Shown piece by piece: positions 1-64,000 of a stretch of DNA of 64,000 bases. The stretch covers positions 2,976,001 through 3,040,000 of the forward strand of contig NZ_CP042997.1 of NCBI RefSeq assembly GCF_008087625.1. The letters are read 5' to 3'. This stretch comes from Aquisphaera giovannonii (lineage in GTDB: Bacteria; Planctomycetota; Planctomycetia; Isosphaerales; Isosphaeraceae). Each line of letters opens with the position of its first letter. The first letter of the stretch is position 1. A program made the translations under genes and the position numbers. The notes under the pieces are model-generated. The model did not search any database. It had not been told where the DNA came from and was given only the letters and a program-made list of their open reading frames with translations.

Positions 1-357
1 CAGGCCCCCAGGGAGCTGGACAGGAACCTCCTCTACCAGGCGATCGTGCAGGGCTCGCTGGACGTCGCGGCGGGCGACTCGACCGACGGCCGGATCGCCG
101 CATTCGACCTCGTCCAGCTCGAGGACGACCGTCGTTACTTCCCCCCCTACGAGGCCGTGCCCCTGGCCCGGGCCAAGACGCTCGAGGAGCACGCCGGGCT
201 ACGCGAGGCATTGAATGCCCTCGCCGGGGCGATCGACGCCCCCGCCATGCGGGGGCTCAACCGTCAGGTCGACGAGCATCGCAAGCGACCCGAGGACGTG
301 GCGCACGCGTTCCTGGTCGAGAGGGGGCTCATCCCCTCGTCGGGCCGCACCGACTGA
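1..357 (+). CDS. Osmoprotectant (glycine betaine-type) ABC transporter substrate-binding domain, 5' truncated
   Basis: The reading frame is open from base 1 to the TGA at 355-357, so the window cuts off the N-terminal part. The visible 118 residues match the C-terminal lobe of the OpuAC/ProX/YehZ substrate-binding family. Visible hallmarks are an LYQAI..GSLDVAAGDSTDGRI block, then LEDDRRYFPPYEAVPLAR, then a closing helical segment with LNRQVDEHRKRPEDVAHAFL. Such domains deliver glycine betaine, choline or related solutes to an ABC importer used in osmotic stress. In many bacteria this domain is fused behind the permease; the cut prevents me from telling. The start and the rest of the operon lie outside the window. 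Confidence 0.82.
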   Translation, partial: QAPRELDRNLLYQAIVQGSLDVAAGDSTDGRIAAFDLVQLEDDRRYFPPYEAVPLARAKTLEEHAGLREALNALAGAIDAPAMRGLNRQVDEHRKRPEDVAHAFLVERGLIPSSGRTD

Positions 358-374
358 CGACGCCCCGAGCCCGA

Positions 375-1766
375 TCAGTGGACCGGCGCCGTCGCCGGCT
401 CCAGCTCCTCGACGCCCCCGCCCTTGCCGAATTGCTCCTCCTTGAACAGGAGCCCGAACACGACCATGCAGAAGATCGTCAGCAGGAACGGCCCCATCCA
501 GATGCCGTGCCAGTTCTCGACCGTGGCTCCGTTCACCGTCTCCGTGAAGTAACGACGTATCGGCCCTGTGAGGACGCTCCCGAGGACGGTCCCCAGGCCA
601 TAGACCACGAAGATGAGGAGGCTCTGGGCGGACGCCTTGATATCCCGGGAGGCGGCGCGGTCGACGTACATCTGGGCGACCACGAAGAAGAAGCCGAAGG
701 CGAAGCCGTGCAGGGCGATCGTCGTGATCATGAGCCAGAACGGGTATCCGAGGGCGGAGAGCCCGAATCGTGCCGCCCAGGCGCCGGCCCCGATGAGCAT
801 GGTGGCCTTGATCCCGAGCCTCGAGACCGCCGCCGGCACGAACAGCATCACCAACGCCTCGGAAATCTGGCCGATCGTCATGTAGGCGCCGGTCTGCGTC
901 GGCGGGACGCCGATCGCCTCGAGGAAGTAATTCTCGCAGGCGAAGTAGAAGGCCAGCATGATGCCCACCAGGCCGGCGACGAGGACGAGGACGGCGAACG
1001 ATCGGTACTCCATCAGCTCCAGGCTCTCGAGCGCGGCCGATTTCTTGTCGACCGGGTCGGTCTCCTTCGCGGGCAGCGGGGGCGTGTGCGGCAGGAACAG
1101 GCAGTACAGCGCGTAGCCGAGGGAGAACGCCCCGGAGAGGCGCAGGCAGTCCCAGTATTTCGGCTCGCCCACGAACGGCAGGGCGAAGATCGGCTTGAGC
1201 AGCGGGACCACGGAGGCCCTCCAGCCCGCGAGGAAGCTCTCGAAGGCGCCGTGAGCCCCGACGAGGTCGAAGAGCGACTGGTAGAAGGAGAGGTTGTTGT
1301 ATTCCAGGTAGCCGGCGAAGAAGAGCCCCGCGGCGATCCATCCGACCGTCCCCCAAAAACGGATCTTCGGGAAGTAATGCTGGTTCTCTTCACCGAGGCT
1401 CCGGAAGGAGATCGAATTGGAGAGCGCCATGGTGGGCATGTAGAGGTTGCAGTACAGGAGAAGGGCGATGAAGATCGGCCAGAAGGTGGTCAGGTACGCG
1501 GCGACGATGAGCAGCAGGCCGCCGAGGAAGTGCGCCACGGCCATCACCCTCTCCGTCGCGAAATAGCGGTCGGCGAGTTGACCGAGCACGAACGGGCCGA
1601 TGATCGCGCCGATCCCGTACACCGTGAAGATCCAGCCGATCTCATTCGCACTCAGGTTCAGGTCATTCTTCCCCAATCGTTGAGCCAGCATGGGCAGCCA
1701 GATGCCCCAGACGAAGTACTGGAGGAACATCATCACCGAGAGCTTGACGCGGGTTGCGAAAGTCAT
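375..1766 (-). CDS. MFS permease, nucleoside:H+ symporter (NupG/XapB)-like
   Basis: A 463-residue integral membrane protein of major facilitator type with about twelve hydrophobic segments. It opens with MTFATRVKLSVMMFLQYFVWG, followed by the loop 2-3 signature GPFVLGQLADRYF (around residues 57-69), which fits the nucleoside:proton symporter branch (NupG, XapB). A conserved SNSISFRSLG block sits after the fourth segment. The probable role is proton-driven uptake of nucleosides or related small molecules across the inner membrane. It lies tail-to-tail with the truncated transporter gene, only 17 bp apart. The hydrophilic C-terminus after the last segment is short. The substrate is inferred from family resemblance only. 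Confidence 0.78.
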   Translation of the reverse strand: MTFATRVKLSVMMFLQYFVWGIWLPMLAQRLGKNDLNLSANEIGWIFTVYGIGAIIGPFVLGQLADRYFATERVMAVAHFLGGLLLIVAAYLTTFWPIFIALLLYCNLYMPTMALSNSISFRSLGEENQHYFPKIRFWGTVGWIAAGLFFAGYLEYNNLSFYQSLFDLVGAHGAFESFLAGWRASVVPLLKPIFALPFVGEPKYWDCLRLSGAFSLGYALYCLFLPHTPPLPAKETDPVDKKSAALESLELMEYRSFAVLVLVAGLVGIMLAFYFACENYFLEAIGVPPTQTGAYMTIGQISEALVMLFVPAAVSRLGIKATMLIGAGAWAARFGLSALGYPFWLMITTIALHGFAFGFFFVVAQMYVDRAASRDIKASAQSLLIFVVYGLGTVLGSVLTGPIRRYFTETVNGATVENWHGIWMGPFLLTIFCMVVFGLLFKEEQFGKGGGVEELEPATAPVH

Positions 1767-1855
1767 CGGGATTCTCGCGAGGGTAGGTCTGGAAGGGCAA
1801 CGGATCGACCGGCGCGGTCGGGGAGCGAGGCGTCCGAGCTGGGCCGCCCACGAAT

Positions 1856-3097
1856 TTAACGTGCGGGCGCCTGGCTCGCCATGGGGTTCCTGGTCGACGA
1901 CGGCGACGTCCCGCCCGTCAGGAGCTGGAGCAGGCGGCCCGCATTAACGGTGCAGGAGTTGATCCGGGCGTGGTGGTGACGCGCGGCCGAGCGGCCGTCA
2001 TCGGAATCGTTCGACACGATCCTAGCCACGGCCTCCAGGAAGCCGTCGGCGTCCTCGGCGACGTCGAAGAGATGGTCGTAGAGCCGGCATTCGGGGATCG
2101 CCGTGGCGACGATGGGCCGACCCGCCCCGAGACCGTCGGCGATCTTCGTCGGAGAGCAAGCCTCGTTGAAGGGATGGGTCGTGAGGTACGGAATCAGGAT
2201 CACGTCGAACGATCGGTAGTAGGCAGGCAACTGGGCCTGCGACCTCCAGCCGATGGCATGAACGTTGGGCCGGGACGCGAATGCGGCCCAATCTCGATAC
2301 CAGGGCTCGGATTCGCGCGGCGGGGGTATCGAGCCCACCACCACGATGCTCGCGTGCGGGAAAGCCTTCGCCAGCCTGTCCATCAGCTTCCAATCCACCC
2401 GCGACTCGATCGACCCCACGTAGCCGAGACGCGGCCGGGGCAGTGCGGCCAGGTCGTCCGGGGCGGCCGCGGGGCGATGGTTCGGCGCCGGGGAGAGGAA
2501 GGCGGAAGGCGTGCCGTGGGGAATGTGGTGGATGCGTCCGGCCAGGCCGGGCCATGCCGAGCGGAGACATCGGGCCCGGTGTGCCGAGACGCAGACGGTC
2601 ACGTCCGCGGCGTGGACGAGGGCGGCCTCCAGCTCGCGGACCCGATCGGCCTGCCGCGGCCAGTACAGGGCGTAGTCGTCCAGGTTGAAGTAGAGGGATC
2701 GCTCCGCGTCGAGCTTGCGGAGGAGGTGCAGATAATGCGGATAGGTGAGGATGAGGCCCCGATGCTCCTCCCGGCGTCCTCGCCAGAAACGACGGACCGC
2801 CCGGGCGATCGGCCGCATCCCCAGGGTCGGGAATCGCTTCATCCAGCCGCTGGGGAGGACCATGTCCTGCGCGATCGACCTCCCCGCCCAGGGGTGCGGC
2901 CGGCAGGAAGGCGACCAGGGTGTGAGGCCCTTCCGCCAACCATTCAAATAATCCATGCACCTCAGGCCGAGGAGGGTGACGTCGTCGACCTCGTGCTCGC
3001 GGAACAGGCTCTCGGTCGTGAACCAGTTGATGTCCGCGACGGCGACCGCCCACGGGCTGGATCGAGCGTCCGAGCACGGCCCCGTGTGCACCGGCAT
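1856..3097 (-). CDS. Glycosyltransferase, GT-B fold (group 1/GT4-like)
   Basis: A 413-residue predicted cytoplasmic glycosyltransferase. The N-terminal half contains a Rossmann-like region ending in IPHGTPSAFL. The C-terminal half starts with RPRLGYVGSIESRVDWKLM and carries the nucleotide-sugar-site block GWRSQAQLPAYYRSFDVILIPY followed by SPTKIADGLGAGRPIVAT, typical of GT-B enzymes in polysaccharide synthesis. The ATG at 3097 is preceded by GGAGGGG at a good distance, which decides the start. Its start lies 10 bp past the stop of the DUF1573 gene on the same strand, so the two are probably co-transcribed. Donor and acceptor are unknown; a role in surface glycan synthesis is inferred. Confidence 0.8.
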   Translation of the reverse strand: MPVHTGPCSDARSSPWAVAVADINWFTTESLFREHEVDDVTLLGLRCMDYLNGWRKGLTPWSPSCRPHPWAGRSIAQDMVLPSGWMKRFPTLGMRPIARAVRRFWRGRREEHRGLILTYPHYLHLLRKLDAERSLYFNLDDYALYWPRQADRVRELEAALVHAADVTVCVSAHRARCLRSAWPGLAGRIHHIPHGTPSAFLSPAPNHRPAAAPDDLAALPRPRLGYVGSIESRVDWKLMDRLAKAFPHASIVVVGSIPPPRESEPWYRDWAAFASRPNVHAIGWRSQAQLPAYYRSFDVILIPYLTTHPFNEACSPTKIADGLGAGRPIVATAIPECRLYDHLFDVAEDADGFLEAVARIVSNDSDDGRSAARHHHARINSCTVNAGRLLQLLTGGTSPSSTRNPMASQAPAR

Positions 3098-3107
3098 TGC
3101 CCCTCCG

Positions 3108-4109
3108 TCAGGGTACGACCGTGGCGAACGTCTTGAGCTTGGCGGCGGGCTCGTCCTTCATGTCGGTCTCGATCGTGAGGACGGAATGGTACGGCCCGGC
3201 CTGTTCGGGAGCCTTGAAGGTCAGCGTGACCTGATGGGCGGGTTTGGCGCCCTCGGCCGATTCGGAGGACTGGAGCCCGCCGTCCTCGGCCGTCATCCTC
3301 GTGATCGAGAACGGCTGGCTCGAGCGGACGAGGACCGTCTTCGTGATCGACTGGCCGGCCTTCACGCCGCCGAAGTTGATGATGGAGGGCGTCACGGCCA
3401 CGGCGCTCTGGACATTGGCGACGACGGAGATCGGGATGGCCGGCATGTTCGGGTCGTTGGTGAGAAGGGTCACCTCGTCCTTGAAGAACCCATTCTCCAC
3501 GTTCGGCTGGAGCGTGGCGGCGAGGGAATACATGGAATAGCCCTCGGCCGAGCGTCCCAGGTCGCGCAGCTCCGCCTTCACCTTGGCGGTCTGGGTCTTC
3601 ATCTTGGTGACCTCCCATCCGGCCACGCTCCCCGCATAGGTGATGGTGAGCGAGGTCGAAGGCATCTTCTCCGACCGCCGGACGGTGCCGAAGTCGAGTT
3701 GGCCCGGGCTCGTCACGATGTCGCCGCGGATGAAGCAGGTCAGGTTGAGCTCCACTTCGACGAAGGAGGGCTTGTCGAAGATCACCGTGAGCCCCGACGG
3801 CTTGTAGCCGAGGAACTTCGAGGTGTCGATCGTGGCCTCGATCGTGGTCTGGGTGCCGGGAGGGACCACCTTCGCGCCGACCTTGACGTCGGTGCAGCCG
3901 CACTTCGTCCGCCAGTCGACGATCCGGATCTCCTGGTCGGTGCGATTCACGAGCGGGAAGGCGTGGCGGATCTGCGAGCCGCGAGCGACCGTGCCGAAGT
4001 CATACGCCCGCTCCGGGAGCGCCGCGTTCACCCACTCCAGGCCCTGGCCGCGCACGACCTGACCGGAAATCGCGACCACCGCGAGCCCGCAGAGCAACAT
4101 TCGCCGCAT
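3108..4109 (-). CDS. DUF1573 domain exported protein
   Basis: A 333-residue exported protein. A signal peptide (MRRMLLCGLAVVAISGQVV) is followed by the DUF1573 signature: YDFGTVARGSQIRHAFPLVN, then WRTKCGCTDVKV and a PPGT.TTIEATIDTSKFLG block. A second copy of the FG..RRSEK pattern near residue 160 and a third FGGVKAGQSITKTV pattern near residue 250 suggest tandem Ig-like (ASH/MSP-type) beta-sandwich units. The ATG at 4109 was chosen over an upstream in-frame start at 4157 because GGAAGGAG precedes it and the signal peptide begins there. A TAGAAT element at 4184-4179 could be the -10 box. The function is unknown; such proteins are abundant in planctomycetes and Bacteroidetes. Confidence 0.82.
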   Translation of the reverse strand: MRRMLLCGLAVVAISGQVVRGQGLEWVNAALPERAYDFGTVARGSQIRHAFPLVNRTDQEIRIVDWRTKCGCTDVKVGAKVVPPGTQTTIEATIDTSKFLGYKPSGLTVIFDKPSFVEVELNLTCFIRGDIVTSPGQLDFGTVRRSEKMPSTSLTITYAGSVAGWEVTKMKTQTAKVKAELRDLGRSAEGYSMYSLAATLQPNVENGFFKDEVTLLTNDPNMPAIPISVVANVQSAVAVTPSIINFGGVKAGQSITKTVLVRSSQPFSITRMTAEDGGLQSSESAEGAKPAHQVTLTFKAPEQAGPYHSVLTIETDMKDEPAAKLKTFATVVP

Positions 4110-4400
4110 CGACCCGACTCCTTCCCTCGCTGTCACATCGGAGCAACGCCGATCCATCCCTTGCCCGCGCGATGGAAGATTCTACCAGGATGGCCGGCGG
4201 CCGGGTAACACTACGGATTCGCCCCCGACTTCGGAGCCGCTGCCTTCGCATGCCGCGGGATCCGGTCCGGGGCGTCGTCCCGATGTGGTCTCCTCGTATG
4301 ATCGACGCGTCACCCGACGGTTTTCGAGGAGAATAGGCTCGCTCGTGGCCGTGCCGTCGCGGACTGACGGCCTTGCGGGTCATTCCGGCGGCGGCGAACG

Positions 4401-4619
4401 TCATGCGGCCGGGTCGGCGGGCTGGGAGGGGGCTTCGGATGGGGGTGCCCGATAGGGAGAGGGCTCCGGATGCGGCGGGAACGGAGAGACCGGAGGCGAG
4501 GGCCTGGGGATGTCCGGGTAGTCAGGCCCCGGCCTGGACGGCCCGTCCGGGACGTCGGGGGTGGGGATGGTCGGTCCGGACGGCTCCGGGATCGAGTCGG
4601 GAGTCGGGTCGGTCGGCAT
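4401..4619 (-). CDS. Small proline-rich protein
   Basis: A 72-residue protein made largely of Pro, Ser, Asp and Gly with no hydrophobic segment, so probably disordered. No known domain is recognisable. The ATG at 4619 has GAGGAGG eight bases upstream, the main reason to believe it is expressed. A weak sigma-54-like element lies upstream at 4673-4686 on the same strand. It could still be a chance open frame in GC-rich DNA. Confidence 0.5.
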   Translation of the reverse strand: MPTDPTPDSIPEPSGPTIPTPDVPDGPSRPGPDYPDIPRPSPPVSPFPPHPEPSPYRAPPSEAPSQPADPAA

Positions 4620-4840
4620 GAGGGTCCTCCTCGGCTGGGGCTCGTCGGACGAAACTCACGCGTCGCTTCAAGGCAATCCGCGGGCCGAGCAGCGATCAAT
4701 CTCCCCGAATCGCGGTCCCCTGGACCGGCGGACGCCCCTCCGATGGACTTGCCGTGTCATGGGCCTGTCTTTAACCTGAAGGCTTGGCGCGGTGGAAACC
4801 GCTCTTCCCCGCAACCGAGGCGAGCGAACGGAGCCCGACC

Positions 4841-7243
4841 ATGGACGTCACATCGAAGCGTCGCCGGCACGGCCGGAAGGCGATTGCCCTCCTGGCGACG
4901 GCCGCCTTCCTCATGCCCGCGCGGGGGGCGTTCGCCCAGGTCCCGGCTCCCAGGGAAGCACCCAGGCTGGCGGAATATTTCGGGTTCCTTCCGCTCGAGA
5001 TCTACAAGCTCGAGCGGCGGATCAGCAATCTGACGGTCCGCGACCTGGACGGCGACAGGGTCGGGGACATCATCGTCGGCAACAACGCCAGGTCGCGGAT
5101 CGACCTGCTCCTGAGCGGCAAGCGACCCGCCGAGGAGGCCGACGGGAAGCCCTTCCGCAAGGAGACGAATGAGCTTGATTTCGACAAGCGGATGAGGGGC
5201 GCGAACATCCCGGTCAACAAGGAAATCGTCAGCCTCGACGTCGGCGACTTCAACGGCGACGGGAAGCCGGACATCGTCTACTACGGCACCCCCGCCGAGG
5301 TGGAAATCCTCTACAACGAGGGCGAGGGGCGCTTCTCCTCCGGCAAGAAGATCGCCACGGGCGAGGCCGTGGAATCCGCGAATGCCCTGGCCGTCGGCGA
5401 CATCGACCGCGACGGGCGGGATGACATCGCCCTGCTCGCGGAGAACGACCTCATCTTCGTCTACCAGACCGGCGCCGGCACGTTCTCGGAACCGGAGCGG
5501 GTGCCGCACACCGGGACCGGCCCGCGGATGCTCAAGCTCGTGGACATGGACGGCAACGGGGCGCTCGACCTGGTCATCCTCGACGGCGGCACGGATCATC
5601 CCGTCCACATCCGGTTCGCCACGGACGAGAAGAAGCTCGGCCCCGAGCAGCGGTTCCAGGTCGAAAGCCCGCGCGCGATCGCGTTCGGTCAGATCGACGG
5701 CGCGGGCGGCCAGGAGCTGCTCACGATCGAGGCGCAGTCCGGGCGCGGCCGCGTCCTGACCCTCGACGACTCCGCGAACGACGAGCAGAACCGCTGGGGC
5801 CGCCTGATCTTCTTCGGACTCCCCCAGGGGAGCGAGCGCGGCCGCTCGATCGCGGTCGGCGACCTGGACGGCGACAAGCGACGCGACGTCGTGGTCACGG
5901 ACCCGGCCAACGCGCAGGTCTGGCTCTATCGCCAGAGCGCCCGCAACGGCCTGAACGCGGGGCAGTCGTTCCCCGGATTGCTCGGCGGCAAGACCGTCCG
6001 CCTCGCCGACCTGGATCGGGACGGCAAGGATGAGGTCTATGTCCTCTCCGAGCAGGAGAAGCAAGTCGGTCGGAGCACGCTGGCGAACGGCCGGATCGGA
6101 TTCCCGGCGCCCCTTCCGGTCGTCGGCGACCCGATCGCCATGGACCTTGCGGACCTGGACGGCGACGGCGTCCCCGAGGTCCTGACGATCACCAAGGCCA
6201 ATGCGGGCAAGGGCGACTCGTTCGAGCTCCGGGCCCTGAAGCGGGAGCCGTCCGGGACGTTCCGGCCTTTCCGATGGGGACAGACCGAGGTGGTGAGCGT
6301 GGCGAGCCCGACCGGTGCGCCGGTGGCCATCCAGGGAATGGACGTCAACGCCGACCGCGTGACCGACCTGATGATCTTCACCGGCTACGGTTCGCCGTCG
6401 CTGCTGATCGGTCGCAAGGACGCCCCGCCGACGCCCTTCACCGGCAGCCTGGGCCCCATGGCATCCGCGACGACCGCCGGACTGACGCTCGGCAACCTGA
6501 ACGGGCCGGCGATCCTGGTCGCGCAGACGACCTTCGCTCGCCGAATCCGGCTCGACGAAAGGGGCCAGTGGGAGATCCCCGAGCAATACAACTCCGGCCG
6601 CAACTCCGCGCAGATCCTGGGGGCCGCGGCGCTGGATGTGGACGGGGACGGCACGAAGGAAGTCGTGCTCTACGACCGGAACAGCAAGTCGCTCCTCTTC
6701 CTCGCCCAGAAGGACGGGGGATATCGACCGGCCGGGACGCTCTCCGTCGGCACGCTCACCTTCGAAGGCCTCCACGTGGCCGACTTCGACGGCGACGGAC
6801 GCGAGGACCTCCTGATCGCCGGTGCCGAGCGCTTCGGCGTCCTCCAGACCGGCCGGCGGGGATTGCGGCTGAAGCCGATCGCGAGCTTCGAGTCCAAGCG
6901 GAATGAAGCGAGGCTGTCGGACCTGGCCGCCGGCGACCTCAACGCCGACGGGGTGCCGGACGTCGTCTTCACCGACGCCGCCGAGGGGATGATCGAGATC
7001 GCCACCTACGCCGGCGAGCCCGCCCTGCTCCCGGCCATCGGCTTCAAGCTCTTCGAGCGGAAGCTTTACCACGCCAACAGCGACGGGGCCGAGCCGCGTG
7101 ACATGACGCTGGGCGACGTGGACGGGGACGGGCGGGCGGACATCGTCCTCATCGCCCATGACCGCATCCTCGTCCTTCGCCAGGACGCGGGGACCGGGAG
7201 CAAGCAGCCGCAGGCCTCGGCGTCCGCCGGGCCCAAGCGTTGA
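4841..7243 (+). CDS. FG-GAP/VCBS repeat secreted protein
   Basis: An 800-residue exported protein. It has an N-terminal signal peptide (basic RRRHGRK, hydrophobic core, cleavage near AFAQ) and then at least twelve calcium-binding type D-x-D/N-x-D-G repeats spaced along the whole chain. Examples are DLDGDRVGDI, DFNGDGKPDI, DIDRDGRDDI, DMDGNGALDL, DLDGDGVPEV and DVDGDGRADI. Such repeats fold into an integrin-like beta-propeller, suggesting an extracellular or periplasmic binding protein. The ATG at 4841 is preferred over an upstream GTG at 4784 because the signal peptide begins there and GGAG precedes it. The regular repeats make the antisense strand open for over 900 codons, which is a composition artefact. 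The ligand is unknown. Confidence 0.85.
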   Translation: MDVTSKRRRHGRKAIALLATAAFLMPARGAFAQVPAPREAPRLAEYFGFLPLEIYKLERRISNLTVRDLDGDRVGDIIVGNNARSRIDLLLSGKRPAEEADGKPFRKETNELDFDKRMRGANIPVNKEIVSLDVGDFNGDGKPDIVYYGTPAEVEILYNEGEGRFSSGKKIATGEAVESANALAVGDIDRDGRDDIALLAENDLIFVYQTGAGTFSEPERVPHTGTGPRMLKLVDMDGNGALDLVILDGGTDHPVHIRFATDEKKLGPEQRFQVESPRAIAFGQIDGAGGQELLTIEAQSGRGRVLTLDDSANDEQNRWGRLIFFGLPQGSERGRSIAVGDLDGDKRRDVVVTDPANAQVWLYRQSARNGLNAGQSFPGLLGGKTVRLADLDRDGKDEVYVLSEQEKQVGRSTLANGRIGFPAPLPVVGDPIAMDLADLDGDGVPEVLTITKANAGKGDSFELRALKREPSGTFRPFRWGQTEVVSVASPTGAPVAIQGMDVNADRVTDLMIFTGYGSPSLLIGRKDAPPTPFTGSLGPMASATTAGLTLGNLNGPAILVAQTTFARRIRLDERGQWEIPEQYNSGRNSAQILGAAALDVDGDGTKEVVLYDRNSKSLLFLAQKDGGYRPAGTLSVGTLTFEGLHVADFDGDGREDLLIAGAERFGVLQTGRRGLRLKPIASFESKRNEARLSDLAAGDLNADGVPDVVFTDAAEGMIEIATYAGEPALLPAIGFKLFERKLYHANSDGAEPRDMTLGDVDGDGRADIVLIAHDRILVLRQDAGTGSKQPQASASAGPKR

Positions 7244-7452
7244 GAGTAGGCAGAAGGTGGGCACATCCCGGGCGTCGTTTCCGTCAAACCCGCTCAAGTC
7301 ACCGGCGGTCGTCGGCCGATTGTGAGGATGATCCCGATCCTCGCGATCGGCACGATCGTCCGAGCTGCGCCTCGGCATCGGCATAACCTCGAACCGAACC
7401 GGATGGAATCCGCCCGGCCCGCAAGGGGCCCGGCGGGGGAGGGAGCCCAGGG

Positions 7453-8820
7453 ATGGGACGCGTCGCAACGGATTCTCCACGCACGGGATACCTCGCCGCG
7501 GCGGCCATGCTCGTCCTGGCGGTCCTCTTCCCGATCGGCCTCATGGTGTTCGATCCCGACTTGATGTTCCGCCGAGGGTGGGAGCAGTACGTCGGGACTG
7601 CCATCTACTTCTGGGCCGTCTTCACGCTCGCCCGGGAGCTCCGCTGGCTCTGGAGCAATGAGCAGGCCTTCGCCGACGCCCCCAGGCTCCTCCAGTACAT
7701 CGGAGGCATGCTTCGGAAGGCTCGAAGGCCGGGATCCGGCGACGCCGAACCGCAGGCGGATCCCGCCGCCCTGCTGGCCGTCGCGATCAACCAGGACGGG
7801 CGGATCCTGCCCGTCCGCGTTCGACGGCTTGTGGGCTATGTCCGCGAGTCCAGCACCCCTTCCGCCACGCAGCTGATGGAGGTGAACCGCGAGACGTCGG
7901 GCCTGGACCAGGAGGAGATGGCCGGGCGGTTCACCCTCACGCGTTACATCCTCTATCTCCTGCCCGTCATCGGGTTCATCGGCACCGTCGAGGGGATCTC
8001 GAAGGCGCTCATGAAGATCAGCGTCGTCCTCCCTCTGGTCAAGGACCTGGACGCGTTCCTGAGCAACCTGACGGGCGTCACCTCCGCGCTCCAGGTTGCC
8101 TTCGACAGCACCCTGCTGGCCCTCTTCCTCAGCGCCGCGCTGATGCTCGTGCAGACGCTCGTCTATCGCAAGTCGGAGAGCCTGCTGGGCAGGGTGGACG
8201 GCTGGGTCGTCGAGCACGTCCTGCCGGGGGTGGGGACGAATGACCCGTTCGCGGACAGGCTGGACGAGGCGATCGGCCCCCACCTCGACCGGCTGCGAAG
8301 CGAGCTGGCGACGATCCTCGCGCCGGCCGCCCAGGCCCTGCGCTCGGAGGCGGAGAAAATCGGCCGGAGCCTCGAGTCGCCGGTGGCCCAGCTCGCCAGC
8401 TCGATGGAGCGTCTCCCGGCGTCGATCGCGGCTTTCCAGCAGGGCGCCGCGTCCATCGGCCGGGTGGGCGACGACCTGAGGTCGCTGGAAGAGCTCGGAG
8501 ACGCCACCCGCCGGAGCGCGGCGTCGCTGTCCAGGATCGAGGCGGCGCTTGCCCAGTCGGACACGTCGGATCCGCAGCTCGAGGAGATCCGCCGCGGGCT
8601 GGACCGTGCGACGCTCGCCATCGAGGGCCTCTCCAGCTCGTGGGCCGCGGCGTACGAGAAGTCCAGCCGGACCACCCAGGATCAGCTCGCGAAGACCCTG
8701 AACAGCCTCAAGGACGCGCTGGAGTTGATCAGCGTGAGCATGGAGCAGGGCAATTCGCTCTACCGGAACATCGTCAAGAAGATGTTCGACGAGAGGGCGG
8801 GCGGCTCCCGGGCGGCCTGA
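7453..8820 (+). CDS. MotA/TolQ/ExbB-type proton channel subunit with long C-terminal helical tail
   Basis: A 455-residue inner-membrane protein. Two hydrophobic segments lie near residues 12-31 and 42-62. After a roughly 100-residue cytoplasmic stretch come the two signature segments: one containing LLPVIGFIGTVEGISKAL (about 175-195), the TolQ/MotA-like glycine motif, and one containing AFDSTLLALFLSAALMLVQT (about 217-238). The last 190 residues are rich in Glu, Arg, Ala, Leu and Ser with heptad-like spacing, predicting a cytoplasmic coiled coil. This family forms proton-driven stator channels with ExbD, TolR or MotB partners. The next gene, 67 bp downstream, encodes a single-pass protein that may be that partner. 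GGAGGGAG precedes the ATG. Confidence 0.8.
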   Translation: MGRVATDSPRTGYLAAAAMLVLAVLFPIGLMVFDPDLMFRRGWEQYVGTAIYFWAVFTLARELRWLWSNEQAFADAPRLLQYIGGMLRKARRPGSGDAEPQADPAALLAVAINQDGRILPVRVRRLVGYVRESSTPSATQLMEVNRETSGLDQEEMAGRFTLTRYILYLLPVIGFIGTVEGISKALMKISVVLPLVKDLDAFLSNLTGVTSALQVAFDSTLLALFLSAALMLVQTLVYRKSESLLGRVDGWVVEHVLPGVGTNDPFADRLDEAIGPHLDRLRSELATILAPAAQALRSEAEKIGRSLESPVAQLASSMERLPASIAAFQQGAASIGRVGDDLRSLEELGDATRRSAASLSRIEAALAQSDTSDPQLEEIRRGLDRATLAIEGLSSSWAAAYEKSSRTTQDQLAKTLNSLKDALELISVSMEQGNSLYRNIVKKMFDERAGGSRAA

Positions 8821-8887
8821 GCGATCCCGGCGAGACTGCGCGGCGGATCGGTCGGGATACGAAACGGGGCGAACCGAGGGCTGAGCG

Positions 8888-9652
8888 ATGCGACGGAATC
8901 GACGGGGCGGGGGCCACGGCCTGGAGTTCGGGGGCTCCGGAGAGGATTCGTTCGTGGCGGTCGTCGTCACCAAGCTGACCGGCGCCTTGCTGTTCATCCT
9001 GGTGTTGACCATGGTCATCATGGCGCTTCTTCCCAAGGCCGTGGACAGCATGCCGTCGGGTTCCAGGCGGGATGGCGCGGCCGAAGTCGACCGGCAGCCG
9101 CTCGCCATCGTCACGCCCGAGGCGCTCCCGGAGGCGATCGCGGGGCGCCCCTACGCCGTGGCACTCGCCGCGGCCGGCGGCGGCGGGACGTTGAAGTGGT
9201 CGATCGACGGCGACCTCCCCGAAGGGCTTTCCTTCGACGCGGCCTCCGGAGTCCTCAAGGGGACGCCGAAGCGGGGCACGCCCCAACCGCTCGCCCTCTC
9301 GATCCGGGTGACCGACGGCGACGAGGTCGCGACCCAGGCGACCCGGCTGCTCGTCTACCAGAGCGATCGTCCGCTCTCGACTCCCGCCTGGTGGAAGCCG
9401 GGCCTTCCCCCCGTGCTCTGGCGGCAATGGCTCGATCACGGGGTCGGCTTCCTCCTCCTCTGGCTCATCTACCTGGTCGGCATGAATGCCCTGGCCGGGA
9501 TGGAGAGGGGCCGGGGGGAAGGCCAGGTCTCGCTGGAACCGGGCGGCACCCTGCTCGTCACCAGGCGCTTCTCGGCATACAGGATCGTGATGCGCCTGGC
9601 GACCTTGTCCGCAACGGCGGGCTTGGCGGCCTGGCTGTGGATCGCTCGCTGA
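8888..9652 (+). CDS. Membrane protein with putative-Ig (He_PIG) domain; candidate partner of the MotA/TolQ-like subunit
   Basis: A 254-residue protein. A basic N-terminus is followed by E19-D20 and one hydrophobic segment (about 23-48), then an extracytoplasmic domain of about 110 residues. In that domain LKWSIDGDLPEGLSFD and SGVLKGTPKRGT are the hallmark of putative-Ig (He_PIG, cadherin-like) folds. A second hydrophobic segment (HGVGFLLLWLIYLVGMNAL, near 177-195) and a third near the C-terminus follow. Its position after a TolQ/MotA-like gene, its N-terminal single-span layout and an acidic residue at the membrane edge resemble ExbD/TolR/MotB subunits. No ExbD, OmpA or peptidoglycan-binding domain is visible. 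GAGGG precedes the ATG. The pairing is inferred. Confidence 0.65.
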   Translation: MRRNRRGGGHGLEFGGSGEDSFVAVVVTKLTGALLFILVLTMVIMALLPKAVDSMPSGSRRDGAAEVDRQPLAIVTPEALPEAIAGRPYAVALAAAGGGGTLKWSIDGDLPEGLSFDAASGVLKGTPKRGTPQPLALSIRVTDGDEVATQATRLLVYQSDRPLSTPAWWKPGLPPVLWRQWLDHGVGFLLLWLIYLVGMNALAGMERGRGEGQVSLEPGGTLLVTRRFSAYRIVMRLATLSATAGLAAWLWIAR

Positions 9653-9851
9653 GGCGGCGATGGGTCCCGTCGTGGGCGAGGCGGGCGGCGGCACTCGTCC
9701 GCAGGAAAACGACATCCTCCCCGAGATGGCCTGTCCATCGGGGGAGTGAAAGCCGCTAGAATGATGGGGAGATCCGACAGAGGGCGGGGTCGTCGGTCGC
9801 GTGCACGACGATCCGGCGGCTCGCCCGGCCGCGACACCGAGGAGTTCGACT

Positions 9852-11156
9852 ATGTCTCGCAGCCGATTGATGCTGGTCCTCGCGGGGCTGATCGTCGCCC
9901 AGGCGGCCGATACGGTCAGCTCCTACGCGCAGCCGCCGGGCCGCGGAGGCCGCGGGGCCCGTGGCGCCGCCCCGGCGGGCAATCAGAACGGGTTCAACGT
10001 CCCCCTGACCGGCCTCATCGTTCTCGCCCAGAACGACTATGTGCAGGAAGAGCTGAAGATCACCGATGATCAGAAGCAATCCCTGAAGAAGCTGGCCGAC
10101 GACCAGCAGAACCGCAACCGCGACTCGATGCAGCGGCTCCGCCAGCAGACAGACCAGGCGACGAGTAAGGCGGCCCAGGATGCTCAGGCCATGGCCCTCC
10201 AGCACGAGATGATGGCCCTTGCGAACTCCGCGAACAATACGGGTTACGGGGGCGGCCTGGCCGGACAAATCAACAGCTACTCGGGCTTCGGCTACTCGAA
10301 TTACGGGGCGAATCAGGTCGACCCCGCCGCGCTCCAGCAAGCCGCGGCCATGCAGGGGAGGATGGCGGCCAATGCCGTCCAGTCCGAGAGCTGGCAGATG
10401 ATGCGGCAGTCCTTCCTGCGGATGGAACAGGAAGCCGACCGGGCGGTCGCGCGAGTGCTCAACAAGGAGCAGATGAAGAGGCTCCGCGAGATCCGCCTCC
10501 AGGCGGACGGCGCCGCCTCGGTCCTCCGCGACGACGTGGCCCAGAATATCGAGCTGGATCCCGAACAGGCCGGCCAGATACAGCAGGTACTGCGGGAGAC
10601 CGGCCAGAAGAAGCGCGAGGTGGAGCGGTTGGCATCCCAGTCTTTGCGCGGGATCGCCCCCCAGTCCGGCGGTTCCAACAGGGGGGGTGGGAGACGCGGT
10701 CAGGGTCAGAGCAACGCCCCGGCCCCTCCCGACGATGCCTCGCTCCAGAAGGCACTCGAGAAACCCGACGTGAAGGCCAAGGTGCAGGAGGCGAAGAAGG
10801 CGCTCACCCAGGTTCGCGATCGCGAGTACTCGCAGGTCTTCAAGAGCCTGGACCGTCGCCAGGTGTCCTCGTTCAAGAAATTGCTCGGCAAGCCCTTCGA
10901 CGTCGACGCCATGTCGAATCCGCTCTTCCGGGCCCTGGCCCAGGCGAACGCCAAGTCGCAGGAGTCCAAGGACAAGGCGAAGCCCGCGACGAAGTCCGGT
11001 TCGTCGAAAGATGGGGCGGATGATGCGGCCGCGGACTCCGGTGCGTCGTCGGACGACCCGAAGAAGCCCGCCACGACAAGACGCCCTTCGCCCTCCCAGA
11101 GATCGAGGCGAGGCACCGGCCAGCAAACGTCCGGCGACGATTCGTCGCCGAATTGA
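9852..11156 (+). CDS. Secreted helical protein with LTxxQ-like repeats
   Basis: A 434-residue exported protein whose signal peptide ends near SSYAQ, followed by a Gly/Arg-rich linker. The rest is alpha-helical and Gln/Lys/Arg-rich, with repeated x-T/D-x-x-Q motifs reminiscent of Spy/CpxP periplasmic chaperones: ITDDQKQSLKKLADDQQ, LNKEQMKRLREIRLQ, LDPEQAGQIQQVL and LDRRQVSSFKKLLG. The C-terminal 80 residues are low-complexity Lys/Ser/Asp/Ala. The ATG at 9852 has GAGGAG upstream and starts the signal peptide; an in-frame GTG at 9801 is rejected. A TAGAAT element at 9757 may be its -10 box. The function is unknown. It shares repeat style with the following gene. Confidence 0.72.
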   Translation: MSRSRLMLVLAGLIVAQAADTVSSYAQPPGRGGRGARGAAPAGNQNGFNVPLTGLIVLAQNDYVQEELKITDDQKQSLKKLADDQQNRNRDSMQRLRQQTDQATSKAAQDAQAMALQHEMMALANSANNTGYGGGLAGQINSYSGFGYSNYGANQVDPAALQQAAAMQGRMAANAVQSESWQMMRQSFLRMEQEADRAVARVLNKEQMKRLREIRLQADGAASVLRDDVAQNIELDPEQAGQIQQVLRETGQKKREVERLASQSLRGIAPQSGGSNRGGGRRGQGQSNAPAPPDDASLQKALEKPDVKAKVQEAKKALTQVRDREYSQVFKSLDRRQVSSFKKLLGKPFDVDAMSNPLFRALAQANAKSQESKDKAKPATKSGSSKDGADDAAADSGASSDDPKKPATTRRPSPSQRSRRGTGQQTSGDDSSPN

Positions 11157-11340
11157 GCTCCTCACGCGGCGGATTTCTCCGAAAGGCCGGCCGCGACGGT
11201 GTCGGGGCCCGCAAGCTTGGCCTTCCCCGATGCCGCGTTCCCCCGTATAAGCAAGCCTCATCGCCGGCCGCCGGCCCTTCTCGCAGGGGACGGCGGCCGT
11301 TTCGCTTGGGGCTGTGCGGCCATTGGGAGGGAGCCCGGAG

Positions 11341-12012
11341 ATGGATCACCGTCGGATCGGATTGCGGGCCTTGGTCCTGGGCGCCGCGATCCTCGAGCTG
11401 TCGTCGGCGACGCCGGCCCGCGCCGAGGATTGGAGCCTTCCGGACAGCCGGATCGGCACGCGGACGGCCCCTTTGCTCCTCCTATCAAGGGCGGACGTGC
11501 AGGCGGAACTGAGGCTCGGAGGGGAGCAGGTCGCCGGCCTGAGGACGATCATCGCCGACCTCACCCGCCGGGGGCTTGCCCTTCGCGGCAAGACAGGCCC
11601 CGCCGTGGTCGTCGAACGCCGCGCCATCGACCAGGCCCAGCTCGACTGGCTGGGTGAGAACCTCAGCCGCAACCAGCTCGACCGGCTCGAGCAGCTCGAG
11701 ATCCAGTGGGAAGGCCCGGGTGCGATGCTCAGCCGGCCCCGGGTCGCCGAATACCTGAGGCTCACGGATGAGCAGAGGCAATCCCTCGCGAAGGTCATCG
11801 CCGAGCGTAACACCGCCCTGGCCCGCGACCCGGCATCCGCCGGGAAGGAAAGCGCCAGCTTCCACGGCCGGATCATGGCGAGCCTCTCCGCCTCGCAGCA
11901 AGAGCTCTGGTATCGGCTCCTGGGAACTCCGCTCGCATTTCACCAGCAACCCCGGGCGGCGACCCGCGATGACGCGACGCAGAGGGCCGGACATACGACG
12001 GAGCCGCGTTGA
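11341..12012 (+). CDS. Secreted protein with LTxxQ-like helical motifs
   Basis: A 223-residue exported protein with a signal peptide cleaved near TPARAED. The mature part is helical with motifs like those of its upstream neighbour: LGGEQVAGLRTIIADL, LSRNQLDRLEQLEIQ, LTDEQRQSLAKVIAER and LSASQQELWYRLLG. The spacing fits a small helical bundle like Spy/CpxP. The ATG at 11341 carries GGGAG upstream and begins the signal peptide. Together with the preceding gene this forms a pair of related but diverged exported proteins 184 bp apart. A chaperone or envelope-stress role is possible but only inferred from motif style. Confidence 0.68.
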   Translation: MDHRRIGLRALVLGAAILELSSATPARAEDWSLPDSRIGTRTAPLLLLSRADVQAELRLGGEQVAGLRTIIADLTRRGLALRGKTGPAVVVERRAIDQAQLDWLGENLSRNQLDRLEQLEIQWEGPGAMLSRPRVAEYLRLTDEQRQSLAKVIAERNTALARDPASAGKESASFHGRIMASLSASQQELWYRLLGTPLAFHQQPRAATRDDATQRAGHTTEPR

Positions 12013-12058
12013 ACTTCCATAAGGCCTCGACCGAACGTCGCGCCCCGTTTGCCCGGCA

Positions 12059-12562
12059 TCACTCCGGCTCCGCAGCAGGCGGTTGATCCGTCGCTTGCCT
12101 GCGGAATCGGAAGTCGCACCAGGATGCCCCTTCCATGAGTGTCTGGGTGCGTTTCAGGCGAATCTCCGGGCTGAATCCCTCGATCAGAGCGAAGTCGCGC
12201 TGGCAGGAAAGGCTGAAGCCCAGGTCCCCAAGGCCGAGAGACCGATACATCTCGGCATAGCGACAACGCGTCACGTTGAAAGACAGTCGCTCCGGCGTCT
12301 GCTCGATGATCTCGAGCTCGAGGGCGCCGTTCTCCCGCCATCGATCGAGCGCACCGGCGAAGGCCTCGAGCGAGTCGGTGCCGAGGTCGTCGGCGAGTCG
12401 CTTGCCGCCTTCCCTCGCCAGGGTGGTGATCACTCCCCGCAACGTCGCGATGGTCGGCTCCTCGCCGAACTCCCGGGCGAACGCTCGGACGAGCGGGCCC
12501 ACGATCCGCGCCTCGATCTCACGCTGCTGGAGCAAGGGGAGTCGCGGCAATTCGCCCGCCAT
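12059..12562 (-). CDS. L-2-amino-thiazoline-4-carboxylate (ATC) hydrolase family protein
   Basis: A 167-residue soluble protein. The N-terminal half is helical (LQQREIEARIVGPLVRAFA). The C-terminal half has the conserved block NVTRCRYAEMYRSLGLGDLG, then LSCQRDFALIEGFSPEI, and TQTLMEGASWCDFRF, matching the ATC hydrolase family. Characterised members open the thiazoline ring of ATC to give S-carbamoyl-cysteine, on the way to L-cysteine; most homologues have unknown substrates. The conserved cysteines (in TRCRY, LSCQRD and WCDF) are present. The ATG at 12562 with GAGGAGG upstream is preferred to an upstream in-frame start at 12640. It is divergent from the following hydrolase gene. Confidence 0.78.
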   Translation of the reverse strand: MAGELPRLPLLQQREIEARIVGPLVRAFAREFGEEPTIATLRGVITTLAREGGKRLADDLGTDSLEAFAGALDRWRENGALELEIIEQTPERLSFNVTRCRYAEMYRSLGLGDLGFSLSCQRDFALIEGFSPEIRLKRTQTLMEGASWCDFRFRRQATDQPPAAEPE

Positions 12563-12702
12563 GTCCGGTCCCTCCTCGCGCCGGAGAACTCGACCACGAC
12601 CTGGTCGTGCCGGATGGATCGGCCTCGCGGCCACGAACACGGTGATTCATACTGATCGTAGCGTACCGACTCGACGAGTGTCCTTACGAGGTCCAGTGGG
12701 CC

Positions 12703-13605
12703 ATGGCGATCGGCCGGCAATTCGCGAGGCCGATCGCGTGGATGCTGCTCTTGTTGTTCGTGTGCCACCTCTGGACCTATGATCCTCTCCATGACGCCAG
12801 GACGCTCGGACCGGATGGCGTCTCCATTCTACCGGACGTGCCCTATGGGACCGGGGATAGTTCGGCGCGTCGTCTGACGATTCTCGTGCCGTCGGCCGAA
12901 TCACGAACGCAGCGCCCGGCCGGAAATATCGGGGCAATCCTGGCCATCCATGGGGGAAGCTGGATCGGCGGCTCGCGCTACGAGTACTACCCTCAACTCA
13001 TTCGCCTTGCCCAGCACGGCCTCACCGTCTTCGTGGCGGATTATCAGCTCGCGAGGCCCGGGATGCCGAGCTGGCCTGCCGCCCTCGAGGATCTACGCCA
13101 AGCGGTGCGATGGATCGGACGCAACGGGCACCGATATCAGACGCATCCCGGGCAACTCGCGATCCTCGGCAGCGCAAGTGGGGGCCTCCTGGCCCTGCTT
13201 CTCGCAGACGAACCTGATGTCCGGGTAAAGGCCGTGATCTCCCTATATGGAGCCACGGACCTCGAAGAGCTCGTGCGGGAGAGGCGTCTGGAGCAAGAGC
13301 CGGTCAAAGCCTTCCTTGGAGCCGACGCCCCCTCATGGTTGGATCGAGCAAGGCTCGCCTCGCCCATCCATCGGGCCACACCCTCGAAAATTCCGATTTT
13401 GCTCATCCATGGCCTGAGTGATCAGTGGGTGCTGCCAGAGCAGGCTCGGCGCTACGATCGCGTTCTTGCGAGAAGAGGCGTGATGCACCGATTGCTGCTC
13501 CTGCCGGATGCCCGCCACGGATTTGAACTCCAGCTCGGCGACCCGTCACGTTCAGACCTTTTGCCGAATATCCTAGACTTCCTGAGCTCGGTGAGCCATG
13601 ATTGA
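12703..13605 (+). CDS. Alpha/beta hydrolase (BD-FAE/hormone-sensitive-lipase-like), membrane-tethered or exported
   Basis: A 300-residue protein beginning with a hydrophobic stretch (AWMLLLLFVCHLW, residues 12-24), probably a signal anchor. The catalytic domain shows the oxyanion-hole motif AIHGGSW, the nucleophile elbow GSASGG (Ser in GxSxG), an acid in HGLSDQW and a histidine in DARHGFEL. These motifs fit carboxylesterases of the BD-FAE/acetylxylan-esterase type acting on esterified glycans or lipids. Base composition looks less GC-biased than its neighbours. It is followed 79 bp later by a second hydrolase of the same family, so the two may be an old tandem duplication. Confidence 0.78.
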   Translation: MAIGRQFARPIAWMLLLLFVCHLWTYDPLHDARTLGPDGVSILPDVPYGTGDSSARRLTILVPSAESRTQRPAGNIGAILAIHGGSWIGGSRYEYYPQLIRLAQHGLTVFVADYQLARPGMPSWPAALEDLRQAVRWIGRNGHRYQTHPGQLAILGSASGGLLALLLADEPDVRVKAVISLYGATDLEELVRERRLEQEPVKAFLGADAPSWLDRARLASPIHRATPSKIPILLIHGLSDQWVLPEQARRYDRVLARRGVMHRLLLLPDARHGFELQLGDPSRSDLLPNILDFLSSVSHD

Positions 13606-13684
13606 TTTTACGCAGGTTCCCTGAACCTTCGATTTTGACAACACACGAGCAAACACCGATCGAGACTTCAACGAAGGACGCAAC

Positions 13685-14824
13685 GTGCGATTGTTGCAGC
13701 ACCTCGGCGTCGCCTGGCCGGACAACGAGTGTAGAATCGACGCGAACGCAAAAAAGAACCGGTCGGCTCACCGATATCGCACGAATTCTGAGTTTCATCT
13801 CGAAGATAGGCCGCTCGCATCCCTGGGCGTTCCGTTGGCCTCAGCGGGACACTCGCCGCAAGTCATCATGTCGCGGATATCTCCAGATCACCCCGACATC
13901 CCCAGGTCGGACTCCTCGGCGAGCCGCCGCATCGCATCGTTGAACGGGACCTCGGGCGTCCAACGAAGGCACAAGCATCAATCCGCCTCGGACCTGAATC
14001 CCACGGACGGCACGGTATTCTCCGATCTCGTTTACACGACTCCCGGGGAGCCGATGGCGAAATTGGATGTCTACATCCCGCCGGGACCTGCTCCAGAAGG
14101 AGGCCGTCCCGTCATCCTGGCAATTCACGGAGGGGGCTGGCGTAAGCTTGACAAGCGGGATTACGGTCGTCGGGTGGCTTCGGCCTTCGAGCCGAAGGGA
14201 TACGTCGTCGTGGCGCCGGATTATCTGCTATCCCGCAGGGGTCGTCCGAGCTGGCCGGTGAATCTCCAGCAGGTCGAGACGGCCGTGGAGTGGATCAAAG
14301 GTAAGGCGGACCTATACGGGATCGACCCCAATCGCGTGGTTGCCATGGGAGAATCGGCCGGAGCGAATCTTGCGGAATTGCTCGGGACGCCCGCGGTACC
14401 TGATTCGAGCTCGGCACCTGCTACTTCGCCCGCCGTCGCTGCCGTCGTGGCCTTCTCCGGCCCGTCGGACCTCGCGACACTGTACGCGCAGAGTCCCCGG
14501 GCGGGGAAAGCTGCGGCTCAATTCCTCGGCGGGTCTCCTTCGCAGGTTCCGGGGAATTACCGGGCGGCCTCCCCGGCCCTTCGAGAGGGCGCGGGCGGGG
14601 TGCCGACATTCCTCGTGCACGGAGGGAGCGACCCCCTCGTGCCGGTGGGACAATCCCTCGAGATGGCATCCGCGCTGCGGAAGTTCGGCATCCCCGAGAG
14701 GCTGGTCATCCTCCCGGGGCTGGGGCACGACCTGAACTTCCCGGTCAACACCCCTGGCGATCTCACCGGGCAGATCCTTGAATTCCTCGCGACAACGTGG
14801 AACGATAGGACAATCAATCCTTAA
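13685..14824 (+). CDS. Alpha/beta hydrolase (BD-FAE-like), second tandem copy with unusual N-terminus
   Basis: A 379-residue protein whose catalytic part (from about residue 110) has LAIHGGGW (oxyanion hole), the nucleophile elbow MGESAGAN, an Asp in HGGSDPLVP and a His in LGHDLNF, a complete triad. It resembles the preceding hydrolase along that domain, including SWPVNLQQVETAVEWI versus SWPAALEDLRQAVRWI. The first roughly 100 residues are Arg/Ser/His-rich with no signal peptide and no recognisable domain, so the start is doubtful. A GTG at 13685 has GAAGGA upstream, but ATG at 13868 is an alternative, and a TAGAAT element at 13732 would fit that later start. The lower GC of 13.6-14.0 kb is unlike the surroundings. 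Confidence 0.7.
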   Translation: MRLLQHLGVAWPDNECRIDANAKKNRSAHRYRTNSEFHLEDRPLASLGVPLASAGHSPQVIMSRISPDHPDIPRSDSSASRRIASLNGTSGVQRRHKHQSASDLNPTDGTVFSDLVYTTPGEPMAKLDVYIPPGPAPEGGRPVILAIHGGGWRKLDKRDYGRRVASAFEPKGYVVVAPDYLLSRRGRPSWPVNLQQVETAVEWIKGKADLYGIDPNRVVAMGESAGANLAELLGTPAVPDSSSAPATSPAVAAVVAFSGPSDLATLYAQSPRAGKAAAQFLGGSPSQVPGNYRAASPALREGAGGVPTFLVHGGSDPLVPVGQSLEMASALRKFGIPERLVILPGLGHDLNFPVNTPGDLTGQILEFLATTWNDRTINP

Positions 14825-14908
14825 CTTCTTAAGATTGAGGAATGCCGTGACTCGGACGCCTCTCATTGGGAGACGGTTCCGATCCTCGTCGTAGATGGAG
14901 GCGACGTC

Positions 14909-16180
14909 GTGGCGACCGGGGCACATACCGGCGGCGCGATCTCGGTGATCCCCGAGAATCTCGACTTCTCGGGGGAATTCGACCCGGTGCTCGTCACCGC
15001 GGCCGACCGGCCGGATCTCGACACGCTGCCGCCCACGCCGGACCCCGCCGCGGATCATCAGGATCCCGAACTGGCGAGGCGGCGGCAGGACGTCGAGCTG
15101 AAGCACGACCGGATCAGGGCCTACCTGGACGCGACCGAGCAGGACGCCGTCGTGCTGGGCCGAGCGGGCTCGGTCGCCTGGTTCAGCTCGGGCGGCGACC
15201 TCGGGCAGGACCTGGGCTCCGATGTCAGCTCCGTGCTGTTCTTCATCAACAGGACGTCGCGGGCGGTCATCTCGGATAACGTCCAGAGCAGCCGCGTCTT
15301 CGAGGAGGAACTGGCGGGGCTGGGATTCCAGCTCAAGGAACGCCCCTGGTACAACGACCCCTTCCGGACGGTCGCCGAGCTGAGTCACAACAAGCGGGTG
15401 GCCTGCGACCTGGGCGGCTCGGCCGGCCTCCCCTGGCGCAAGGACGGCGACCCTCTCAAGAACCTCCGCAGGCAGCTCACCAGCCTGGAGCGACAGCGCC
15501 TGCGCGAGCTCGGTCGCACCCTGACGCTCGCGGTGGAGGCGACCTGCCGCAACTTCGACCGGGGGGAGCGGGAGGCCGACGTGGCCGGGCACCTGGCACA
15601 CCGGCTCCACCGAGAAGGGGTGACTCCCGTCGCCCTGCGGGTGGCCAGCGACGATCGGCTCGAGCGGTACCGGGAGGCCACGTCCAAGGACGCCGCGATC
15701 CAGAGGAGGGCGACCATCTCGGTCACGGGACGCCGATTTGGACTTTGCGCGTCCGTGACGCGAACGGTCTCGTTCGGCCCGCTCGATCCGGAATATGCCC
15801 GGCATCACAACCTGGCCACGATGGTGAACGCCACGTACATCTTCTTCTCCCGGCCTGGCCTGTCCGTCGCCGATGTCTTCCGGCGGGGTAAGCGGATCTA
15901 CGAGAAGTTCAACGCGCCCCACGAGTGGACTCTGGACTACCAGGGCGTGGCCCTGGGCTATTCCCCGCGGGACCTGGTCCTGACCCCCGACTGCGACCTG
16001 ATCCTGGAGCCGAACATGGCGCTCTGCTGGAGCCCGAGCGTCCGGTCGGCCCGCTGCGAGGACACGGTCGTGGTCGACGAGCGCGGTTACGAGGTCGTGA
16101 CCGCGGCCCAGAATTGGCCCCAGCTCGAAGTGTCCGTCAAGGGGCACGCGATCATGCGGCCCGGCGTGCTGGTCCGTTGA
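14909..16180 (+). CDS. M24 (pita-bread) peptidase-fold protein lacking canonical metal ligands
   Basis: A 423-residue soluble protein with the two-domain layout of Xaa-Pro aminopeptidase/prolidase proteins: an N-terminal creatinase-like domain and a C-terminal M24 domain from about residue 180. M24 landmarks are recognisable, but the metal-binding residues are not. The region of the first two Asp ligands reads SVTGRRFGLCASVTRT (about 270-286) instead of D-x(10,11)-D. The GHG-type histidine is replaced within LDYQGVALGY. The first Glu site reads LEPNMALCWSP. Only the terminal Glu (CEDTVVV) remains. It is probably not a metallopeptidase and may be a binding protein or a different enzyme. GGAGG precedes the GTG start. 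Confidence 0.68.
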   Translation: MATGAHTGGAISVIPENLDFSGEFDPVLVTAADRPDLDTLPPTPDPAADHQDPELARRRQDVELKHDRIRAYLDATEQDAVVLGRAGSVAWFSSGGDLGQDLGSDVSSVLFFINRTSRAVISDNVQSSRVFEEELAGLGFQLKERPWYNDPFRTVAELSHNKRVACDLGGSAGLPWRKDGDPLKNLRRQLTSLERQRLRELGRTLTLAVEATCRNFDRGEREADVAGHLAHRLHREGVTPVALRVASDDRLERYREATSKDAAIQRRATISVTGRRFGLCASVTRTVSFGPLDPEYARHHNLATMVNATYIFFSRPGLSVADVFRRGKRIYEKFNAPHEWTLDYQGVALGYSPRDLVLTPDCDLILEPNMALCWSPSVRSARCEDTVVVDERGYEVVTAAQNWPQLEVSVKGHAIMRPGVLVR

Positions 16181-16338
16181 AGCCGAGCGGGGCCGGCCCT
16201 CATGGCCTCGCGATGCCCACGGGCCCTCTCCGCCGGCCAATCGAACGATGATCGAACTTTTCCCCCGCGGGATTCGAAGTAGAATTATCCAGCAGCGGGT
16301 CTTCGCCCGCGCGGACGACGTGGGGTGATTGAGCCGTC

Positions 16339-17136
16339 ATGAACATTTCATGGAAGCTGGGGCGGATTGCGGGGATCGACCTGTTCCTGCATCCGACATT
16401 CTTGCTGATCCTGATACCGGGCCTGCTCGGGGGCGAGCCGTCGCTGCCGCTCGTCGTTACGCTATTCGGCTGCGTGGTCCTTCACGAGCTCGGGCACGCG
16501 TTGATGGCGAGGCGTTTCGGGATCGAGACCCTGGATATCACGCTCTATCCGATCGGCGGGGTGGCGCGTCTGGAGCGGATGCCGCGAGCCCCCGGCGCGG
16601 AGATCCTCATCGCGCTGGCTGGCCCGGCGGTGAACTTCGCCATCGCGGGACTCTTGATCGCCTTCCAATCGCTTTCACTCGGTGACGGTGAGCCCGCCGC
16701 GTCGCTCGGACTTCTCTGCGACAACCTGCTGGTTTTGAATCTGGTCCTGGGCCTGTTCAACCTGCTGCCCGCGTTCCCCATGGACGGCGGGCGAGTCCTG
16801 CGAGCACTCCTCAGCAGCTTCGTGGGACGTCCGCGGGCGACCTCGATCGCGGCGTCGATCGGCCGAGCGGCGGCGGTCGCCTTCGGATTTTACGGCCTTC
16901 TGCACTGGAATTTTCTGCAGCTGGCGCTCGCGGCCTTCATCTACTTTGCCGCCGGTGCCGAGGAGGCCGGGGTGCTGGCGGATGAGAGGAGGCGGGCGAC
17001 GGGCGAGCGCGACGAGGACATCTGGTCCGCGCCGCCGGGATATCGCTGGGTCCACCGAGGCAACGGGGTCTGGCAGCTCGCTCCGATCATCGTCAGGGCC
17101 CAGCCACGACCAGGCGCATCGCCATGGACCCACTGA
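16339..17136 (+). CDS. Site-2 protease family (M50) intramembrane zinc metalloprotease
   Basis: A 265-residue polytopic membrane protein. Segment 2 contains the zinc-binding HELGH motif (residues 50-54, in VVLHELGHALMAR). The fourth segment region carries FNLLPAFPMDGGR (about 141-153), whose Asp is the third zinc ligand. The N-terminal GRIAGIDLFLHPTF is typical of the SpoIVFB-like or Rv-type group. No PDZ or CBS domain is present. Such enzymes cleave transmembrane substrates, often anti-sigma factors; the substrate here is unknown. The C-terminal 50 residues are hydrophilic. The gene overlaps the next small gene by 13 bp, suggesting coupled translation. A TAGAAT element lies at 16280. Confidence 0.85.
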   Translation: MNISWKLGRIAGIDLFLHPTFLLILIPGLLGGEPSLPLVVTLFGCVVLHELGHALMARRFGIETLDITLYPIGGVARLERMPRAPGAEILIALAGPAVNFAIAGLLIAFQSLSLGDGEPAASLGLLCDNLLVLNLVLGLFNLLPAFPMDGGRVLRALLSSFVGRPRATSIAASIGRAAAVAFGFYGLLHWNFLQLALAAFIYFAAGAEEAGVLADERRRATGERDEDIWSAPPGYRWVHRGNGVWQLAPIIVRAQPRPGASPWTH

Positions 17137-17324
17137 CGCCTTGCCTCGAGCTCGGCGTGTCGGAAGCGTATGCCATCCTCACGGAGCGACTCGGGGTTGA
17201 ACCCGGGTCGCTGCCGCCCCTCGAAGCGATCGAGAACGAGGATTGGGGCCGGGACCTGCTGTTCGAGAGGTTCCTGGACTTCACGGCCGAGGACCTGGCC
17301 GAGGTGGGCCTCCGCCTCGAATGA
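17124..17324 (+). CDS. Small acidic hypothetical protein overlapping the M50 protease gene
   Basis: A 66-residue acidic protein with no membrane segment or known domain; the sequence suggests a few short helices (EAYAILTERLG, FLDFTAEDLAEVGL). The ATG lies 13 bp before the end of the protease gene in another frame, the usual arrangement for translational coupling, and no separate Shine-Dalgarno site is visible. Codon composition is ordinary. It may work with the protease, but this is inferred only from position. Confidence 0.5.
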   Translation: MDPLTPCLELGVSEAYAILTERLGVEPGSLPPLEAIENEDWGRDLLFERFLDFTAEDLAEVGLRLE

Positions 17325-17328
17325 CGGA

Positions 17329-18588
17329 TCAGTCCGTCCGCTTACCGGCCGCCGTAGGCCTTTCTTCGTTTGCCGACCGGGCCGGTTGGAGTCGGGAGGC
17401 GAGATAGGAGACGGCCTGGCCAAGCCGTCGCGAGTGGACGGCGAGTCGGTCCATTCGTCCCGATCGGAGGGCGAGCTCCGTCAGGCCCGGGCAGGAGAGC
17501 ATCTGGTCCGGAAGGTGCCCCAGCCGTTCGGCGAGGAGTTCCAGGGCCTCCTCGTGGCGTCCGATCCTTGTCAGGAGATTGACGAGTACCTGCGCGGGGA
17601 CCGTCGCCTCGAAGTCATCCTCCGCGGGGGATTCCAGCCGGCGCCGCAGTCGGGAGAGTGCCGGCTCGGGATCATCGCCGGCCAGGGCCTTGAGGTAGTC
17701 GAGATGATCCTCGAAGGTCCTCTCGAAGGGCGGGGAGCCTTCGAATTGCAGCCGCGGCGAGAGGCGTCGGCCGTACTCGGCGAGGTCAAGGGCGAGCGAC
17801 AGGGCGTCTCTGTCGGTCACCAGGATCGAGTATCGGACCGTCGCCGAGAGGTGAGAAACGTCCACGTGATACGCCTCGTCGGCGAACAGTTCGTCGCGCC
17901 CCGCGATCAGGCCCGCGATCGTCGGACTCTCCGTCACCGTCCAGCCGCGCCGCGCCATGTCCGCGCGCACATTCGAGTGCAACTCGCGGTGTAAGTGCCG
18001 GATCAGGGCCCCGATGCACCCGACCTGGATGGCCGGGTCCGCCGGCGGGGCCTGCTCGAGGGCCGTGATTGCCGAGCAGGTGCCGTAATGCTCGAGGATC
18101 AGCTCGAATCCGCGACGGGGGTTCGCCCCTTGCTGGAAGGCCACGTCGATGACTCGGCCGAGCATCTCGGCATCATCGGTCCCGGCGTATCGATCGAGCG
18201 CGGCGGCGACGGGCTCGGGCTCCCCGATGGCCCGGAAGTACGACCAGGCCGAGGGGATCTCGCCCGCCTCCAGATACCGGGAGGCGACAAGGCGGATCGC
18301 CTCCACGTACCGTTCCTCGAACCGGCCGCGTCCCGGCTCCGCCAGGCCCGACAGGGAATTCCACGGCAGAAGCGGCAGGCCCAGGTCGTGCCGCGCCTTT
18401 AGCAGGAGGGCGTCGAGGAGGGCCCGGTAATCCCCGGCCGAGTCGAGGTCGTCGATCAACTTCGCGATCGCGGCCTCGGGGCCGCCGGTCTGGATGGTCG
18501 TGTCCAGGGCCTCGAAGAGATCGACGCCGTCCCTTGCCATGCGGGGCGAGGAGGGGCTCTCGGAGGGTCGCGACGCATCGTCACTCAT
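17329..18588 (-). CDS. Hypothetical helical-repeat protein
   Basis: A 419-residue soluble protein without signal peptide. It is mostly alpha-helical with TPR/HEAT-like helix pairs: residues 28-70, 88-125 (EAIRLVASRYLEAGEIPSAW), and near the C-terminus VPAQVLVNLLTRIGRHEEAL. I recognise no catalytic motif. It lies 13 bp downstream of the LOG-family gene on the same strand, so the two are probably one operon, with GAGGG before the ATG. It ends five bases from the convergent small gene. Function unknown. Confidence 0.68.
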   Translation of the reverse strand: MSDDASRPSESPSSPRMARDGVDLFEALDTTIQTGGPEAAIAKLIDDLDSAGDYRALLDALLLKARHDLGLPLLPWNSLSGLAEPGRGRFEERYVEAIRLVASRYLEAGEIPSAWSYFRAIGEPEPVAAALDRYAGTDDAEMLGRVIDVAFQQGANPRRGFELILEHYGTCSAITALEQAPPADPAIQVGCIGALIRHLHRELHSNVRADMARRGWTVTESPTIAGLIAGRDELFADEAYHVDVSHLSATVRYSILVTDRDALSLALDLAEYGRRLSPRLQFEGSPPFERTFEDHLDYLKALAGDDPEPALSRLRRRLESPAEDDFEATVPAQVLVNLLTRIGRHEEALELLAERLGHLPDQMLSCPGLTELALRSGRMDRLAVHSRRLGQAVSYLASRLQPARSANEERPTAAGKRTD

Positions 18589-18601
18589 GAGCGATTATCC
18601 C

Positions 18602-19603
18602 TCATTCGCCGTCCCCCTTGGACGGGTCGGGGGCCGTCCTCGGGGCGCCGGGCGGGTCGGCATCCACCTTCGCGCCCATGGAGCGCTTCCAGGTCGCCCA
18701 GCATCGTGTCTTGTAGCACTCGACGATGCAGTCACGGATCTCCTCGAGCGAGTCCGTCACCACGAGCAGGTTGAGGTCCTCGGGCGAGATGGCCTTCCGC
18801 TCGAGGAGGGTCCCGACGATCCAGTCGGTGAGGCCCTTCCAGTACTCCTTGCCATAGAGGAGGATCGGGAAGCGATTGATTTTCCTCGTCTGAACCAGGG
18901 TCAGGGACTCGAACAGCTCGTCGAGCGTGCCGAATCCGCCCGGGAAGATGATGAAGCCCTCGGAGAACTTCACGAACATCGTCTTGCGGACGAAGAAATA
19001 GCGGAAGTTGACGGACAGGTCGAGGTACGGGTTGCTGCTCTGCTCGAACGGCAGTTCGATATTGCAGCCTATCGAGTAGCCCCCGGCCTCCTGTGCCCCC
19101 CTATTGGCGGCTTCCATGATGCCCGGCCCGCCGCCCGTGATCACGGCGAAGCCGGAATCGGCCAGCATGGCCCCCAGGCGGCGAGCCTGCTCGTACATCG
19201 GGTGAGACTCGCCGAATCGCGCCGACCCGAAGACCGCGACGGCCGCGCCGACGCTCGAGAGGGCATTGATCCCATAGACGAACTCGCTCTGTATCCGCAG
19301 GACGCGCCAGGGCTCGGAGTGGGTGAAGGCGCCCAGGGCCGCGACCTGTGGCGAGGGGTCTGCGGGCAGGGCCCGATTGAGGAGCTGCTCGTCCTCGGTC
19401 ACGGACTGCTGCTTCGTCCTCGGGAGGACGACGCGTCGACCGCCATGCCCGTTCGCGCCCGGGGGCCCTGCATGGCCATTCGGGGGTGGCGGGCCGCATT
19501 GCTGGCCTGCGAGATTGCCCCTCGGATCACCGCGGCCCCGGGAAGCTGCATCGTTCGGTTGGTCCAGCGTGGGACCGGCTTCCTGTTGTTTCGTGTCATC
19601 CAT
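18602..19603 (-). CDS. LOG family (TIGR00730-like, lysine decarboxylase-like fold) Rossmann protein
   Basis: A 333-residue protein with a disordered Pro/Gly/Asn-rich N-terminus of about 75 residues. The conserved core follows: AAVAVFGSARFGESHP, ITGGGPGIMEAANRGA and the signature PGGFGTLDELFE (PGGxGTxxE). Characterised members are cytokinin riboside monophosphate phosphoribohydrolases or PpnN nucleotide 5'-monophosphate nucleosidases that hydrolyse the N-glycosidic bond of purine nucleotides. The start is uncertain: the ATG at 19603 is chosen, an in-frame GTG at 19654 is possible, and neither has a strong ribosome-binding site. A TAGAAT element lies at 19756-19751. It is co-directional with the downstream helical protein. 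Confidence 0.8.
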   Translation of the reverse strand: MDDTKQQEAGPTLDQPNDAASRGRGDPRGNLAGQQCGPPPPNGHAGPPGANGHGGRRVVLPRTKQQSVTEDEQLLNRALPADPSPQVAALGAFTHSEPWRVLRIQSEFVYGINALSSVGAAVAVFGSARFGESHPMYEQARRLGAMLADSGFAVITGGGPGIMEAANRGAQEAGGYSIGCNIELPFEQSSNPYLDLSVNFRYFFVRKTMFVKFSEGFIIFPGGFGTLDELFESLTLVQTRKINRFPILLYGKEYWKGLTDWIVGTLLERKAISPEDLNLLVVTDSLEEIRDCIVECYKTRCWATWKRSMGAKVDADPPGAPRTAPDPSKGDGE

Positions 19604-19864
19604 GTGCGACAGTCTCTGGGGAGAGGGCAGGGGCCCGCGCTCGATCTCCGGCACCGTTCACATCGCGGTCGGGCCGGGCGGCACGTGCCCAAGCCGGTCC
19701 CCGTCGTCGAGCGCCGCCATTGAGGCGGAATGCAAACCGGCTGCCAGAGTATTCTAGGGAGGCGGCGGGGCCGGGGCCATGGATGAGGGGAAAAGTCCCC
19801 CCGACGCGGTAGGACTTCGGCCCGCATTTGGTTTAGAATAGGCGGCCGCCCACGGCCCGCCCGA

Positions 19865-20965
19865 ATGTCTTACCCGGTTTGCTCGATGCCCAGCCCGATC
19901 GTCCCAGCCCCCCAACCCGCTTCCCCGGACGTCCTGCGGGATAGTCCGTTCCTGAAGGCTTGCCGCCGCGAGCCGGCGGAGATCACGCCGGTATGGCTGA
20001 TGCGTCAGGCCGGCCGATACATGTCCGAGTACCGGGAGCTGCGGGCGAAGGTCTCCTTCCTGGATCTCTGCAAGCGGCCCGAGCTCGCGACCGAGGTGAC
20101 CGTGACCGCGGCCGAGGTCCTCGGCGTGGATGCGGCGATCCTCTTCGCCGACATCCTCCTGATCCTGGAGCCGCTCGGTTTCCAGCTCGAGTTCACCAAG
20201 GGCGAGGGCCCGGCCATCCACAACCCCGTCCGCGAGGCCGGCGACGTGGACCGGGTCCGACCGCTCCAGACCGCGGAGCCCCTGGGGTTCGTCGCCGACG
20301 CCGTCCGGTCCATCCGCGCCGCGCTCAACCCGGCGACGCCGCTCATCGGCTTCGCGGGCGCGCCGTTCACCGTCGCCTGCTACGCCATCGAGGGGGGCGG
20401 CTCGCGGCATTACGAGAAGGCGAAGGCCTTCATGTACCGGGACGAGGGTGCCTGGAACGTCCTGATGTCCCGGCTCGTTGATGCGACCGCGATCTACCTC
20501 AACTCGCAGGTCGCGGCTGGTGCCCAGGCCGTGCAGCTCTTCGATAGCTGGGTCGGGACCCTCTCACCGGCCGATTACCGCCGGTTCGTCCAGCCCCACA
20601 TGCGACGGCTGTTCGGCCAGCTGGACCCCTCGGTCCCGTCCATCCATTTCGGGACGGACACCGGCCTCCTCCTCACGCTCCAGCGCGATGCCGGCGGGTC
20701 CGTGATCGGGCTCGACTGGCGGGTCGAGCTGGATGAGGCCTGGGATCGACTCGGCCCATCCGTGGCGGTCCAGGGTAATCTGGACCCGGTGGTGCTGTTC
20801 GCCCCGCTGCCCGAGATCGAACGCCAGGTGGGCCGCATCCTCGATCAGGCCGGCGGGCGCCCGGGGCACATATTCAACCTGGGCCATGGCATCCTCCCCA
20901 AGACGCCGGTCGACCATGTCCGGGCCCTCATCGATATGGTCCACGAGAAGACGTCGCGGAATTGA
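19865..20965 (+). CDS. hemE: Uroporphyrinogen III decarboxylase
   Basis: A 366-residue enzyme that decarboxylates the four acetate side chains of uroporphyrinogen III to give coproporphyrinogen III in heme synthesis. The family N-terminal signature PVWLMRQAGRYM (residues 43-54) includes the conserved Arg and Gln, followed by LFADILLILEPLGF with the catalytic Asp. GFAGAPFTVACYAIEGGGS and FDSWVGTLSP are also typical, and the length fits HemE. The next gene is hemG, giving a heme pair. The start at 19865 lacks a clear Shine-Dalgarno site, and ATG at 19886 is an alternative. A TAGAAT box at 19834-19839 sits 25 bp before the start. Confidence 0.95.
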   Translation: MSYPVCSMPSPIVPAPQPASPDVLRDSPFLKACRREPAEITPVWLMRQAGRYMSEYRELRAKVSFLDLCKRPELATEVTVTAAEVLGVDAAILFADILLILEPLGFQLEFTKGEGPAIHNPVREAGDVDRVRPLQTAEPLGFVADAVRSIRAALNPATPLIGFAGAPFTVACYAIEGGGSRHYEKAKAFMYRDEGAWNVLMSRLVDATAIYLNSQVAAGAQAVQLFDSWVGTLSPADYRRFVQPHMRRLFGQLDPSVPSIHFGTDTGLLLTLQRDAGGSVIGLDWRVELDEAWDRLGPSVAVQGNLDPVVLFAPLPEIERQVGRILDQAGGRPGHIFNLGHGILPKTPVDHVRALIDMVHEKTSRN

Positions 20966-21144
20966 ATCGGGACCACCAAGCGAATCTATCAAGCATGCGT
21001 AGGTTTGAAATGAAGATGGCGGGAAGTTTTCGAGAGCGGACGGGTGAGGGGTCCGTGTATGATCTCGGAGAATTGCCGGGGGGCCCAGGCGCGCCGGGGG
21101 GGAGCCGGTCGCATGGCGACGCGAAGAGCGAGAACGGAGCACGG

Positions 21145-22623
21145 ATGAGGTCTTCGGCCGATCGCCCTGGATCGATGAAGGGGCCGTATCGGGTCATCGT
21201 GGTCGGCGGTGGCCTGTCCGGCCTCGCCGCCGCGCACCGCATCCACGAGAGGGCGAAGGCCGAGAAGCTCGCGATCGAGGTCCTCGTGCTCGAGTCGCGG
21301 GACCGCGTCGGCGGGGTGGTATGGACCGAACGGTTCGAGGGCTTCACCGTCGAGGAAGGGCCGGACTCGTTCATCACGAACAAGCCCTGGGGCGTGGACC
21401 TTTGCCGGCGGCTCGGGCTGGGCGATCGCCTCATCGAGACCGACCGCGCCCATCAACGATCATTCGTGGTGCGCAAGGGGCAACTCGCGCCGGTGCCCGA
21501 GGGCTTCGTGCTCATGGCGCCGCAGAGGATCATGCCGATCCTCACGACCCCCGTGCTCTCGTGGCGGGGCAAGTTGCGGCTGCTCATGGACCTGGTGATC
21601 CCGCGACGCGCCGATGAGGCCGAGGAATCCCTCGCGTCGTTCGTCCGCCGCCGATTCGGCCGGGAGGCGCTCGATCGCCTCGTGCAGCCGCTCGTCGGGG
21701 GCGTCTACACGGGCAACCCCAACGACCTGAGCCTGAAGGCCACGCTCCCCCAGTACCTGGCCATGGAGCAGGAGCACCGCAGCCTGATCCGCGCCGCCAG
21801 GCGCGATGCCGCATCGTCCCGGCCCAGGCATCGCCAGGCCTCCGGCGCGCGGTACGGGCTTTTCGTCTCGCTCGCGGACGGGATGGATTCGCTGCCCCGA
21901 TCGCTGGCCGCCAGCCTGCCGGCGGGGAGCGTCCGCCTGGGAGAGCCGGTCCGGCGCATCAGCCGCTCGGTGGCGTCGAACCGATGGCTCGTCGAGCTGC
22001 TCGACGGATCGCCGCTCGAGGCGGACGCCGTCATCGTCACCACCGAGGCGCACGCCACGGCGCGGATGCTGGATGGCGAGGATCCCGGCCTGGCGTTACA
22101 GCTCCGCGCGATCCCCTATGCCTCCTCGGCCATCATCACGGTGGCATACCGGCGTGACCAGATCCAGCACCCGCTCGACGGATTCGGCGTGGTGGTGCCG
22201 GCCGTCGAGGGCAGGTCGATCCTCGCGGCCTCGTTCTCCAGCGTCAAGTTCCCGTGCCGGGCGCCGGAGGGGACCGTCCTGATCCGGGTCTTCGTCGGCG
22301 GGGCCACCCAGCCGGACTTCTTCGAGCTCGATGACGCCGCCCTGTCGTCCCTGGTCGCCCGCGAGCTCGGCGAGCTCATCGGCGCGACGGGCCCGCCCCT
22401 CTTCGAGCGGATTGCCCGACATCCCCGGGCCATGCCGCAATACGTCCTGGGGCACCTGGAGCGCGTCGAGGCGATCCGCACGAAGCTCGCGAGGCACCCC
22501 CGCCTCTTCCTGACCGGCATCGCGTTCGACGGCGTCGGCATACCCGACTGCATCCACGCCGCAGAGTCGACGGCGGATCGCGTGGTGGAGGCGCTCACCA
22601 AGTCGATCATCGTCGCGGCGTGA
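21145..22623 (+). CDS. hemG: Protoporphyrinogen oxidase (HemG/HemY, oxygen-dependent type)
   Basis: A 492-residue FAD enzyme oxidising protoporphyrinogen IX (or coproporphyrinogen III) late in heme synthesis. The dinucleotide-binding motif VIVVGGGLSGLAAAHRI is followed by LESRDRVGGVVWTE and EEGPDSF. Further PPOX markers are VQPLVGGVYTGNP and the C-terminal FAD-binding GIAFDGVGIPDCI. The ATG at 21145 with GGAG upstream is preferred to an upstream non-ATG frame opening at 20962. It follows hemE by 179 bp in the same direction. Its 3' end overlaps the convergent ABC permease gene by 17 bp. Which substrate it uses cannot be told from sequence alone. Confidence 0.92.
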   Translation: MRSSADRPGSMKGPYRVIVVGGGLSGLAAAHRIHERAKAEKLAIEVLVLESRDRVGGVVWTERFEGFTVEEGPDSFITNKPWGVDLCRRLGLGDRLIETDRAHQRSFVVRKGQLAPVPEGFVLMAPQRIMPILTTPVLSWRGKLRLLMDLVIPRRADEAEESLASFVRRRFGREALDRLVQPLVGGVYTGNPNDLSLKATLPQYLAMEQEHRSLIRAARRDAASSRPRHRQASGARYGLFVSLADGMDSLPRSLAASLPAGSVRLGEPVRRISRSVASNRWLVELLDGSPLEADAVIVTTEAHATARMLDGEDPGLALQLRAIPYASSAIITVAYRRDQIQHPLDGFGVVVPAVEGRSILAASFSSVKFPCRAPEGTVLIRVFVGGATQPDFFELDDAALSSLVARELGELIGATGPPLFERIARHPRAMPQYVLGHLERVEAIRTKLARHPRLFLTGIAFDGVGIPDCIHAAESTADRVVEALTKSIIVAA

Positions 22624-24349
22624 GACGCCCCCGGAGAGAACGACCCACCCAGGCGATCGCCGCCACGCCCATCAGCGACGAGGCGATGACAGCCAGCGTG
22701 ATCAGTGCGACTCCGGCGAGGTGACTCTCCACGCCCGTGTGCAGGAGCGACCAAATCCGGCCGGTGATCGTCGAGACGCCCGGCGGCTGGATGAGATTGG
22801 TCGCGGGCAGCTCGCCGAAGGCCAGGACGAAGGTCGATAGCCAGGCGGCGACGATGGGCTTCGCCGTGAGCGGGATCGCGACCTTCGCCACCACGCCGGC
22901 CGCGGCCAGGCCGTCGATCGCGGCCGATTCGAGCAACTCGCCGGGCAGGGTGCGGATGGCAATCCAGAGGATCACGATGGCGTACGGGAGCACCCGCACG
23001 GCCTGTGCGGCAATCACCACCAGACCTGTGTCGTAGACGACGGGCAGCCAGCGGTAAGCCAGCCCGATGGCCATGCCGACCACGGGACCGGGGGTGGCGA
23101 AGGCGAGGGAGACGGTGGCCAGCAGCGTGATTCGCCAGGCGAGCGAGTCCCGAGCCTTCCAGGCGAGCCCCCAGGCGAGTGCCGTGGCGATGCTCGCCGC
23201 CGCGGAGCCGAGCCAAAGGCTGGTCTGCATGGGCTCCCAGCTCTCCTCCCAGGCGAAGCTCAGCGTTCCGGCGAGGCCCTCGAAGGACCAGACCGGCGGA
23301 AGCCCGAGCCGCGCCCGCCCGCCGACTCGGCCGGCGCGCCAGACCATGCCGTACAGCGGCAAGAGCATGACGTTGGATACGAGCAGGACGAGCATCCACG
23401 CCGGCGCCGACCGTCGCCCGGCACGCCATGCGTCGACCCTCCCGAACGCCGCGGCCAGCCGAGCGGGATCCGAACGTTCGAGGGCCAGCGCCAGGCCCAG
23501 GATCGCGGCCGCCAGGATGGCCAGCGGCGGGATCGCGACGGCCGCGGCGTCGGCCGGCCCTCGCCCGAGCGTGAACTGGACGTAGGATTCCTCGGCATAC
23601 GTCCGGACCTGGAGCAGGTCCGTCACGGTCATGTCGCCGCTGGTCAGCACGGCCACGGCGACGGACGAGGCGGCGATCGCCCCGAGCGAGCGTCGCAGCG
23701 TGACGAGGACGGCGACGCGCCAGGTCGTCATGTCGAGCAGGGCCGATTGCTCCAGGTCCGGCTCCACCGCGCGGACGCCGAGCCCCGCGATCAGGACGAC
23801 CCACGGCAGCGCGGCCATGGCATGAACCACGGCCGCGCCCGTCCTGCCCACGAGCAACGGCCGGGAGCCGAGGAGCTGGGCCCGTCCGGCGTTGCCGAAT
23901 GCCCCCAGCCAGGCCGTCGCGTGCAGCGGGAGCGGGACGAAGGCCGCGATCAGCAAGATCCCGAGCAGAGTCCTCCGGAACGGGACGTCGGTGCGGAAGA
24001 GCAGCAGCGCAAGCGCGACGCCGACGGGCAGCGCAAGGGCTTCCGTCGCCGCGACCAGCCCCAGGCTCTCCAGGGCGAGGCGGGCGGGCCGAGGCAGTCC
24101 GCCTCGATCATCGAGCATCCGGGCCGTCGCCGCGGGGTCGAGCGACAAGCCGGAGGCGGGCTCCGGCTCTGGCGGCCAGGTCTCGCGGATCCACCGCGCC
24201 CCGCTCGAAAGCCCCGACGCATCGAGGAAGTCGGCGACCCTCCGCGGCCCGCAGGCCTCGAAGGCCGTGGCCGCCAGGGGGAGGCCGACGAGCGCCGCGA
24301 GGGCCGCGATGATGCAGCTTGCGGCCGCCGCCGAGGCCAGGCGGTTCAC
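22607..24349 (-). CDS. Two-domain ABC transporter permease, iron(III)/thiamine (FbpB/ThiP)-like
   Basis: A 580-residue inner-membrane protein with about twelve hydrophobic segments arranged as two homologous binding-protein-dependent permease domains. The C-terminal half shows an EAA-like loop (ESAAIDGLAAAGVVAKVAIP) typical of importer permeases coupling to an ATPase. Size and layout match the fused permeases of Fe3+ or thiamine uptake systems. No substrate-binding protein or ATPase lies nearby, so partners must be encoded elsewhere. The GTG start at 24349 overlaps the stop of the isomerase gene (GTGA), indicating translational coupling. The last 17 bp overlap hemG on the opposite strand; a link to iron or heme supply is tempting but inferred. 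Confidence 0.78.
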   Translation of the reverse strand: MNRLASAAAASCIIAALAALVGLPLAATAFEACGPRRVADFLDASGLSSGARWIRETWPPEPEPASGLSLDPAATARMLDDRGGLPRPARLALESLGLVAATEALALPVGVALALLLFRTDVPFRRTLLGILLIAAFVPLPLHATAWLGAFGNAGRAQLLGSRPLLVGRTGAAVVHAMAALPWVVLIAGLGVRAVEPDLEQSALLDMTTWRVAVLVTLRRSLGAIAASSVAVAVLTSGDMTVTDLLQVRTYAEESYVQFTLGRGPADAAAVAIPPLAILAAAILGLALALERSDPARLAAAFGRVDAWRAGRRSAPAWMLVLLVSNVMLLPLYGMVWRAGRVGGRARLGLPPVWSFEGLAGTLSFAWEESWEPMQTSLWLGSAAASIATALAWGLAWKARDSLAWRITLLATVSLAFATPGPVVGMAIGLAYRWLPVVYDTGLVVIAAQAVRVLPYAIVILWIAIRTLPGELLESAAIDGLAAAGVVAKVAIPLTAKPIVAAWLSTFVLAFGELPATNLIQPPGVSTITGRIWSLLHTGVESHLAGVALITLAVIASSLMGVAAIAWVGRSLRGRLTPRR

Positions 24350-25170
24350 GGCCTCAGCCCGGCCTTCCGCATCAGGGCGGCGGTCTTCTCATAGGCCTCG
24401 GCCACCCAGGCCTCGATGTGGTCGGGATCCGGGCTGTATTCGAGCTCGACGGAGATCGTCGCGTCGTCGATGCCCAGGTCCTTGATGGCGTCCAGGTACG
24501 GGGGAAAGTCCACCACACCTCGGCCGGGAGGAAGGTCGCCGTGGACCTTCCCGTCGCAGTCCGAGATGTGGACGTGCGCGACGCGACCGCGGAGGTCGGC
24601 GATCGCGGAGGGGGGCTGCCCCGCCAGCACGAGGTGGGAGATGTCGATGTTCGCCTTCACCGCCGGGTGATCGACGTCCTGGAGGAACCGCAGCATGCTC
24701 GGGACGTCCCCCAGCAACGAGAGCCGGAACGGCTCCAGTTCCATGGCGAGCTCGAGGCCGAGGCCGTCGGCATGCTCGCCGAGCGACCGGACGTGCTTGA
24801 CCGCCGCCGCCCACTGCTCGTCCGGCCCGATGACCTCCTTCTGCCAGACGTACTCGCCCAGGACCAGCAGCAGGTTTCTGGCCCCGAAGTCGTAGGCCAT
24901 GTCGAGGTAAGCCCTGGCCCGATCGACGTGGAATCGCTGCACGCTGGGGTTGAAGTCGATCAGCCCGAGGGCCACGCAGCAGACGCTCACGATGGGCAGC
25001 CCGGCCGCCGCCGCCTGCTCCCGGATCAGGCGCCGCTCCTTCGCGTCGATGTCCAGCGGATCGGCGAAGACGTCGATGGCGTCGAAGCCGAGCTCGCGGG
25101 TCCTGGCGATCCCGTACGACGTGCCGCGTCCGGCCTGGACCCACGCGGAATTGATGAGTCCGAGCTTCAT
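24346..25170 (-). CDS. Sugar phosphate isomerase/epimerase (xylose isomerase-like TIM barrel)
   Basis: A 274-residue protein of the AP endonuclease 2/xylose isomerase-like TIM-barrel family, with the MKLGLINSAW start and repeated beta-strand/acidic motifs. Probable metal ligands are Glu in ELAMELEP, Asp in ANIDISHL, the VAHVHISDCDG segment and Glu near ISVELEYS. Relatives include IolE, IolI, hydroxypyruvate isomerase and ketose 3-epimerases, so a sugar or cyclitol reaction is likely. The ATG at 25170 overlaps the sensor kinase stop (ATGA) and its stop overlaps the permease start (GTGA), so all three are one transcriptional unit. The substrate is unknown. Confidence 0.82.
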   Translation of the reverse strand: MKLGLINSAWVQAGRGTSYGIARTRELGFDAIDVFADPLDIDAKERRLIREQAAAAGLPIVSVCCVALGLIDFNPSVQRFHVDRARAYLDMAYDFGARNLLLVLGEYVWQKEVIGPDEQWAAAVKHVRSLGEHADGLGLELAMELEPFRLSLLGDVPSMLRFLQDVDHPAVKANIDISHLVLAGQPPSAIADLRGRVAHVHISDCDGKVHGDLPPGRGVVDFPPYLDAIKDLGIDDATISVELEYSPDPDHIEAWVAEAYEKTAALMRKAGLRP

Positions 25171-26822
25171 TTCGATGAGTCTCCGGTGGCGGAATCCGAC
25201 TCTTCCGAGACGGACGCGGCGGCGACCGTGGGCACTTCCCGCGGATGATCCTCGACGATGGTCGCATCCTGGGTCGAGTCGAAGGCCGTGGACAACCCGG
25301 TCGCGGCCGCGGGCGACGGGGGCTTCCGACGCGGCTCCAGCGGGAGGTGCACGGTGAAGCAGGAGCCGCCGCCGGCGGTGGACTGGACCTCGATGCTCCC
25401 GTCGTGCTCCTCGATGATCCCGTAGCTGATCGAGAGGCCCAGGCCCGTCCCCTGGCCGATCGGCTTGGTGGTGAAGAAGGGGTCGAAGATGTGATCCCGG
25501 GTCTCCGGGTCCATGCCGCAGCCGTTGTCGCTGACGTCGATCCGGATGCCCAGGGCCTCCGGCTCCGACCGGGTGCGGACCTGGACCTCGCCCTGCTCGC
25601 CGCACGCGTCGATGGCATTGGTGAGCAGGTTCACGATCACCTGGTGGATCCTCGCCGCGCGGCAGCGGATGGCGGGCATCGCTCCCAGGTCCATGGCGAC
25701 CTTCACGCCCTTCTTCCGGGCGTAGCCCTTGATGATGTTGATCGACGACTCGATGCCGGGATTCAGATCCACCTCATTCCACTCGCCTTCATCGACCCTG
25801 GCGAACAGCCTCAGCTCCTTGACGATCCGCTCGATCCTCCGCAGCCCTTCGCGGGTCCGCTCGATGAGCCGGGGGAGGTTCGACATGCTGTAGGTGAGGT
25901 CGATTCGCTCGTCCAGCTGGGCGACCTTCGCCGCCAGGTCCGGGCGCACCCGCTCGAGGTCGCGATCCGCCTCACCGTACGCCTGGATGATGGCCAGCAG
26001 GTCCGCGAGGTCGCGTTCCAGGACCGCCACGTTGTTGCTCACGAAGGAAAGGGGATTGTTGATCTCGTGGGCCACCCCCGCGACGAGCTGGCCCAGGCTG
26101 GCGAGCTTCTCCGTCTGCACGAGTCGGCTCTGGGCCTGCTTGAGCGCCTGGTGCGCCTGGTGCTCCGAATGGGCGAGCTCCTGGAGCGTGACGTACTGCT
26201 CCTTGAGCTGCTCCTCCGCGCGGATGCGCGCCGTGACGTCCCAGAAGATCCCCTGGATGCCCAGGGGCTTCCCGTCGTCGCCGAAGATCGGCGACTTCAT
26301 CACCTGCACGTAGAGCGTCTCGCCCTGGGGCGTGACGTGCTGCTCGACGACGTCGAGGACCTGGCCGCTCTCGATGACCCGGCGGTCGTCGCGACGGTAC
26401 TTCTCGGCGAGCTCCCGGGGATAGAAGTCGAAATCGGTGCGGCCGAGGATCTGATCGAGGCTGCGGCCGAGCTCCGCGCAGAACCGCCTGTTGGCGAAGG
26501 TGAAGATCCCGTCCAGGTCCTTGCGGAGGATGTTCTGCGGCAGCGTCTCCACGAGCGAATAGTAGAGGGCCTCGGTGTGGCGAAGCGCCTGGACCGCCCT
26601 CCGGCGCTCGTCGGCGGCGGCCTCCAGGTCCGACGAGAGGTCGGTGTGACGCTTCCGGAGCCGCCGCAGCGCGATCCACGCGGCGGCCATGATCGCGCAC
26701 ACGCCGACCAGCACCCCCGCGAAGAGGACGCGGCCGAGATTCCACGCGGCCCACGCGGGCACGGACCAGGCTTGGATGACTTCCGGGATCCTCAACAACG
26801 CAAGTGATTCCCACCCAGCCAA
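25167..26822 (-). CDS. PAS-domain sensor histidine kinase (HisKA/HATPase)
   Basis: About 551 residues with an uncertain start. An N-terminal membrane segment (LFAGVLVGVCAIMAAAWIAL) and a short coiled coil precede a PAS domain (YSLVETLPQNILRKDLDGIF to the PAC block GIQGIFWDVTARIRAEEQL). Then come the H box LVAGVAHEINNPLSF with the phosphoacceptor His, the N box NLLTNAIDA, G1 DNGCGMDPET and the G2 region FFTTKPIGQGTGLGLS. It is a complete kinase. No response regulator is nearby. No ATG or GTG lies between the preceding gene's stop and the membrane segment, so a TTG start (26822, or 26798/26795) is assumed. It sits in an operon of sugar and lipid genes and probably controls them or a distant regulator. 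Confidence 0.82.
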   Translation of the reverse strand: MAGWESLALLRIPEVIQAWSVPAWAAWNLGRVLFAGVLVGVCAIMAAAWIALRRLRKRHTDLSSDLEAAADERRRAVQALRHTEALYYSLVETLPQNILRKDLDGIFTFANRRFCAELGRSLDQILGRTDFDFYPRELAEKYRRDDRRVIESGQVLDVVEQHVTPQGETLYVQVMKSPIFGDDGKPLGIQGIFWDVTARIRAEEQLKEQYVTLQELAHSEHQAHQALKQAQSRLVQTEKLASLGQLVAGVAHEINNPLSFVSNNVAVLERDLADLLAIIQAYGEADRDLERVRPDLAAKVAQLDERIDLTYSMSNLPRLIERTREGLRRIERIVKELRLFARVDEGEWNEVDLNPGIESSINIIKGYARKKGVKVAMDLGAMPAIRCRAARIHQVIVNLLTNAIDACGEQGEVQVRTRSEPEALGIRIDVSDNGCGMDPETRDHIFDPFFTTKPIGQGTGLGLSISYGIIEEHDGSIEVQSTAGGGSCFTVHLPLEPRRKPPSPAAATGLSTAFDSTQDATIVEDHPREVPTVAAASVSEESDSATGDSSK

Positions 26823-26880
26823 CCGCCGGGGCCCTGGTCTCGCCGCCCGAGAGAATGGCAGGAACCCCCACCTCTTCCGC

Positions 26881-27996
26881 CTATCCGGTCCCCTCCGCGA
26901 ATTCCTCGAGTTGCACGACGCGATGATCCCTCGCGGCCGCCAGGACGGCCTCGCAGAGCGCGAGGGTCTTAAGGTTGTCGCGGCCCGAAATGTCCGGATC
27001 GGCCCCCGCCTCGACGGCGCGGAGCAGGCCCGCCATCGTACCGGCGAAGGCGTCGGGAAACCAGGCCTGCGGCCACCTCGGCCGGTGCCACGCCCCCCCG
27101 TCGGCCCTCGTGGAATAGTCGATGGTGCTCGGGACGCGTGCCGGCCACCCGGGCCAGCCGATCGTCCCGACCGCCAGTCCGTCGGTCCCCTCGAACCTCC
27201 ATCGGATCGAGAGATCCGCCCCCGATCCCTCCCGCGCCGGCCCCGTCCAGACGTCATCCCAGGCCGAAGCCCGGGCGCCGGAGCCATACTCGAGGATGTA
27301 CAGGTTGATACCGTCCTGGTGCGGGAAATCGGCCCGAGGATCGGGGCGAGAGCTGGCCAGCACCCGGTCCGGGTCGCCGAGCCAGTAGCGGAACGTATCC
27401 AGGTGATGGATGCTCATGATGAACGTGGAGAGCGAGCGGCCCCCGCGTGCCCAGGGCATCCAGTGGGGGATCGCCCTCATCTCGATCGTCGCGAGGACCG
27501 GGTCACCCAGCACCCCGCGGCCGACCAGCCGGCGCAGCGCTCGCACCGAGTGGTCGTACCGCATGTTCTGGTTGACCTGGAGCCGGACGCCCGCCCGCTC
27601 GCAGGCGGCGACCAGCGTCGCGGCCTCTGCCAGCGAGTCCGCCAGCGGCTTCTGAGCGAGTATCCCCCGGACCTTCCCGCGATGGGCGAGCACCTCTCGG
27701 ATGACGCCGGGCTGCGCCGCAGGCGGGACCGCGACGTCGAGGATTTCAATCGCCGGATCATCGAGCATGGCGGCGAGCGAATCGAAGACGCAGGGGACGC
27801 CCCTGGACGCCGCGACCTCCACCGCCCGGGCTCGCGTCCTCGACGTGATGCCGACGACCCGGAAGCCGGCCGCCCGGTAGGCGACCAGGTGGCAGTCGCG
27901 GACGATGAAGCCCGAGCCCACGATCCCGATGCCGACGTCGCGCCGCAGCGGCCAATCCGGCAGGTGATCCTCGGGGCCGAGCGAGGGCGCTGTCAT
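26881..27996 (-). CDS. Gfo/Idh/MocA family NAD(P)-dependent oxidoreductase
   Basis: A 371-residue protein with an N-terminal Rossmann domain (GIGIVGSGFIVRDCHLVAY) and the family motif region LAQKPLADS, where the usual EKP is QKP but the catalytic Lys is kept. The C-terminal substrate domain has MSIHHLDTFRYWLGD, containing the conserved His/Asp pair. Members oxidise or isomerise sugars and cyclitols, such as inositol 2-dehydrogenase and glucose-fructose oxidoreductase. The ATG at 27996 overlaps the stop of the CDP-alcohol transferase gene (ATGA). Its place among phospholipid and glycosyltransferase genes suggests it prepares or modifies a sugar or inositol-like headgroup. Confidence 0.85.
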   Translation of the reverse strand: MTAPSLGPEDHLPDWPLRRDVGIGIVGSGFIVRDCHLVAYRAAGFRVVGITSRTRARAVEVAASRGVPCVFDSLAAMLDDPAIEILDVAVPPAAQPGVIREVLAHRGKVRGILAQKPLADSLAEAATLVAACERAGVRLQVNQNMRYDHSVRALRRLVGRGVLGDPVLATIEMRAIPHWMPWARGGRSLSTFIMSIHHLDTFRYWLGDPDRVLASSRPDPRADFPHQDGINLYILEYGSGARASAWDDVWTGPAREGSGADLSIRWRFEGTDGLAVGTIGWPGWPARVPSTIDYSTRADGGAWHRPRWPQAWFPDAFAGTMAGLLRAVEAGADPDISGRDNLKTLALCEAVLAAARDHRVVQLEEFAEGTG

Positions 27997-28823
27997 CGCG
28001 GGATCTCCGGCCGGAACCAGCGTGCGAACTCCTCCTCGACCGAGCCGCGGCGGACCCCTCGGCAGATCCTCGCCGCGGCCAGGAGCGGGGCCATCGCCGC
28101 CATCCCCAGGGTAGCGATTTCCCAGCAGCGAAGCCACAGCCGGGGCGCCACGCAGGCCAGGAGCGCCAGGGCCGTCATCCAGAGCAGCACCGCATGCGGC
28201 TCGCAGGCCTTGTAGGCGGGCCAGGTGATCATCCCCGGCCCCCGCCTCGGCCAGGGGGCCGGCGGGGACGGCCGGCCACCACTCCCGCCATCCACCCGGT
28301 ACGATTCGTTGGCGGCCTTGAGCCGCTGGAAGAAGGCCTTGTAGCGACAGTCGTTGTGCAGCGAGAGCAGGCCCCATCCGGCCGCGATCCCGAATCCGGC
28401 GAGCGCCCAGGTGGTGACCCCGGTCCGCATCGCAAGCCCGTATCCGAGCGCGAACCCCAATGCCATGTTGACCGCGTGGTGCATCAGGTAGTCGAGATAG
28501 ACACCGTCCAGGCTGGACGTGCGGCGCCAGCGGGCGACCTGGCCATCCACGTGGTCGAGCCAGTAGCCCAGGTGGGCGGCCCCGATCCCCGCGAGGAATC
28601 CCGTGCGCGTCCCCGAACCGATTGCCGCCGCCCCCGCCAGGCTCGCCGCCAGCGACGCGATGGTGACCTGGTGCGCCGAGAGGCCGATGCGCAAGGCGGC
28701 CCAGGTCCCGTAGATGGCCGAAGGCCGGGATACGCGACGAGCCAGCCAGTTGCCGATCTCCCGGTGACGTCCCTTCTGGACCGTCCGTCGGAGCTCGTCC
28801 AGGGTGGGGCCGCGGAGGCTCAT
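27993..28823 (-). CDS. CDP-alcohol phosphatidyltransferase family membrane protein with variant active-site motif
   Basis: A 276-residue integral membrane protein with about six hydrophobic segments. The family signature D-G-x2-A-R-x8-G-x3-D-x3-D is clear at residues 93-115 (DGQVAR, eight residues, G107, D111), but position 115 is His instead of the last Asp (D-Y-L-M-H). The preceding D90 (LDHVDG) may be an extra acidic residue. Canonical members move a phosphatidyl or similar group from a CDP-alcohol to an acceptor alcohol such as glycerol phosphate, serine or inositol phosphate, and the last Asp is thought to act as base. Start and stop overlap both neighbours by four bases, so the gene is deep inside an operon. 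Confidence 0.8.
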   Translation of the reverse strand: MSLRGPTLDELRRTVQKGRHREIGNWLARRVSRPSAIYGTWAALRIGLSAHQVTIASLAASLAGAAAIGSGTRTGFLAGIGAAHLGYWLDHVDGQVARWRRTSSLDGVYLDYLMHHAVNMALGFALGYGLAMRTGVTTWALAGFGIAAGWGLLSLHNDCRYKAFFQRLKAANESYRVDGGSGGRPSPPAPWPRRGPGMITWPAYKACEPHAVLLWMTALALLACVAPRLWLRCWEIATLGMAAMAPLLAAARICRGVRRGSVEEEFARWFRPEIPR

Positions 28824-30718
28824 CGCGTCCGGGTCTCCTGCTCGGGCTTGCGGCTCTGCCGGACGGCATCCTCGAGGGAGTAGATCGCGTAGTGGCGCAC
28901 GACTCCGTCGCCGTCGGCCAGGTCCTCGCGATAGAGGGGCGAATGGTCCTCAAGCCAGGGCGAGAGCAGGCCACCGAGCGTCGGATCGAACTCGACGGAA
29001 GTGCCCTGGTCGGGTGGGCAGAGCATGACGTGCGTGTAGCCCTCGCGGCGGAGCGTGTCGACGATCTCCCCGGCGCTCTCGCCGCGGGCTCCCAGGCCCG
29101 TCCGGCGTCGGTGGGCCAGTTCCATGGTGTAGTCCCTCGGGATGTAGAATCCGCGGTGATCCTGGCCGATGACCCGCGACGTGGCCGGCAGATTGCGGGC
29201 GATCCAGCCTCCGACCCGGTAGCTGGGCTCGAGCCGGGCGAGGAACTGGTGGAACGTCTCCCCGCCTAGCACCGCCCTCGCGGTCCGTGCGCCGCGGGTC
29301 GCGGCGATGCCCGCCTCCATGCAGAGCAGGAGCACGAACGCGGCCCGGAGCGCCCGACCAGGGGGCGTCCTTCGCTCGCTCCAACGGCAGGCGAGGTAGG
29401 CGACGCCGACGGACATCGGGCCCATCGCGATGAGAAGGAATCGCATGCTCTGACGCTGAGTCATGCACGCGACGAGGAACGCATAGCCGATCGCCGCGAG
29501 GCCGAGCACGCGCCGCGGTGCCCTCTCGATGAGGAGGGCCGGCAGGAAGAGCAGGAAGACGGGGCCGAACTGATGCGCGAAACTGTCGAAGCGGGCGGGA
29601 TCGAGCGAGAGCGGGGCCAGGCAGGTGAGCAGGTTCCACGCCGTCGCCGGCAGCGGACGCTTGATCGGGTCGAGGACCTCATCGAGCCCCGCTCCGCCGA
29701 AGGCCCCCTTGAAGAAGGGGAAGACCGGGTTCCCGGTGTGGACCGCGGCCCGCAGATACCAGACGCCGCCCACCAGGCCCGCCGTGGCCGCGAAAATCAG
29801 GGTGCCCTTCAGGTATCGGGCGAAGCCCCGCCGGTTGCGGGCGTCCCGGATCGCGATCCAGCACGCCGGTGTCGCCGTCGCCAGCAAGGCGACGAGCACG
29901 AGCGCCGGATACTTCACGCCGAGCGCCAGTCCACCCAGGGCACCGGCCGCCATCCAGGCACCGGGCGTGGGCCGGGCGACCGCTCGCGTCCACCCCAGGA
30001 TGGCCGCGACGCCGAACGCGGCGAGGGAGACGTCATTGAGCGGGGCCGACATGCCGTTGCTGACCGCGGGCACGAGCAGCGCGACGGCCCCCGCCCACCA
30101 GGATCGCCTCCCGAGATTGGGCCTGGCGAGCGCCGTGACGCCCGCCGCGAAGACCAGGCCGAGCACCCAGTGGAGGCATCGGCACGCCACGGGCCCGCGG
30201 AACTCCAGCGCGATCGCATAGAGCATCTCGGTGATGAGCGGATAGATCGTCTCGTGCAGGTCAGGGTCGAAGACGATCGACTGGCGGACCAGGAAGACCT
30301 TCGGCACCTGCAGGTGGTAGCAGAGGGCGTCCCCGTCGGTCACCGGCGAGAGCGACGCCAGCGCCGTCGCTGCGACCGTCGAGGCCAGGCAGACGCCAAG
30401 GATGCGGTCCATCGGGGACGCCGGAGCTCCGCCGCTCACGCGGCCGCGGAGCCTGAAGAAGTCCGCGACGAGCCCGGCCCCCGCGAACATCCCCAGCTCG
30501 GTGGCCACGGCGAGCAGGACGGCCAGGCCGACGAGGTTCAACCAGCCCGCCGCGGCGACGGCCAGACATCCCAGGCTGAGGGCGCCGAGCCCGAGCGGGG
30601 CGGCCAGGGCGAAGACGTCGACGGGGTGCTCGGGGAGGTCGACCATCGCCCCCATCAGCCGCCTGCCGATGCCCGCGGCGACGAGGGCGAGGAACAGGGC
30701 CATCGCGAGGTCCAGCAT
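28820..30718 (-). CDS. GT-C fold integral membrane glycosyltransferase
   Basis: A 632-residue protein with about twelve hydrophobic segments and a C-terminal extracytoplasmic domain of about 130 residues. After the early segments, the first large loop holds SPVTDGDALCYHLQVPKVF with the acidic residues expected for a lipid-linked-sugar glycosyltransferase (GT-C, PMT/ArnT-like), followed by ETIYPLITEMLYAIAL. The C-terminal part (RVGGWIARNLPATSRVIGQD) is common in planctomycete GT-C proteins. It would transfer a sugar from a polyprenyl-phosphate donor on the outer face of the membrane. It overlaps the CDP-alcohol transferase gene by four bases (ATGA) and follows the methyltransferase by 67 bp. 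The exact acceptor is unknown. Confidence 0.75.
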   Translation of the reverse strand: MLDLAMALFLALVAAGIGRRLMGAMVDLPEHPVDVFALAAPLGLGALSLGCLAVAAAGWLNLVGLAVLLAVATELGMFAGAGLVADFFRLRGRVSGGAPASPMDRILGVCLASTVAATALASLSPVTDGDALCYHLQVPKVFLVRQSIVFDPDLHETIYPLITEMLYAIALEFRGPVACRCLHWVLGLVFAAGVTALARPNLGRRSWWAGAVALLVPAVSNGMSAPLNDVSLAAFGVAAILGWTRAVARPTPGAWMAAGALGGLALGVKYPALVLVALLATATPACWIAIRDARNRRGFARYLKGTLIFAATAGLVGGVWYLRAAVHTGNPVFPFFKGAFGGAGLDEVLDPIKRPLPATAWNLLTCLAPLSLDPARFDSFAHQFGPVFLLFLPALLIERAPRRVLGLAAIGYAFLVACMTQRQSMRFLLIAMGPMSVGVAYLACRWSERRTPPGRALRAAFVLLLCMEAGIAATRGARTARAVLGGETFHQFLARLEPSYRVGGWIARNLPATSRVIGQDHRGFYIPRDYTMELAHRRRTGLGARGESAGEIVDTLRREGYTHVMLCPPDQGTSVEFDPTLGGLLSPWLEDHSPLYREDLADGDGVVRHYAIYSLEDAVRQSRKPEQETRTR

Positions 30719-30785
30719 GGCGGCCTTTCAGGTCTGCCCGCCCGGCGACCGGCCCTCGGTCCGGAGTCGCCGTCGCGGGGGGAGT

Positions 30786-31535
30786 TCAGCCGAGCCGAGT
30801 CGACAGCTCGTCGGGGAGATCGTACGGGAGCCGGGCGACGCAGAACTGCGAGCTCTCCGGCTCCAGGTCCGCCGGGATCGGGCCGCACTCCACGAGGTCC
30901 AGGCCCTCGCCCCGGTACCAGGCGGCGGTGTCGTATCCGTACCGGTTGTAGCTCACGCTGGTCTCCTCATTGTGGGCCGCGAACCGCCGCGCCACCCGGA
31001 GGATCTCCCGGCGGATCTGCTCCGCCTGGGGCGGCGGATTGTGGAGGATCACCGCCGAGGTCACGACCATGTCGAAGGCGCCGTCGATGAACGGGAGCCT
31101 CGTCCCGGAGGCCAGGGCCACGTCGACCCGGGCCAGCCCCCCGAGGAAGGATCGCGCCTGCGTGAGCTGGGTCGCGCTGAAGTCCACGCCGACGAGGTGG
31201 CAGTCGAGCCGGGCACGCAGGGCCCTGAGCAGCTTCCCGTAGCCGCAGCCGACCTCGAGGATGGAGGCCGGGCGGTAGGCGGCGATGCGGTCGGCGAGCC
31301 ATTCGATGCGGTCGGTCCTCGCCGCCTGCCCCTCCTGCTCGCGGAAGTAGTCATGGCCTCCGCGCATGGTCCAGTAGTGGCGCGGATCCGCGTAGACCAG
31401 CCGCCGCTTCCAGGACGGCCAGCGGCCCAGCGACCTTCGCAGGACTTTGTGCCATGCGTACCGCGGGCCGCGGGCGCTCAAGGCCCTCCAGGCGCGGACC
31501 GGCAGGATCGACATTGCGGGGGCCTCGACGCTCAT
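30786..31535 (-). CDS. SAM-dependent methyltransferase (class I)
   Basis: A 249-residue cytoplasmic enzyme with the SAM-binding motif I ILEVGCGYGKLLRAL (about residues 91-105), motif II around LVGVDFSATQLTQA, and later FDMVVTSAVILHNPPP and REILRVARRF, a complete class I (methyltransferase 11/25-like) fold. It is the first gene of the minus-strand envelope cluster. The ATG at 31535 is supported by the N-terminal residues and a weak GGTGG upstream; ATG at 31514 is an alternative. The substrate is unknown; context suggests methylation of a sugar or lipid headgroup. Confidence 0.8.
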   Translation of the reverse strand: MSVEAPAMSILPVRAWRALSARGPRYAWHKVLRRSLGRWPSWKRRLVYADPRHYWTMRGGHDYFREQEGQAARTDRIEWLADRIAAYRPASILEVGCGYGKLLRALRARLDCHLVGVDFSATQLTQARSFLGGLARVDVALASGTRLPFIDGAFDMVVTSAVILHNPPPQAEQIRREILRVARRFAAHNEETSVSYNRYGYDTAAWYRGEGLDLVECGPIPADLEPESSQFCVARLPYDLPDELSTRLG

Positions 31536-31919
31536 GAATGTCCACCATCCGTTGTTCAGACGCGGCGACGATCGACATCGCGGCCCGGCGGCCTGGCACG
31601 GTGCGGCGCCCGGCCGGGCCGGGCCCTCTCCGGCCACCGGGGCTCCTCGTCCCCGGGACGCCCGGCCCTGATCCGCGGTTCGCGGGGTGAGTCTACGGAT
31701 CTCGGCCCGCTCGTCAAGCCGGCCCATGCCGAGGCGATGCCGTCGAGGCCCGGTGCTGCACCGGGTGCGCCCGGGCGGCGGCCTGCCCACGCTCCGGGGC
31801 AGCGGCCCGCGGCTCCGCTGGAGGCGACGCGTGGGGCGCCCTATAATGGAGCGTGTGCTGCCGGTCCGACCCGCCGATCGGATCGATTCGTCCCCCGCCA
31901 GCCGTCGCGAGGTTTCCCG
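31536..31919. other. Divergent intergenic region (384 bp)
   Basis: This region separates the minus-strand methyltransferase cluster from the plus-strand DUF2617-like gene and must hold both promoters. It contains a perfect 7-bp hairpin (CCCGGTG-CTG-CACCGGG, 31749-31765) and a TATAAT box at 31842-31847. I see no gene in it. Confidence 0.5.
31819..31847 (+). promoter_or_regulatory. Putative housekeeping promoter with perfect TATAAT box
   Basis: A consensus -10 hexamer TATAAT (31842-31847) stands out in very GC-rich DNA, 73 bp before the ATG at 31920. The segment 17 bp upstream (TGGAGG) is a poor -35 match, so an activator or a short leader may be involved. Confidence 0.42.
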
Positions 31920-32483
31920 ATGGGTGTCCGCTCCGGTCGAGCCTCGGTCGCCGATCTCGCCTTCCAGGTGTACGATCGCGCCCTGCATCCCGATTGGTTC
32001 GGCACCCGATCCCATCGCCGCCTGTCGATGCCGAGATGGGAGGCCGACGTCCGGATCATCGAGGGCGGGCACGCGGTCATCTTCGGCGACCGCAAGGTCC
32101 GGATCACCGAGTTGCTCGCGGGCCGCGAGATCGACGCGCCGGTCGCCGGGCGGCTCCACCTCTCCCCCGTGCGCTCGGAGCGGTCGGCGAGCTTCCACCC
32201 CGGCGGCGTCATCGAGTACCAGACCTGCTACGAGGTCGAGCGACTCCATCCGGACGTCTTCCGACACATCTGCGAGGAACTGGTCGCGAACCGTCCCCAT
32301 CAGGACCTCGTCCACCACGTCCGCTCGACCAACCGCCTGCTGCCGTCTCCCCTCTCGCAGGTCCACGTGGAGCCCCGCGCCCTCGGGCTCTCCGTCCAGT
32401 GCTTCCACACGTTCCCCGAGGAGAACGCGATCGTCCGCTCCTCGTCGCTCTACGAGCTGACCCGCCCGGGCGGCGAAGCCTGA
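31920..32483 (+). CDS. DUF2617-like protein of unknown function
   Basis: A 187-residue soluble protein. The N-terminal part (ASVADLAFQVYDRALHPDWF) and the closing HVEPRALGLSVQCFHTFPEE followed by NAIVRSSSLYEL resemble DUF2617, a family I know from planctomycetes and actinobacteria; this assignment is from memory. No catalytic motif is evident. The ATG at 31920 has GAGG upstream and a TATAAT box 73 bp before it; the frame stays open far upstream but without support. Function unknown. Confidence 0.65.
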   Translation: MGVRSGRASVADLAFQVYDRALHPDWFGTRSHRRLSMPRWEADVRIIEGGHAVIFGDRKVRITELLAGREIDAPVAGRLHLSPVRSERSASFHPGGVIEYQTCYEVERLHPDVFRHICEELVANRPHQDLVHHVRSTNRLLPSPLSQVHVEPRALGLSVQCFHTFPEENAIVRSSSLYELTRPGGEA

Positions 32484-32798
32484 CCGCCCGCCCCGGGAGT
32501 CGTCGGCCGACCGCGGCGACGAGCGGGCCCGACCGTTGCCCCGCAACGGCCCGGTCCGCGACCTCCGAGAAGGCGGACCTCTCGATTGCGTCCTCCATGA
32601 AAATGCGCTAAACTTCTCCTGACGTCTGGAAATGTGCGAGTCCCATGACGTGTCATGCCCGGCATGGCTCCTGAAATGACCGTTCCTCGCGACGGCTCCG
32701 CGAAACTCATCGGCCATGCAGGGAAAGGCCTATCTCGCCCGGTCAGCACTCTTCTCGAAAGAGAGTGGGGCGGCGATCACCGCCCCCGGAGGCGATCG
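32484..32798. other. Intergenic region (315 bp)
   Basis: No gene is seen here. The second half holds the AT-richer patch and promoter candidate at 32586-32614 and the ribosome-binding site of the next gene (GGAGG at 32788). The frame of the next gene is open upstream to 32655, but that extension has no start with a ribosome-binding site. Confidence 0.5.
32586..32614 (+). promoter_or_regulatory. Putative sigma-70-type promoter
   Basis: TTGCGT (32586-32591) and TAAACT (32609-32614) are separated by 17 bp in an AT-richer patch between two genes. Match to consensus is partial (three and four of six). It would leave a leader of about 180 bases before the ATG at 32799. Confidence 0.3.
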
Positions 32799-33083
32799 AT
32801 GGAGAAGATGGAACACATCCGCGGCAAGATCCTCCAGGATGAGTTGATCGTCCTGGACCCCGTCGACGGGTATCTGGCGTGCCACGACCACAAGGGCCGG
32901 AAGACTTACTACGGCTACTTCGAGATGGACAGCGAGCAGCTCAAGGTCCTCAGTCACGAGGTCTGCTACCGGCTCATCCTCGCGGACGGCCGGAAGGGGA
33001 ACGTCTATACCGAGATCGTGCCGAGCAACATCAGCGGCAAGTCGGTTGCCGAGTTCCACGTCACCGGCGGCCTGAAGAAGTGA
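32799..33083 (+). CDS. Small hypothetical protein
   Basis: A 94-residue soluble protein, probably a beta-rich single domain: ELIVLDPVDGYLACHDHKG, KTYYGYFEMDSEQLKVLSHE, VCYRLILADGRKGNVYTEIV and GKSVAEFHVTGGL. No signal peptide, membrane segment or known motif is visible. The ATG at 32799 with GGAGG seven bases upstream fixes the start. A 10-bp GC hairpin lies just after the stop. Function unknown. Confidence 0.7.
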   Translation: MEKMEHIRGKILQDELIVLDPVDGYLACHDHKGRKTYYGYFEMDSEQLKVLSHEVCYRLILADGRKGNVYTEIVPSNISGKSVAEFHVTGGLKK

Positions 33084-33817
33084 GCCGCCGATGCCCTGCG
33101 GCGCCCCGATGCCGAGGGCCGCAGGGCCCGTCGACCGACGGGGCCGACTTGGCCAACCCTGGGAGGCTCGACTCGCGTCCGGGACGATGAGATGTCCCTG
33201 CCGAGGATGGCTCGACGACACGTCCAGTCCGGCCTTCCCTGGCAGGCCAGTCTTGCAATCCAGGCCGTGCGGAGGAAGAATTGGTCCCTCAGCGGAGGGG
33301 CGGGGATGTGGTTTCGCATCGCGACGATTGATGCGATTGGTTAGAGCCGGCGCGCGACGTTGGCGAATTAGCCGGCCTGAGGGTGCGTGCCTCGACGCCT
33401 ACAGCCGATACTCTCTGGTGCAGTTGGTTCGTTCGCCGATGGCGAGCCGCTCGCGTCCCTCGCGACGGCGCCGACCCGGCGCGGACGGATCTCGTATCAT
33501 GGGGCGGCTCGCCTGGGCCTGTTCACCCGAACGTCAGACGATCGGCACCCCGCCCGCGGTGCCCGATCCTTCGCGAGACATGCATGGAGAAACCGGTGAA
33601 GAATCGGAAAAATCCGCCGAAGCCCGGGAGCGGTCCTAAGTGGCGACGATATCAAGGTCCCCCCGTGCCATAGCGGCGTCGCAACCGTCCCGCGGAGGCC
33701 GCGGGACGCAGATTTCGATTGGCGAGGCTTGTCCGGGCGATTATCTTGCCTTCGTCCGGACGAGGGGTCTGCCGGGTTCACCGGCGAGCGATTCGGCATC
33801 CGAGGAGCATTGCCACG
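33084..33817. other. Long intergenic region (734 bp)
   Basis: It begins with a 10-bp GC hairpin (33093-33127) after the preceding stop. I see no convincing gene. One very short frame at 33584-33673 (29 residues, Lys/Pro/Arg-rich) starts with ATG but has no ribosome-binding site and ends before the ADP-ribosylglycohydrolase gene. The region could carry a promoter or small RNA that cannot be read by eye. Confidence 0.5.
33093..33127 (+). terminator. GC-rich hairpin after the 94-residue gene, possible terminator without T-run
   Basis: Ten-base arms GCCCTGCGGC (33093-33102) and GCCGCAGGGC (33118-33127) are perfectly complementary with a 15-base loop, starting ten bases after a stop codon. No T-tract follows, so intrinsic termination is uncertain. 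Confidence 0.4.
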
Positions 33818-35002
33818 ATGCCTCATCTGTCCCGAATCGACCGTGTCCGAGGATCGTTGCTCGGGTTGGCCGTCGGCGATGCCCTCGGGGCGCCGCTGGA
33901 GGGCCTGACGTCGCAGCAGATCAGGACGCATTATGGTCGGATCAAGAACTACGTCGACGGCGTGCAGGCCTGGAAGCGGAAGCCCTATCGCTGGAGGATG
34001 CGGGGGCTCTACTCCGACGACACGCAGCAGGCACTCGCCATCTGCGATGTCCTGCTCGAGTGCGGCCGGGTCGACCCGGATCGGCTCGCCAGGACCTACG
34101 TCGATCTCGCGAACCCGAGGGGGGCTTTCGCCGGCGCCCACCGGGGCATCGGACGGAGCTTCCGCAAGGTCCTGGCGAACCTGGAGGGGGGCACGCCCCC
34201 GCTCTGGAGCGGGCACATCTCCGCGGGCATCGGGGCCGCGATGAGGATCGCGCCCGTCGGCCTCTTCTTCGAGGACCAGGGCGAGGACCTCTACCGGTCG
34301 GTGCTGGCGGCCAGCATCATGACCCACCGGGACGTCCGCAGCCTCGCCGGCGCGCTGGCCGTCGCGCACGGCGTCCGGCGGATGGCGGCGGGAGAGCCGC
34401 GCGACGCCAGCCTCCTGCTGTGGGTCGCCGCCGACGTGGCCCGCGACGAGGCGCGGATCGCCGAGGATTACGGCGAGGTCGTGGTCTCGTTCAAGGAACA
34501 TGCCAGGTCCCTCTCGCGTGCCCTCGCCCACGCCGAGAGCCTGCTGGATCAGCCCCGCGAACGGGCCCTCTCGGCCCTCGTCGAGGAGGCCAATCGGCAC
34601 GGCGCCGTGCCCGCCTGCCGCAAGGCCACGATGGGCTTCCCCCCCGCCTGCATCCCGACCTGCTTCTACCTTCTCCTCACGACCGACAGCTTCGAGGAGG
34701 CCCTCGTCGAGGTCGTCAATCTCGGCGGCGACACGGACACGTCCGGGGCCATCCTCGGCGCGCTCGCCGGCGCCTATTACGGGATCGCGGACATCCCCCG
34801 GCGATGGTTGGACGGCCTCCAGAATCGGTGCGCGATCGATCTGCGGGCCCAGGCCCTGTCGAACCGCACCGCGGAAGGGCTGGACATCCCCGACCTCATC
34901 TCCACCGAGCACGAGCTGACTCGCGTCGAGGGCGAGACGCTGGAGAATCAGGCCCCCCTGTCCCGCAACGGCGGAGACCGCGGCGCCAACCGGGTGGTTT
35001 GA
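33818..35002 (+). CDS. ADP-ribosylglycohydrolase (DraG/ARH) family protein
   Basis: A 394-residue protein. The N-terminal RVRGSLLGLAVGDALGAPLE and the metal-site motif YSDDTQQALAI (TDDT-like) match DraG/ARH enzymes, as does the second metal motif GGDTDTSGAILGALAGA near residue 300. Such enzymes remove ADP-ribose from proteins, nucleic acids or small molecules with Mg2+. No ADP-ribosyltransferase is encoded nearby. The ATG at 33818 with GAGGAG upstream is preferred to an upstream frame opening at 33719. The C-terminal 60 residues are less conserved in appearance. The substrate is unknown. Confidence 0.88.
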   Translation: MPHLSRIDRVRGSLLGLAVGDALGAPLEGLTSQQIRTHYGRIKNYVDGVQAWKRKPYRWRMRGLYSDDTQQALAICDVLLECGRVDPDRLARTYVDLANPRGAFAGAHRGIGRSFRKVLANLEGGTPPLWSGHISAGIGAAMRIAPVGLFFEDQGEDLYRSVLAASIMTHRDVRSLAGALAVAHGVRRMAAGEPRDASLLLWVAADVARDEARIAEDYGEVVVSFKEHARSLSRALAHAESLLDQPRERALSALVEEANRHGAVPACRKATMGFPPACIPTCFYLLLTTDSFEEALVEVVNLGGDTDTSGAILGALAGAYYGIADIPRRWLDGLQNRCAIDLRAQALSNRTAEGLDIPDLISTEHELTRVEGETLENQAPLSRNGGDRGANRVV

Positions 35003-35289
35003 TCGGATCGTGCCGGACGCTCGCGGCACGCTATCCGGCCGGCGACCGGTGGGCGGCGGTAGGCGGCGCGTGGGAAGGGCCTCGGCGAACGCACCTCGCC
35101 CCGCCGGGGCCGCCCTTCACGCGAGGTGCGCTTGCCGGGTAGCCTATCCTTAAGACAGGGGCGTCCTCACCGGCCGCCGACCCCACGACGGCTCGCTTCA
35201 CGCCGACGGGCCCGGGAGAGCTCCCCGAGGTCGGCTGCGGCATGGTGCCTCGCCGCGAACGCATTTCGGCCCGGGGAGCCCGCTCCGCG

Positions 35290-35814
35290 ATGAGTCGGAC
35301 CATCAGCGATCGCATCCGCCGCCGGCTCCACGAGGCCGAGGGGTACCTGGAGCTCGACCTCCCGGAGCATGCCCTGCAGATCCTGGAGTCCCGCCGCGAC
35401 TGGCCGGGTCTGCAGTTCGAGGCCTGCCTCATCCACGGCGAATCGCTGCGTCGGCTCAATCGCCACCGCGAGGCGATTACACCCCTGGAGCTCGCCACAC
35501 GCCTGCGCCCGGACGACACGCGCGTCGCGCTGGCTCTTGGCTGGTGCTTCAAGAGGAGCAATCGCCTGGCGCAGGCGATCGACGCACTCGACCGCGTCCG
35601 CAAGCATCACCCGGATAACGCCCTGATCCTCTACAACCTGGCCTGCTACTGGACTCTCGCCGGCAACACCAGCCGCGCGATCGAGGAGCTCCGCGCGGCC
35701 CTCAGGCTGGAGCCCGATCTGCGGTCCCAGGTGGTCGGCGAGGCCGACTTCCAGCGTCTCCGGGGGAACCCCGACTTCGAGAGCCTGGTCATGGGACCGG
35801 CCCCGCGGCTTTGA
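35290..35814 (+). CDS. TPR-repeat protein
   Basis: A 174-residue helical protein with about three tetratricopeptide-like units: EAGYLELDLPEHALQILE (first), CLIHGESLRRLNRHREAI and LALGWCFKRSNRLAQAI (middle), LYNLACYWTLAGNTSRAI (last). TPR units usually mediate protein-protein contacts. No signal peptide or second domain is visible. The ATG at 35290 is chosen; an in-frame ATG at 35242, also with a GAGG upstream, would add 16 residues. It is transcribed toward the small CxxC protein gene. Confidence 0.7.
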   Translation: MSRTISDRIRRRLHEAEGYLELDLPEHALQILESRRDWPGLQFEACLIHGESLRRLNRHREAITPLELATRLRPDDTRVALALGWCFKRSNRLAQAIDALDRVRKHHPDNALILYNLACYWTLAGNTSRAIEELRAALRLEPDLRSQVVGEADFQRLRGNPDFESLVMGPAPRL

Positions 35815-35906
35815 GTCGGGGCCGCGCGGGTGCGCGAACGGCGGGCGATCGGTAGGATGGCCGCCCGGACACGCCGGCGCGGTGGAGGGTCGGATCAGGC
35901 TCGAGC

Positions 35907-36230
35907 TCAGCGCTCGTCGAGGACGCGCTGGGTGATTTCCTTCTCGCAGAGCTTGCACCACTTCCACTTCTTGGCGCCCAGCAGCTCGTCGAGATGCTTG
36001 TGGGCCACGCGGACGCTGCGGAACCAGATCTTCGTCTCGCCTTCGCCCGTCTTCTCGAGCTTCGCACAACGCGCGAAGTGGAGGAGATTGGTGCCGGCGG
36101 AAGACGACCCCTTGCCCTTGGCAACGGGGAGATTACCGTGAAAAATGAAGCCGACGGCCTCGAGACGGGTCTCGAAGAGGTCTTCGGCGGACTCCAGAGG
36201 ACGAATCCCAGTCTCTTCCCGGGTCTGCAT
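35907..36230 (-). CDS. Small hypothetical protein with CxxC pair
   Basis: A 107-residue soluble protein with a Lys-rich C-terminal half. KWKWCKLCEKEITQ holds a CxxC pair (plus a single Cys near FARCAKLEK), suggesting metal binding or a redox role, though only one CxxC is present. It has no signal peptide. The ATG at 36230 is preceded by AGGGA. The AT-richer divergent region to the UbiB-like gene probably contains both promoters. I do not recognise the family. Confidence 0.6.
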   Translation of the reverse strand: MQTREETGIRPLESAEDLFETRLEAVGFIFHGNLPVAKGKGSSSAGTNLLHFARCAKLEKTGEGETKIWFRSVRVAHKHLDELLGAKKWKWCKLCEKEITQRVLDER

Positions 36231-36359
36231 GAAAAATGTCCCTAGACGACCGGATCTTCTGTCACACTCATCAGTGATAGCTTAACCAAATTTCGTAAAG
36301 GACGCAATACGGAGCGGCCTTCGGCCCGGCGCCGACCGCCCCGTGAGAGGCATGGGCAC

Positions 36360-38003
36360 TTGCTCCGAGAAACCGTCGGTCACCTCCGCGATCTCCCGCG
36401 TTACCGGCAGATCCTCACGACGCTGGTCCGCTACGGATACCATGACGTCGTCGCCGCGCTTCACCTCGAGGGCATCATCCGACCGATCGAGCGCGTGGCG
36501 ACCGGCGGCGAGGCGACCCCCCAGGATCGCCCTCGCCGGCTCCGCCTGATCTGCGAGGACCTGGGCCCCACCTTCGTCAAGCTCGGCCAGGTGCTCAGCA
36601 CCCGCCCCGACATCATCCCGGAGGCCTACACCGTCGAGCTCGCCGCGCTCCGCGACGACGTGCGCCCCTTCTCGTTCCGCCAGGTGGTCCGGATCCTGGA
36701 GGCGGACTACCGCAGGCCCCTCGGCGAGGTCTTCCTGTCGCTCGATCCGGAACCCGTGGCCTCGGCGTCGATCTCGCAGGTCCACCGGGCGGTCCTCATG
36801 GACGGCCGGACCGTCGCCCTCAAGATCCGGCGGCCCGACATCACCAAGGTCGTGCAGGCGGACCTCGACATCCTGAAGAACCTGGCCCAGCTCGCCGAGC
36901 GGCGGCTCGGCTTCCTCGCGCCGTACAAGCCCATGGCCCTCGCCCGCGAGTTCGAGCGGAGCCTCAAGCGCGAGCTCGATTTCACGATCGAGCGCCGGAC
37001 GATGCAGCGTTGCCGCGAGCTGTTCTCGGGCGACCCCACCGCCCACATCCCGTACACGGTCGAGGAGTACTCCACCCCCCGCGTGATCGCCATGGAGTTC
37101 ATCGAGGGCGTCCGGATCGACGACGTCGAGGGCCTCCGCGCCATGGGGGTGGATCCGGCCGCGGTGGCCGTCTCGGGCGGACGCCTCATGCTGCGACAGA
37201 TCTTCGAGTTCGGGCTCTTCCACGCGGACCCCCACGCCGGCAACTTCCGCGTCCTCCCGGGCGGGGTCGTGGCCCCGCTAGACTACGGCATGTTCGGCCA
37301 GCTCGACGCGACGCTCCGGGAGTACATCGCCGACCTCCTGACCGGCCTGATCGTCCAGGATCCGGACCGCGTGATCCGGGCCCTGGACGCGCTGGACATC
37401 CGGGGCGACAACGTCGATCCCAAGGCCCTCCGACGCGACGTCAGCGAGCTCGTCCAGACGTATTCGAGGCTCACGCTCGACCACATCAACCTCGGGCTGC
37501 TGCTCCGCGAGCTGATCGCCTTCATCCGCGCGTATCACCTGCACATCCCGCCCGACCTCGTGCTGCTCATCCGCTCGCTGGTGACCATCGAGAGCGTGGG
37601 CCGCACGCTCGACCCCCGGTTCGACATCGCGGCCCAGCTCGAGCCGTTCCTCCGCCGCCTGACGATGCGGCGATTCCACCCCCTGCGGATGCTCCACCAG
37701 TCCGCCCGCACGCTGGAGGACGTCCAGCGGATCGCCACGCTGCTGCCGGACGTCCTCAGCCAGTCGCTCGCCTCGATCCGGCGCGGGGAGCTGAACGTCC
37801 GCTTCGACCTGCAGGGATTCGAGCGGCTGGTCCGCCAGCTCACCCGCGCGAGCAACACGCTCGCGGTCGGGATCGTGATCGCCGGGCTCCTCGTCTCGTC
37901 CGCATTGGTCTTCCGCGAGGGGGGGACCTCGCTCGCCTACTCGGGCTTCGCCTCGGGGTTGATCCTCAGCCTCTGGCTCGTCTGGAACATGTCCCGGCAG
38001 TGA
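36360..38003 (+). CDS. ABC1/UbiB family atypical kinase-like protein
   Basis: A 547-residue protein of the UbiB/AarF/ADCK family. The KxGQ motif is in TFVKLGQVLSTRPDIIP, the Ala-rich loop in ASASISQVH, the catalytic-type Lys in VALKIRRPD, the HRD-equivalent in FHADPHAGNF and the DFG-equivalent in APLDYGMFGQ. Two hydrophobic segments at the C-terminus (about 497-545) form the family's membrane anchor. Members support ubiquinone or isoprenoid-lipid metabolism through ATPase activity. The frame allows only a TTG start at 36360 with AGAGG upstream. It converges on the LptG gene 12 bp away. The isoprenoid substrate in this organism is unknown. Confidence 0.88.
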   Translation: MLRETVGHLRDLPRYRQILTTLVRYGYHDVVAALHLEGIIRPIERVATGGEATPQDRPRRLRLICEDLGPTFVKLGQVLSTRPDIIPEAYTVELAALRDDVRPFSFRQVVRILEADYRRPLGEVFLSLDPEPVASASISQVHRAVLMDGRTVALKIRRPDITKVVQADLDILKNLAQLAERRLGFLAPYKPMALAREFERSLKRELDFTIERRTMQRCRELFSGDPTAHIPYTVEEYSTPRVIAMEFIEGVRIDDVEGLRAMGVDPAAVAVSGGRLMLRQIFEFGLFHADPHAGNFRVLPGGVVAPLDYGMFGQLDATLREYIADLLTGLIVQDPDRVIRALDALDIRGDNVDPKALRRDVSELVQTYSRLTLDHINLGLLLRELIAFIRAYHLHIPPDLVLLIRSLVTIESVGRTLDPRFDIAAQLEPFLRRLTMRRFHPLRMLHQSARTLEDVQRIATLLPDVLSQSLASIRRGELNVRFDLQGFERLVRQLTRASNTLAVGIVIAGLLVSSALVFREGGTSLAYSGFASGLILSLWLVWNMSRQ

Positions 38004-38015
38004 GCGGCCGCCGGC

Positions 38016-39185
38016 TCAGGTCCGGATGATGTCCCACCGCCAGGTCGCCAGCAGGCCGAAGGCGAAGAGGGGGAGCCAGCAGGCGAGCGCCGCGGGGAGC
38101 ACCGCGTTGGTGCCGAGGTACGCGCAGGCGATCACCAGGCCGTAGAACATCGCCGAATTCCCCAGCGACATCCCCAGGCCGATGAACATATTCTTCCCGT
38201 AGCTCCCCAGCACCAGCGGCAGCGTCATGAACAGCAGGGTGAGGCTGAGGAGCGGCTTGAGGAACCTCTGGTGGATCTCCACCGTGATGTCGTTCCGCTC
38301 GGTCCCCTCGCTGGCCGGGTCGGCCATGCCGTCGAACAGCTCGCCGAGGGAGGCGTACTGGTACCAGTCCGGCTTCCTCGTCATCGCCTTGAACGTGAGC
38401 GAAGTCCTCAGGAAGTACGTCCGGCCCGGCAGGATGCCCGGGCCGTGCTGGGGCGGGAATCCGGCCTCGTCCTTGACCAGGGTGAGGATGGAGGCGTCCG
38501 GCTCGAGCTGCTCGGGCTCGATATCCGGCCTCAGCGTGGCGCCCCGGAAGAGCCAGCCCCCGCGCATCGGCGCCCGCGACATGCCCTCCGGGATGTACGT
38601 CGCCTGCTGGCCCTCGAGCTCGCGGAGCTTCCCGTAGATGTCCTCCGGGATCGTCGCGTTGACGCGGCCCACGAGCGTCTGCTTGCTACGGACCGCCTCC
38701 AGGCCGGAGAGCACGACGCCCCGCTCGTCGCGGCGGCTCGGGATCGCCGTCACGTTCCGCGTGCCGTCGTCGTCGTGCGACTTCTGGAGGTCCTCCGCGA
38801 AGCGCGGGATGATGACCTCCTTGTTGGAGACCGCCAGGCCGCTGACGAGCACCGAGGAGACGAGGACCGGGCGGATGGCCCGGTGCGTGCTCACCCCGGC
38901 GGCGAGCATCGCCAGGTGCTCGTTGTTCCGCTGCATCCAGGTCACGGTGAAGATCGCCGCCATCATGCTGATCACGCCGCCGAGCATGTCGAAGTAGGCC
39001 GCCTGGTGGATCAGGTAGTACCGGCCCATCGCCTTCATGAGCTCCGGGAAGCCCTCGCAGCGCTTCATGAACTCATCAATGTTGCTAAATGCGTCGATGA
39101 CGACGTACAGCCCCACGAGGGAGATGTAGCAGGTCATGTACGCCTTCAGGAAGGCCCAGTACCGCTCGCGGTCGAGGATTCGCAC
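38016..39185 (-). CDS. LptF/LptG family LPS export permease (LptG-like)
   Basis: A 389-residue inner-membrane protein with three N-terminal and three C-terminal membrane segments flanking a periplasmic beta-jellyroll-type domain (about residues 120-290), the layout of YjgP/YjgQ (LptF/LptG). It begins RILDRERYWAFLKAYMTCY, and its C-terminal RFLKPLLSLTLLFMTLPLVL is typical. With the next gene it would form the LptFG permease that, with ATPase LptB, extracts LPS from the inner membrane. GGGAG precedes the GTG start, 58 bp after the LptF stop. Which copy is F or G is inferred from order. Confidence 0.8.
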   Translation of the reverse strand: MRILDRERYWAFLKAYMTCYISLVGLYVVIDAFSNIDEFMKRCEGFPELMKAMGRYYLIHQAAYFDMLGGVISMMAAIFTVTWMQRNNEHLAMLAAGVSTHRAIRPVLVSSVLVSGLAVSNKEVIIPRFAEDLQKSHDDDGTRNVTAIPSRRDERGVVLSGLEAVRSKQTLVGRVNATIPEDIYGKLRELEGQQATYIPEGMSRAPMRGGWLFRGATLRPDIEPEQLEPDASILTLVKDEAGFPPQHGPGILPGRTYFLRTSLTFKAMTRKPDWYQYASLGELFDGMADPASEGTERNDITVEIHQRFLKPLLSLTLLFMTLPLVLGSYGKNMFIGLGMSLGNSAMFYGLVIACAYLGTNAVLPAALACWLPLFAFGLLATWRWDIIRT

Positions 39186-39243
39186 GTCGGGAGCTCCCGG
39201 CAGGGCCGACCGCCCGCGGACGGGCCGGCGGCGCGTCGCCCAA

Positions 39244-40458
39244 TCAGTACTTGATCACCCGCGGATAGACCCAGACGGCCAGCACGCCGAGCACGAGGTT
39301 GCCGATCCAGAGGGCCTTCCACGGCTCCATGGTCCCTTCCTTGCCCATGTTCACGCCGAAGAGGATCAGCGGGTAATACACGGTGATGATCGGCACGAAG
39401 CACGAGATGAACGCGCTGAGGAAGTCCCGCTTGGCGAAGAGGATGCCCACGGGCGTCCCCAGGATCGCGAACAGCAGACTCCCCAGCGCCATCGACGTGC
39501 GTTGCTGCTTCTCGGTCTCGAGCTCGTTGATGCGTCGCTTGTAGTACGTGCTCTCCACCTGCGCCCTCTGGACGCTCGCCCACGCGACCTCGTCGTACCT
39601 CCCGGTGGCGAACTGGAAGGCCGTGCGGATCGCCTCCCGCTTGCGGTCGGACTCCAGCTTCTTTCGAGACTCCATGAGTTCCGCGTCGATCTCTGCGTTC
39701 GTGTACTCCTGGACGGCACGCTGCATCGCCTTCTTGTTGTCCTGGGGCATCGGGATCTCCAGGACCTCGTCGTTGATCAGCATGACGTCCTCTTCTTTCT
39801 CGCCGTAGTTCTGCACCTCCGCCTTGTCGAGAGTCACGCGGACCATTCGATTCTCGAAATCGAAGTGCATCTCGGCGCTGCGGGCGTGGACCGCCGCGCT
39901 GAAGGTGTCGGAGTTGTCCTTGCGCTTGGCCCGCTTCTTGAAGATGGCGTCGTGCATGACCCGGCCCTCGACGTCCTTCACCTTGATGAAGAACGGCCAG
40001 TCCCTGTTGTTGAACTCGCGGTCCCGCTTCAGGAGCTTGTAGAAGGTGTCCTCCACGTCCTTGAAGATCACCATCTTCGCGTTGTGCGCGCTGATGGGGA
40101 TCCACCCGCGGCTGACGTAGATGAGGACGCCGCTCAGCGCGGCGGCCAGGAAGAGCGTCGGCCAGATGACGGTCATGACGCTCAGGCCGGACGCCTTGAC
40201 CGCGATCACCTCGTTGTCCCCCGCGATCCGGCCATAGACGACGGTCACGGAGAACAGGAGCGAGACGGGGATGGTGTAGGGCAGGGTACTCGGGATGACG
40301 TAGGGGACCAGCTCCGCGATGTCGCTCGGCGTGAGGAGCTTGCTCCTCATGGCCTCCGCGGCCACCATGAAGAGCACGAAGATCGCGCTCATGGTGAGGA
40401 GCGACAGCAGGAAGGAGCGGAGCACTTCCCCGCAGACATAGCGCTGCAAGATTTTCAC
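39244..40458 (-). CDS. LptF/LptG family LPS export permease (LptF-like) with helical insertion
   Basis: A 404-residue paralogue of the neighbouring permease, starting MKILQRYVCGEVLRSFLLSL and having three segments, a periplasmic domain and three segments. The beta domain (about residues 110-225) is followed by a roughly 90-residue charged helical insertion (AEIDAELMESRKKLESDRKR to YYKRRINELETEKQQRTS) before the fourth membrane segment, longer than in enterobacterial LptF as I remember it. The C-terminal part carries GTPVGILFAKRDFLSAFISC. The start is a GTG at 40458. It is upstream of the LptG-like gene in the same operon, after the aminotransferase and acyltransferase genes. Confidence 0.78.
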   Translation of the reverse strand: MKILQRYVCGEVLRSFLLSLLTMSAIFVLFMVAAEAMRSKLLTPSDIAELVPYVIPSTLPYTIPVSLLFSVTVVYGRIAGDNEVIAVKASGLSVMTVIWPTLFLAAALSGVLIYVSRGWIPISAHNAKMVIFKDVEDTFYKLLKRDREFNNRDWPFFIKVKDVEGRVMHDAIFKKRAKRKDNSDTFSAAVHARSAEMHFDFENRMVRVTLDKAEVQNYGEKEEDVMLINDEVLEIPMPQDNKKAMQRAVQEYTNAEIDAELMESRKKLESDRKREAIRTAFQFATGRYDEVAWASVQRAQVESTYYKRRINELETEKQQRTSMALGSLLFAILGTPVGILFAKRDFLSAFISCFVPIITVYYPLILFGVNMGKEGTMEPWKALWIGNLVLGVLAVWVYPRVIKY

Positions 40459-40593
40459 GACGGCCCCCGTTCCGCATCCGTGCTTCCAGGCCGGTCGAGG
40501 CGTCCGGAACGTCGCCTCTCGCCGGGGCCCGCTCGCCGCTCGGCCCGGCGATCCTGCCGGGCCCGACGCCGGGTCGTTCGGGTCATGTCGCCC

Positions 40594-41967
40594 TCAAGGA
40601 CTCAGGCTCGACTCCAGCGCGGCGGCGAGCCTGCGCGTCCCCTCGACCAGTTCCGCCTCGCTGGGTACGCCGAACGTCAGCCGCAGGTGGTTCCTGGGCA
40701 CCGGGCCCGGCTCGGGCGCGAAGGCATACTCGCCCGGCACGTAGAGCACCCCGTGCTTCAGGCAGTTGGCGAAGAAGGCCCCCTCGAAGCCCGAGTCGAC
40801 TCCCTCGGGCAGGGTCATCCAGACGAAGAGGCCGCCCCGGGGGCGGGTCCAGCGGACACGATCCCCGTAGCCCGACAACGCCTCGCCCAGCGCCTCGAGG
40901 AAGAGGTCACGCTTCCTCCCGTACAGGTCCCGGAGGTGCTCGACGTGGCGGTCGTAGTCGCCGCTCGCCAGCGCGTGCTCGAGCAGTTGCTGGTTGAAGT
41001 TCGCCGAGCCGAAGTCGTGATTCCCCTTCAGCCTGAGGATCGGCTCGAGGAGCCCCTTGGGCAGGATGCCGTAGCCGATCTTCACGCCGGGGCTGAGGGT
41101 CTTGCTGAACGTGCGGGCGAGGATGACCGTCTCGCCCTCGGGATCGAGGGCCCACAGGCTCCCGGGCTCGCGCCGGCCGTAAGAAAGGCCCTGGTACGCC
41201 GCATCCTCCAGCAGGAAGATCCGCCGCCCGGCGACCCCGGACCAACGCCGGACGAGCTCGACCAGGGGCTTGCGGCGGTCCGTCGCAAGGCTGATCCCGG
41301 TCGGGTTGGCATGCTCCGGGATCGTGTACACGAACTTGACCCGATCGAGCTGGCCTTCGGCCTGCAGCTTCGCGAAGGCCTGGTCGAGGGCGTCGATGCG
41401 CAGGCCGCCCTCGTCGATCGGCACGCGCACGGCCCGGCCGCCCCTGGTCTCCACGGGGCCGAGGAAGACGAAATACGTCGGCGACTCCACCAGGACGATG
41501 TCGCCCGGGTCCAGGAGGGCCTCGCAGACCAGGTAGATGAGCTGGGCGGAGCCGGTCGTGACCACCGTTCGTTCGATCGCCTCTCGATAAGATCCCGCCG
41601 ATACGCCCTCGGCCCGCTCGAGTCGCTCGATCAGCCGCGTTCTCAGCCCCGGGTGGCCGATCGTCGTCCCGTACTGGAGCGCCCGCCGGCCCTCGACCGG
41701 GTCCGCCATCAGGGTGCCGACCGCACGCGACGCCACCTCCAGCGGCAGGGACTGCTGGTCCACGAAGCCGGCGGCGAGCGACACGATCCCCGGATTCTCC
41801 AGGGCCATCCGCATCAGGTTGGTGATCGAGGGGGCGCTCGTCCGGATGGCGGCCTGGCTGAGGTGAATCGGGGGCGTCGACCGCGGCGGCTGGATCGGGG
41901 AACGGCGATCGGTCGATTCGCCGGGCACTCTAGCGACCTCGGACAGCGTGTCAAGTTCGGTCTGCAT
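40594..41967 (-). CDS. PLP-dependent aminotransferase (class I/II, LysN/2-aminoadipate-type)
   Basis: A 457-residue cytoplasmic enzyme with the class I/II fold. Visible are the N-terminal ISLAAGF-like segment GIVSLAAGFVDQQSLP, a GSAQLIYLVCEALLDPGD block, YTIPEHANPTG, the Asp of LLEDAAYQG that contacts PLP, and the Schiff-base Lys in ARTFSKTLSPGVKIGYG. The C-terminal part has PRGGLFVWMTLPEG. It probably transaminates an aromatic, branched or 2-aminoadipate-like acid. There is no DNA-binding domain, so it is not a MocR regulator. The ATG at 41967 with GAGGAA upstream is preferred; the frame stays open far upstream. TATAAT lies 187 bp ahead. Confidence 0.82.
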   Translation of the reverse strand: MQTELDTLSEVARVPGESTDRRSPIQPPRSTPPIHLSQAAIRTSAPSITNLMRMALENPGIVSLAAGFVDQQSLPLEVASRAVGTLMADPVEGRRALQYGTTIGHPGLRTRLIERLERAEGVSAGSYREAIERTVVTTGSAQLIYLVCEALLDPGDIVLVESPTYFVFLGPVETRGGRAVRVPIDEGGLRIDALDQAFAKLQAEGQLDRVKFVYTIPEHANPTGISLATDRRKPLVELVRRWSGVAGRRIFLLEDAAYQGLSYGRREPGSLWALDPEGETVILARTFSKTLSPGVKIGYGILPKGLLEPILRLKGNHDFGSANFNQQLLEHALASGDYDRHVEHLRDLYGRKRDLFLEALGEALSGYGDRVRWTRPRGGLFVWMTLPEGVDSGFEGAFFANCLKHGVLYVPGEYAFAPEPGPVPRNHLRLTFGVPSEAELVEGTRRLAAALESSLSP

Positions 41968-42153
41968 GCATTCCTCGAAGCTCGGGGCGGGCGCCCGACG
42001 TTGGCTCGGCCTCGCACTCCGGGTCGATGCCCGATCGGCACGACGGGACCCGAGCCGGGAGGCAGGGATTTCGGCTGGAAGACACGCGCCCGGCCGGCCC
42101 GGTTCGGGATCGGCTTCCGCTACCGGGGCGGTCCGCCGTCCGCCGAAGGCCTC

Positions 42154-42182
42154 ATTATACCGGGCGCACATCGCACCGAAAC
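42154..42182 (-). promoter_or_regulatory. Putative promoter with TATAAT box on the minus strand
   Basis: The minus strand reads TATAAT at 42159-42154, in the 245-bp space upstream of the aminotransferase gene (start 41967). Upstream sequence gives only a weak -35. It may drive the aminotransferase, LptF and LptG genes. Confidence 0.35.
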
Positions 42183-42212
42183 CGCTGCACGCCCCCCTCG
42201 CCTCGGGACGCC

Positions 42213-43139
42213 TCAGCTCGCATCCTCCTTGCCGTCCTCCCAGAACAGGTAGTCGTTGCTGTTCGTCGGATGGAGGCGGATCTGCTCCTCGACGATGGCG
42301 AGGAACCGCTCCACCCATTCGCGGATCCGGCCCGCCTTCTGGACGTCGGCCGGGACGCGGAACGCCGGCCGGAACTCGAGGTCGTAGCGGCGGTCCGGCC
42401 CGATCGGGCAGGTCACGACGACCACGGGCGCCCCGGACATCGCCGCCAGCAGGATCCAGGTCGTGGAGAACCGCATCGTGCGGCCCAGGAAGCTGGCGGT
42501 CTCGGTCATCTGCCCGGACCAGCGCACGTCGCCTGCCAGGAACAGGATCATGCCGGAGCGGAGCACGCGAGTCGCCCGGAGGATGGAGCCGGCCGCGTCG
42601 GTGGACTCGCCCTTGCGGCTGATGAAGAGCTTGTCCTGGGCGAGCGGGCCGTCGGTGCCGAAACGCCTGGCCATGAACCGGGAGACGCTCCGGGGCCTCT
42701 CCATGTAGAGCCGGAGCGGATAATTCAGCCGATACATCCAGTGGGCCGGCAGCATGTGTGCGCCGAAGTGGCTGGTCAGGACGATGCAGCCCTTCCCCTC
42801 GGCGAGCGCAGCGTCCAGGTGTTCCTTGCCGTTGACCCGGAACATGGCGAGCGCCCGCTCGTCCGAGCTGCCGTCGAGGAGCATGTCGCGGGAGCGCCAG
42901 AGGAGCTGATTGCCGGCCAGTTCCTGGCTCACGCGCGGGACGTCCCAGTCGCAGCCGAGCGACCGGCTGGCCTCGCCGACGGCGTCGTCGAAGGCCTGGC
43001 GGAGCGGGCGATGCAGCCGCCATTCCAGCCTGCCGAACCCCGAGACGAGATTCGAGGCCGTCGTCAGCGGCAACCACCGGATGCAGCGCAGGGCCCTCTT
43101 CAGGACCGCCTTCCGGACGTTCAACCCGCGTCGTTCCAT
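42213..43139 (-). CDS. LpxL/HtrB-like lysophospholipid acyltransferase family protein with altered catalytic motif
   Basis: A 308-residue protein resembling lipid A late acyltransferases. After an amphipathic N-terminus, LAEGKGCIVLTSHFGAHMLP contains the catalytic-site His (H124), but the acidic residue of H-x4-D/E is Met (M129). Later MTETASFLGRTMRFSTTWI and AAMSGAPVVVVTCP resemble the conserved LPLAT second half, ending NDYLFWEDG. It would transfer an acyl chain to a lipid precursor, consistent with the neighbouring lpt genes, but the motif change makes activity uncertain. The ATG at 43139 has GGGGGAG upstream. It is the first gene of the minus-strand block. Confidence 0.68.
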   Translation of the reverse strand: MERRGLNVRKAVLKRALRCIRWLPLTTASNLVSGFGRLEWRLHRPLRQAFDDAVGEASRSLGCDWDVPRVSQELAGNQLLWRSRDMLLDGSSDERALAMFRVNGKEHLDAALAEGKGCIVLTSHFGAHMLPAHWMYRLNYPLRLYMERPRSVSRFMARRFGTDGPLAQDKLFISRKGESTDAAGSILRATRVLRSGMILFLAGDVRWSGQMTETASFLGRTMRFSTTWILLAAMSGAPVVVVTCPIGPDRRYDLEFRPAFRVPADVQKAGRIREWVERFLAIVEEQIRLHPTNSNDYLFWEDGKEDAS

Positions 43140-44395
43140 CGACGGAATCTCCCCCACCGCCCCTCGTGAGGCCGCGGCGCATGGCCCATCGCCATGCCGC
43201 GGGCGTTCCATCCCCCGCGACGGGCGGAGTCTGGCACGAGCCTGGTGACCTGGCAATGCCAGTTTCCGCACCCTGCGCCGACCCTCGAAAGCCCTCCGGC
43301 CCCGCTCTGTCGACATCGTCCCCTTCATCATCGGCATCCGAACGTCCGCCCTCCCAGCCAGATTGCAGGACTGCGACCTCGCCCACGGGCGTGGGCTGCG
43401 CCCGAGTTCCCATCGCCGGCCCCTATCCGACCTCCGCCCCATGGCGCAGTGCAAGGTCGCGACCGGCTCCGCGTCCGGCGGGACGGCCCGGCTTCGATGG
43501 CGTCATCGTCCGCCACGCGGCGTGGCTTTGTTTGTCACGCGGCCTGTCTTCGCAGCATCGCCGCAAGTGCTTTATAGTTCAAGGTATAACGCCTGTTTCC
43601 TCTGGCTTTCCCATCTCGAATTTTTTTGATTTTTGTCCCCGATCGATGGCCGAGTCGCCGGCCCGGATGGCCGGGGAACGGTCGTCGTCCAAGCCCCCGT
43701 ATGGGCGACGATGCAGGACCTGCCTCACTCGACTTCACCTCCGCCCGGTTGTCGCCACTGGCGGGCGCATCCACGCCCGCTCCCGTGCACCGGGGGCCAG
43801 GATTGACGTCTGGAGCGACGCCGCGCGCCGTTCCTCGAGAATCCAAATGGCCGGCCTCGAACCTTCGCTTTGGATCGCATCTTTTCGACGACGTGCAGGC
43901 CTCAGCCCCTTGCGACGAGACCAGCTAATCTCAAAAATCCGCCCTCATGACCTCGGCACACCTCGCATTCCGCCTGCTCGCCTGGATTTGGGCGTCGATC
44001 GCCATCGGAGGTCCTCTCCGCGTCAAGTACCTGCCATCGTCCGGGTAAGTGCGCATTTCGCTGCTTTTACCCAGGACGATCCCACGCAGTGGGGCCTCGG
44101 TTTCACCGACATTCGGGATTTCGGAGTTTTTCGACCACGCTCCATCCGGACCGGGTTAACGCCTTCCCCGCCCGGCGTCCCGGGACGCGGAAATGAGCTG
44201 GGCTCGATCGTGGCCGTCGCGACCTGAGCTGGGCTCGAGAGTCCATCCGCCGACGTCGCCGCCGTTTCAGCCAGACGGCAACCCTAGGATCGCTCGTGGA
44301 TCGCGAGTGGCCGCCTCGCCCCAGGGCTCGTCACTCCATCCGGCGTCGTGAAGGAGCCGAGTCGTGGTTCGTAAGGGGCGCTGAAGCGCACGGGC
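43140..44395. other. Long gene-free region (1256 bp)
   Basis: No convincing gene is seen on either strand. An AT-richer island lies at about 43560-43650 with a run of seven T around 43620. A short frame at 43947-44048 (33 residues, one hydrophobic stretch) starts with ATG but has no ribosome-binding site and no partner downstream. Open frames over 43166-44227 (+) and 43535-43846 (-) have no recognisable protein features. The stretch could be decaying coding sequence, a regulatory region or a site for an RNA gene. Confidence 0.5.
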
Positions 44396-45673
44396 TCAGG
44401 GGCGGCCGAGGATGAGCACGTTGTTCGTGCCGCCGAATCCGAAGGAGGCGCTCGCTGCGATCTTCAGCTCGGCCGGGCGGGACTCGCCGGGCACGTAGTC
44501 GAGGTCGAGCTCCGGGTCGGGCCGGTGATTGATCGTCGGCGGGATGCACCGCTCCGAGAGGGCCCGGACGCACACGGCGGCCTCGATGGCCGCGGCGGCT
44601 CCCAGGCCATGGCCGAGCGCCCCCTTGATGGAGCTGATCGGGAGTTTGCGGGCATGGTCGCCGAAGACCTCCTTCACGGAGGCCGTCTCCACCCGGTCGT
44701 TCAGCGCGGTGCTGGTGCCGTGGGCGTTGTAGTAGTCGATGGCGGTCGGCTCGAGGCCGGCCTTCGCCAGCGCCAGGCGGAGGCATTCGACGATCCGGTC
44801 CTGATGCGGCATGGCGATGTGATAGCCGTCGGTGTTCATCGCGTAGCCGAGCAGCTCCGCGCGGGGCTCCAGCCCCAGTCGTTCGACGGCGGAGCCAGTC
44901 GCGAGGGCGAGCATCGCGGCCCCCTCGGACATCACGAAGCCGTCGCGGTCGACGCTGAACGGTCGGCTCGCCTGGGAGGGGTCGGCCTCGGCCCGGTCGC
45001 CCGGCTTGCCCTGGAAGAGGGCCTTCATCGTCGCGAAGCCGTTGACGATCGCGGGGGTGAAGGCGCTCTCGCTGGCGCCGCAGAGCGCAAGGTCCGCGTC
45101 GCCGGCGCGGAGGGCCATCGCCCCGAGGATGATGGCGTGGCCGCCGGTCGCGCAGGCGTTCGACGGGGCCACGCTCGGCCCGTGCAGATGGAGGTTCTGC
45201 GCGACCTGGCCGGCGGCCTGGTTGATCAGCAGCCCGGGGACCAGGAACGGGCTGACCGAGAGGTCGTTCCGACGCTTCATCCGGGCCTGCTGCGCCTCGA
45301 GGAAGTCCACGCCGCCGAAGGCGGAGCCGACCGCGATCGCCACGCGGCCCGGATCCACGGCCGGCGATGCAGGAGAGCCCTCCTTCATGAGCCCGGCATC
45401 CGCCCAGGCCTCGCGGGCGGATTTCAGGGCGAGCAGGATGAACCGCGCGGAGAGGCGGGCGACGTTGCGGTCGCCGGTGCCCCCGTCGGGCTCGAGCGTC
45501 TCCACCAGGCCCGCCACATCCTGGAGATACGCGTCCCGGCCGAGGGACTCGTGCCGGCGGATGCCCGATCGCCCGGCGACGAGGGCCCGCCAGGTCGTGT
45601 CCATGTCGGGGCCCAGGCACGTCGACGCTCCCAGGCCGACGACGTAGATCCTCTCGCGCGACGCGTCCCGCAT
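44396..45673 (-). CDS. Beta-ketoacyl-ACP synthase (FabF-like, KASII type)
   Basis: A 425-residue condensing enzyme. The nucleophile Cys lies in APSNACATGGHAII, the first catalytic His in YYNAHGTSTALND, and the Lys and second His in SSIKGALGHGLGAAAAIEA. The C-terminal ASASFGFGGTNNVLI closes the thiolase fold. It adds malonyl-ACP carbons to acyl-ACP in fatty acid or polyketide-type chain building. AGGAG precedes the ATG at 45673. It diverges from the FAH-family gene, and a free acyl carrier protein gene lies 1.9 kb away. It is not in a standard fab operon, so it may serve a specialised fatty acid. Confidence 0.88.
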   Translation of the reverse strand: MRDASRERIYVVGLGASTCLGPDMDTTWRALVAGRSGIRRHESLGRDAYLQDVAGLVETLEPDGGTGDRNVARLSARFILLALKSAREAWADAGLMKEGSPASPAVDPGRVAIAVGSAFGGVDFLEAQQARMKRRNDLSVSPFLVPGLLINQAAGQVAQNLHLHGPSVAPSNACATGGHAIILGAMALRAGDADLALCGASESAFTPAIVNGFATMKALFQGKPGDRAEADPSQASRPFSVDRDGFVMSEGAAMLALATGSAVERLGLEPRAELLGYAMNTDGYHIAMPHQDRIVECLRLALAKAGLEPTAIDYYNAHGTSTALNDRVETASVKEVFGDHARKLPISSIKGALGHGLGAAAAIEAAVCVRALSERCIPPTINHRPDPELDLDYVPGESRPAELKIAASASFGFGGTNNVLILGRP

Positions 45674-45876
45674 CGTCTTCGGTCTCCTGCGACGGTCCGT
45701 CGCCCGCGTCGGGCGGGCTCGGCCGTTCGCGACTGTCTCTTGAGCAAGGGTGGCCGGAGATGACAGCGGCGGGCCCGCCCGCTATCCTGCGCATCATCCC
45801 GGGGCGCCTCCGGGCGGCCCGGCCCGCATCCGATCCGCGGGCGTCCCTCCATCCTACCCCAAGGGAAGGTCCTCGC

Positions 45877-46740
45877 ATGCGCCTGATCAAGTTCACCCAG
45901 CACGAAGAGCCCACCCCGCACGCGGGCCTGCTTGATGGCGACCGGGTCATCCGGCTCGCGACGGGAGACCGGGCCCTCTCGCAGATCCTGGAGGCCGACG
46001 ACGTGCCCGCGACCGTCGAGGCGCTCGCCGCGAAGGCCGATCCGGCGCTCCCGGTCGACTCGGTGCAGTTGCTGGCCCCGATCGATCGGCAGGAGGTCTG
46101 GGGGGCGGGCGTGACCTACGAGCGGAGCAAGGTGGCGCGGGAGGAGGAGTCGGAGAAGGGCGCCACGTTCTACGACATGGTCTACCGGGCGGACAGGCCC
46201 GAGCTGTTCCTGAAGGCCACGCCCTCCCGCGTCGCCGGGCCCGGCCGGCCGATCCGCGTCCGCGAGGACTCGAGTTGGACCGTGCCCGAGCCGGAGCTCG
46301 CCCTGGTCATCTCGCCGTCGCTGCGACTGGTCGGATACACGCTCGGCAACGACGTCAGCGCCCGCGACATCGAGGGGGAGAACCCGCTGTATCTGCCCCA
46401 GGCGAAGGTCTACGACGCCTGCTGCGGGCTGGGGCCGACCATCGCCCTCGCGTCGAGCCTCCCGGACATCCGGAATGCGCAGATGGACCTGGAGATCGAT
46501 CGCGGCGGCCGGGTCGCCTGGGCCGGTTCCACGCCGATCTCGCGGATGGTGCGCAGCTTCGAGGACCTGATCGGGTGGCTCGGCCGCGACAACCGCTTCC
46601 CGGACGGCGTCTTCCTCCTCACGGGGACGGGGATCGTCCCCCCCGACGACTTCAGCCTCCGGCCGGGCGACGTGGTCAGGATCACGGTCGAGGGGATCGG
46701 AACCCTCGCGAACCCGGCGGTGCAGGGGGCCCCGAGCTGA
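45877..46740 (+). CDS. Fumarylacetoacetate hydrolase (FAH) family protein
   Basis: A 287-residue protein of the FAH/2-hydroxyhepta-2,4-diene-1,7-dioate isomerase family. Metal ligands are visible in WTVPEPELALV (two Glu) and in GNDVSARDIEGENP (Asp). The catalytic-domain end has DGVFLLTGTGIVPPDDFSLR. Members cleave or isomerise beta-diketones and 2-keto-3-deoxy sugars or aromatic ring-cleavage products; some act on 2,4-diketo-3-deoxy-sugar acids. GGAAGG precedes the ATG at 45877; an upstream ATG at 45760 lacks support. A GC hairpin follows the stop. The exact substrate is unknown. Confidence 0.85.
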   Translation: MRLIKFTQHEEPTPHAGLLDGDRVIRLATGDRALSQILEADDVPATVEALAAKADPALPVDSVQLLAPIDRQEVWGAGVTYERSKVAREEESEKGATFYDMVYRADRPELFLKATPSRVAGPGRPIRVREDSSWTVPEPELALVISPSLRLVGYTLGNDVSARDIEGENPLYLPQAKVYDACCGLGPTIALASSLPDIRNAQMDLEIDRGGRVAWAGSTPISRMVRSFEDLIGWLGRDNRFPDGVFLLTGTGIVPPDDFSLRPGDVVRITVEGIGTLANPAVQGAPS

Positions 46741-46778
46741 CGTCTCGGCTCGATCCTCCGTCGCCTTCGAAAGCAGGA

Positions 46779-46810
46779 AGGCCGCCCCGCCGGTGCGGCG
46801 GGCGCGGCCT
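46779..46810. terminator. GC-rich hairpin between convergent genes
   Basis: Near-perfect arms AGGCCGCCCCGCC and GGCGGGCGCGGCCT (one bulge) fold back with a three-to-five-base loop, 39 bp after the FAH gene stop and 36 bp before the end of the opposing lipoprotein gene. No T-run is obvious, so it may act as a two-way terminator with or without help. Confidence 0.42.
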
Positions 46811-46845
46811 CTTGCCCGAGGGCCGAGATCGATGCCGAGTCGAGC

Positions 46846-47079
46846 TCAGCTCTTCTTGGGCTCGGCCGGCTTGGCGTCGGCCGGCTTGGCGTCGGCCGGC
46901 TTGGCCTCGGGGGCCGCACCCTTCTTGTCGTCGGGCTTCGCCGGGGTCGTCTTGGCCGGAGGCGGCGGCGGCGTGGTGGTCTTCGCGGGCTCGTCGGGAT
47001 TGCAGCCGCTGACCAGGAACACGCTCAGGCCCAGGCCGGCGAACGTTGCCAACGTCTTGATGCCGAACAGCTTCGTCAC
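46846..47079 (-). CDS. Small lipoprotein with Pro- and PADAK-repeat tail
   Basis: A 77-residue protein. A signal sequence (KLFGIKTLATFAGLGLSVF) ends in a lipobox LVSGC whose Cys would be lipidated. The mature part is low complexity: a Pro5 run, then Lys/Ala/Pro/Asp-rich sequence with PADAK repeated twice. The GTG start is fixed by AGGAG eight bases upstream. The DNA of the tail contains three copies of a 15-bp unit (46864-46908). It is probably a flexible envelope linker; I recognise no family. Confidence 0.65.
   Translation of the reverse strand: MTKLFGIKTLATFAGLGLSVFLVSGCNPDEPAKTTTPPPPPAKTTPAKPDDKKGAAPEAKPADAKPADAKPAEPKKS
46864..46908. repeat. Tandem 15-bp repeat (three copies) inside the lipoprotein gene
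   Basis: GGCCGGCTTGGCGTC occurs at 46864-46878 and 46879-46893, with a third copy at 46894-46908 differing by one base. On the coding strand each unit encodes a K-P-A-D-A-type pentapeptide, so copy-number change would keep the frame. Confidence 0.8.
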
Positions 47080-47557
47080 GTCTTGGACTCCTACAGGGTC
47101 GCAGACCGGCCGGCGACTCAGGGCCTAGCCAGCCGAAGGACTGCCCTTCGGCGTGCCCCAACGCCGCGAGGGGCGAAGTTTGCCGGCCAAATCTGTACGG
47201 TCCCCGATTCTAAGCGGCCCGATGGTCCACTTCAACGAGGCAGTTCGGACAGCCCGTTCGGGCCGATGGCGGGCCACGCGAGGTCGACGAGGCGCATTCC
47301 GGCCGCGACGCGACGGGCCGGGCCCCCCGGCCGCCCAGGGGGCCATTTCCGAAAAAAAGCGGAGAAAAAGTTGGAGGCCGCCTCTCGCGGTGGCCGAAGA
47401 GAGAAGTCGGAGCCAGGGATTGGCGGAATTGCGCCTCGACGGACTCGCTTCGATTCGCCCGCCATCCCGCGGGGATCTCCCCTTCGAACGACCCCCTCAG
47501 GACGGGTCGGCCCGGCTCCCGGAGCAAGCCAGACCCCAGCCGGAACCGAGGCGAATT
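47080..47557. other. Intergenic region (478 bp) between lipoprotein and acyl carrier protein genes
   Basis: This is a divergent region and should hold both promoters. The acyl carrier protein frame is open upstream to 47153, but that part (Arg/Ser/Pro-rich) does not look like protein and has no start with a ribosome-binding site. Around 47350 there is an A-rich run. No other gene is seen. Confidence 0.5.
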
Positions 47558-47836
47558 ATGCTCGATACGATGCAGGCCGTCGCAGCCCAGGGCGAGCTCT
47601 TCACCGCGGTCGTGGACCTCATCCATACCGCCTCCGCCAAGTCGCGCACCCAGGTCATCGCGCCGGGGTCGCTCCTGCTGGAGGAGCTGTCGCTGGACTC
47701 CCTGGATCTCGTGCGGATCATCATGCTGATCGAGGATCGCTACCAGGTCTCCATCGACCTGGACGAGGTGCCCAAGCTGAAGCGGGTGGAGGACTTGACC
47801 GCCACGCTCGCCCGCGAGCTGAGGGCCGCCGCCTGA
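47558..47836 (+). CDS. Acyl carrier protein
   Basis: A 92-residue helical protein. The phosphopantetheine attachment motif is in LSLDSLDLVRIIMLIED (Ser of DSLD). It is followed by the conserved acidic helix and EDRYQVSIDLDEV, ending in LATLARELR-like sequence. It would carry acyl intermediates as a thioester on a 4'-phosphopantetheine arm. It stands alone rather than in a fab cluster; the nearest partner is the ketoacyl synthase at 44.4-45.7 kb. The ATG at 47558 with GAGG upstream starts a normal-length ACP. A strong terminator follows 31 bp downstream. Confidence 0.85.
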   Translation: MLDTMQAVAAQGELFTAVVDLIHTASAKSRTQVIAPGSLLLEELSLDSLDLVRIIMLIEDRYQVSIDLDEVPKLKRVEDLTATLARELRAAA

Positions 47837-47866
47837 CGGGCGGGACGAATCGCGACCGGCCGATTG

Positions 47867-47916
47867 CGACGACGGCCGGGGCCGCCCGACGGGGCGGCCC
47901 CGGCCGTCGTCGTTTT
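47867..47916 (+). terminator. Strong intrinsic terminator after the acyl carrier protein gene
   Basis: A perfect 21-bp stem (left arm 47867-47887, right arm 47892-47912) with the four-base loop GACG is followed directly by TTTT. It lies 31 bp after the ACP stop codon and insulates the downstream sigma-54 promoter region from read-through. Confidence 0.9.
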
Positions 47917-47975
47917 CATGGAATCAAGATCCCAACACGCGGCGATTCCCGAATGGGTAGCCGATCCGATTGCGT

Positions 47976-48026
47976 TTCTTACACCGCCATTGTCCCGTTC
48001 TTACAGAGCCGGCAGTGCCGTTGTAA
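47976..48026 (+). promoter_or_regulatory. Phased TTACA half-sites, candidate enhancer-binding-protein sites
   Basis: TTCTTACA occurs at 47976-47983 and 47998-48005, exactly 22 bp apart, and an inverted TGTAA at 48022-48026 lies 21 bp further. Two-turn phasing about 165-215 bp upstream of a sigma-54 promoter is what activator sites for an NtrC-type (for example PrsR-like) protein would look like. The binding protein is not in the window. Confidence 0.4.
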
Positions 48027-48190
48027 CTCTTTCCTCCTCCGGCCCCGGAGCGTCAACTCGAAGGGCCGACATCGCCGCCGGGCGGGGGAACGGACGGATA
48101 TCCCTAAGTTCTTTGCAGGAAATGAACTGCGGCATGGTGTCGCCGAGGTCCCGGGCAGCCGGATGACGCGATCGTGACGGTTTCTCCGGA

Positions 48191-48206
48191 TGGCACGAGG
48201 CTTGCT
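48191..48206 (+). promoter_or_regulatory. Sigma-54 (RpoN) -24/-12 promoter of the PEP-CTERM gene
   Basis: TGGCACGAGGCTTGCT matches the consensus TGGCACG-N4-TTGCW at every defined position, with GG and GC ten bases apart as required. It lies 207 bp before the ATG at 48412 on the same strand. Sigma-54 control of PEP-CTERM genes with PrsK/PrsR is established in other bacteria. Confidence 0.72.
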
Positions 48207-48227
48207 AATGTATAAGAAGTATTGAGG

Positions 48228-48334
48228 CTCCCCGGGCGGCCAGCGGGGAGGGCGGGGTCACCGGGATCGATCCGAGGCGAAGTCAGGCCGGGCCGCACGA
48301 CGCGAGTGGTGGGCCGGGAAGTCGAGCTTCCCGG
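48228..48334 (+). promoter_or_regulatory. Two hairpins in the leader of the PEP-CTERM gene
   Basis: CTCCCC (48228-48233) pairs with GGGGAG (48245-48250), and CCGGGAAG (48314-48321) pairs with CTTCCCGG (48327-48334) with loop TCGAG. Both would lie in the long 5' leader made from the sigma-54 promoter. A regulatory role is only inferred. Confidence 0.35.
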
Positions 48335-48411
48335 GCAGGCGGGGTGGAATAAACCGAGTGTGCGGGGCCGCAAGGATGGCGGGCCCGACGGGTCGAACAA
48401 GGAGGTTGGTG

Positions 48412-49518
48412 ATGACCGGAATCAGGGCGTTGGCCGTCGCCGCATTGGCCATTGGCTCCTTCGGCGGCGCCGCCGAGGCTGCATCGCTCTCGTCCTGGTT
48501 CGGCTCGTCATCGCCCAACGCCTGGTATGCCAACCAGGCCAATAGCAACGGCGGCTTCTACGCCCCGGCCGGCGCCCCCACGGCCACCTATTCCAACGCC
48601 AATTGGGTCAACAGTGCCTCCTACATGTCGTCCCTGGGGACCGTAGCGGCCCCCGCGTCCGTCATCCCTTCGCCCGCATCCAATGCCGCCCCGGCCTCCT
48701 CGACTTCGACCTCGAATTCCCTGGGGAGTGCCTTCATCAACTTCGGCAACGCCCCGTATGCGGAGTCCTCCAACCTGACCACCGGCGGCGCCCAGGCCTG
48801 GTACAACAGCCCGGCCGTCACGCAGGTCTTCGGCGGGACGCCCAGCGCGGCCCAGCAGTCCAGCTTCCAGTCCGCAGTCCTGGCGGACATCGCCCGGACC
48901 TTCCAGATCAGCGGGCTGAGCATCAACCTGACCACGGATCCGAACGCCTACGCCACTCACGAGATGAGCGTCGTCTCGGGCACGTCCTACCCGGGGAACA
49001 CGGGCGCGATCGGCATCACCGACGTCGGGGCGAGCGGATTCAGCTTCATCGACAAGCTCAACTACGCCAGCACCCCCGACCAGCTCGAGTGGGCCGTCGC
49101 CCACAATCTCGCCCACGAGCTGATGCACGCCGTGGGGGTGGGGACCCACCCGGACACCACGGGGACCTTCCTCGACACGGCGACCGCCACGTGGTCGATG
49201 CTCACCGATCCCAACGCCAAGTTCAGCCCCCAGGCCGTGCAGATGATGCTGGCCGCCAATGGCGGCACGATGTCCGGGTATTCCCTCGGGGCGGAGCTCC
49301 TGAAGCTCGCCTCCCATCCCGCGAACTGCCATTGCCACTTCTGCCAGGCGATGCGGGCCATGGGACTGGACTCCAGCCTGATCGTCAAGGGGTTGGGCAT
49401 CGACGGCGAGCAGATGCTGGAGCAGCCGGTGCCGGAGCCCGCCACGGTCCTGACCTGGTCGCTCGCCGGGATCGGCGGCCTGGCATTCGCCCGCCGCAAG
49501 GCCCGCCGGGCCGCCTGA
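48412..49518 (+). CDS. PEP-CTERM sorted exported protein with HExxH metalloprotease-like motif
   Basis: A 368-residue exported protein. The signal peptide (about residues 1-24) is followed by a Ser/Asn/Ala-rich region, then a domain with HNLAHELMHAVGVGTH. There H235-E236-x2-H239-x2-G242-x3-H246 forms a zinc-protease-like site (HExxHxxGxxxH, one residue longer than metzincins). HCHFCQ near residue 306 adds a Cys pair. The C-terminus is a classical PEP-CTERM: PEPATVLTWSLAGIGGLAF, then an Arg-rich end, the sorting signal cut by exosortase. It should be a surface or extracellular-matrix protein. The start has GGAGG. A sigma-54 promoter lies 207 bp upstream. No exosortase gene is in the window. 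Confidence 0.82.
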   Translation: MTGIRALAVAALAIGSFGGAAEAASLSSWFGSSSPNAWYANQANSNGGFYAPAGAPTATYSNANWVNSASYMSSLGTVAAPASVIPSPASNAAPASSTSTSNSLGSAFINFGNAPYAESSNLTTGGAQAWYNSPAVTQVFGGTPSAAQQSSFQSAVLADIARTFQISGLSINLTTDPNAYATHEMSVVSGTSYPGNTGAIGITDVGASGFSFIDKLNYASTPDQLEWAVAHNLAHELMHAVGVGTHPDTTGTFLDTATATWSMLTDPNAKFSPQAVQMMLAANGGTMSGYSLGAELLKLASHPANCHCHFCQAMRAMGLDSSLIVKGLGIDGEQMLEQPVPEPATVLTWSLAGIGGLAFARRKARRAA

Positions 49519-49655
49519 GGGCCGCCAGCCGGCCCCCGTCCTCCGCCCCCCCGACAACGCCGCTTGACCTCCCGACTCGCCGCATGCTTCGATTGGTGTA
49601 TGAGGCCGCGGCGGCGGACTGCCAGCGGCCTCGCCCCCTTCCCCTCGGCCTCGCC

Positions 49656-50438
49656 ATGAACACCGCGAACCTGGTCCTCGCGCTCGCCGTGCTCGTCTTC
49701 TCGCCGGCCGTCTTCCTTCCGGATCGCCCCCGCCGTCCCGCCTCGTCCGCACCCCGGCCGGAGATCCGCGGGCCGATCCGGCTGCTCCACTGGCTGATGA
49801 TCGGCTACTGCTGCCTGCTGCACCGCCTGCGGTCCAACCTCCCTTCGCCGCTGCCGGAGACCGGCCCCGCGATCCTCATCGCCAACCACACGTGCGGCAT
49901 CGACCACATGTTGCTCCAGGCGGCGAGCAACCGCATCCTCGGCTTCATGATCGCCCGCGAATACTACGAGTGGCCGAAGATCCACTGGTTCTGCAAGCTC
50001 GTGCGCTGCATCCCCGTGAATCGCGATGGGCGGGACATCCACGCCACCCGCGCCGCGATCCGGGCCCTCGAGGCGGGCCGGGTGGTCCCGATCTTCCCCG
50101 AAGGCCGCGTGACCGCCGCCTCCGGACGAGTGCTCGGGCCGATGCGACCGGGGACGGCCTACATCGCCGTCCGCACGGGCGTGCCGGTGATCCCCGCGTA
50201 TCTTCGCGGCACCCCCGAGACCGACCAGATCGGGGAATCGCTGGTGACGCCATCGAGGTCCGAGGTCCGCTTCGGCCCGCCGCTCGACCTCTCGGACTTC
50301 CGTCCCGAGCAGGCCGGCGACAAGGACGTCCAGGCGGAGGTATCCCGCCGCTTCCTGCGCGCCTTCCTGGACCTCGCGGGCGAGGACGTCACGCTGAAGG
50401 CCGCGCCCGCTCCCGCGGAGCCGGCCGTGGCAGGCTGA
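49656..50438 (+). CDS. 1-acyl-sn-glycerol-3-phosphate acyltransferase (PlsC-like)
   Basis: About 260 residues. A hydrophobic N-terminal segment (LVLALAVLVFSPAVFL) precedes the acyltransferase domain with the catalytic NHTCGIDH motif (HX4D), a second block FPEGRVTAASG, and GVPVIPAYLRGTPETD. Such enzymes place the second acyl chain on lysophosphatidic acid or related lipids. The start is uncertain: the ATG at 49656 directly precedes the membrane segment, while an upstream ATG at 49584 is also in frame and neither has a clear ribosome-binding site. The next gene, a kinase, starts 13 bp after this stop. Confidence 0.8.
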   Translation: MNTANLVLALAVLVFSPAVFLPDRPRRPASSAPRPEIRGPIRLLHWLMIGYCCLLHRLRSNLPSPLPETGPAILIANHTCGIDHMLLQAASNRILGFMIAREYYEWPKIHWFCKLVRCIPVNRDGRDIHATRAAIRALEAGRVVPIFPEGRVTAASGRVLGPMRPGTAYIAVRTGVPVIPAYLRGTPETDQIGESLVTPSRSEVRFGPPLDLSDFRPEQAGDKDVQAEVSRRFLRAFLDLAGEDVTLKAAPAPAEPAVAG

Positions 50439-50450
50439 CCCGAGCTGACC

Positions 50451-51503
50451 ATGGCGGATCCCCGGATCGCGGACATCCTGGAGCAATACGCCGCCCCCCT
50501 GCAGCCCCGGGGGGAAGTCCTGGCGCTCGGCAACGCGGGAGGGCTGAGCGGCTCCGCCTTCTGGCGGTATCAATCGGAGGTCGGCGAGCTCGCGTTCCGC
50601 GCGTGGCCGGCGGGGGTCCAGCCCGCCCGGCTCGGCACGATCCACCGCTGGTCGGCGGAGGCCGCTCGGCGATCGGGGCTCCCGCTCCCCGTGCCCTTCG
50701 CCGACCGGTCGGGCTGGACGTTCCGACATGGCGACGGACGACTCTGGGAGCTCACGCCCTGGCTTCCGGGCGAGCCCGACCTCGATCGTCCGCCGTCGGT
50801 GCAGCACGTCCGGGCCGCGTTCGAGGCCCTGGGGCGCTTCCACGCCTCGCTCGAGCATCTCGGTCAGCAAGGGGCCAGCCCAGCGCTCGCCTCGAGGCTG
50901 GCCGAGCTCGGCCATCTGGAGCGGTCCGGATTCGAGGAACTCGCCTCCGTGCTCGACGCATCGCGCCCCGATTCGGTGGCGGAGGCGGGCCTGAGGTGGC
51001 TGAGACTCGCCCGCGCCCTGGTGGCGCGAATCCTGCCCTCATTGCGGCTGTCGTCGGCATTGCCGGTGCGCCTCCAGCCCTGCCTGAGGGACGCCCGGCC
51101 CGACCATTTCCTGTTCCAGGGCGATCGGCTGTCGGGCCTCATCGACCTCGGCGGGATGGACCTCGAATGCGTCTCGGCGGATGTCGCCAGGCTCTGCGGC
51201 GATTGGCTCGGCGAACGGCCCGGGCTGCGGGCGGAGGCCCTGGCGTCGCATGCCGCCGGTCGGCGGCGGCCGCTCGATGAACCCGAATCCCGACTCATGC
51301 CCGCGTTCGAGGCCTCCGCGGACGTGCTCATCGCCGGACACTGGCTACGCTGGCATTTCCTCGAAGGTCGCCGCTTCGATGAGTCTGTTGCCGTGGCGCA
51401 GGGCGTGGCCCGAGGACTTCAGCGAGCGATCGGCCTTGCGGGACGTCTGGGGCTGTCCCCCTTAATCGAGTGGGCTCGCCCGCTGGAGCAACCGCCTGGC
51501 TAA
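50451..51503 (+). CDS. Aminoglycoside phosphotransferase (APH)-like kinase family protein
   Basis: A 350-residue soluble protein with a choline kinase/APH-type fold. The N-lobe has LAFRAWPAGVQPARLG (Lys-like position uncertain). The C-lobe shows the catalytic-loop region QPCLRDARPDHFLFQGDRLS, whose Asp is kept but whose usual N is His, and the metal-binding Asp in GLIDLGGMD. Helices and a C-terminal WHFLEGR segment complete the fold. It probably phosphorylates a small molecule or sugar; resistance to an antibiotic is not implied. It follows the PlsC gene by 13 bp, suggesting a link to lipid or sugar metabolism. Confidence 0.68.
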   Translation: MADPRIADILEQYAAPLQPRGEVLALGNAGGLSGSAFWRYQSEVGELAFRAWPAGVQPARLGTIHRWSAEAARRSGLPLPVPFADRSGWTFRHGDGRLWELTPWLPGEPDLDRPPSVQHVRAAFEALGRFHASLEHLGQQGASPALASRLAELGHLERSGFEELASVLDASRPDSVAEAGLRWLRLARALVARILPSLRLSSALPVRLQPCLRDARPDHFLFQGDRLSGLIDLGGMDLECVSADVARLCGDWLGERPGLRAEALASHAAGRRRPLDEPESRLMPAFEASADVLIAGHWLRWHFLEGRRFDESVAVAQGVARGLQRAIGLAGRLGLSPLIEWARPLEQPPG

Positions 51504-51562
51504 AGCCCGTCCGCCTCCGCGGTGCTGGATCGCTATAGCTCGAAAAGCGCCTGCGGCGCAGC

Positions 51563-51591
51563 TTGAAGGTCGGCTGCGCCATTGATACACT
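51563..51591 (+). promoter_or_regulatory. Putative sigma-70-type promoter
   Basis: TTGAAG (51563-51568) and TACACT (51586-51591) are spaced by 17 bp, each four of six to consensus. They lie 88 bp before the ATG at 51679 in an AT-richer patch just after the kinase gene. Confidence 0.42.
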
Positions 51592-51678
51592 TTCCCCCAT
51601 CACCCATCGATCGGCCGCATGCGCGGCCCGGGGTCTCGTCCACGATTCGGACTTTGCATCCCCACCTCGCGAGGCGAG

Positions 51679-52104
51679 ATGAGGCATCCCGAGCGTCCAT
51701 CCCCGATCGCCCGAGCGGCCGCCGCCCTGCTGGCGATGGCTGTCGCGTCGATCGTATGGCCGCCGGATGCTCGCGCCGGTTGTTCCGCCTCGCACTCGAC
51801 GGCGAGCCGATCCGGCTTCGACCCCGCCTCGCTGCCCTTGCTCGGCCTCAGCGGCCCGGAAACCCCGCCGGCGTCACCGGGCCGTCGACCGGACGTGCCC
51901 TGCACCGGGGCCTTCTGCTCGGGCCAGCCCGCGACGCCCGTCTCGGCGGTCCCCCCGGCGCCGGAGCCCTCCAGCGAGGGCTGGGCATTCGCCGCCATCT
52001 TCCAGCCGCAGGCCGCGGGAGTCCTCACATCCGTGTGGCCTTCGGACGAGACCGTCACGGCCCGGATCGAGCCTTCCTCCATCTTCCATCCCCCCCGTCC
52101 CTGA
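51679..52104 (+). CDS. Small secreted hypothetical protein
   Basis: A 141-residue exported protein. Its signal peptide (AAAALLAMAVASIVWPPDARA) is followed by a Ser/Pro-rich mature region with Cys residues in GCSASHS and CTGAFCSGQP, so disulphide bonds are likely. I recall similar CxGxxCSG-type small secreted proteins in planctomycetes, but cannot name a family. The ATG at 51679 is preferred to an in-frame ATG at 51619 because the signal peptide follows it; GAGG lies close upstream. A promoter candidate is at 51563-51591. Confidence 0.58.
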   Translation: MRHPERPSPIARAAAALLAMAVASIVWPPDARAGCSASHSTASRSGFDPASLPLLGLSGPETPPASPGRRPDVPCTGAFCSGQPATPVSAVPPAPEPSSEGWAFAAIFQPQAAGVLTSVWPSDETVTARIEPSSIFHPPRP

Positions 52105-52336
52105 TCGATCCCGCCGGACACCATCCGTAGAGCCGTAGGGCCCTGCTGCCGGATCAAGCGCGCCCGCTGCCTAGCTCGGGCAGGGCGCGAACTCCCGCCG
52201 TTCGCCGCCCGTGGCGTGCCGAGCGGCTGCCCCCGTCGCACCGACGTCCGTTGCGTCCGCGCGGATGCAGGCGGTCGGACCAATCCGTCATCGTTCATCC
52301 GTCATCGCTCATCCTCATTCTCGGGAGAGACGTCCC

Positions 52337-53296
52337 ATGCCGCCCCGTGCGCGAATCCAAAGAGGTTTCACGCTGATCGAGCTCCTGGTCGTTATCGCCA
52401 TCATCGCCGTCCTGATCGCCCTGCTGCTCCCGGCCGTGCAGGCGGCGCGGGAGGCGGCCCGCCGGATCCAGTGCGTGAACAACCTGAAGCAGATCGGCCT
52501 GGCGTTGCACAACTATCACGAGTCCCGCGGGGCGCTGCCCGGCGCGGACATGGTGTTCAATGTCACCGAGCTGTCTGCCCTGACCATGCTCCTGCCGATG
52601 ATGGAGCAGACGAACGTCTACAACTCGATCAACTTCTCCTTCAACTACCAGGATCCGAACAATACGACGGCCATGTACACCGCCGTCAGCCAGTTCATCT
52701 GCCCGTCCGACCAGAGCCCTCCGCTCCCGGCCCTGGGGGCGCAGACGAACTACATGGCGGACATGGGCAGCGGCATCGTCTGGCAAGCGCCCATCGGCCC
52801 CAACGTCGGGATGCCCATGCCCAACGGCGTCTTCCACGGCGACGTGTCGAACAAGTTCTCGGCGATCACCGACGGGCTGTCCAACACCGCCTTCTTCAGC
52901 GAGCGAATCCTGGCCGATGGAAACAACGCGATCGTCAGCCCGATCGCCGACGTCTTCTTCTCGCCGCTGGCCCCGACGGACGTCGAGACGGCCTACCAGA
53001 TGTGCCAGGCGGTGAACATCAACGACCTGAACAATCAGTTCCCCCTGTTCATGGGCGCCCCGTGGCTTTGCGGCCAGCACATCTTCACCCACGCCTCCAC
53101 GCCGAATTCGCGATCGTGCGGTTTCTTCGTCGCGCTGCGAGCGGTCATGCCGCCCAGCAGCTACCACCCGGGCGGCGTGAACGTGCTCTTCGGCGACGGC
53201 TCGGTGAAGTACATCAAGAACAACATCGACCGGCAGGTCTGGCGGGCCCTCGGCACGATCGCCGGCGGCGAGGTCGTCAGCGCGGACAGCTACTGA
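52337..53296 (+). CDS. DUF1559 (SBP_bac_10) prepilin-like exported protein
   Basis: A 319-residue protein with a class III/type IV prepilin-like N-terminus: [20 protein letters not shown] after a basic leader, with the Glu at position 5 of the hydrophobic segment. DUF1559 marks follow: [44 protein letters not shown] and the C-terminal [17 protein letters not shown]. Planctomycete genomes encode tens of these; they are thought to form type II pseudopili or surface appendages, function unproven. GGGAGAG precedes the ATG at 52337. The next gene, 13 bp downstream, is its usual small lipoprotein partner. Confidence 0.9.
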
Positions 53297-53309
53297 CACG
53301 GGGGTGACC

Positions 53310-53717
53310 ATGATCGCCATGACTCGAATCGACGGCGGACGTAGGTTCGCCGCCCTCGCATGCCTCGCGATGGCGGCATCGCTCGGCGCGTCCGGCTGTT
53401 CCGGCGGCTCCGCACACGAGGTGGACCCGTCCAGGGCACGCGATGCCCTGGTGACCGCGTTGGACGCCTGGAAGCGCGGGGAGGACTCGAAGAGCATCCC
53501 TGCGATGACGATCCAGGACTTGGACTGGCAACGCGGCGCGAAGCTCGAGGGCTACGAGATCCTGGGCGAAGGCCAGTCCAAGGGCGCCAACCTGAGCGTC
53601 CAGGTTAAGCTGAAGATAGCCGCCGCGCCGGGCAAGAAGGCGGTCGAGAAGCCTGTCTATTACCTCGTCGGCACCAGCCCTTCGGTCACCGTGTTCCGAG
53701 ACACCCTCCGGCGTTAA
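53310..53717 (+). CDS. Small lipoprotein following the DUF1559 gene
   Basis: A 135-residue protein with a signal sequence ending in the lipobox GASGC, then a Gly/Ser linker and a compact mature domain (LVTALDAWKRGED, AKLEGYEILGEG, NLSVQVKLKIAAA, VYYLVGTSPSVTVF). It lies directly after the DUF1559 gene (13 bp), a common planctomycete pairing, and is probably co-transcribed. The ATG at 53310 is chosen; a GTG six bases upstream is equally possible. Function unknown. Confidence 0.75.
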   Translation: MIAMTRIDGGRRFAALACLAMAASLGASGCSGGSAHEVDPSRARDALVTALDAWKRGEDSKSIPAMTIQDLDWQRGAKLEGYEILGEGQSKGANLSVQVKLKIAAAPGKKAVEKPVYYLVGTSPSVTVFRDTLRR

Positions 53718-53807
53718 GCCGCCCGGCTTCGCGGAGTGAGGCCAGGGACGGCCCGTCGAGACAATGGCCTTCTCCCTTTTCCACCCGATCCTGAGGGGAA
53801 CGATTCC

Positions 53808-55058
53808 ATGATTCCCAGGTACACGAGCCTCCTGAGCGTGACCGCCGTCCTCGCGGCGGTCGCCTCCTCCGCCTCGGCCGACGAGCCCAAGCGACCCGCG
53901 GCCTCCGCTCCCGCCGCCGTCTCGCCGACGGGCCCCGCGAATGCCGAGGCGGCCGAGATCATCAAGGCCCTGAGTGCGGCGTGGCCGGACCGGCCCGAGT
54001 GGCTGGACATGTACACGGCCATCCTCGACGACGAGGAGATGGGGCCGCAGTACGGCTGGTTCCGGTCCGCGGTCACCCAGTCCCGCTACGGCTGGGACGC
54101 GACGCGCAAGCGCTACGACAAGGATGGGGACGCGAAGATCGCCCGCAACGAGTTCCCCGGCCGGGACGCCGACTTCGCCCGCCTGGACCTCGACCGTGAC
54201 GGTGCCGTCACGAAGGATGACTTCGACAAGGCCGCCGCGCCGGTCGGCGCCTCGCCCGGCCTGATGCTCTTCTCCCGAGCCGACCGCGACGGCAACGGCA
54301 AGGTGACCCGGGAGGAGATCGATCGGTTCTTCAAGGCCGCGGACACCGACGGCCACGGCTTCCTCACGCGGTCGGACCTGGAGGCGGCCCTCCCCATGCC
54401 CTCTCCCTCCCGGGCCATGTCCCCCGGCGACCGGCCGAACAAGGCGATGCTGATCCGGGGGCTCTTCAAGCAGGAGGTCGGCTCGCTCCAGCCCGGCCCG
54501 AAGCTCGACGAGACCGCCCCCGACTTCACGCTGCGGACGAATGACGGGAAGTCCGAGGTCACGCTGTCGAAGCTGGTCGGCCCGAAGCCGGTCGTGCTCA
54601 TCTTCGGCAACTTCACGTGCGGGCCGTTCCGGAGCCACGCCGGGAACTTCGAGAAGCTCTACCGCCGCTACGGCGACCGTGCGAACTTCGTCATGGTTTA
54701 CGTCCGGGAGGCCCACCCGACCGACGGCTGGCGGATGGAGAGCAACGACCGCCTGGGCGTCTCCACGGCCCAGCCGACGACGTACGACGAGCGCGTGGGC
54801 GTCGCCCAGCGGTGCGGCAAGCTGCTCGGCCTGGGCTTCCCGATGCTCGTGGACAGCATCGACGACGCCGTGGGGGCCCGCTACAGCGGCATGCCCGGCC
54901 GGTTCTACCTGATCGACCGCCAGGGCAAGGTCGCCTTCAAGAACGGCCGCGGCCCCTACGGCTTCAAGCACGACGAGCTCGAGCAGGCCCTGGTGCTCCT
55001 GCTCCAGGATGAGGAGTCGCGGGCGAGCGCCGGCGGGTCTCAGGCGGCCAGTCGTTGA
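53808..55058 (+). CDS. Exported EF-hand protein fused to iodothyronine-deiodinase-like (thioredoxin-fold) domain
   Basis: A 416-residue exported protein. After a signal peptide (residues 1-24) come four EF-hand loops: YDKDGDAKIARNEF, LDLDRDGAVTKDDF, RADRDGNGKVTREE and ADTDGHGFLTRSDL. Then comes a thioredoxin-like domain (about 225-405) with IFGNFTCGPFRSHAGNFEKL and NFVMVYVREAHPTDGW, matching the type I deiodinase family, with Cys271 where vertebrate enzymes have selenocysteine. The role is unknown; a redox or binding role sensitive to calcium is inferred. GAGGGGAA precedes the ATG at 53808. It converges on ymdB. Confidence 0.85.
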   Translation: MIPRYTSLLSVTAVLAAVASSASADEPKRPAASAPAAVSPTGPANAEAAEIIKALSAAWPDRPEWLDMYTAILDDEEMGPQYGWFRSAVTQSRYGWDATRKRYDKDGDAKIARNEFPGRDADFARLDLDRDGAVTKDDFDKAAAPVGASPGLMLFSRADRDGNGKVTREEIDRFFKAADTDGHGFLTRSDLEAALPMPSPSRAMSPGDRPNKAMLIRGLFKQEVGSLQPGPKLDETAPDFTLRTNDGKSEVTLSKLVGPKPVVLIFGNFTCGPFRSHAGNFEKLYRRYGDRANFVMVYVREAHPTDGWRMESNDRLGVSTAQPTTYDERVGVAQRCGKLLGLGFPMLVDSIDDAVGARYSGMPGRFYLIDRQGKVAFKNGRGPYGFKHDELEQALVLLLQDEESRASAGGSQAASR

Positions 55059-55121
55059 TGGCAGGTGAGGCCGGCCGAGTCGCGGGAGCCGGCCGCAACG
55101 TCCCCGACCGCGAGCCCGGCC

Positions 55122-55982
55122 TCAACCCCGAAGCGGCTCGCTCGCGGGGGAGGGGCCGGTGCCGTCCCCGGATTCGGTGAGCATCTTCTGCACGTCCTGC
55201 TGGGAGAGGCTCACCCGCTGGATCGAGAGGGCGCGCCCCGTCACCGGGTCCACGGTGACGAGGGCTCCGTTCAGGCGAGGGTCGCCGGTGGCGACGTCGA
55301 AGTAGCAGGGGACCTGGCTGAGTGTGGCGCTCAGGACGCGGTCGTAGCGGCGGCCGAGGATCGAGTCGTGCGGGCCGGTCATGCCCACGTCGCACTGGAA
55401 GGCCGTCCCCTGCTTGAGGATCTGCTCGTCGGCCGTGGCGACGTGCGTGTGGGTGCCGAGCACCGCGGAGACCCGGCCGTCGAGGTAACGCGCCAGGAGC
55501 TGCTTGTCGCTCGTGGCCTCGGCGTGGACGTCCACGACGACGACCTTCGCCGTGCCCCCGAGCCGCTCGAGGAGCCGGTCGCAGGCCGTGAACGGGGAGT
55601 CCACGGGCTTCATGTAGGTCCGCCCGAGGACGGTGAAGACCGCCACGAGCGTGCCGTCGCGTGCCTGGACGAGGGCCATCTCCGCCCCGGGGGACTCGGT
55701 GGGGAAGTTGGCCGGTCGGACGACCGCGTCGGAGCGCTCGAAAATCTGGAAGATCTCGTCCTTCCGGTAGACGTGGTCGCCCATCGTCATCACGTCCACG
55801 CCGGCATCCGCGAGCTCCTCGTAGCAGCGGAGGGTGAGCCCGGAGCCGCCCGCGGAGTTCTCCGCGTTGCAGACGACCAGCCCGAGGCCCCAGCGGGGGA
55901 TGAGCCGGGGCAGCGCCTGGGACACGATCTTCCGGCCCGGCGAGCCCACGACGTCGCCGATGAACAGGATCTTGAGCGCCAT
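55122..55982 (-). CDS. ymdB: TIGR00282/YmdB family metallophosphoesterase
   Basis: A 286-residue cytoplasmic protein. The calcineurin-like metal motifs are ILFIGDVVGSPGRK, VCNAENSAGG (Asn and Glu ligands), MTMGDHVYRK, VDVHAEATSDK and LGTHTHVATADEQ, the exact order for YmdB. YmdB hydrolyses 2',3'-cyclic nucleotides and affects RNA turnover and development in Bacillus. It sits 32 bp downstream of rny on the same strand, the classical rny-ymdB pairing. The ATG at 55982 has a weak ribosome-binding site, consistent with coupled translation. Confidence 0.92.
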   Translation of the reverse strand: MALKILFIGDVVGSPGRKIVSQALPRLIPRWGLGLVVCNAENSAGGSGLTLRCYEELADAGVDVMTMGDHVYRKDEIFQIFERSDAVVRPANFPTESPGAEMALVQARDGTLVAVFTVLGRTYMKPVDSPFTACDRLLERLGGTAKVVVVDVHAEATSDKQLLARYLDGRVSAVLGTHTHVATADEQILKQGTAFQCDVGMTGPHDSILGRRYDRVLSATLSQVPCYFDVATGDPRLNGALVTVDPVTGRALSIQRVSLSQQDVQKMLTESGDGTGPSPASEPLRG

Positions 55983-56014
55983 GCCTGGCTCGCTTTCGTC
56001 TTCGTGTCGCGGGC

Positions 56015-57571
56015 TCAGCGGGCGAACTCCACCGCGCGGGTCTCGCGGAGGACGGTGACCTTCACCTCGCCGGGGTACGTCAACTGCTCCTGGATCGCCC
56101 GGGCGACGTCGCGGCAGAGGGCGGCCGCGGCGGCGTCGTCGACGAGCTGGCTGTCCACCAGGACGCGGACCTCGCGGCCGGCCTGGATCGCATACGCGTG
56201 CTCGACGCCCGGGAAGCCGAGCGCCAGGGCCTCCAGCTCCTCGAGCCGGCGGACGTATTTGTCCAGCGTCTCGCGGCGGGCACCCGGGCGGCTCGCGCTG
56301 ATGGCATCGGCCGCGGCGACGAGCACGGTGTAGGGCCGGTCCACGCGGAGATCGTCGTGGTGCCCGAGCGCCGCGTGCACGACCTCCGGGCCCTCGCCGT
56401 ACCGCCGGGCGAGCTCCGCGCCGACGGCGGGGTGGCCGCCCTCCATCTCGTGGTCGGCGGCCTTGCCGATGTCGTGCAGCAGGCCGCAGCGCCGTCCGAG
56501 CGCCCCGTCGAGGCCGATCTCCTCCGCCATCATCCCGGTCAGGAAACCGACCTCGATCGAGTGGCGGAGGACATTCTGGGAATAGCTCGTGCGGAACTTC
56601 AGCCGTCCCAGGTAGTCCAGCAGCTTCTCGTGCAACTCCGGCACGTCCGCCTCGCTCGCCGCCTCGCGGCCGAGCCTGCGGATGTGCTCCTCCATCTCCT
56701 CGCGGGTCTCCTGGACGATCTCCTCGATCCGCGTCGGGTGGATGCGGCCGTCCTGGATGAGCTTCTCGAGGGCCACCTTGGCGATCTCGCGCCGGACGCT
56801 GTCGAACCCCGTCACGACGACCACGCCGGGGGTGTCGTCCACGATCACGTCCACGCCCGTGGCCTTCTCGAAGGCCCGGATGTTCCGGCCCTCGCGGCCG
56901 ATGATCCGCCCCTTCATCTCGTCGCTCGGGATGTCGACCGTGCTGACCGTCACCTCCGCGGTGTGCGACGCGGCATACCGCTGGATCGCGGTCGTGAGGA
57001 TCTCCCGGGACCTCTGCTGGCAGGTCTCGCGCGCCGCGGACTCGTGCTGCATGATGAGCGTCCCGACGTCCGAGGCGAGCTCCTCCCGGACCCGCCGCAG
57101 CAGCAGGTCGCGGGCCTCCTCGAGGCTCATCCGGCCGATCCGGTGGAGGGCCTCGCGCTGATCGCTGATGAGCTCGCGGACCTCCTGCTGCCTCTTCTGG
57201 AGCTCCTCGTGCTGGTCCGCCAGGGTCCGCTGCATGACCTCGAAGTCGCGCTCCTTCCTGCCGATCAGCTCCAGCTTCTGGTCGAGGAGGTCGCTCCGCT
57301 TTTCCAGCCGGCGCTCCTGCTCGCGGGCCTCCTTGCGGGCCTGGTCGACCTCCCGGTCCAGCTCCTGCCGCTGCTGGAAGGCGGCCTCCTTGGCCGCGAG
57401 CTCGGCCTGGAGTCGGATGGCGTCGGCCTCGCGGTGGGCGCTGGAGATGATCTGGTCGGCGAGGCCGCGAGCGGTCTGGGCGCGCAGGCGGCCGAGGACA
57501 TAGGAGCCGGCGAGCGAGCCGGCCATCCCCAGGATCACCCCGATGAGTCCCCCGTTGATCGTTCCGTCCAC
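56015..57571 (-). CDS. rny: Ribonuclease Y
   Basis: A 518-residue membrane-anchored endoribonuclease that starts mRNA decay. An N-terminal membrane helix ([17 protein letters not shown]) is followed by a long charged coiled coil (about residues 30-190). A KH domain ([19 protein letters not shown]) and an HD domain with [10 protein letters not shown] and LGHHDD come next, then [17 protein letters not shown]. The length and domain order are complete. A GTG start at 57571 is used with only a weak ribosome-binding site. It is followed by ymdB. Confidence 0.94.
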
Positions 57572-58326
57572 GTCGCCGCCCGGCCTTTCGGTCCAGTTCG
57601 GGCTCGCACCGTGGCCCGTGCCGCCGCCCGGGGCGGGCGGGGCTTCGCGGCGGTCTGCCTGATTCGGGCGGGCGGAGCGGGGCGAGACGTCAAACGGGAC
57701 AGTTCTCGAGGCCGACGGGGCCGATGAGTCGAGCGGCCCGAGGAGGATCGTCGGGCCCGTCGGGGGGAGGCCGGCGGCCGACGAACCGCGTCCGGCCCCG
57801 AGAGGCCGGAGCGAGGACGGACCTCGCGGGGTATCCGGCGAGGAGCGGACCGCCCCTCGCCGCGGTGGCCGCGAGGATGCCCCGTGACCGGCGCGGACGA
57901 ATCGCCCTCACCAGCGACCAGAGCACCTCGACCCAGATCCACCAGGACGACACCGCCGTCACCTTCCCGGATAGTCGCGACCCAGCGACGGCCGCGATCA
58001 CGCTCTGAACATGTCCGCGCTTGAGATCCGCCCAGGTCCGATACGCCGCTCGCCAGGAGCACGTCGCCGGGGGCCGGACGGTGGAAAGCCAGGAAAATCT
58101 CTTGGGTCGCGAGGTTCGGCGGCCGTTGCGAGCACAGATCGGCCCGCGTCCGACCGCGATCCTCGCGCTGGGATCCCGATATCGCGAGATACCCGGACGT
58201 TATCCTAATCTACCAGAAGCACGCGGCCGGTCAATTCCCCGCCGCGATCGCGCCGGGGCGCACCGGAGGCGCGTCGCGTGCGTGGGCGTCGGCGAGGTGC
58301 CGTCGTCGGATGCCGGAGCTTCTGCC
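57572..58326. other. Long intergenic region (755 bp) upstream of rny and of a hydrolase gene
   Basis: This is a divergent region. No clear gene is seen. A minus-strand frame 57690-58001 (103 residues) contains one hydrophobic stretch but has a GTG start without ribosome-binding site and an Arg/Pro-rich tail, so it is not called. The hydrolase frame stays open to 58021, but its usable start is the GTG at 58327. Confidence 0.5.
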
Positions 58327-59178
58327 GTGAAACCGATCGAGGGCCGGAGCCCGCTTCTCACGTCTGGGTCATCGGCAGACCAAGTGCGAGGATGCCTCGT
58401 CCTGCACGGCCTGGGCGGAGGCCCTTACGAAGTCGATCCCCTGATCCAGGGGATGAGCGAATGCGGCTTCACGGTCCACGCCCCCATGCTGCCGGGGCAC
58501 GAAGGGCCGGGGCCTCGGATGCCGGCTTCCACCTGGCCGGAATGGGCGGCCGCCTCGGAGGCCGCATTCGACCTCCTGGCACGCGAGGCCTCTCCGGTCG
58601 CCGTGGTCGGATTCTCCACCGGAGGCACGCTCGCCCTGAGGCTCGCGACGACGCGCCCCGTGGCCCGCCTGGTGCTTCTGTCTCCGTTCCTGGAGATCCG
58701 ATACACCCGGTTGCTACCGGTGGCGGCGATTCGATACGTCCGTCCCCTGTCCCGCTTGATCCCGAGCCTGCCCAGGAGACGCCCCGCCGTCCGCGATCCG
58801 GAGAGCCTGCGCCGGGTCGTCGCCTCGGCTGGATTCCGGACCTTCAGCGTCCGAGCGGCCGCCAGCGCCCTGGAGCTGATCGAGGCGACTCGTCCGCTCT
58901 TGCCTGCCATCTCGGTGCCGACCCTGATCCTTCAGGGCGCCCTGGACTCGGTCGTCGAACCCCGCGGGGCACGGCGGATCCTGGAGGAGCTGGGCTCGGA
59001 CTGGAAGCGGCTCCTCACCCTTCCTTCGTCGGACCACCTCATTGCGCTCGACCGCGAGCGGGACGTGGTGCGGCGGGAGGTCGTCGCCTTCCTACGCGGC
59101 GACCCCGGACTCCGGGGCGGAGAACCCTCGTCAACCCGCCCGCAGGCGAGCCCGAGCCAGGGCATCCGCCAGGAATAG
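58327..59178 (+). CDS. Alpha/beta hydrolase (carboxylesterase/monoacylglycerol lipase-like, Est30 type)
   Basis: A 283-residue soluble hydrolase. CLVLHGLGGGPYEVDPL is the oxyanion-hole region, VVGFSTGGTLALRLA has the nucleophile Ser in GFSTGG, the acid is in LILQGALDSVVEP and the His in SSDHLIALDRE, a complete triad. The short cap (YTRLLPVAAIRYVRPLSRL) resembles Est30-like carboxylesterases. The GTG at 58327 with GGAG eight bases upstream fits a normal-length enzyme, while the longer open frame upstream is Arg-rich. The last 48 bp overlap the convergent membrane-protein gene. The substrate is unknown. Confidence 0.78.
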   Translation: MKPIEGRSPLLTSGSSADQVRGCLVLHGLGGGPYEVDPLIQGMSECGFTVHAPMLPGHEGPGPRMPASTWPEWAAASEAAFDLLAREASPVAVVGFSTGGTLALRLATTRPVARLVLLSPFLEIRYTRLLPVAAIRYVRPLSRLIPSLPRRRPAVRDPESLRRVVASAGFRTFSVRAAASALELIEATRPLLPAISVPTLILQGALDSVVEPRGARRILEELGSDWKRLLTLPSSDHLIALDRERDVVRREVVAFLRGDPGLRGGEPSSTRPQASPSQGIRQE

Positions 59179-59493
59179 GAGCCCGAGGAGGAAGCATGGG
59201 CCCGCGATCGCGACATACCACGTCCAGTGGCCCCTGCCCCAGACCATGGCGATGTACGACGCCCCGAGCCCGCCGAAGAGCAGGGCGCCTGCCCCGGGCC
59301 ATCGCCACGAGATCGCCACGGCGACGAGGGCAAACGCGGCGGGAATCAGGTGAATGATCAACTCCAGGAGGGTCTCCAGGAGACCGTGCGTCTCGTCGAA
59401 GACGTCGAGGGCGAACATCGCGACGAAGAGGACGAATCCGCATCCGAGGACACGGGGGGTCCAGTGGAGGATCGCGCCCCAGGCGGGGTTCAT
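59131..59493 (-). CDS. Small four-segment membrane protein
   Basis: A 120-residue protein with about four hydrophobic segments (VLGCGFVLFVAMFALDVF, LIPAAFALVAVAISW, GALLFGGLGASYIAMVWG and WYVAIAGPCFLLGLLFLA). It resembles small planctomycete or proteobacterial membrane proteins of unknown function. AAGGAG seven bases before the ATG at 59493 supports it. Its 3' end overlaps the alpha/beta hydrolase gene by 48 bp on the opposite strand. Confidence 0.68.
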   Translation of the reverse strand: MNPAWGAILHWTPRVLGCGFVLFVAMFALDVFDETHGLLETLLELIIHLIPAAFALVAVAISWRWPGAGALLFGGLGASYIAMVWGRGHWTWYVAIAGPCFLLGLLFLADALARARLRAG

Positions 59494-59643
59494 GGCCAGC
59501 TCCTTTCCGCGAGAGTGCCGCACGGGTCGGCGGCCGGCGGACCTGGAGTCATCCCCGCGCTCGCGGGCGCCTGCCGTCCTATCTCCTTGATGCGCGAACC
59601 GACGCGGACCATGCCAGTCCCGTCATCGACCCCGGCGATGGGC

Positions 59644-60375
59644 TCAGCGGATCGTCCTCGATCCCGCCGGCCGCCGAGTGAGCTGCCGGTCATCGAACAT
59701 CTTTCTCAAGGTCTTGGAGAACAGCGAGCGATCGCGGAAGAGGCCTTCGGAGACCCGAAGCTCGATCAGCTTGAGGTCTCGCTGCAATTCGGCCAGTCGT
59801 CGGACGTCGACCCTCGCCTGGTCGAACTCCTCGCGGGCCTCCTCGATCAGGTCCAGCACACGCCGGATGTCGCCCTTCCCGGCGAGGCGGAGCTTCCTGC
59901 GCTGGGCGTCCGAGAGCGCGAACATGGCCTCGACCTCGCGCAGCCGACTCTCGAGCAGCCTGTCGAGCTGTTCGCGGAATTTGGCCAGGCCGTCCCCGCC
60001 CCCGAAGGCCCAGTCGTCGAAGGAATCGTCCTGCGGGATGATCGGCGTGGGGGCGGGAGCCGCGGCGCCCGCCTCCGCGGGGGGCTCGACGACGATGGCC
60101 GGAGGTTGCGGGATGCGCTTCAGGTTGCGGCCGTCGGCCAGGATCGTCCACCGCAGGATCTCATTCCGGAACAGCCGGAGCCTGACGAGATCCACGCCCG
60201 TCGGCACGTCGCCGCCCGGGTTCGTCGCGAGGGTCAGCGGGTCTCTTCCCCCCTCGTCGAGGACCTCGCCCGATGCAGCGCGAAACCCGGTCGATGCGAG
60301 GACGAGTGACACGAGCACGGCCGACAGCCGCGCGTGCCCGTGACGCCTCCCCGAGAGAAATCGGTCGCCTGCCAT
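59644..60375 (-). CDS. Hypothetical exported helical protein
   Basis: A 243-residue protein. The N-terminal hydrophobic stretch (LSAVLVSLVLASTGF) after a basic region suggests a signal peptide. The C-terminal half is helical with FALSDAQRRKLRLAGKGDI and VLDLIEEAREEFDQARVDV, the DAQ-x-x-KL pattern again recalling LTxxQ-type proteins. The ATG at 60375 has GGGAG upstream; the frame continues upstream without support. No catalytic motif is seen. Confidence 0.65.
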   Translation of the reverse strand: MAGDRFLSGRRHGHARLSAVLVSLVLASTGFRAASGEVLDEGGRDPLTLATNPGGDVPTGVDLVRLRLFRNEILRWTILADGRNLKRIPQPPAIVVEPPAEAGAAAPAPTPIIPQDDSFDDWAFGGGDGLAKFREQLDRLLESRLREVEAMFALSDAQRRKLRLAGKGDIRRVLDLIEEAREEFDQARVDVRRLAELQRDLKLIELRVSEGLFRDRSLFSKTLRKMFDDRQLTRRPAGSRTIR

Positions 60376-60891
60376 GCCAACTCCCGGCCGAAGTCCATGC
60401 CCGAACCCCAATCTTAACCGATCCGGTGGGGCTGGCGAAGCCGGAGGCGACCGGGCGCGGCCGATCGCCAAGCCGGGCAGTCCTCGAGCGAACGGATGCC
60501 CCGCGTGATCCCGCGACGAACCGAATGCCTGCGGCGGCCGATGTCCGTGCTCGATGATCGCGCACGTCGCGGGCGGAGTGAACCTCATCCCTGGCGCGGG
60601 CGTCGGTGCAGGACGGTGGCCAGCCGTCATCTTCACTCCGGAGATCGGGCTATCGGTCTTCGGGCCTGCCGGAGGCTCGCGCGGAGTCGCCGGAAATCGG
60701 TGACATGGCGATGAGCCCGCCCGACGGACCTGGCAACCGGCTCCAGGCTTGAGATATACGACTGCCGGCCATCGGGCGAGCCGAGACGGGTATCGCCGAG
60801 GAGCCGAGGGTGCGAGGCGGGACATCGGACCGATCCCTATCGCGCAGGCGAACCCGCCGGCTGGATCGCCCTGTCCGATCTCCATCGCGGC
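60376..60891. other. Intergenic region (516 bp)
   Basis: It lies between two minus-strand genes. I see no convincing gene; open frames on both strands are Arg-rich and lack ribosome-binding sites. It should contain the promoter of the 59644-60375 gene. Confidence 0.45.
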
Positions 60892-63800
60892 TCACGCATC
60901 CGGCGAGAACGTCCAGTTCAAGATATCCTGGGTCGACGACAGGCTTCCGGTGCCCGCGGTGAAGCCCACGTACGCGAGATTCCCGCCCACGGCCGTCACG
61001 ATGTCCACGGCATACGATCGCGTGATCGAGGCGCCGGTGGCGGCGTCGGAGAGCTTCACCGTGAGCAGACTGCCGTCGTACGAGATGGTCACGTCGAAGA
61101 CATGACCGCTGTGAAGGTCGATGCCGGTGCCGTTGAGGTTATTCATGCCGCCCTGGGGAGCGAGGCCGCCGACCGTCGGCGGAGCTCCCCCGGTGAATAC
61201 GCCGATCGAGTTCGAGCCCTCGCCCTGGTTGCTGTAGAGGTCGAACTTGATCGCCACGCTCTTGGAGAGGGAGTTCCCGCCGCTGCTGCTGTAGGCGCCG
61301 TAGCCCAGCCCGCTCCCCGTCGCACCGAGGGCCGTCGGGGCGTTGCCCTGGATGCAGAAAGTGAATCCGTCCGCGAGCGTGTTCCCGGAGGAAAGCTGGA
61401 AGCGGAAGCTGGTTGAGAACCCGGCCACATAGACCTGGTTCGTCGTGAACGCGCTCGCGGCTTCGTTGCGTCCACCGTCGGTGAGCTGCAAGGCGGTCCC
61501 GACCTGCTTCACGTAGGCCCCGCCGTTGAGCGTGAGCCCTGCGGTGCTCGTGAAGCCGGCGTCGAAGTCCACGCCCGGGAGCACCTGCGTCACGTCGATC
61601 TCGTCGATCTTGTTGTTCGCGGCGCCCGCGGCGTTGCTCACGTAGAGGACGCCGCCGGTCACCGTCACGGTGACCGTGTTCTCGACCCAGTGGGCGGAAT
61701 TGGGCGACGCGGCCGGCGTGCCGTTGATGGCGAGCGTGCCTCCGGTCACGACGCCGCCGGAGAGCGTCCCGCCCACGTTGATCCTGAACACGCTGTCAAC
61801 GGCCGTCGGGTCGCCGGCGATCAGGTGGACCGAATAGATCCCGTTCGGCACGGCGATCCCCCACCATGCGTTGGTGTTGCCGGGCTTCTGCATGTGGCCC
61901 AGGCTGTCGTGCAGCTCGTCGGGGGAATTGACTGCGTTCCGGTCTCGGGCGTTGGCCGTGTTGTCGACGTTCCAGCCGTATTGCAGGCCGTTGGCCCGGG
62001 TGCCGGCCGAGTAAGCAAGGCCGGTGTCGGCGAGGTAATCGGCCACCGCCAGCCCGTTCGCGGTCGTGAAGTTCACGTGCGTCAGGAACAGCGGCATCGC
62101 GTGCGACTCGCCGGATTTCGCGCTCTCGCCGCCGGAGTTCACCGCGGTGACCTTGTAGAAGTACGTCACGCCGAAGGCGGCCGCCGCGTCGGTGAACGAC
62201 GTGCCCGTGACCATGGTGGCGATCGGAGTGCCCGTCTCTCCCCCGCTGCTCAGCGAGCGGTAGACGTTGTAGCCGGCGGCGCCCGCCGAGGCCGTCCAGC
62301 TCAGAAGGACGCTCGCGACCGGCGTGTTGAACGGGACCGATGAGGTCAGCCCGGTGGGCGCCGCGGGGGCGGTCGCAGCCAGCGACGCCGACGCCTCGGC
62401 AGACGGGGCACTCTCGGCGGGGAGCGGAGGGGTCCGCGTGGCGTTGGCGTTGACGGCCGTGACCTCGTAGTAGTACGTGACCCCCGGTGTCGCCGAGGCG
62501 TCGATGTACGCCGTCGTGGCCAAGCCCGCGGCCAGGGGCGTGGTGCCCTCGCCGCCCGGGGTGGTGCTCCTGTAGACGTTGTAGGACAGCGTCCCGTACG
62601 CCGCGGGGGCGGTCCAGGTCAGGGCCAAGCCGTTGCCGTTGGCCTTGGCGGTCAGGCCCGAAGGTGGCAGGGTGATCGTCGTCGCGTTCGTCCCGGTGAA
62701 GTCGTTGTGGCCCGAGGTGTTGATGGCCTGGACGTGATACTCGTAGAACGTCCCGGGGACCACGTTCGTATCCGCCCAGGTCGGGTACGTTGACGGCGGC
62801 GTGGCATTCAGCGCAGGCAGCGTCGCGACCTGGGTGAACCCGCCGCTGCCGTTGGCCTGGCGGAGGATGATGTAGCTGGTGGCCGCGCGACCGGCGTTGT
62901 CGGTCCAGGTGAGGTCGACCTCGCCGGTGCCGACGTTCACCACCGCGGCGTCGGAAGGCTTCGGCGGTGCCAGCGGGATCGCGACCGAAGCCGTGTTCGA
63001 GTTGGCCGAGTCGCCCGCCGTGTTGAACGCGCGGATGCGATAGTAATACGTCCCGCCCGGCGCGATGCCCGGGGCCGCGTCGATGAATCCGGTGGCCGCG
63101 GCCGAGGCGATGGTCTGGGTGATCAGATTCTGCGTGAAGCCGCTGTCGGTGGCCCGGTCGAGGTGGAAGCCGGCCTGGTTGGTGGCGTTGTTGGCCCAGG
63201 CGAGGCTGACCGAGGTGTCGGTCGCCGGCGACGCGCCCAGCCCCGACGGGGCCGAGGGGGCCTGCGGCGCGTTGGGCGCGAAGGACCAGGTGATGATGTC
63301 CTGTTTCGCGGACAGGCCGCCGGTGCCGGCCGTGAATCCGGCGTAGGCCGTGCTGCCGCCCACGGCGGAGGGGATGTTGATCGTGTAGGCCTGAGTCGCC
63401 GACTTCCCTGTCTGGGTGTCCCTGATGACCACGGTCAGCGTGGTCCCGTCGTACGTCATCTCGACCTGCATGACGTCGCCGCTGTGCAGGTCGACGCCGG
63501 AGGGAGCCAGGTTGATGGAGCCCGCGTTCGTGGGCGATGCACCGCCGGTGTAGAGGCCCGTCGAGTCGACCCCTTCGCCCTGGTTGCTGTAGAGGTCGAA
63601 CTTGATCGCCACGCTGTTGGGGATGCCGCCGGGCCCGCCCGCGCTATATGGCCCGTAGCCGAGGGCGGCGCCGGTCGAGCCCAGGGACGTCGGCGCCTTG
63701 CTCTGGATGCAGAAGGTGAAGCCGTCCGCCGTGCCGGCCCCCGCGGTGACCTGGAAGGTGAACTGCGTGGTGAATTTTGTGACATCGACGGGGCTCGTGG

Positions 63801-64000
63801 AGAAGGCGCTCGCGGCCTGGTTCTTGCCGCCGTTGGTGAGCTCCAGCCGAGTGCCGACGAGCGACGTCGAGCCGTTTAGCGTGAGCTTGCTCGCGGCCCC
63901 CGCGAAGCCGGCCGAGAAGTCGAGGACGGGGATGACGTTCGTCGTGGAGACCGTGACGGGATCCGAGGGCGGCGAGCTGCCCACGCCGTTGAAGCCCCGC
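60892..64000 (-). CDS. Large lectin/fibronectin-III secreted protein (C-terminal part, 5' end outside window)
   Basis: The frame is open from beyond base 64000 to the TGA at 60892-60894, giving over 1036 visible residues. In order there are: the end of one fibronectin-III-like domain, an L-type (legume-like) lectin domain (DFSAGFAGAASKLTLNG to DIITWSFAPNA), four fibronectin III domains (repeats of SVSLAWANN-, DLTWTDN-, ALTWTAP- and LLSWTAS-type strands), a carbohydrate-binding or malectin-like domain (about 630-810), and a second L-type lectin domain very similar to the first (FDLYSNQGEG and DLHSG blocks repeat). It is probably an extracellular adhesin or polysaccharide-binding protein. There is no PEP-CTERM or anchor at the visible end. 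Confidence 0.85.
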   Translation of the reverse strand, partial: RGFNGVGSSPPSDPVTVSTTNVIPVLDFSAGFAGAASKLTLNGSTSLVGTRLELTNGGKNQAASAFSTSPVDVTKFTTQFTFQVTAGAGTADGFTFCIQSKAPTSLGSTGAALGYGPYSAGGPGGIPNSVAIKFDLYSNQGEGVDSTGLYTGGASPTNAGSINLAPSGVDLHSGDVMQVEMTYDGTTLTVVIRDTQTGKSATQAYTINIPSAVGGSTAYAGFTAGTGGLSAKQDIITWSFAPNAPQAPSAPSGLGASPATDTSVSLAWANNATNQAGFHLDRATDSGFTQNLITQTIASAAATGFIDAAPGIAPGGTYYYRIRAFNTAGDSANSNTASVAIPLAPPKPSDAAVVNVGTGEVDLTWTDNAGRAATSYIILRQANGSGGFTQVATLPALNATPPSTYPTWADTNVVPGTFYEYHVQAINTSGHNDFTGTNATTITLPPSGLTAKANGNGLALTWTAPAAYGTLSYNVYRSTTPGGEGTTPLAAGLATTAYIDASATPGVTYYYEVTAVNANATRTPPLPAESAPSAEASASLAATAPAAPTGLTSSVPFNTPVASVLLSWTASAGAAGYNVYRSLSSGGETGTPIATMVTGTSFTDAAAAFGVTYFYKVTAVNSGGESAKSGESHAMPLFLTHVNFTTANGLAVADYLADTGLAYSAGTRANGLQYGWNVDNTANARDRNAVNSPDELHDSLGHMQKPGNTNAWWGIAVPNGIYSVHLIAGDPTAVDSVFRINVGGTLSGGVVTGGTLAINGTPAASPNSAHWVENTVTVTVTGGVLYVSNAAGAANNKIDEIDVTQVLPGVDFDAGFTSTAGLTLNGGAYVKQVGTALQLTDGGRNEAASAFTTNQVYVAGFSTSFRFQLSSGNTLADGFTFCIQGNAPTALGATGSGLGYGAYSSSGGNSLSKSVAIKFDLYSNQGEGSNSIGVFTGGAPPTVGGLAPQGGMNNLNGTGIDLHSGHVFDVTISYDGSLLTVKLSDAATGASITRSYAVDIVTAVGGNLAYVGFTAGTGSLSSTQDILNWTFSPDA

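Follow-up and report, generated by a model that had tools for sequence, protein, structure and literature searches.

An Ig-domain membrane protein and its MotA/TolQ-family partner in Isosphaeraceae: a probable relative of ion-driven rotary motors with reversed charge

Introduction

To our knowledge, the well-studied 5:2 motors other than GldLM carry their ion-binding acid on the axle. In the 10.5-Mb genome of Aquisphaera giovannonii, a gene for a MotA/TolQ-like protein (P0001) is followed by one for an Ig-domain membrane protein (P0002), and the locus raises the question of whether the two belong to one machine and, if so, on which subunit its charges lie. We analysed the window, a stretch of 64,000 nucleotides (contig NZ_CP042997.1, positions 2,976,001 to 3,040,000 of the forward strand), together with a family sample of 45 Isosphaeraceae genomes, whose named members include Aquisphaera, Paludisphaera and Singulisphaera, and with more remote planctomycetes. 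The gene pair probably encodes a relative of ion-driven rotary motors with reversed charge, a polarity for which the Bacteroidota gliding motor is the other known case.

The two proteins

Both genes lie on the forward strand, with 67 bp between the stop codon of P0001 and the ATG of P0002. In both gene alignments codons vary synonymously while the protein stays constant, so we regard them as real genes. The features of the locus, in window positions, are listed below.

7453..8820, forward strand: P0001, ring (A) subunit of the MotA/TolQ/ExbB family, 455 aa (PF01618, AlphaFold2 model, structural matches)
7984..7992, forward strand: codons T178-V179-E180 in TM3; T178 is the canonical polar-ring Thr, E180 the acid gained in Isosphaeraceae
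8104..8112, forward strand: codons D218-S219-T220 in TM4; D218 is common to relatives, T220 is the ring Thr
8245..8799, forward strand: cytoplasmic tail of P0001, helical, roughly residues 265-449 (model and conservation)
8888..9652, forward strand: P0002, proposed axle (B) subunit, 254 aa (He_PIG, model, full-length matches)
8936..9034, forward strand: P0002 codons S17-P49, ultraconserved helix of transpore type (invariant columns, B1/B2 alignments)
9101..9367, forward strand: roughly residues 72-160 of P0002, the Ig-like He_PIG domain and proposed periplasmic head (Pfam, model, fold matches)
9416..9649, forward strand: C-terminal helices 177-212 and 220-253 of P0002 (hydropathy for the first, model only for the second)
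9852..11156, forward strand: secreted LTxxQ-like protein, recurrent downstream neighbour (PF07813 match under the cut-off)
11314..12012, forward strand: another secreted protein, its LTxxQ-like repeats recognised by eye (recurrence at other loci)

P0001 is recognizable by family and by predicted fold. It passes the threshold of PF01618 (MotA_ExbB; 28.1 bits, cut-off 22.9), and its AlphaFold2 model (pLDDT 73.9, pTM 0.55) is all-helical, with predicted helices at residues 9-33, 43-91, 161-197 and 199-260 making a four-helix membrane core. From there a helical tail of some 190 residues, in the cytoplasm, runs on to residue 449, and its C-terminal part is well conserved among family sequences. Because solved structures, searched by sequence with P0001 and with its alignment, gave essentially coiled coils and no MotA/TolQ core, we compared folds. 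The best structural matches of the model are TolQ/ExbB chains (Z up to 12.9, rmsd 3.6 over 204 residues), and TolQ, ExbB or MotA fill the first 19 rows of the comparison, a Z of about 13 falling in the range where the tool warns about helical bundles. Foldseek also puts the TolQ/ExbB/MotA family on top, yet at E 9e-3. By its model, then, P0001 is of the MotA/TolQ-family ring-protein fold class, and the preliminary description of a TolQ/MotA-like protein with a long helical tail agrees with the Pfam match, the model and the structural matches alike.

P0002 has an Ig domain where a peptidoglycan-binding head might have been expected. It matches PF05345 (He_PIG) at 39.6 bits (cut-off 24) and no other Pfam family at E ≤ 1, with no ExbD, MotB_plug or OmpA-type domain, which bears out the earlier suggestion that an Ig head stands in for a peptidoglycan-binding one. 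In its model (pLDDT 79.8, pTM 0.43), helix 18-54 is followed by an Ig fold that spans about residues 72-160 with a pLDDT of about 96, and then by helices 177-212 and 220-253, so that the N-terminal membrane helix, Ig domain and two C-terminal hydrophobic segments first described 67 bp downstream of P0001 are all recovered by Pfam and model. The closest solved folds are bacterial Ig modules (e.g. SraP 4m02, 4nzj). Both AlphaFold2 models are of single chains and were built from 31 (P0001) and 35 (P0002) family sequences. A hydropathy scan (19-residue mean >1.6) flagged the first and last core helices of P0001, no others, and the first two of the three P0002 segments; the remaining membrane segments of both proteins are predicted from the models and the family match.

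Co-occurrence and neighbourhood

The two genes are kept and lost together. A search of the family genomes found P0001 in 43 of 45 and full-length P0002 in 43 of 45, and the two genomes without the one (G008 and G015) are the same two without the other; G008 has matches to the Ig domain of P0002 only, with no full-length copy. In 34/43 genomes the genes run in one direction, 22-410 bp apart, and in 3/43 they do so at 2.3-5.9 kb; they lie on opposite strands 1.9-14.9 kb apart in 4/43 and on different contigs in 2/43. Co-occurrence had been named beforehand as a test of the pair, and across Isosphaeraceae the genes prove to be conserved together. Because they are co-present and co-absent across the 45 genomes and are linked, we judge from these gene distributions that P0001 and P0002 are very likely partners, as first proposed for the channel and the Ig protein (43/45 co-occurrence, 34/43 side by side).

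Searches beyond this family did not find the P0002 N-terminus. None of 252 further class genomes matched it at E ≤ 0.01, and across the phylum 2 of 392 genomes matched, both Isosphaeraceae. A pattern scan for P0001 (one genome per species), which reaches close relatives only, returned 14 loci, all planctomycete.

Two secreted neighbours recur downstream. The LTxxQ-like protein at 9852..11156 has a homologue at 26 of 44 other loci and is a possible periplasmic partner. The second LTxxQ-like protein (11314..12012), which had no Pfam match, has a homologue at 25 of 44 and remains beside A also at loci with B elsewhere (L111-L113 and L115). Flanking secreted proteins of both LTxxQ-like and FG-GAP type had been suggested as clients; the former recur as neighbours, and the FG-GAP protein, present at only 9 of 44 other loci, was dropped as a regular client.

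Planctomycete relatives and descent

Relatives of the ring protein are widespread in the class. At E ≤ 1e-5, a P0001 profile found homologues in 263 of 297 class genomes, including the 43 Isosphaeraceae, and we compared 60 remote relatives taken from the top of the match list and spanning many families; three of the 60 are second systems inside Isosphaeraceae genomes. Within the examined stretch, 38 of the 60 have two different axle-type genes, B1 and B2, downstream. The others have only B1 (9), only B2 (5), two B2-like genes (2), two B1-like genes (1) or none found (5), counts in which some stretches stop at contig edges and in which locus L251 is entered under 'none found' although two Asp-bearing axle-type genes adjoin its A gene. 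The B1 motif is mostly FPFL[SA], without Asp, and the B2 motif mostly DS[FL]LD, with Asp; B1 is related to B2 (hhalign P 5e-8). Of B1 and B2, two proteins each were scanned with the ExbD models of Pfam, and three of these four with those of NCBIfam; none matched. A standard ExbD gene linked to the channel, named in advance as evidence against the pairing, was not seen within Isosphaeraceae; remote relatives do have an adjoining Asp-bearing B2, of which the two scanned gave no ExbD match.

The first helix of P0002 resembles the helices of these axle genes. An HMM of the P0002 N-terminus, run against 4,944 ORFs from the relatives' loci and five paralogue loci of the window's genome, gave 10 matches, of which 9 fell within the set of 44 B2 ORFs; singly these matches are weak (E 0.13-1.8), and their hypergeometric value of 1.5e-18 is overstated, as B2 proteins are related to each other. 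When the helix was aligned with BLOSUM62, all 14 best ORFs were of B1/B2 type (that of L251 assigned by eye). In hhalign, P0002 against B2 scored 18.1, versus at most 14.1 in 85 control windows, and P0002 against B1 scored 10.7, no better than controls; the hhalign match to B2 is weak taken singly (P 5e-4, probability 31%). Taken as sequence likeness, the P0002 helix appears akin to planctomycete B1/B2 axle helices above any other ORF examined.

The tree places P0001 within the A family of these relatives. Among 106 core sequences, the P0001 clade (100/100) is nested with 28 relatives at 100/100, and the ExbB paralogues fall outside. One further A-type sequence, from locus L252, joins the P0001 clade on a very long branch, a join that the program warns may be false; no B gene was recognised in the examined stretch of that locus.

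Exchange of charged residues

Judged from the alignments, conservation peaks in the helix proposed as axle in P0002 and in the proposed wall of the pore in P0001. In P0002, D20-L38 are 19 consecutive residues that are invariant in 43/43 sequences, whose identity to the window's copy goes down to 43%; the longest invariant run in 20,000 shuffles of the columns was 8. In P0001, 49 of 78 columns across TM3-TM4 (158-235) are invariant, versus 24 of 377 elsewhere. T178 and T220 are identical in 43/43, and S219, D218 and the surrounding motifs are invariant as well.

The axle helix has lost its acid. Where alignments cover the region, F22-V23-A24 of P0002 aligns to F-L-D of B2 or F-L-A of B1, and A24, at the place of the ion-binding Asp in related axles, is Ala in 43/43; there is no acid within residues 21-49. 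E19 and D20 directly precede the hydrophobic stretch, and the model places both within the same helix. The preliminary description had taken E19/D20 as the ion-binding acid, an assignment that the alignments do not support: the ion-binding Asp of B2 aligns to A24, D20 aligns to the separate first Asp of DS[FL]LD, four residues before it and one helical turn below A24 in P0002, and E19 is Ala in 1/43 (D20 is invariant, 43/43). K29 is Lys in 43/43. Between A24 and G32, P0002 has one residue inserted relative to B2, so that K29 faces the B2 Asn or its neighbour, the exact counterpart being uncertain by one residue.

The ring has gained an acid. E180 is Glu in 43/43 family proteins and its place holds an acid in 0 of 60 relatives (I in 31, L in 15, M in 9, V in 3, Q in 1, R in 1), with Y, V and W in the three ExbB paralogues of the window's genome. 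When the cores of the 43 family members and the 60 relatives are compared, E180 is the only acid gained inside membrane segments; by the helix ends of the model, the other gained ring charges (E147, R159, K197, D200, R247) lie in flanks or loops. E180 stands two residues after the ring Thr of TM3, and D218 two residues before that of TM4. D218 is old, since relatives have D or E at its place (56/60), and we dropped it as part of the novelty. Because the P0001 clade nests inside the A family, the exchange is derived: on the aligned sequences, the Asp of the axle disappeared in one lineage, which also acquired a Lys on the axle and a Glu in the ring. This is a single event in one clade, and the joint gain of E180 and K29 is not a correlation. 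K29 in the axle helix and E180 and D218 in the ring had been overlooked in the preliminary description.

Proposed mechanism and alternatives

Beyond the pairing, the missing Asp, the derived E180 and K29 and the fold class of P0001, all established here, we infer a stoichiometry, an E180/D218-K29 contact, ion flow, rotation and cargo. At a probability of roughly 55%, we propose that P0001 and P0002 form a charge-swapped 5:2-type membrane motor derived from planctomycete A-B1-B2 motors. Five P0001 subunits would make the ring and two P0002 N-terminal helices the axle, with A24 in place of the axle Asp and K29 buried on the axle. TM3 runs outward and TM4 inward in the MotA/TolQ superfamily; from sequence position and this antiparallel arrangement, E180 and D218 would lie at about one height, slightly periplasmic of T178/T220. 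K29 lies about five residues periplasmic of the lost Asp place, and the positions in sequence suggest that K29, E180 and D218 plausibly form one charge layer. Protons, or another cation, would bind to and leave the ring carboxylates E180/D218, and K29 would act as counter-charge, pairing in turn with each deprotonated carboxylate, in the way that GldM Arg9 pairs with GldL Glu49. The remainder of P0002, its Ig head and two additional helices that may re-enter the membrane outside the ring, would anchor the axle or transmit force to proteins of the periplasm, possibly the LTxxQ-like ones, and the P0001 tail would form a cytoplasmic rod.

Several observations sit uneasily with a charge swap. A residue two places from the ring Thr faces another side of the helix, D20 is also invariant and could still bind an ion, and K29 may be closer than we assume to the cytoplasmic surface. 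None of the axles compared has an equivalent of the two C-terminal P0002 helices, and A and B are separated in 9/43 genomes.

Four other readings bear on the same residues and genes. With the residue on which Asp-axle motors depend gone, the pair could be a retired motor that conducts no ions, serving as a membrane scaffold or sensor in which a Lys-Glu salt bridge is fixed, as such a bridge could be static. Against this, T178, S219, T220, D218 and their motifs are invariant and the tail end is kept, more than a scaffold seems to need, and GldLM, as far as the cited passages on it go, demonstrates that such polarity can work; we consider a retired motor unlikely, if the best of the alternatives. 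A motor of conventional polarity is distinctly unlikely: P0002 would then be an ordinary axle that binds the ion at D20 (with E19), one helical turn away from the usual place, and the invariance of D20 and the helix it shares with the hydrophobic stretch fit this, but D20 matches the extra first Asp of B2, the ion-binding place is Ala, and K29 and E180 are left unexplained.

The relatives invite a third reading, in which an Asp-bearing axle is encoded elsewhere and P0002 is the Asp-less member, like B1. The two different B genes of 38/60 relatives, one without Asp, and the F-x-A-V common to P0002 and some B1 helices speak for it. On the other side, 42 of 45 Isosphaeraceae genomes have no B2 match; the matches in G034 and G026 each adjoin a second A gene whose residue at the E180 position is neutral, and the match in G019 is weak. 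The neighbourhood showed no conserved membrane protein besides P0001 and P0002, MotB_plug is absent from the window's genome, and every ExbD gene above the cut-off there adjoins one of four other ExbB genes. We regard a hidden subunit as quite improbable. B1 had no match in the 45 Isosphaeraceae genomes at E ≤ 0.01. Two candidate partners were discarded: the sole ExbD match away from an ExbB gene in the window's genome (at 8641231) scores below the cut-off and, from its sequence, looks secreted and soluble, and a MotB-type partner was not found in that genome. That the genes are mere neighbours, or that P0002 binds the ring exterior, is very improbable: the separation in 9/43 genomes would allow it, but co-presence and co-absence are perfect, and the helix is the protein's most conserved stretch and axle-helix-like.

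Implications

The charge-swapped motor, if correctly read, exchanges polarity within a traceable lineage. GldL is so divergent that its kinship to MotA is uncertain; here a clear MotA/TolQ homologue seems polarity-exchanged, and it has Asp-axle relatives in the same class and sometimes in the same genomes. The swap offers an evolutionary before-and-after comparison of motor polarity, and a small set of point mutations could ask which subunit carries the ion and whether an axle base replaces the acid. Tentatively, and at somewhat less than even odds, we see in the pair a second origin of a charge-inverted ion motor, in planctomycetes and independent of GldLM: the carboxylates would have passed from axle to ring and a Lys come to lie deep in the axle, starting from an Asp-axle ancestor with surviving relatives, and the head would have been exchanged for a membrane-anchored Ig domain. 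The pair would also be a nearly universal envelope machine of Isosphaeraceae. Among the papers listed by searches of the open-access literature, with most subscription papers outside that scope, none described a planctomycete motor with a He_PIG axle or one of MotA/TolQ type with a Lys axle, and the term He_PIG was not found in the matches of an open-access literature search.

Comparison with known systems

MotAB, TolQR and ExbBD share with P0001 the PF01618 ring, the fold and the Thr ring, and differ by an axle Asp and by peptidoglycan-binding or ExbD-type heads; in the cited part of PMC12215075, TolR Asp23 is near TolQ T145/T178, that is, an axle Asp by the Thr ring. ZorAB of Zorya defence also has a ring protein with a long tail rod (passage cited from PMC11890865), and differs in keeping the axle Asp. 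We dropped a Zorya identity: P0001 matched ZorA models weakly (best E 0.012), P0002 matched no ZorB model, and there were no defence genes among the 7 scanned neighbours. TolQ-linked TPH-vWA proteins resemble P0002 in joining an axle helix to a non-canonical periplasmic domain without ExbD, and differ in that, in the excerpt cited, they are reported with the Asp kept and with vWA, not Ig (PMC12204202).

GldLM/PorLM of the Bacteroidota type 9 secretion system combines a ring-helix acid with an axle base, to which the invariant E180/D218 and K29 correspond here. Neither P0001 nor P0002 matched the GldL/GldM models in NCBIfam, which includes GldL TIGR03513. NCBIfam also includes a GldM model. In the sections of the sources cited, GldL Glu49 is essential and GldM E31 dispensable (PMC8986121), GldM Arg9 is modelled against GldL Glu49 in simulations (PMC12239597), and the ring protein has a long cytoplasmic tail, as P0001 does (PMC9389320). 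The same excerpts mark the differences: no obvious sequence homology to MotAB is reported in that of PMC9389320, whereas P0001 is a clear MotA/TolQ homologue; GldL has two membrane helices, TMH1 and TMH2, and GldM Arg9 precedes its helix (peptide L15-L38), whereas K29 lies inside the P0002 helix (portions of PMC8986121).

With the planctomycete A-B1-B2 motors, P0001 shares its place within the A clade, the D218 motif and the Thr ring, and P0002 has a B1/B2-like helix. The system differs from them in having one B gene, not two, and that one without Asp; in K29 and the ring E180; and in an Ig head with two extra helices, which replace long coiled-coil-like axle proteins. In logic the P0001/P0002 system comes nearest to GldLM; by descent its nearest kin are the planctomycete A-B1-B2 motors.

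Distribution and surroundings of the pair

The pair of ring gene and proposed axle gene is absent from only 2 of the 45 Isosphaeraceae genomes searched, G008 and G015, which are 96% and 83% complete, respectively. At locus L107, the intact pair is preceded at a distance of ~2.5 kb by a second, truncated ring-gene start (7036-7758), and at locus L132 (5655-7132) the ring-gene reading is split over two overlapping frames, perhaps through a frameshift or an assembly error. Two secreted LTxxQ-type proteins (window 9852-12012) recur by the pair, and a Pfam search with the second of them returned no match.

The window's own genome holds another locus (L133:9114-12330), in which a MotA/ExbB-like protein of divergent sequence, near which no match to ExbD was found, is followed by a 750-residue protein that by eye carries a terpene-cyclase-like repeat.

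Axle genes of remote relatives

At the loci of remote ring-gene relatives (L194-L213 and L218-L257), mostly from planctomycete families other than Isosphaeraceae, the ring gene is followed by two mutually related axle genes, B1 mostly without and B2 mostly with the ion-binding Asp; both were present at 38 of these 60 loci within the stretch examined for each. Both axle genes of one locus (L199:9037-12136) read SFLDILACTVGAL, with Asp in each. Since B1 generally lacks the Asp and B2 carries it, the A-B1-B2 motor could have a single Asp per pair of axles, this residue being the ion-binding acid of the axle helix in conventional motors of this type.

Follow-up and report, generated by a model that had tools for sequence, protein, structure and literature searches.

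The window, i.e., the whole 64,000-nt stretch of DNA analysed here, contains on its + strand a target gene (48412..49518) encoding a protein with a signal peptide, a metzincin-like domain (HELMHAVGVGTH) and a PEP-CTERM-like C-terminus composed of VPEP, a hydrophobic segment and RRKARR. All other features described below are on the same strand. The upstream neighbour (47559..47836) lies outside the unit and is acyl-carrier-protein-like, with an hmmscan match to an NCBIfam acyl carrier protein model (E 9e-10) that is under the curated cut-off. A terminator-like hairpin with a 20-bp G+C-rich stem and a TTTTC tail (47867..47912) divides the unit from this gene, in agreement with the preliminary description, which had placed a strong terminator between the region and the gene before it. 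Downstream of the terminator, two copies of the putative activator (UAS) half-site TTCTTACA (47976..47983 and 47998..48005) are 22 bp apart, and a putative half-site of opposite orientation, TTGTAA (48021..48026), is located 169 bp upstream of the -24 box, its TGTAA at 48022 being 21 bp past the second TTACA. Of the UAS positions, the latter shows the strongest conservation in the family, where the half-site reads TTGTAARAA / TTYTTACAA. This arrangement of repeats and inverted TGTAA, noticed in the preliminary description, is not confined to the window, as a genome of the same genus (G001, locus L084) retains all three half-sites with the 22/21 spacing. The RpoN (-24/-12) promoter element TGGCACGAGGCTTGCT follows at 48191..48206, supported by the pattern match and by conservation in orthologs. 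Its -12 box is 205 bp from the ATG at 48412. We infer a transcription start at ~48217 and hence a 5' leader RNA of ~195 nt (48217..48411).

TGGCACGAGGCTTGCT matches TGGCACGNNNNTTGCW at 12/12 defined positions, with the GG (-24) and the GC (-12) ten bases apart, and no other site in the window fits without a mismatch. Genome-wide, six exact sites were found in the 10.53-Mb genome and none with the reversed-pattern control, which bears out the earlier claim of a near-perfect sigma-54 promoter at this location. Our reading of the flanking ORFs placed all six upstream of, and oriented toward, a gene. The other five (L002-L006) precede a LEPR-like secreted protein, a PtsP-like gene, a small lipoprotein, a CsbD-like gene and a glycosyltransferase. 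The genome encodes one rpoN and ~15 full activators with high-scoring Sigma54_activat domains, so that both the sigma factor and the NtrC-type activators that the preliminary description had called for are present. The combination of RpoN with many activators is shared with the planctomycete RpoN regulon that was reportedly the subject of a 2004 study by Studholme and Dixon on Pirellula (cited in PMC12316311).

A match of this kind may also arise by chance in intergenic DNA, in which case the -24/-12 match and the TTACA words would be fortuitous and transcription would start elsewhere. Consistent with this reading, one-mismatch RpoN sites are at the noise level of the genome (60 vs 60 in the control) and were not used, so that only a complete element carries information on its own, and TTCTTACA searched with one mismatch is by itself without enrichment in the window. 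RpoN sites with up to two mismatches are likewise at chance level in the window (7 vs 5.5 expected). The chance reading is contradicted by the family-wide comparison, for which we used 45 Isosphaeraceae genomes from 21 genera and found orthologs of the window gene in 43 of the genomes and 20 of the genera. The 900 bp ahead of the conserved part of 53 orthologs were scanned, with dinucleotide shuffles, the reversed pattern and the opposite strand as controls. An element scoring at least 10/12 was present in 36 of the 53 upstream regions, compared with 1.6 in shuffles, 1 with the reversed pattern and 1 on the opposite strand, these orthologs not being independent events owing to shared ancestry. 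The best score was 12 in 4 regions, 11 in 18 and 10 in 14. Between the motifs, conservation is absent (flank information ~0.1 bit), and the motif columns are high partly since the matches were selected, a selection that the shuffles underwent as well.

The activator half-site behaves in the same manner. TTACAA/TTGTAA is the top 6-mer upstream of the ortholog promoters (32/44 vs 1.8 expected), which supports the earlier proposal of TTACA as the half-site, and TTGTAARAA-like 7-mers are also enriched. TGTAA is mostly positioned -150 to -180 from the -24 box in the orthologs, and TGTAA or TTACA falls within -215..-140 in 32 of the 44 promoters vs 2.2±1.4 in shuffles. These positions are inside the range of roughly 80-250 bp expected for the activator sites of RpoN promoters. 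When both elements were joined in one pattern (TGTAA-N146-175-GGCAYN5TTGCW), the 45 genomes gave 61 hits vs 7 for the reversed pattern, and the only hit in the window's own genome was the window gene; ~15 further hits scarcely differ in number from the 7 of the control. Both elements are thus kept across the family at fixed relative positions, against shuffled, reversed and opposite-strand controls, and the chance reading, which we consider extremely improbable, is refuted for all practical purposes. The RpoN promoter at 48191-48206 is almost certainly real, and the conserved half-sites indicate that a dedicated activator recognizing TTGTAARAA very probably acts on it.

The recurrent second hit of the combined pattern is a gene for a CAP-domain protein (PF00188). 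In a Pfam scan of the G028 ortholog, this protein also carries an N-terminal LExRxLLS motif that corresponds to the PF07595 'Planctomycete extracellular' motif, with a match under the PF07595 cut-off. The CAP-gene upstream regions are more regular than those of the window gene: an element scoring at least 10/12 is found in all 28 orthologs with a complete, correctly placed upstream region, and two TGTAA words 17 bp apart stand at about -177 and -160 in most of them, and likewise in most of the further genomes examined. G002 appears to have neither the UAS nor the CAP gene. The CAP gene of the window's own genome, at C1:7105726, has TGGCACGTCGGTTGCC at 7105547 and TGTAA at -176 and -159. When 84,980 named genomes were scanned for two TGTAA followed by GGCAC-N5-TTGC, 25 stretches were obtained, about half of them from Isosphaeraceae or other Planctomycetota and the rest scattered, near the number that we had expected by chance. 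From the recurrence of the two genes, we consider a two-target regulon in Isosphaeraceae to be likely. The planctomycete study cited above (PMC12316311) makes no mention of Isosphaera-, PEP-CTERM or exosortase; the two targets and the TTGTAARAA half-site are therefore absent from it.

Two further conserved elements were observed upstream of CAP genes. A palindrome, AACTTTA-NN(N)-RAAAGTT, lies ~50 bp above the UAS, upstream of the TGTAA site(s), e.g., in L279, L282 and L151, and is perhaps another operator. In addition, TTGAC(A/G) is conserved directly past the second TGTAA (L153, L160, L151), in some cases with TATGG-like words 16-17 bp on, and these words might constitute a sigma-70-type promoter under the UAS.

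We also searched for the activator itself. Gene linkage placed a single activator close to a target, and this in one genome only, and no clustered TTGTAA sites were found ahead of the activator genes of the window's own genome. Most of the ~15 activators have orthologs in two comparison genomes (G031 and G040). An approach by coevolution of recognition helices with an altered UAS in one genus (g20) was dropped, as the CAP genes of this genus retain TTGTAA. One of the activators (L067, C1:1221680) contains membrane-spanning segments, a GAF-like region, an AAA+ domain and a Fis-type HTH; it is possibly an envelope-sensing one-component activator.

The C-terminus of the window protein, VPEPATVLTWSLAGIGGLAFARRKARRAA, consists of a PEP motif, a hydrophobic segment and a basic tail, and a PEP-like motif is present near the C-terminus of 53 of 54 orthologs. 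PF07589 and the NCBIfam models gave no hit to the window protein, and the PEP-CTERM assignment therefore rests on the motif. An AlphaFold2 model built with 35 orthologs has a pLDDT of 76 overall, with core blocks above 90 at residues 121 to 280. Foldseek placed archaemetzincin first (2x7m, E 6e-4), followed by ADAM, ADAMTS and MMP domains. The motif HELMHAVGVGTH exceeds the classical metzincin spacing by one residue and conforms to HExxHxxGxx(x)H. The protein is most likely a metzincin-like surface protein with a predicted PEP-CTERM anchor. In eight orthologs (L104, L106, L115, L116, L120, L122, L123 and L125), HELMH is replaced by HELML and the second zinc histidine is lost; judging from these substitutions, they may be inactive pseudoprotease paralogs. 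Most of the eight keep the promoter.

A PEP-CTERM gene preceded by an RpoN promoter and TTACA words recalls the PrsK/PrsR system of Proteobacteria, where a 17-nt motif ending in TTTACA is located ~63 nt upstream of the RpoN motif ahead of 99 of 167 PEP-CTERM genes (PMC1569441). The same motif was said to be absent outside Proteobacteria (Haft et al. 2006, PMC1569441). The preliminary description proposed that this planctomycete uses the same logic, and the locus does share several features with the proteobacterial system (PMC1569441; pepA of Aquincola, PMC9850573): the RpoN promoter, a TTACA-type motif that is sometimes repeated, and a PEP-CTERM gene that forms a unit by itself, with a large intergenic region. 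The exosortase that had been looked for is encoded as well, the genome containing 4 exosortase hits and 30 PF07589 genes. These likenesses would fit a true planctomycete branch of the PrsK/PrsR regulon, and the RpoN promoter with its half-site at one PEP-CTERM gene does stand family-wide. Membership in the regulon does not. In the 450 bp upstream of each of the 30 other PEP-CTERM genes, no RpoN match exceeded 8/12 (shuffles gave 0.6 at ≥10), so that the enrichment predicted beforehand came to 0/30 even at 9/12, and the TTACA/TGTAA words there amount to three strays. None of the 15 activators reached the cut-off of the PrsR equivalog TIGR02915 (502.6 bits; best 399.7), and by this threshold no PrsR was thus found among them. 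The activator site, compared by its half-site core, which is similar, lies ~155 bp upstream of the RpoN element here vs ~63 nt for the 17-nt motif in Proteobacteria. Finally, only one PEP-CTERM gene is involved here, and the second target is a CAP/Planc_extracel gene and not a PEP-CTERM gene. Hence we regard a true branch of the PrsK/PrsR regulon as highly improbable. The earlier interpretation is partly supported: the logic resembles PrsK/PrsR in its shared TTACA core, but three of the features tested speak against membership.

Compared with its shuffles, the complete leader folds moderately better (z -2.1), and it is rich in hairpins, in line with the preliminary description. The first of the two hairpins considered here (48363..48387), in the 3' part of the leader, is of the type GGGGCCGC-AAGGAUG-GCGGGCCC, with the GGA in the loop AAGGAUG at 48372-48378; it covaries in the orthologs and is a putative high-affinity CsrA-type site. 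The second, CGAAC-AAGGAG-GUUGG (48394..48409), holds the Shine-Dalgarno (SD) sequence in an ANGGAN hexaloop (AAGGAG, 48399-48404) and is a putative second CsrA-type site. In 50 of 52 orthologs, the SD has the form C-A(N)GGAG-G with a flanking stem, which is at least 3 bp long in 43. When the 3' arms were dealt among the sequences, the observed pairing was never reached (0/2000 permutations). The hairpin upstream of the SD hairpin by ~30 nt, of the CAGGAUG type, recurs as A(N)GGAN closed by at least 4 bp in 16 of 49 orthologs of the window gene, compared with 0.7 in shuffles and 2 on the opposite strand. With both hairpins aligned, the covariation score is 0.277 vs 0.155±0.017 for shuffles and at most 0.167 with slid partners, and changes on both sides of a pair number 52 vs 22.6 in the control. 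RNAalifold alone gave no consensus fold when run on the raw MAFFT alignment, in which penta- and hexaloops are mixed.

The CAP leaders resemble those of the window gene at the SD only. C-ANGGAG-G is found in 22 of 27 CAP genes, with 3-bp stems whose pairing is not above the same permutation test, and the CAP leaders show no enrichment of the upstream GGA hairpin (3/27 vs 1.5). An RNA model search recovered the leaders of the orthologs, with E between 5e-7 and 0.07 for most, and for the CAP leaders it gave no E below 0.3; Rfam gave nothing above a gathering score. The SD motif was present in 15 of 53 GGAGG starts in 21 stretches, 9 of the 15 being the two target genes, and in none of the 30 other PEP-CTERM starts of the genome. 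At a gene starting VRIGVDMLGVQSPHHGHRGI in S. acidiphila-type genomes (L174 ~17576, L179 ~17419), we also observed this SD hairpin, its stem being 6 bp long (AACGAC-AAGGAG-GTCGTT). This gene looks like an exopolysaccharide glycosyltransferase and, from its hairpin, would be a possible third CsrA-type target.

These loops resemble known CsrA sites. The SELEX consensus of CsrA is RUACARGGAUGU with the GGA in six-nucleotide loops, RsmE binds ANGGAN hexaloops, CsrB presents CAGGA(U/A/C)G repeats in loops, and in glgC one CsrA site lies over the SD and another in a hairpin just upstream (PMC7652899). The leader shares with glgC-type CsrA/RsmA repression (PMC7652899) the GGA site over the SD, the GGA-loop hairpin just upstream, the C-A(N)GGAN-G loops and the presence of CsrA. 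It differs in that its stems and loops are conserved across a family and in a surface-protease mRNA, that the leader is RpoN-driven, and that the CsrA family is expanded, the binding here being putative. CsrA paralogs number 7 in the window's own genome (e.g., C1:1759257, 2734358, 2928001, 1712686 and 7278976) and 4-13 in each of the 45 Isosphaeraceae genomes, and the copies that we read keep the MLVLSR start. RpoN promoters have been reported for csrA genes of Planctomycetia (PMC12316311); the csrA promoters of the window's own genome showed weak 9/12 RpoN matches only. A genome scan with GACANGGAGGTC gave 17 hits vs 14 in the control, and this lack of enrichment leaves a wide CsrA regulon with the exact site unsupported.

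The transcriptional part may also stand while both hairpins act without CsrA, either by exposing the SD in a loop as a standby or translation-enhancing element or by binding another protein. The pentaloop AGGAG, which replaces the ANGGAN hexaloop in 31 of the 52 orthologs, is not an optimal CsrA loop, and the CAP leaders retain the SD hairpin only; an SD exposed in a loop can simply aid ribosome access. On the other hand, the C-A(N)GGAN-G loop is repeated in the upstream hairpin, away from the SD, which is easily explained only by an RNA-binding protein; the CsrB repeat CAGGAUG has the same form, and csrA is multi-copy in every genome. We therefore hold this CsrA-free action to be a real possibility, at somewhat less than even chances, and by analogy with the known sites we put CsrA control of the window-gene leader at about even.

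Taken together, the region is, with high probability on the conserved sequence elements, the control region for a PEP-CTERM-anchored metzincin-like surface protein that would belong, with at least one other target, to a small Isosphaeraceae RpoN regulon. An NtrC-family activator would bind the TTGTAARAA half-sites ~140-215 bp upstream and loop to the RpoN polymerase at the -24/-12 element, turning the gene on, and the same module would drive the CAP-domain LEPR/Planc_extracel surface protein. The leader transcript would then display the SD in a small GGA-loop hairpin, with the second GGA-loop hairpin ~30 nt upstream, and a CsrA-family dimer would most likely bridge both hairpins and block translation until removed. 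The whole two-tier switch, in which a dedicated RpoN activator with TTGTAARAA sites controls transcription and the expanded CsrA family controls translation via the double GGA-loop hairpins, is tentative, and we place it slightly under even chances.

The 2006 account confined RpoN control of PEP-CTERM genes to Proteobacteria. The RpoN module of the Isosphaeraceae is independent and has a similar half-site. Rather than following the sorting signal, this module accompanies one protein that resembles a surface protease and one CAP protein, and it defines a small regulon whose activator code can be read. To our knowledge, very few operators are known in Planctomycetota, and the covarying GGA-loop hairpins are the first specific candidate mRNA targets that we know of for planctomycete CsrA paralogs. 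If the two-tier switch is true, RpoN and CsrA would form one conserved circuit outside Proteobacteria.
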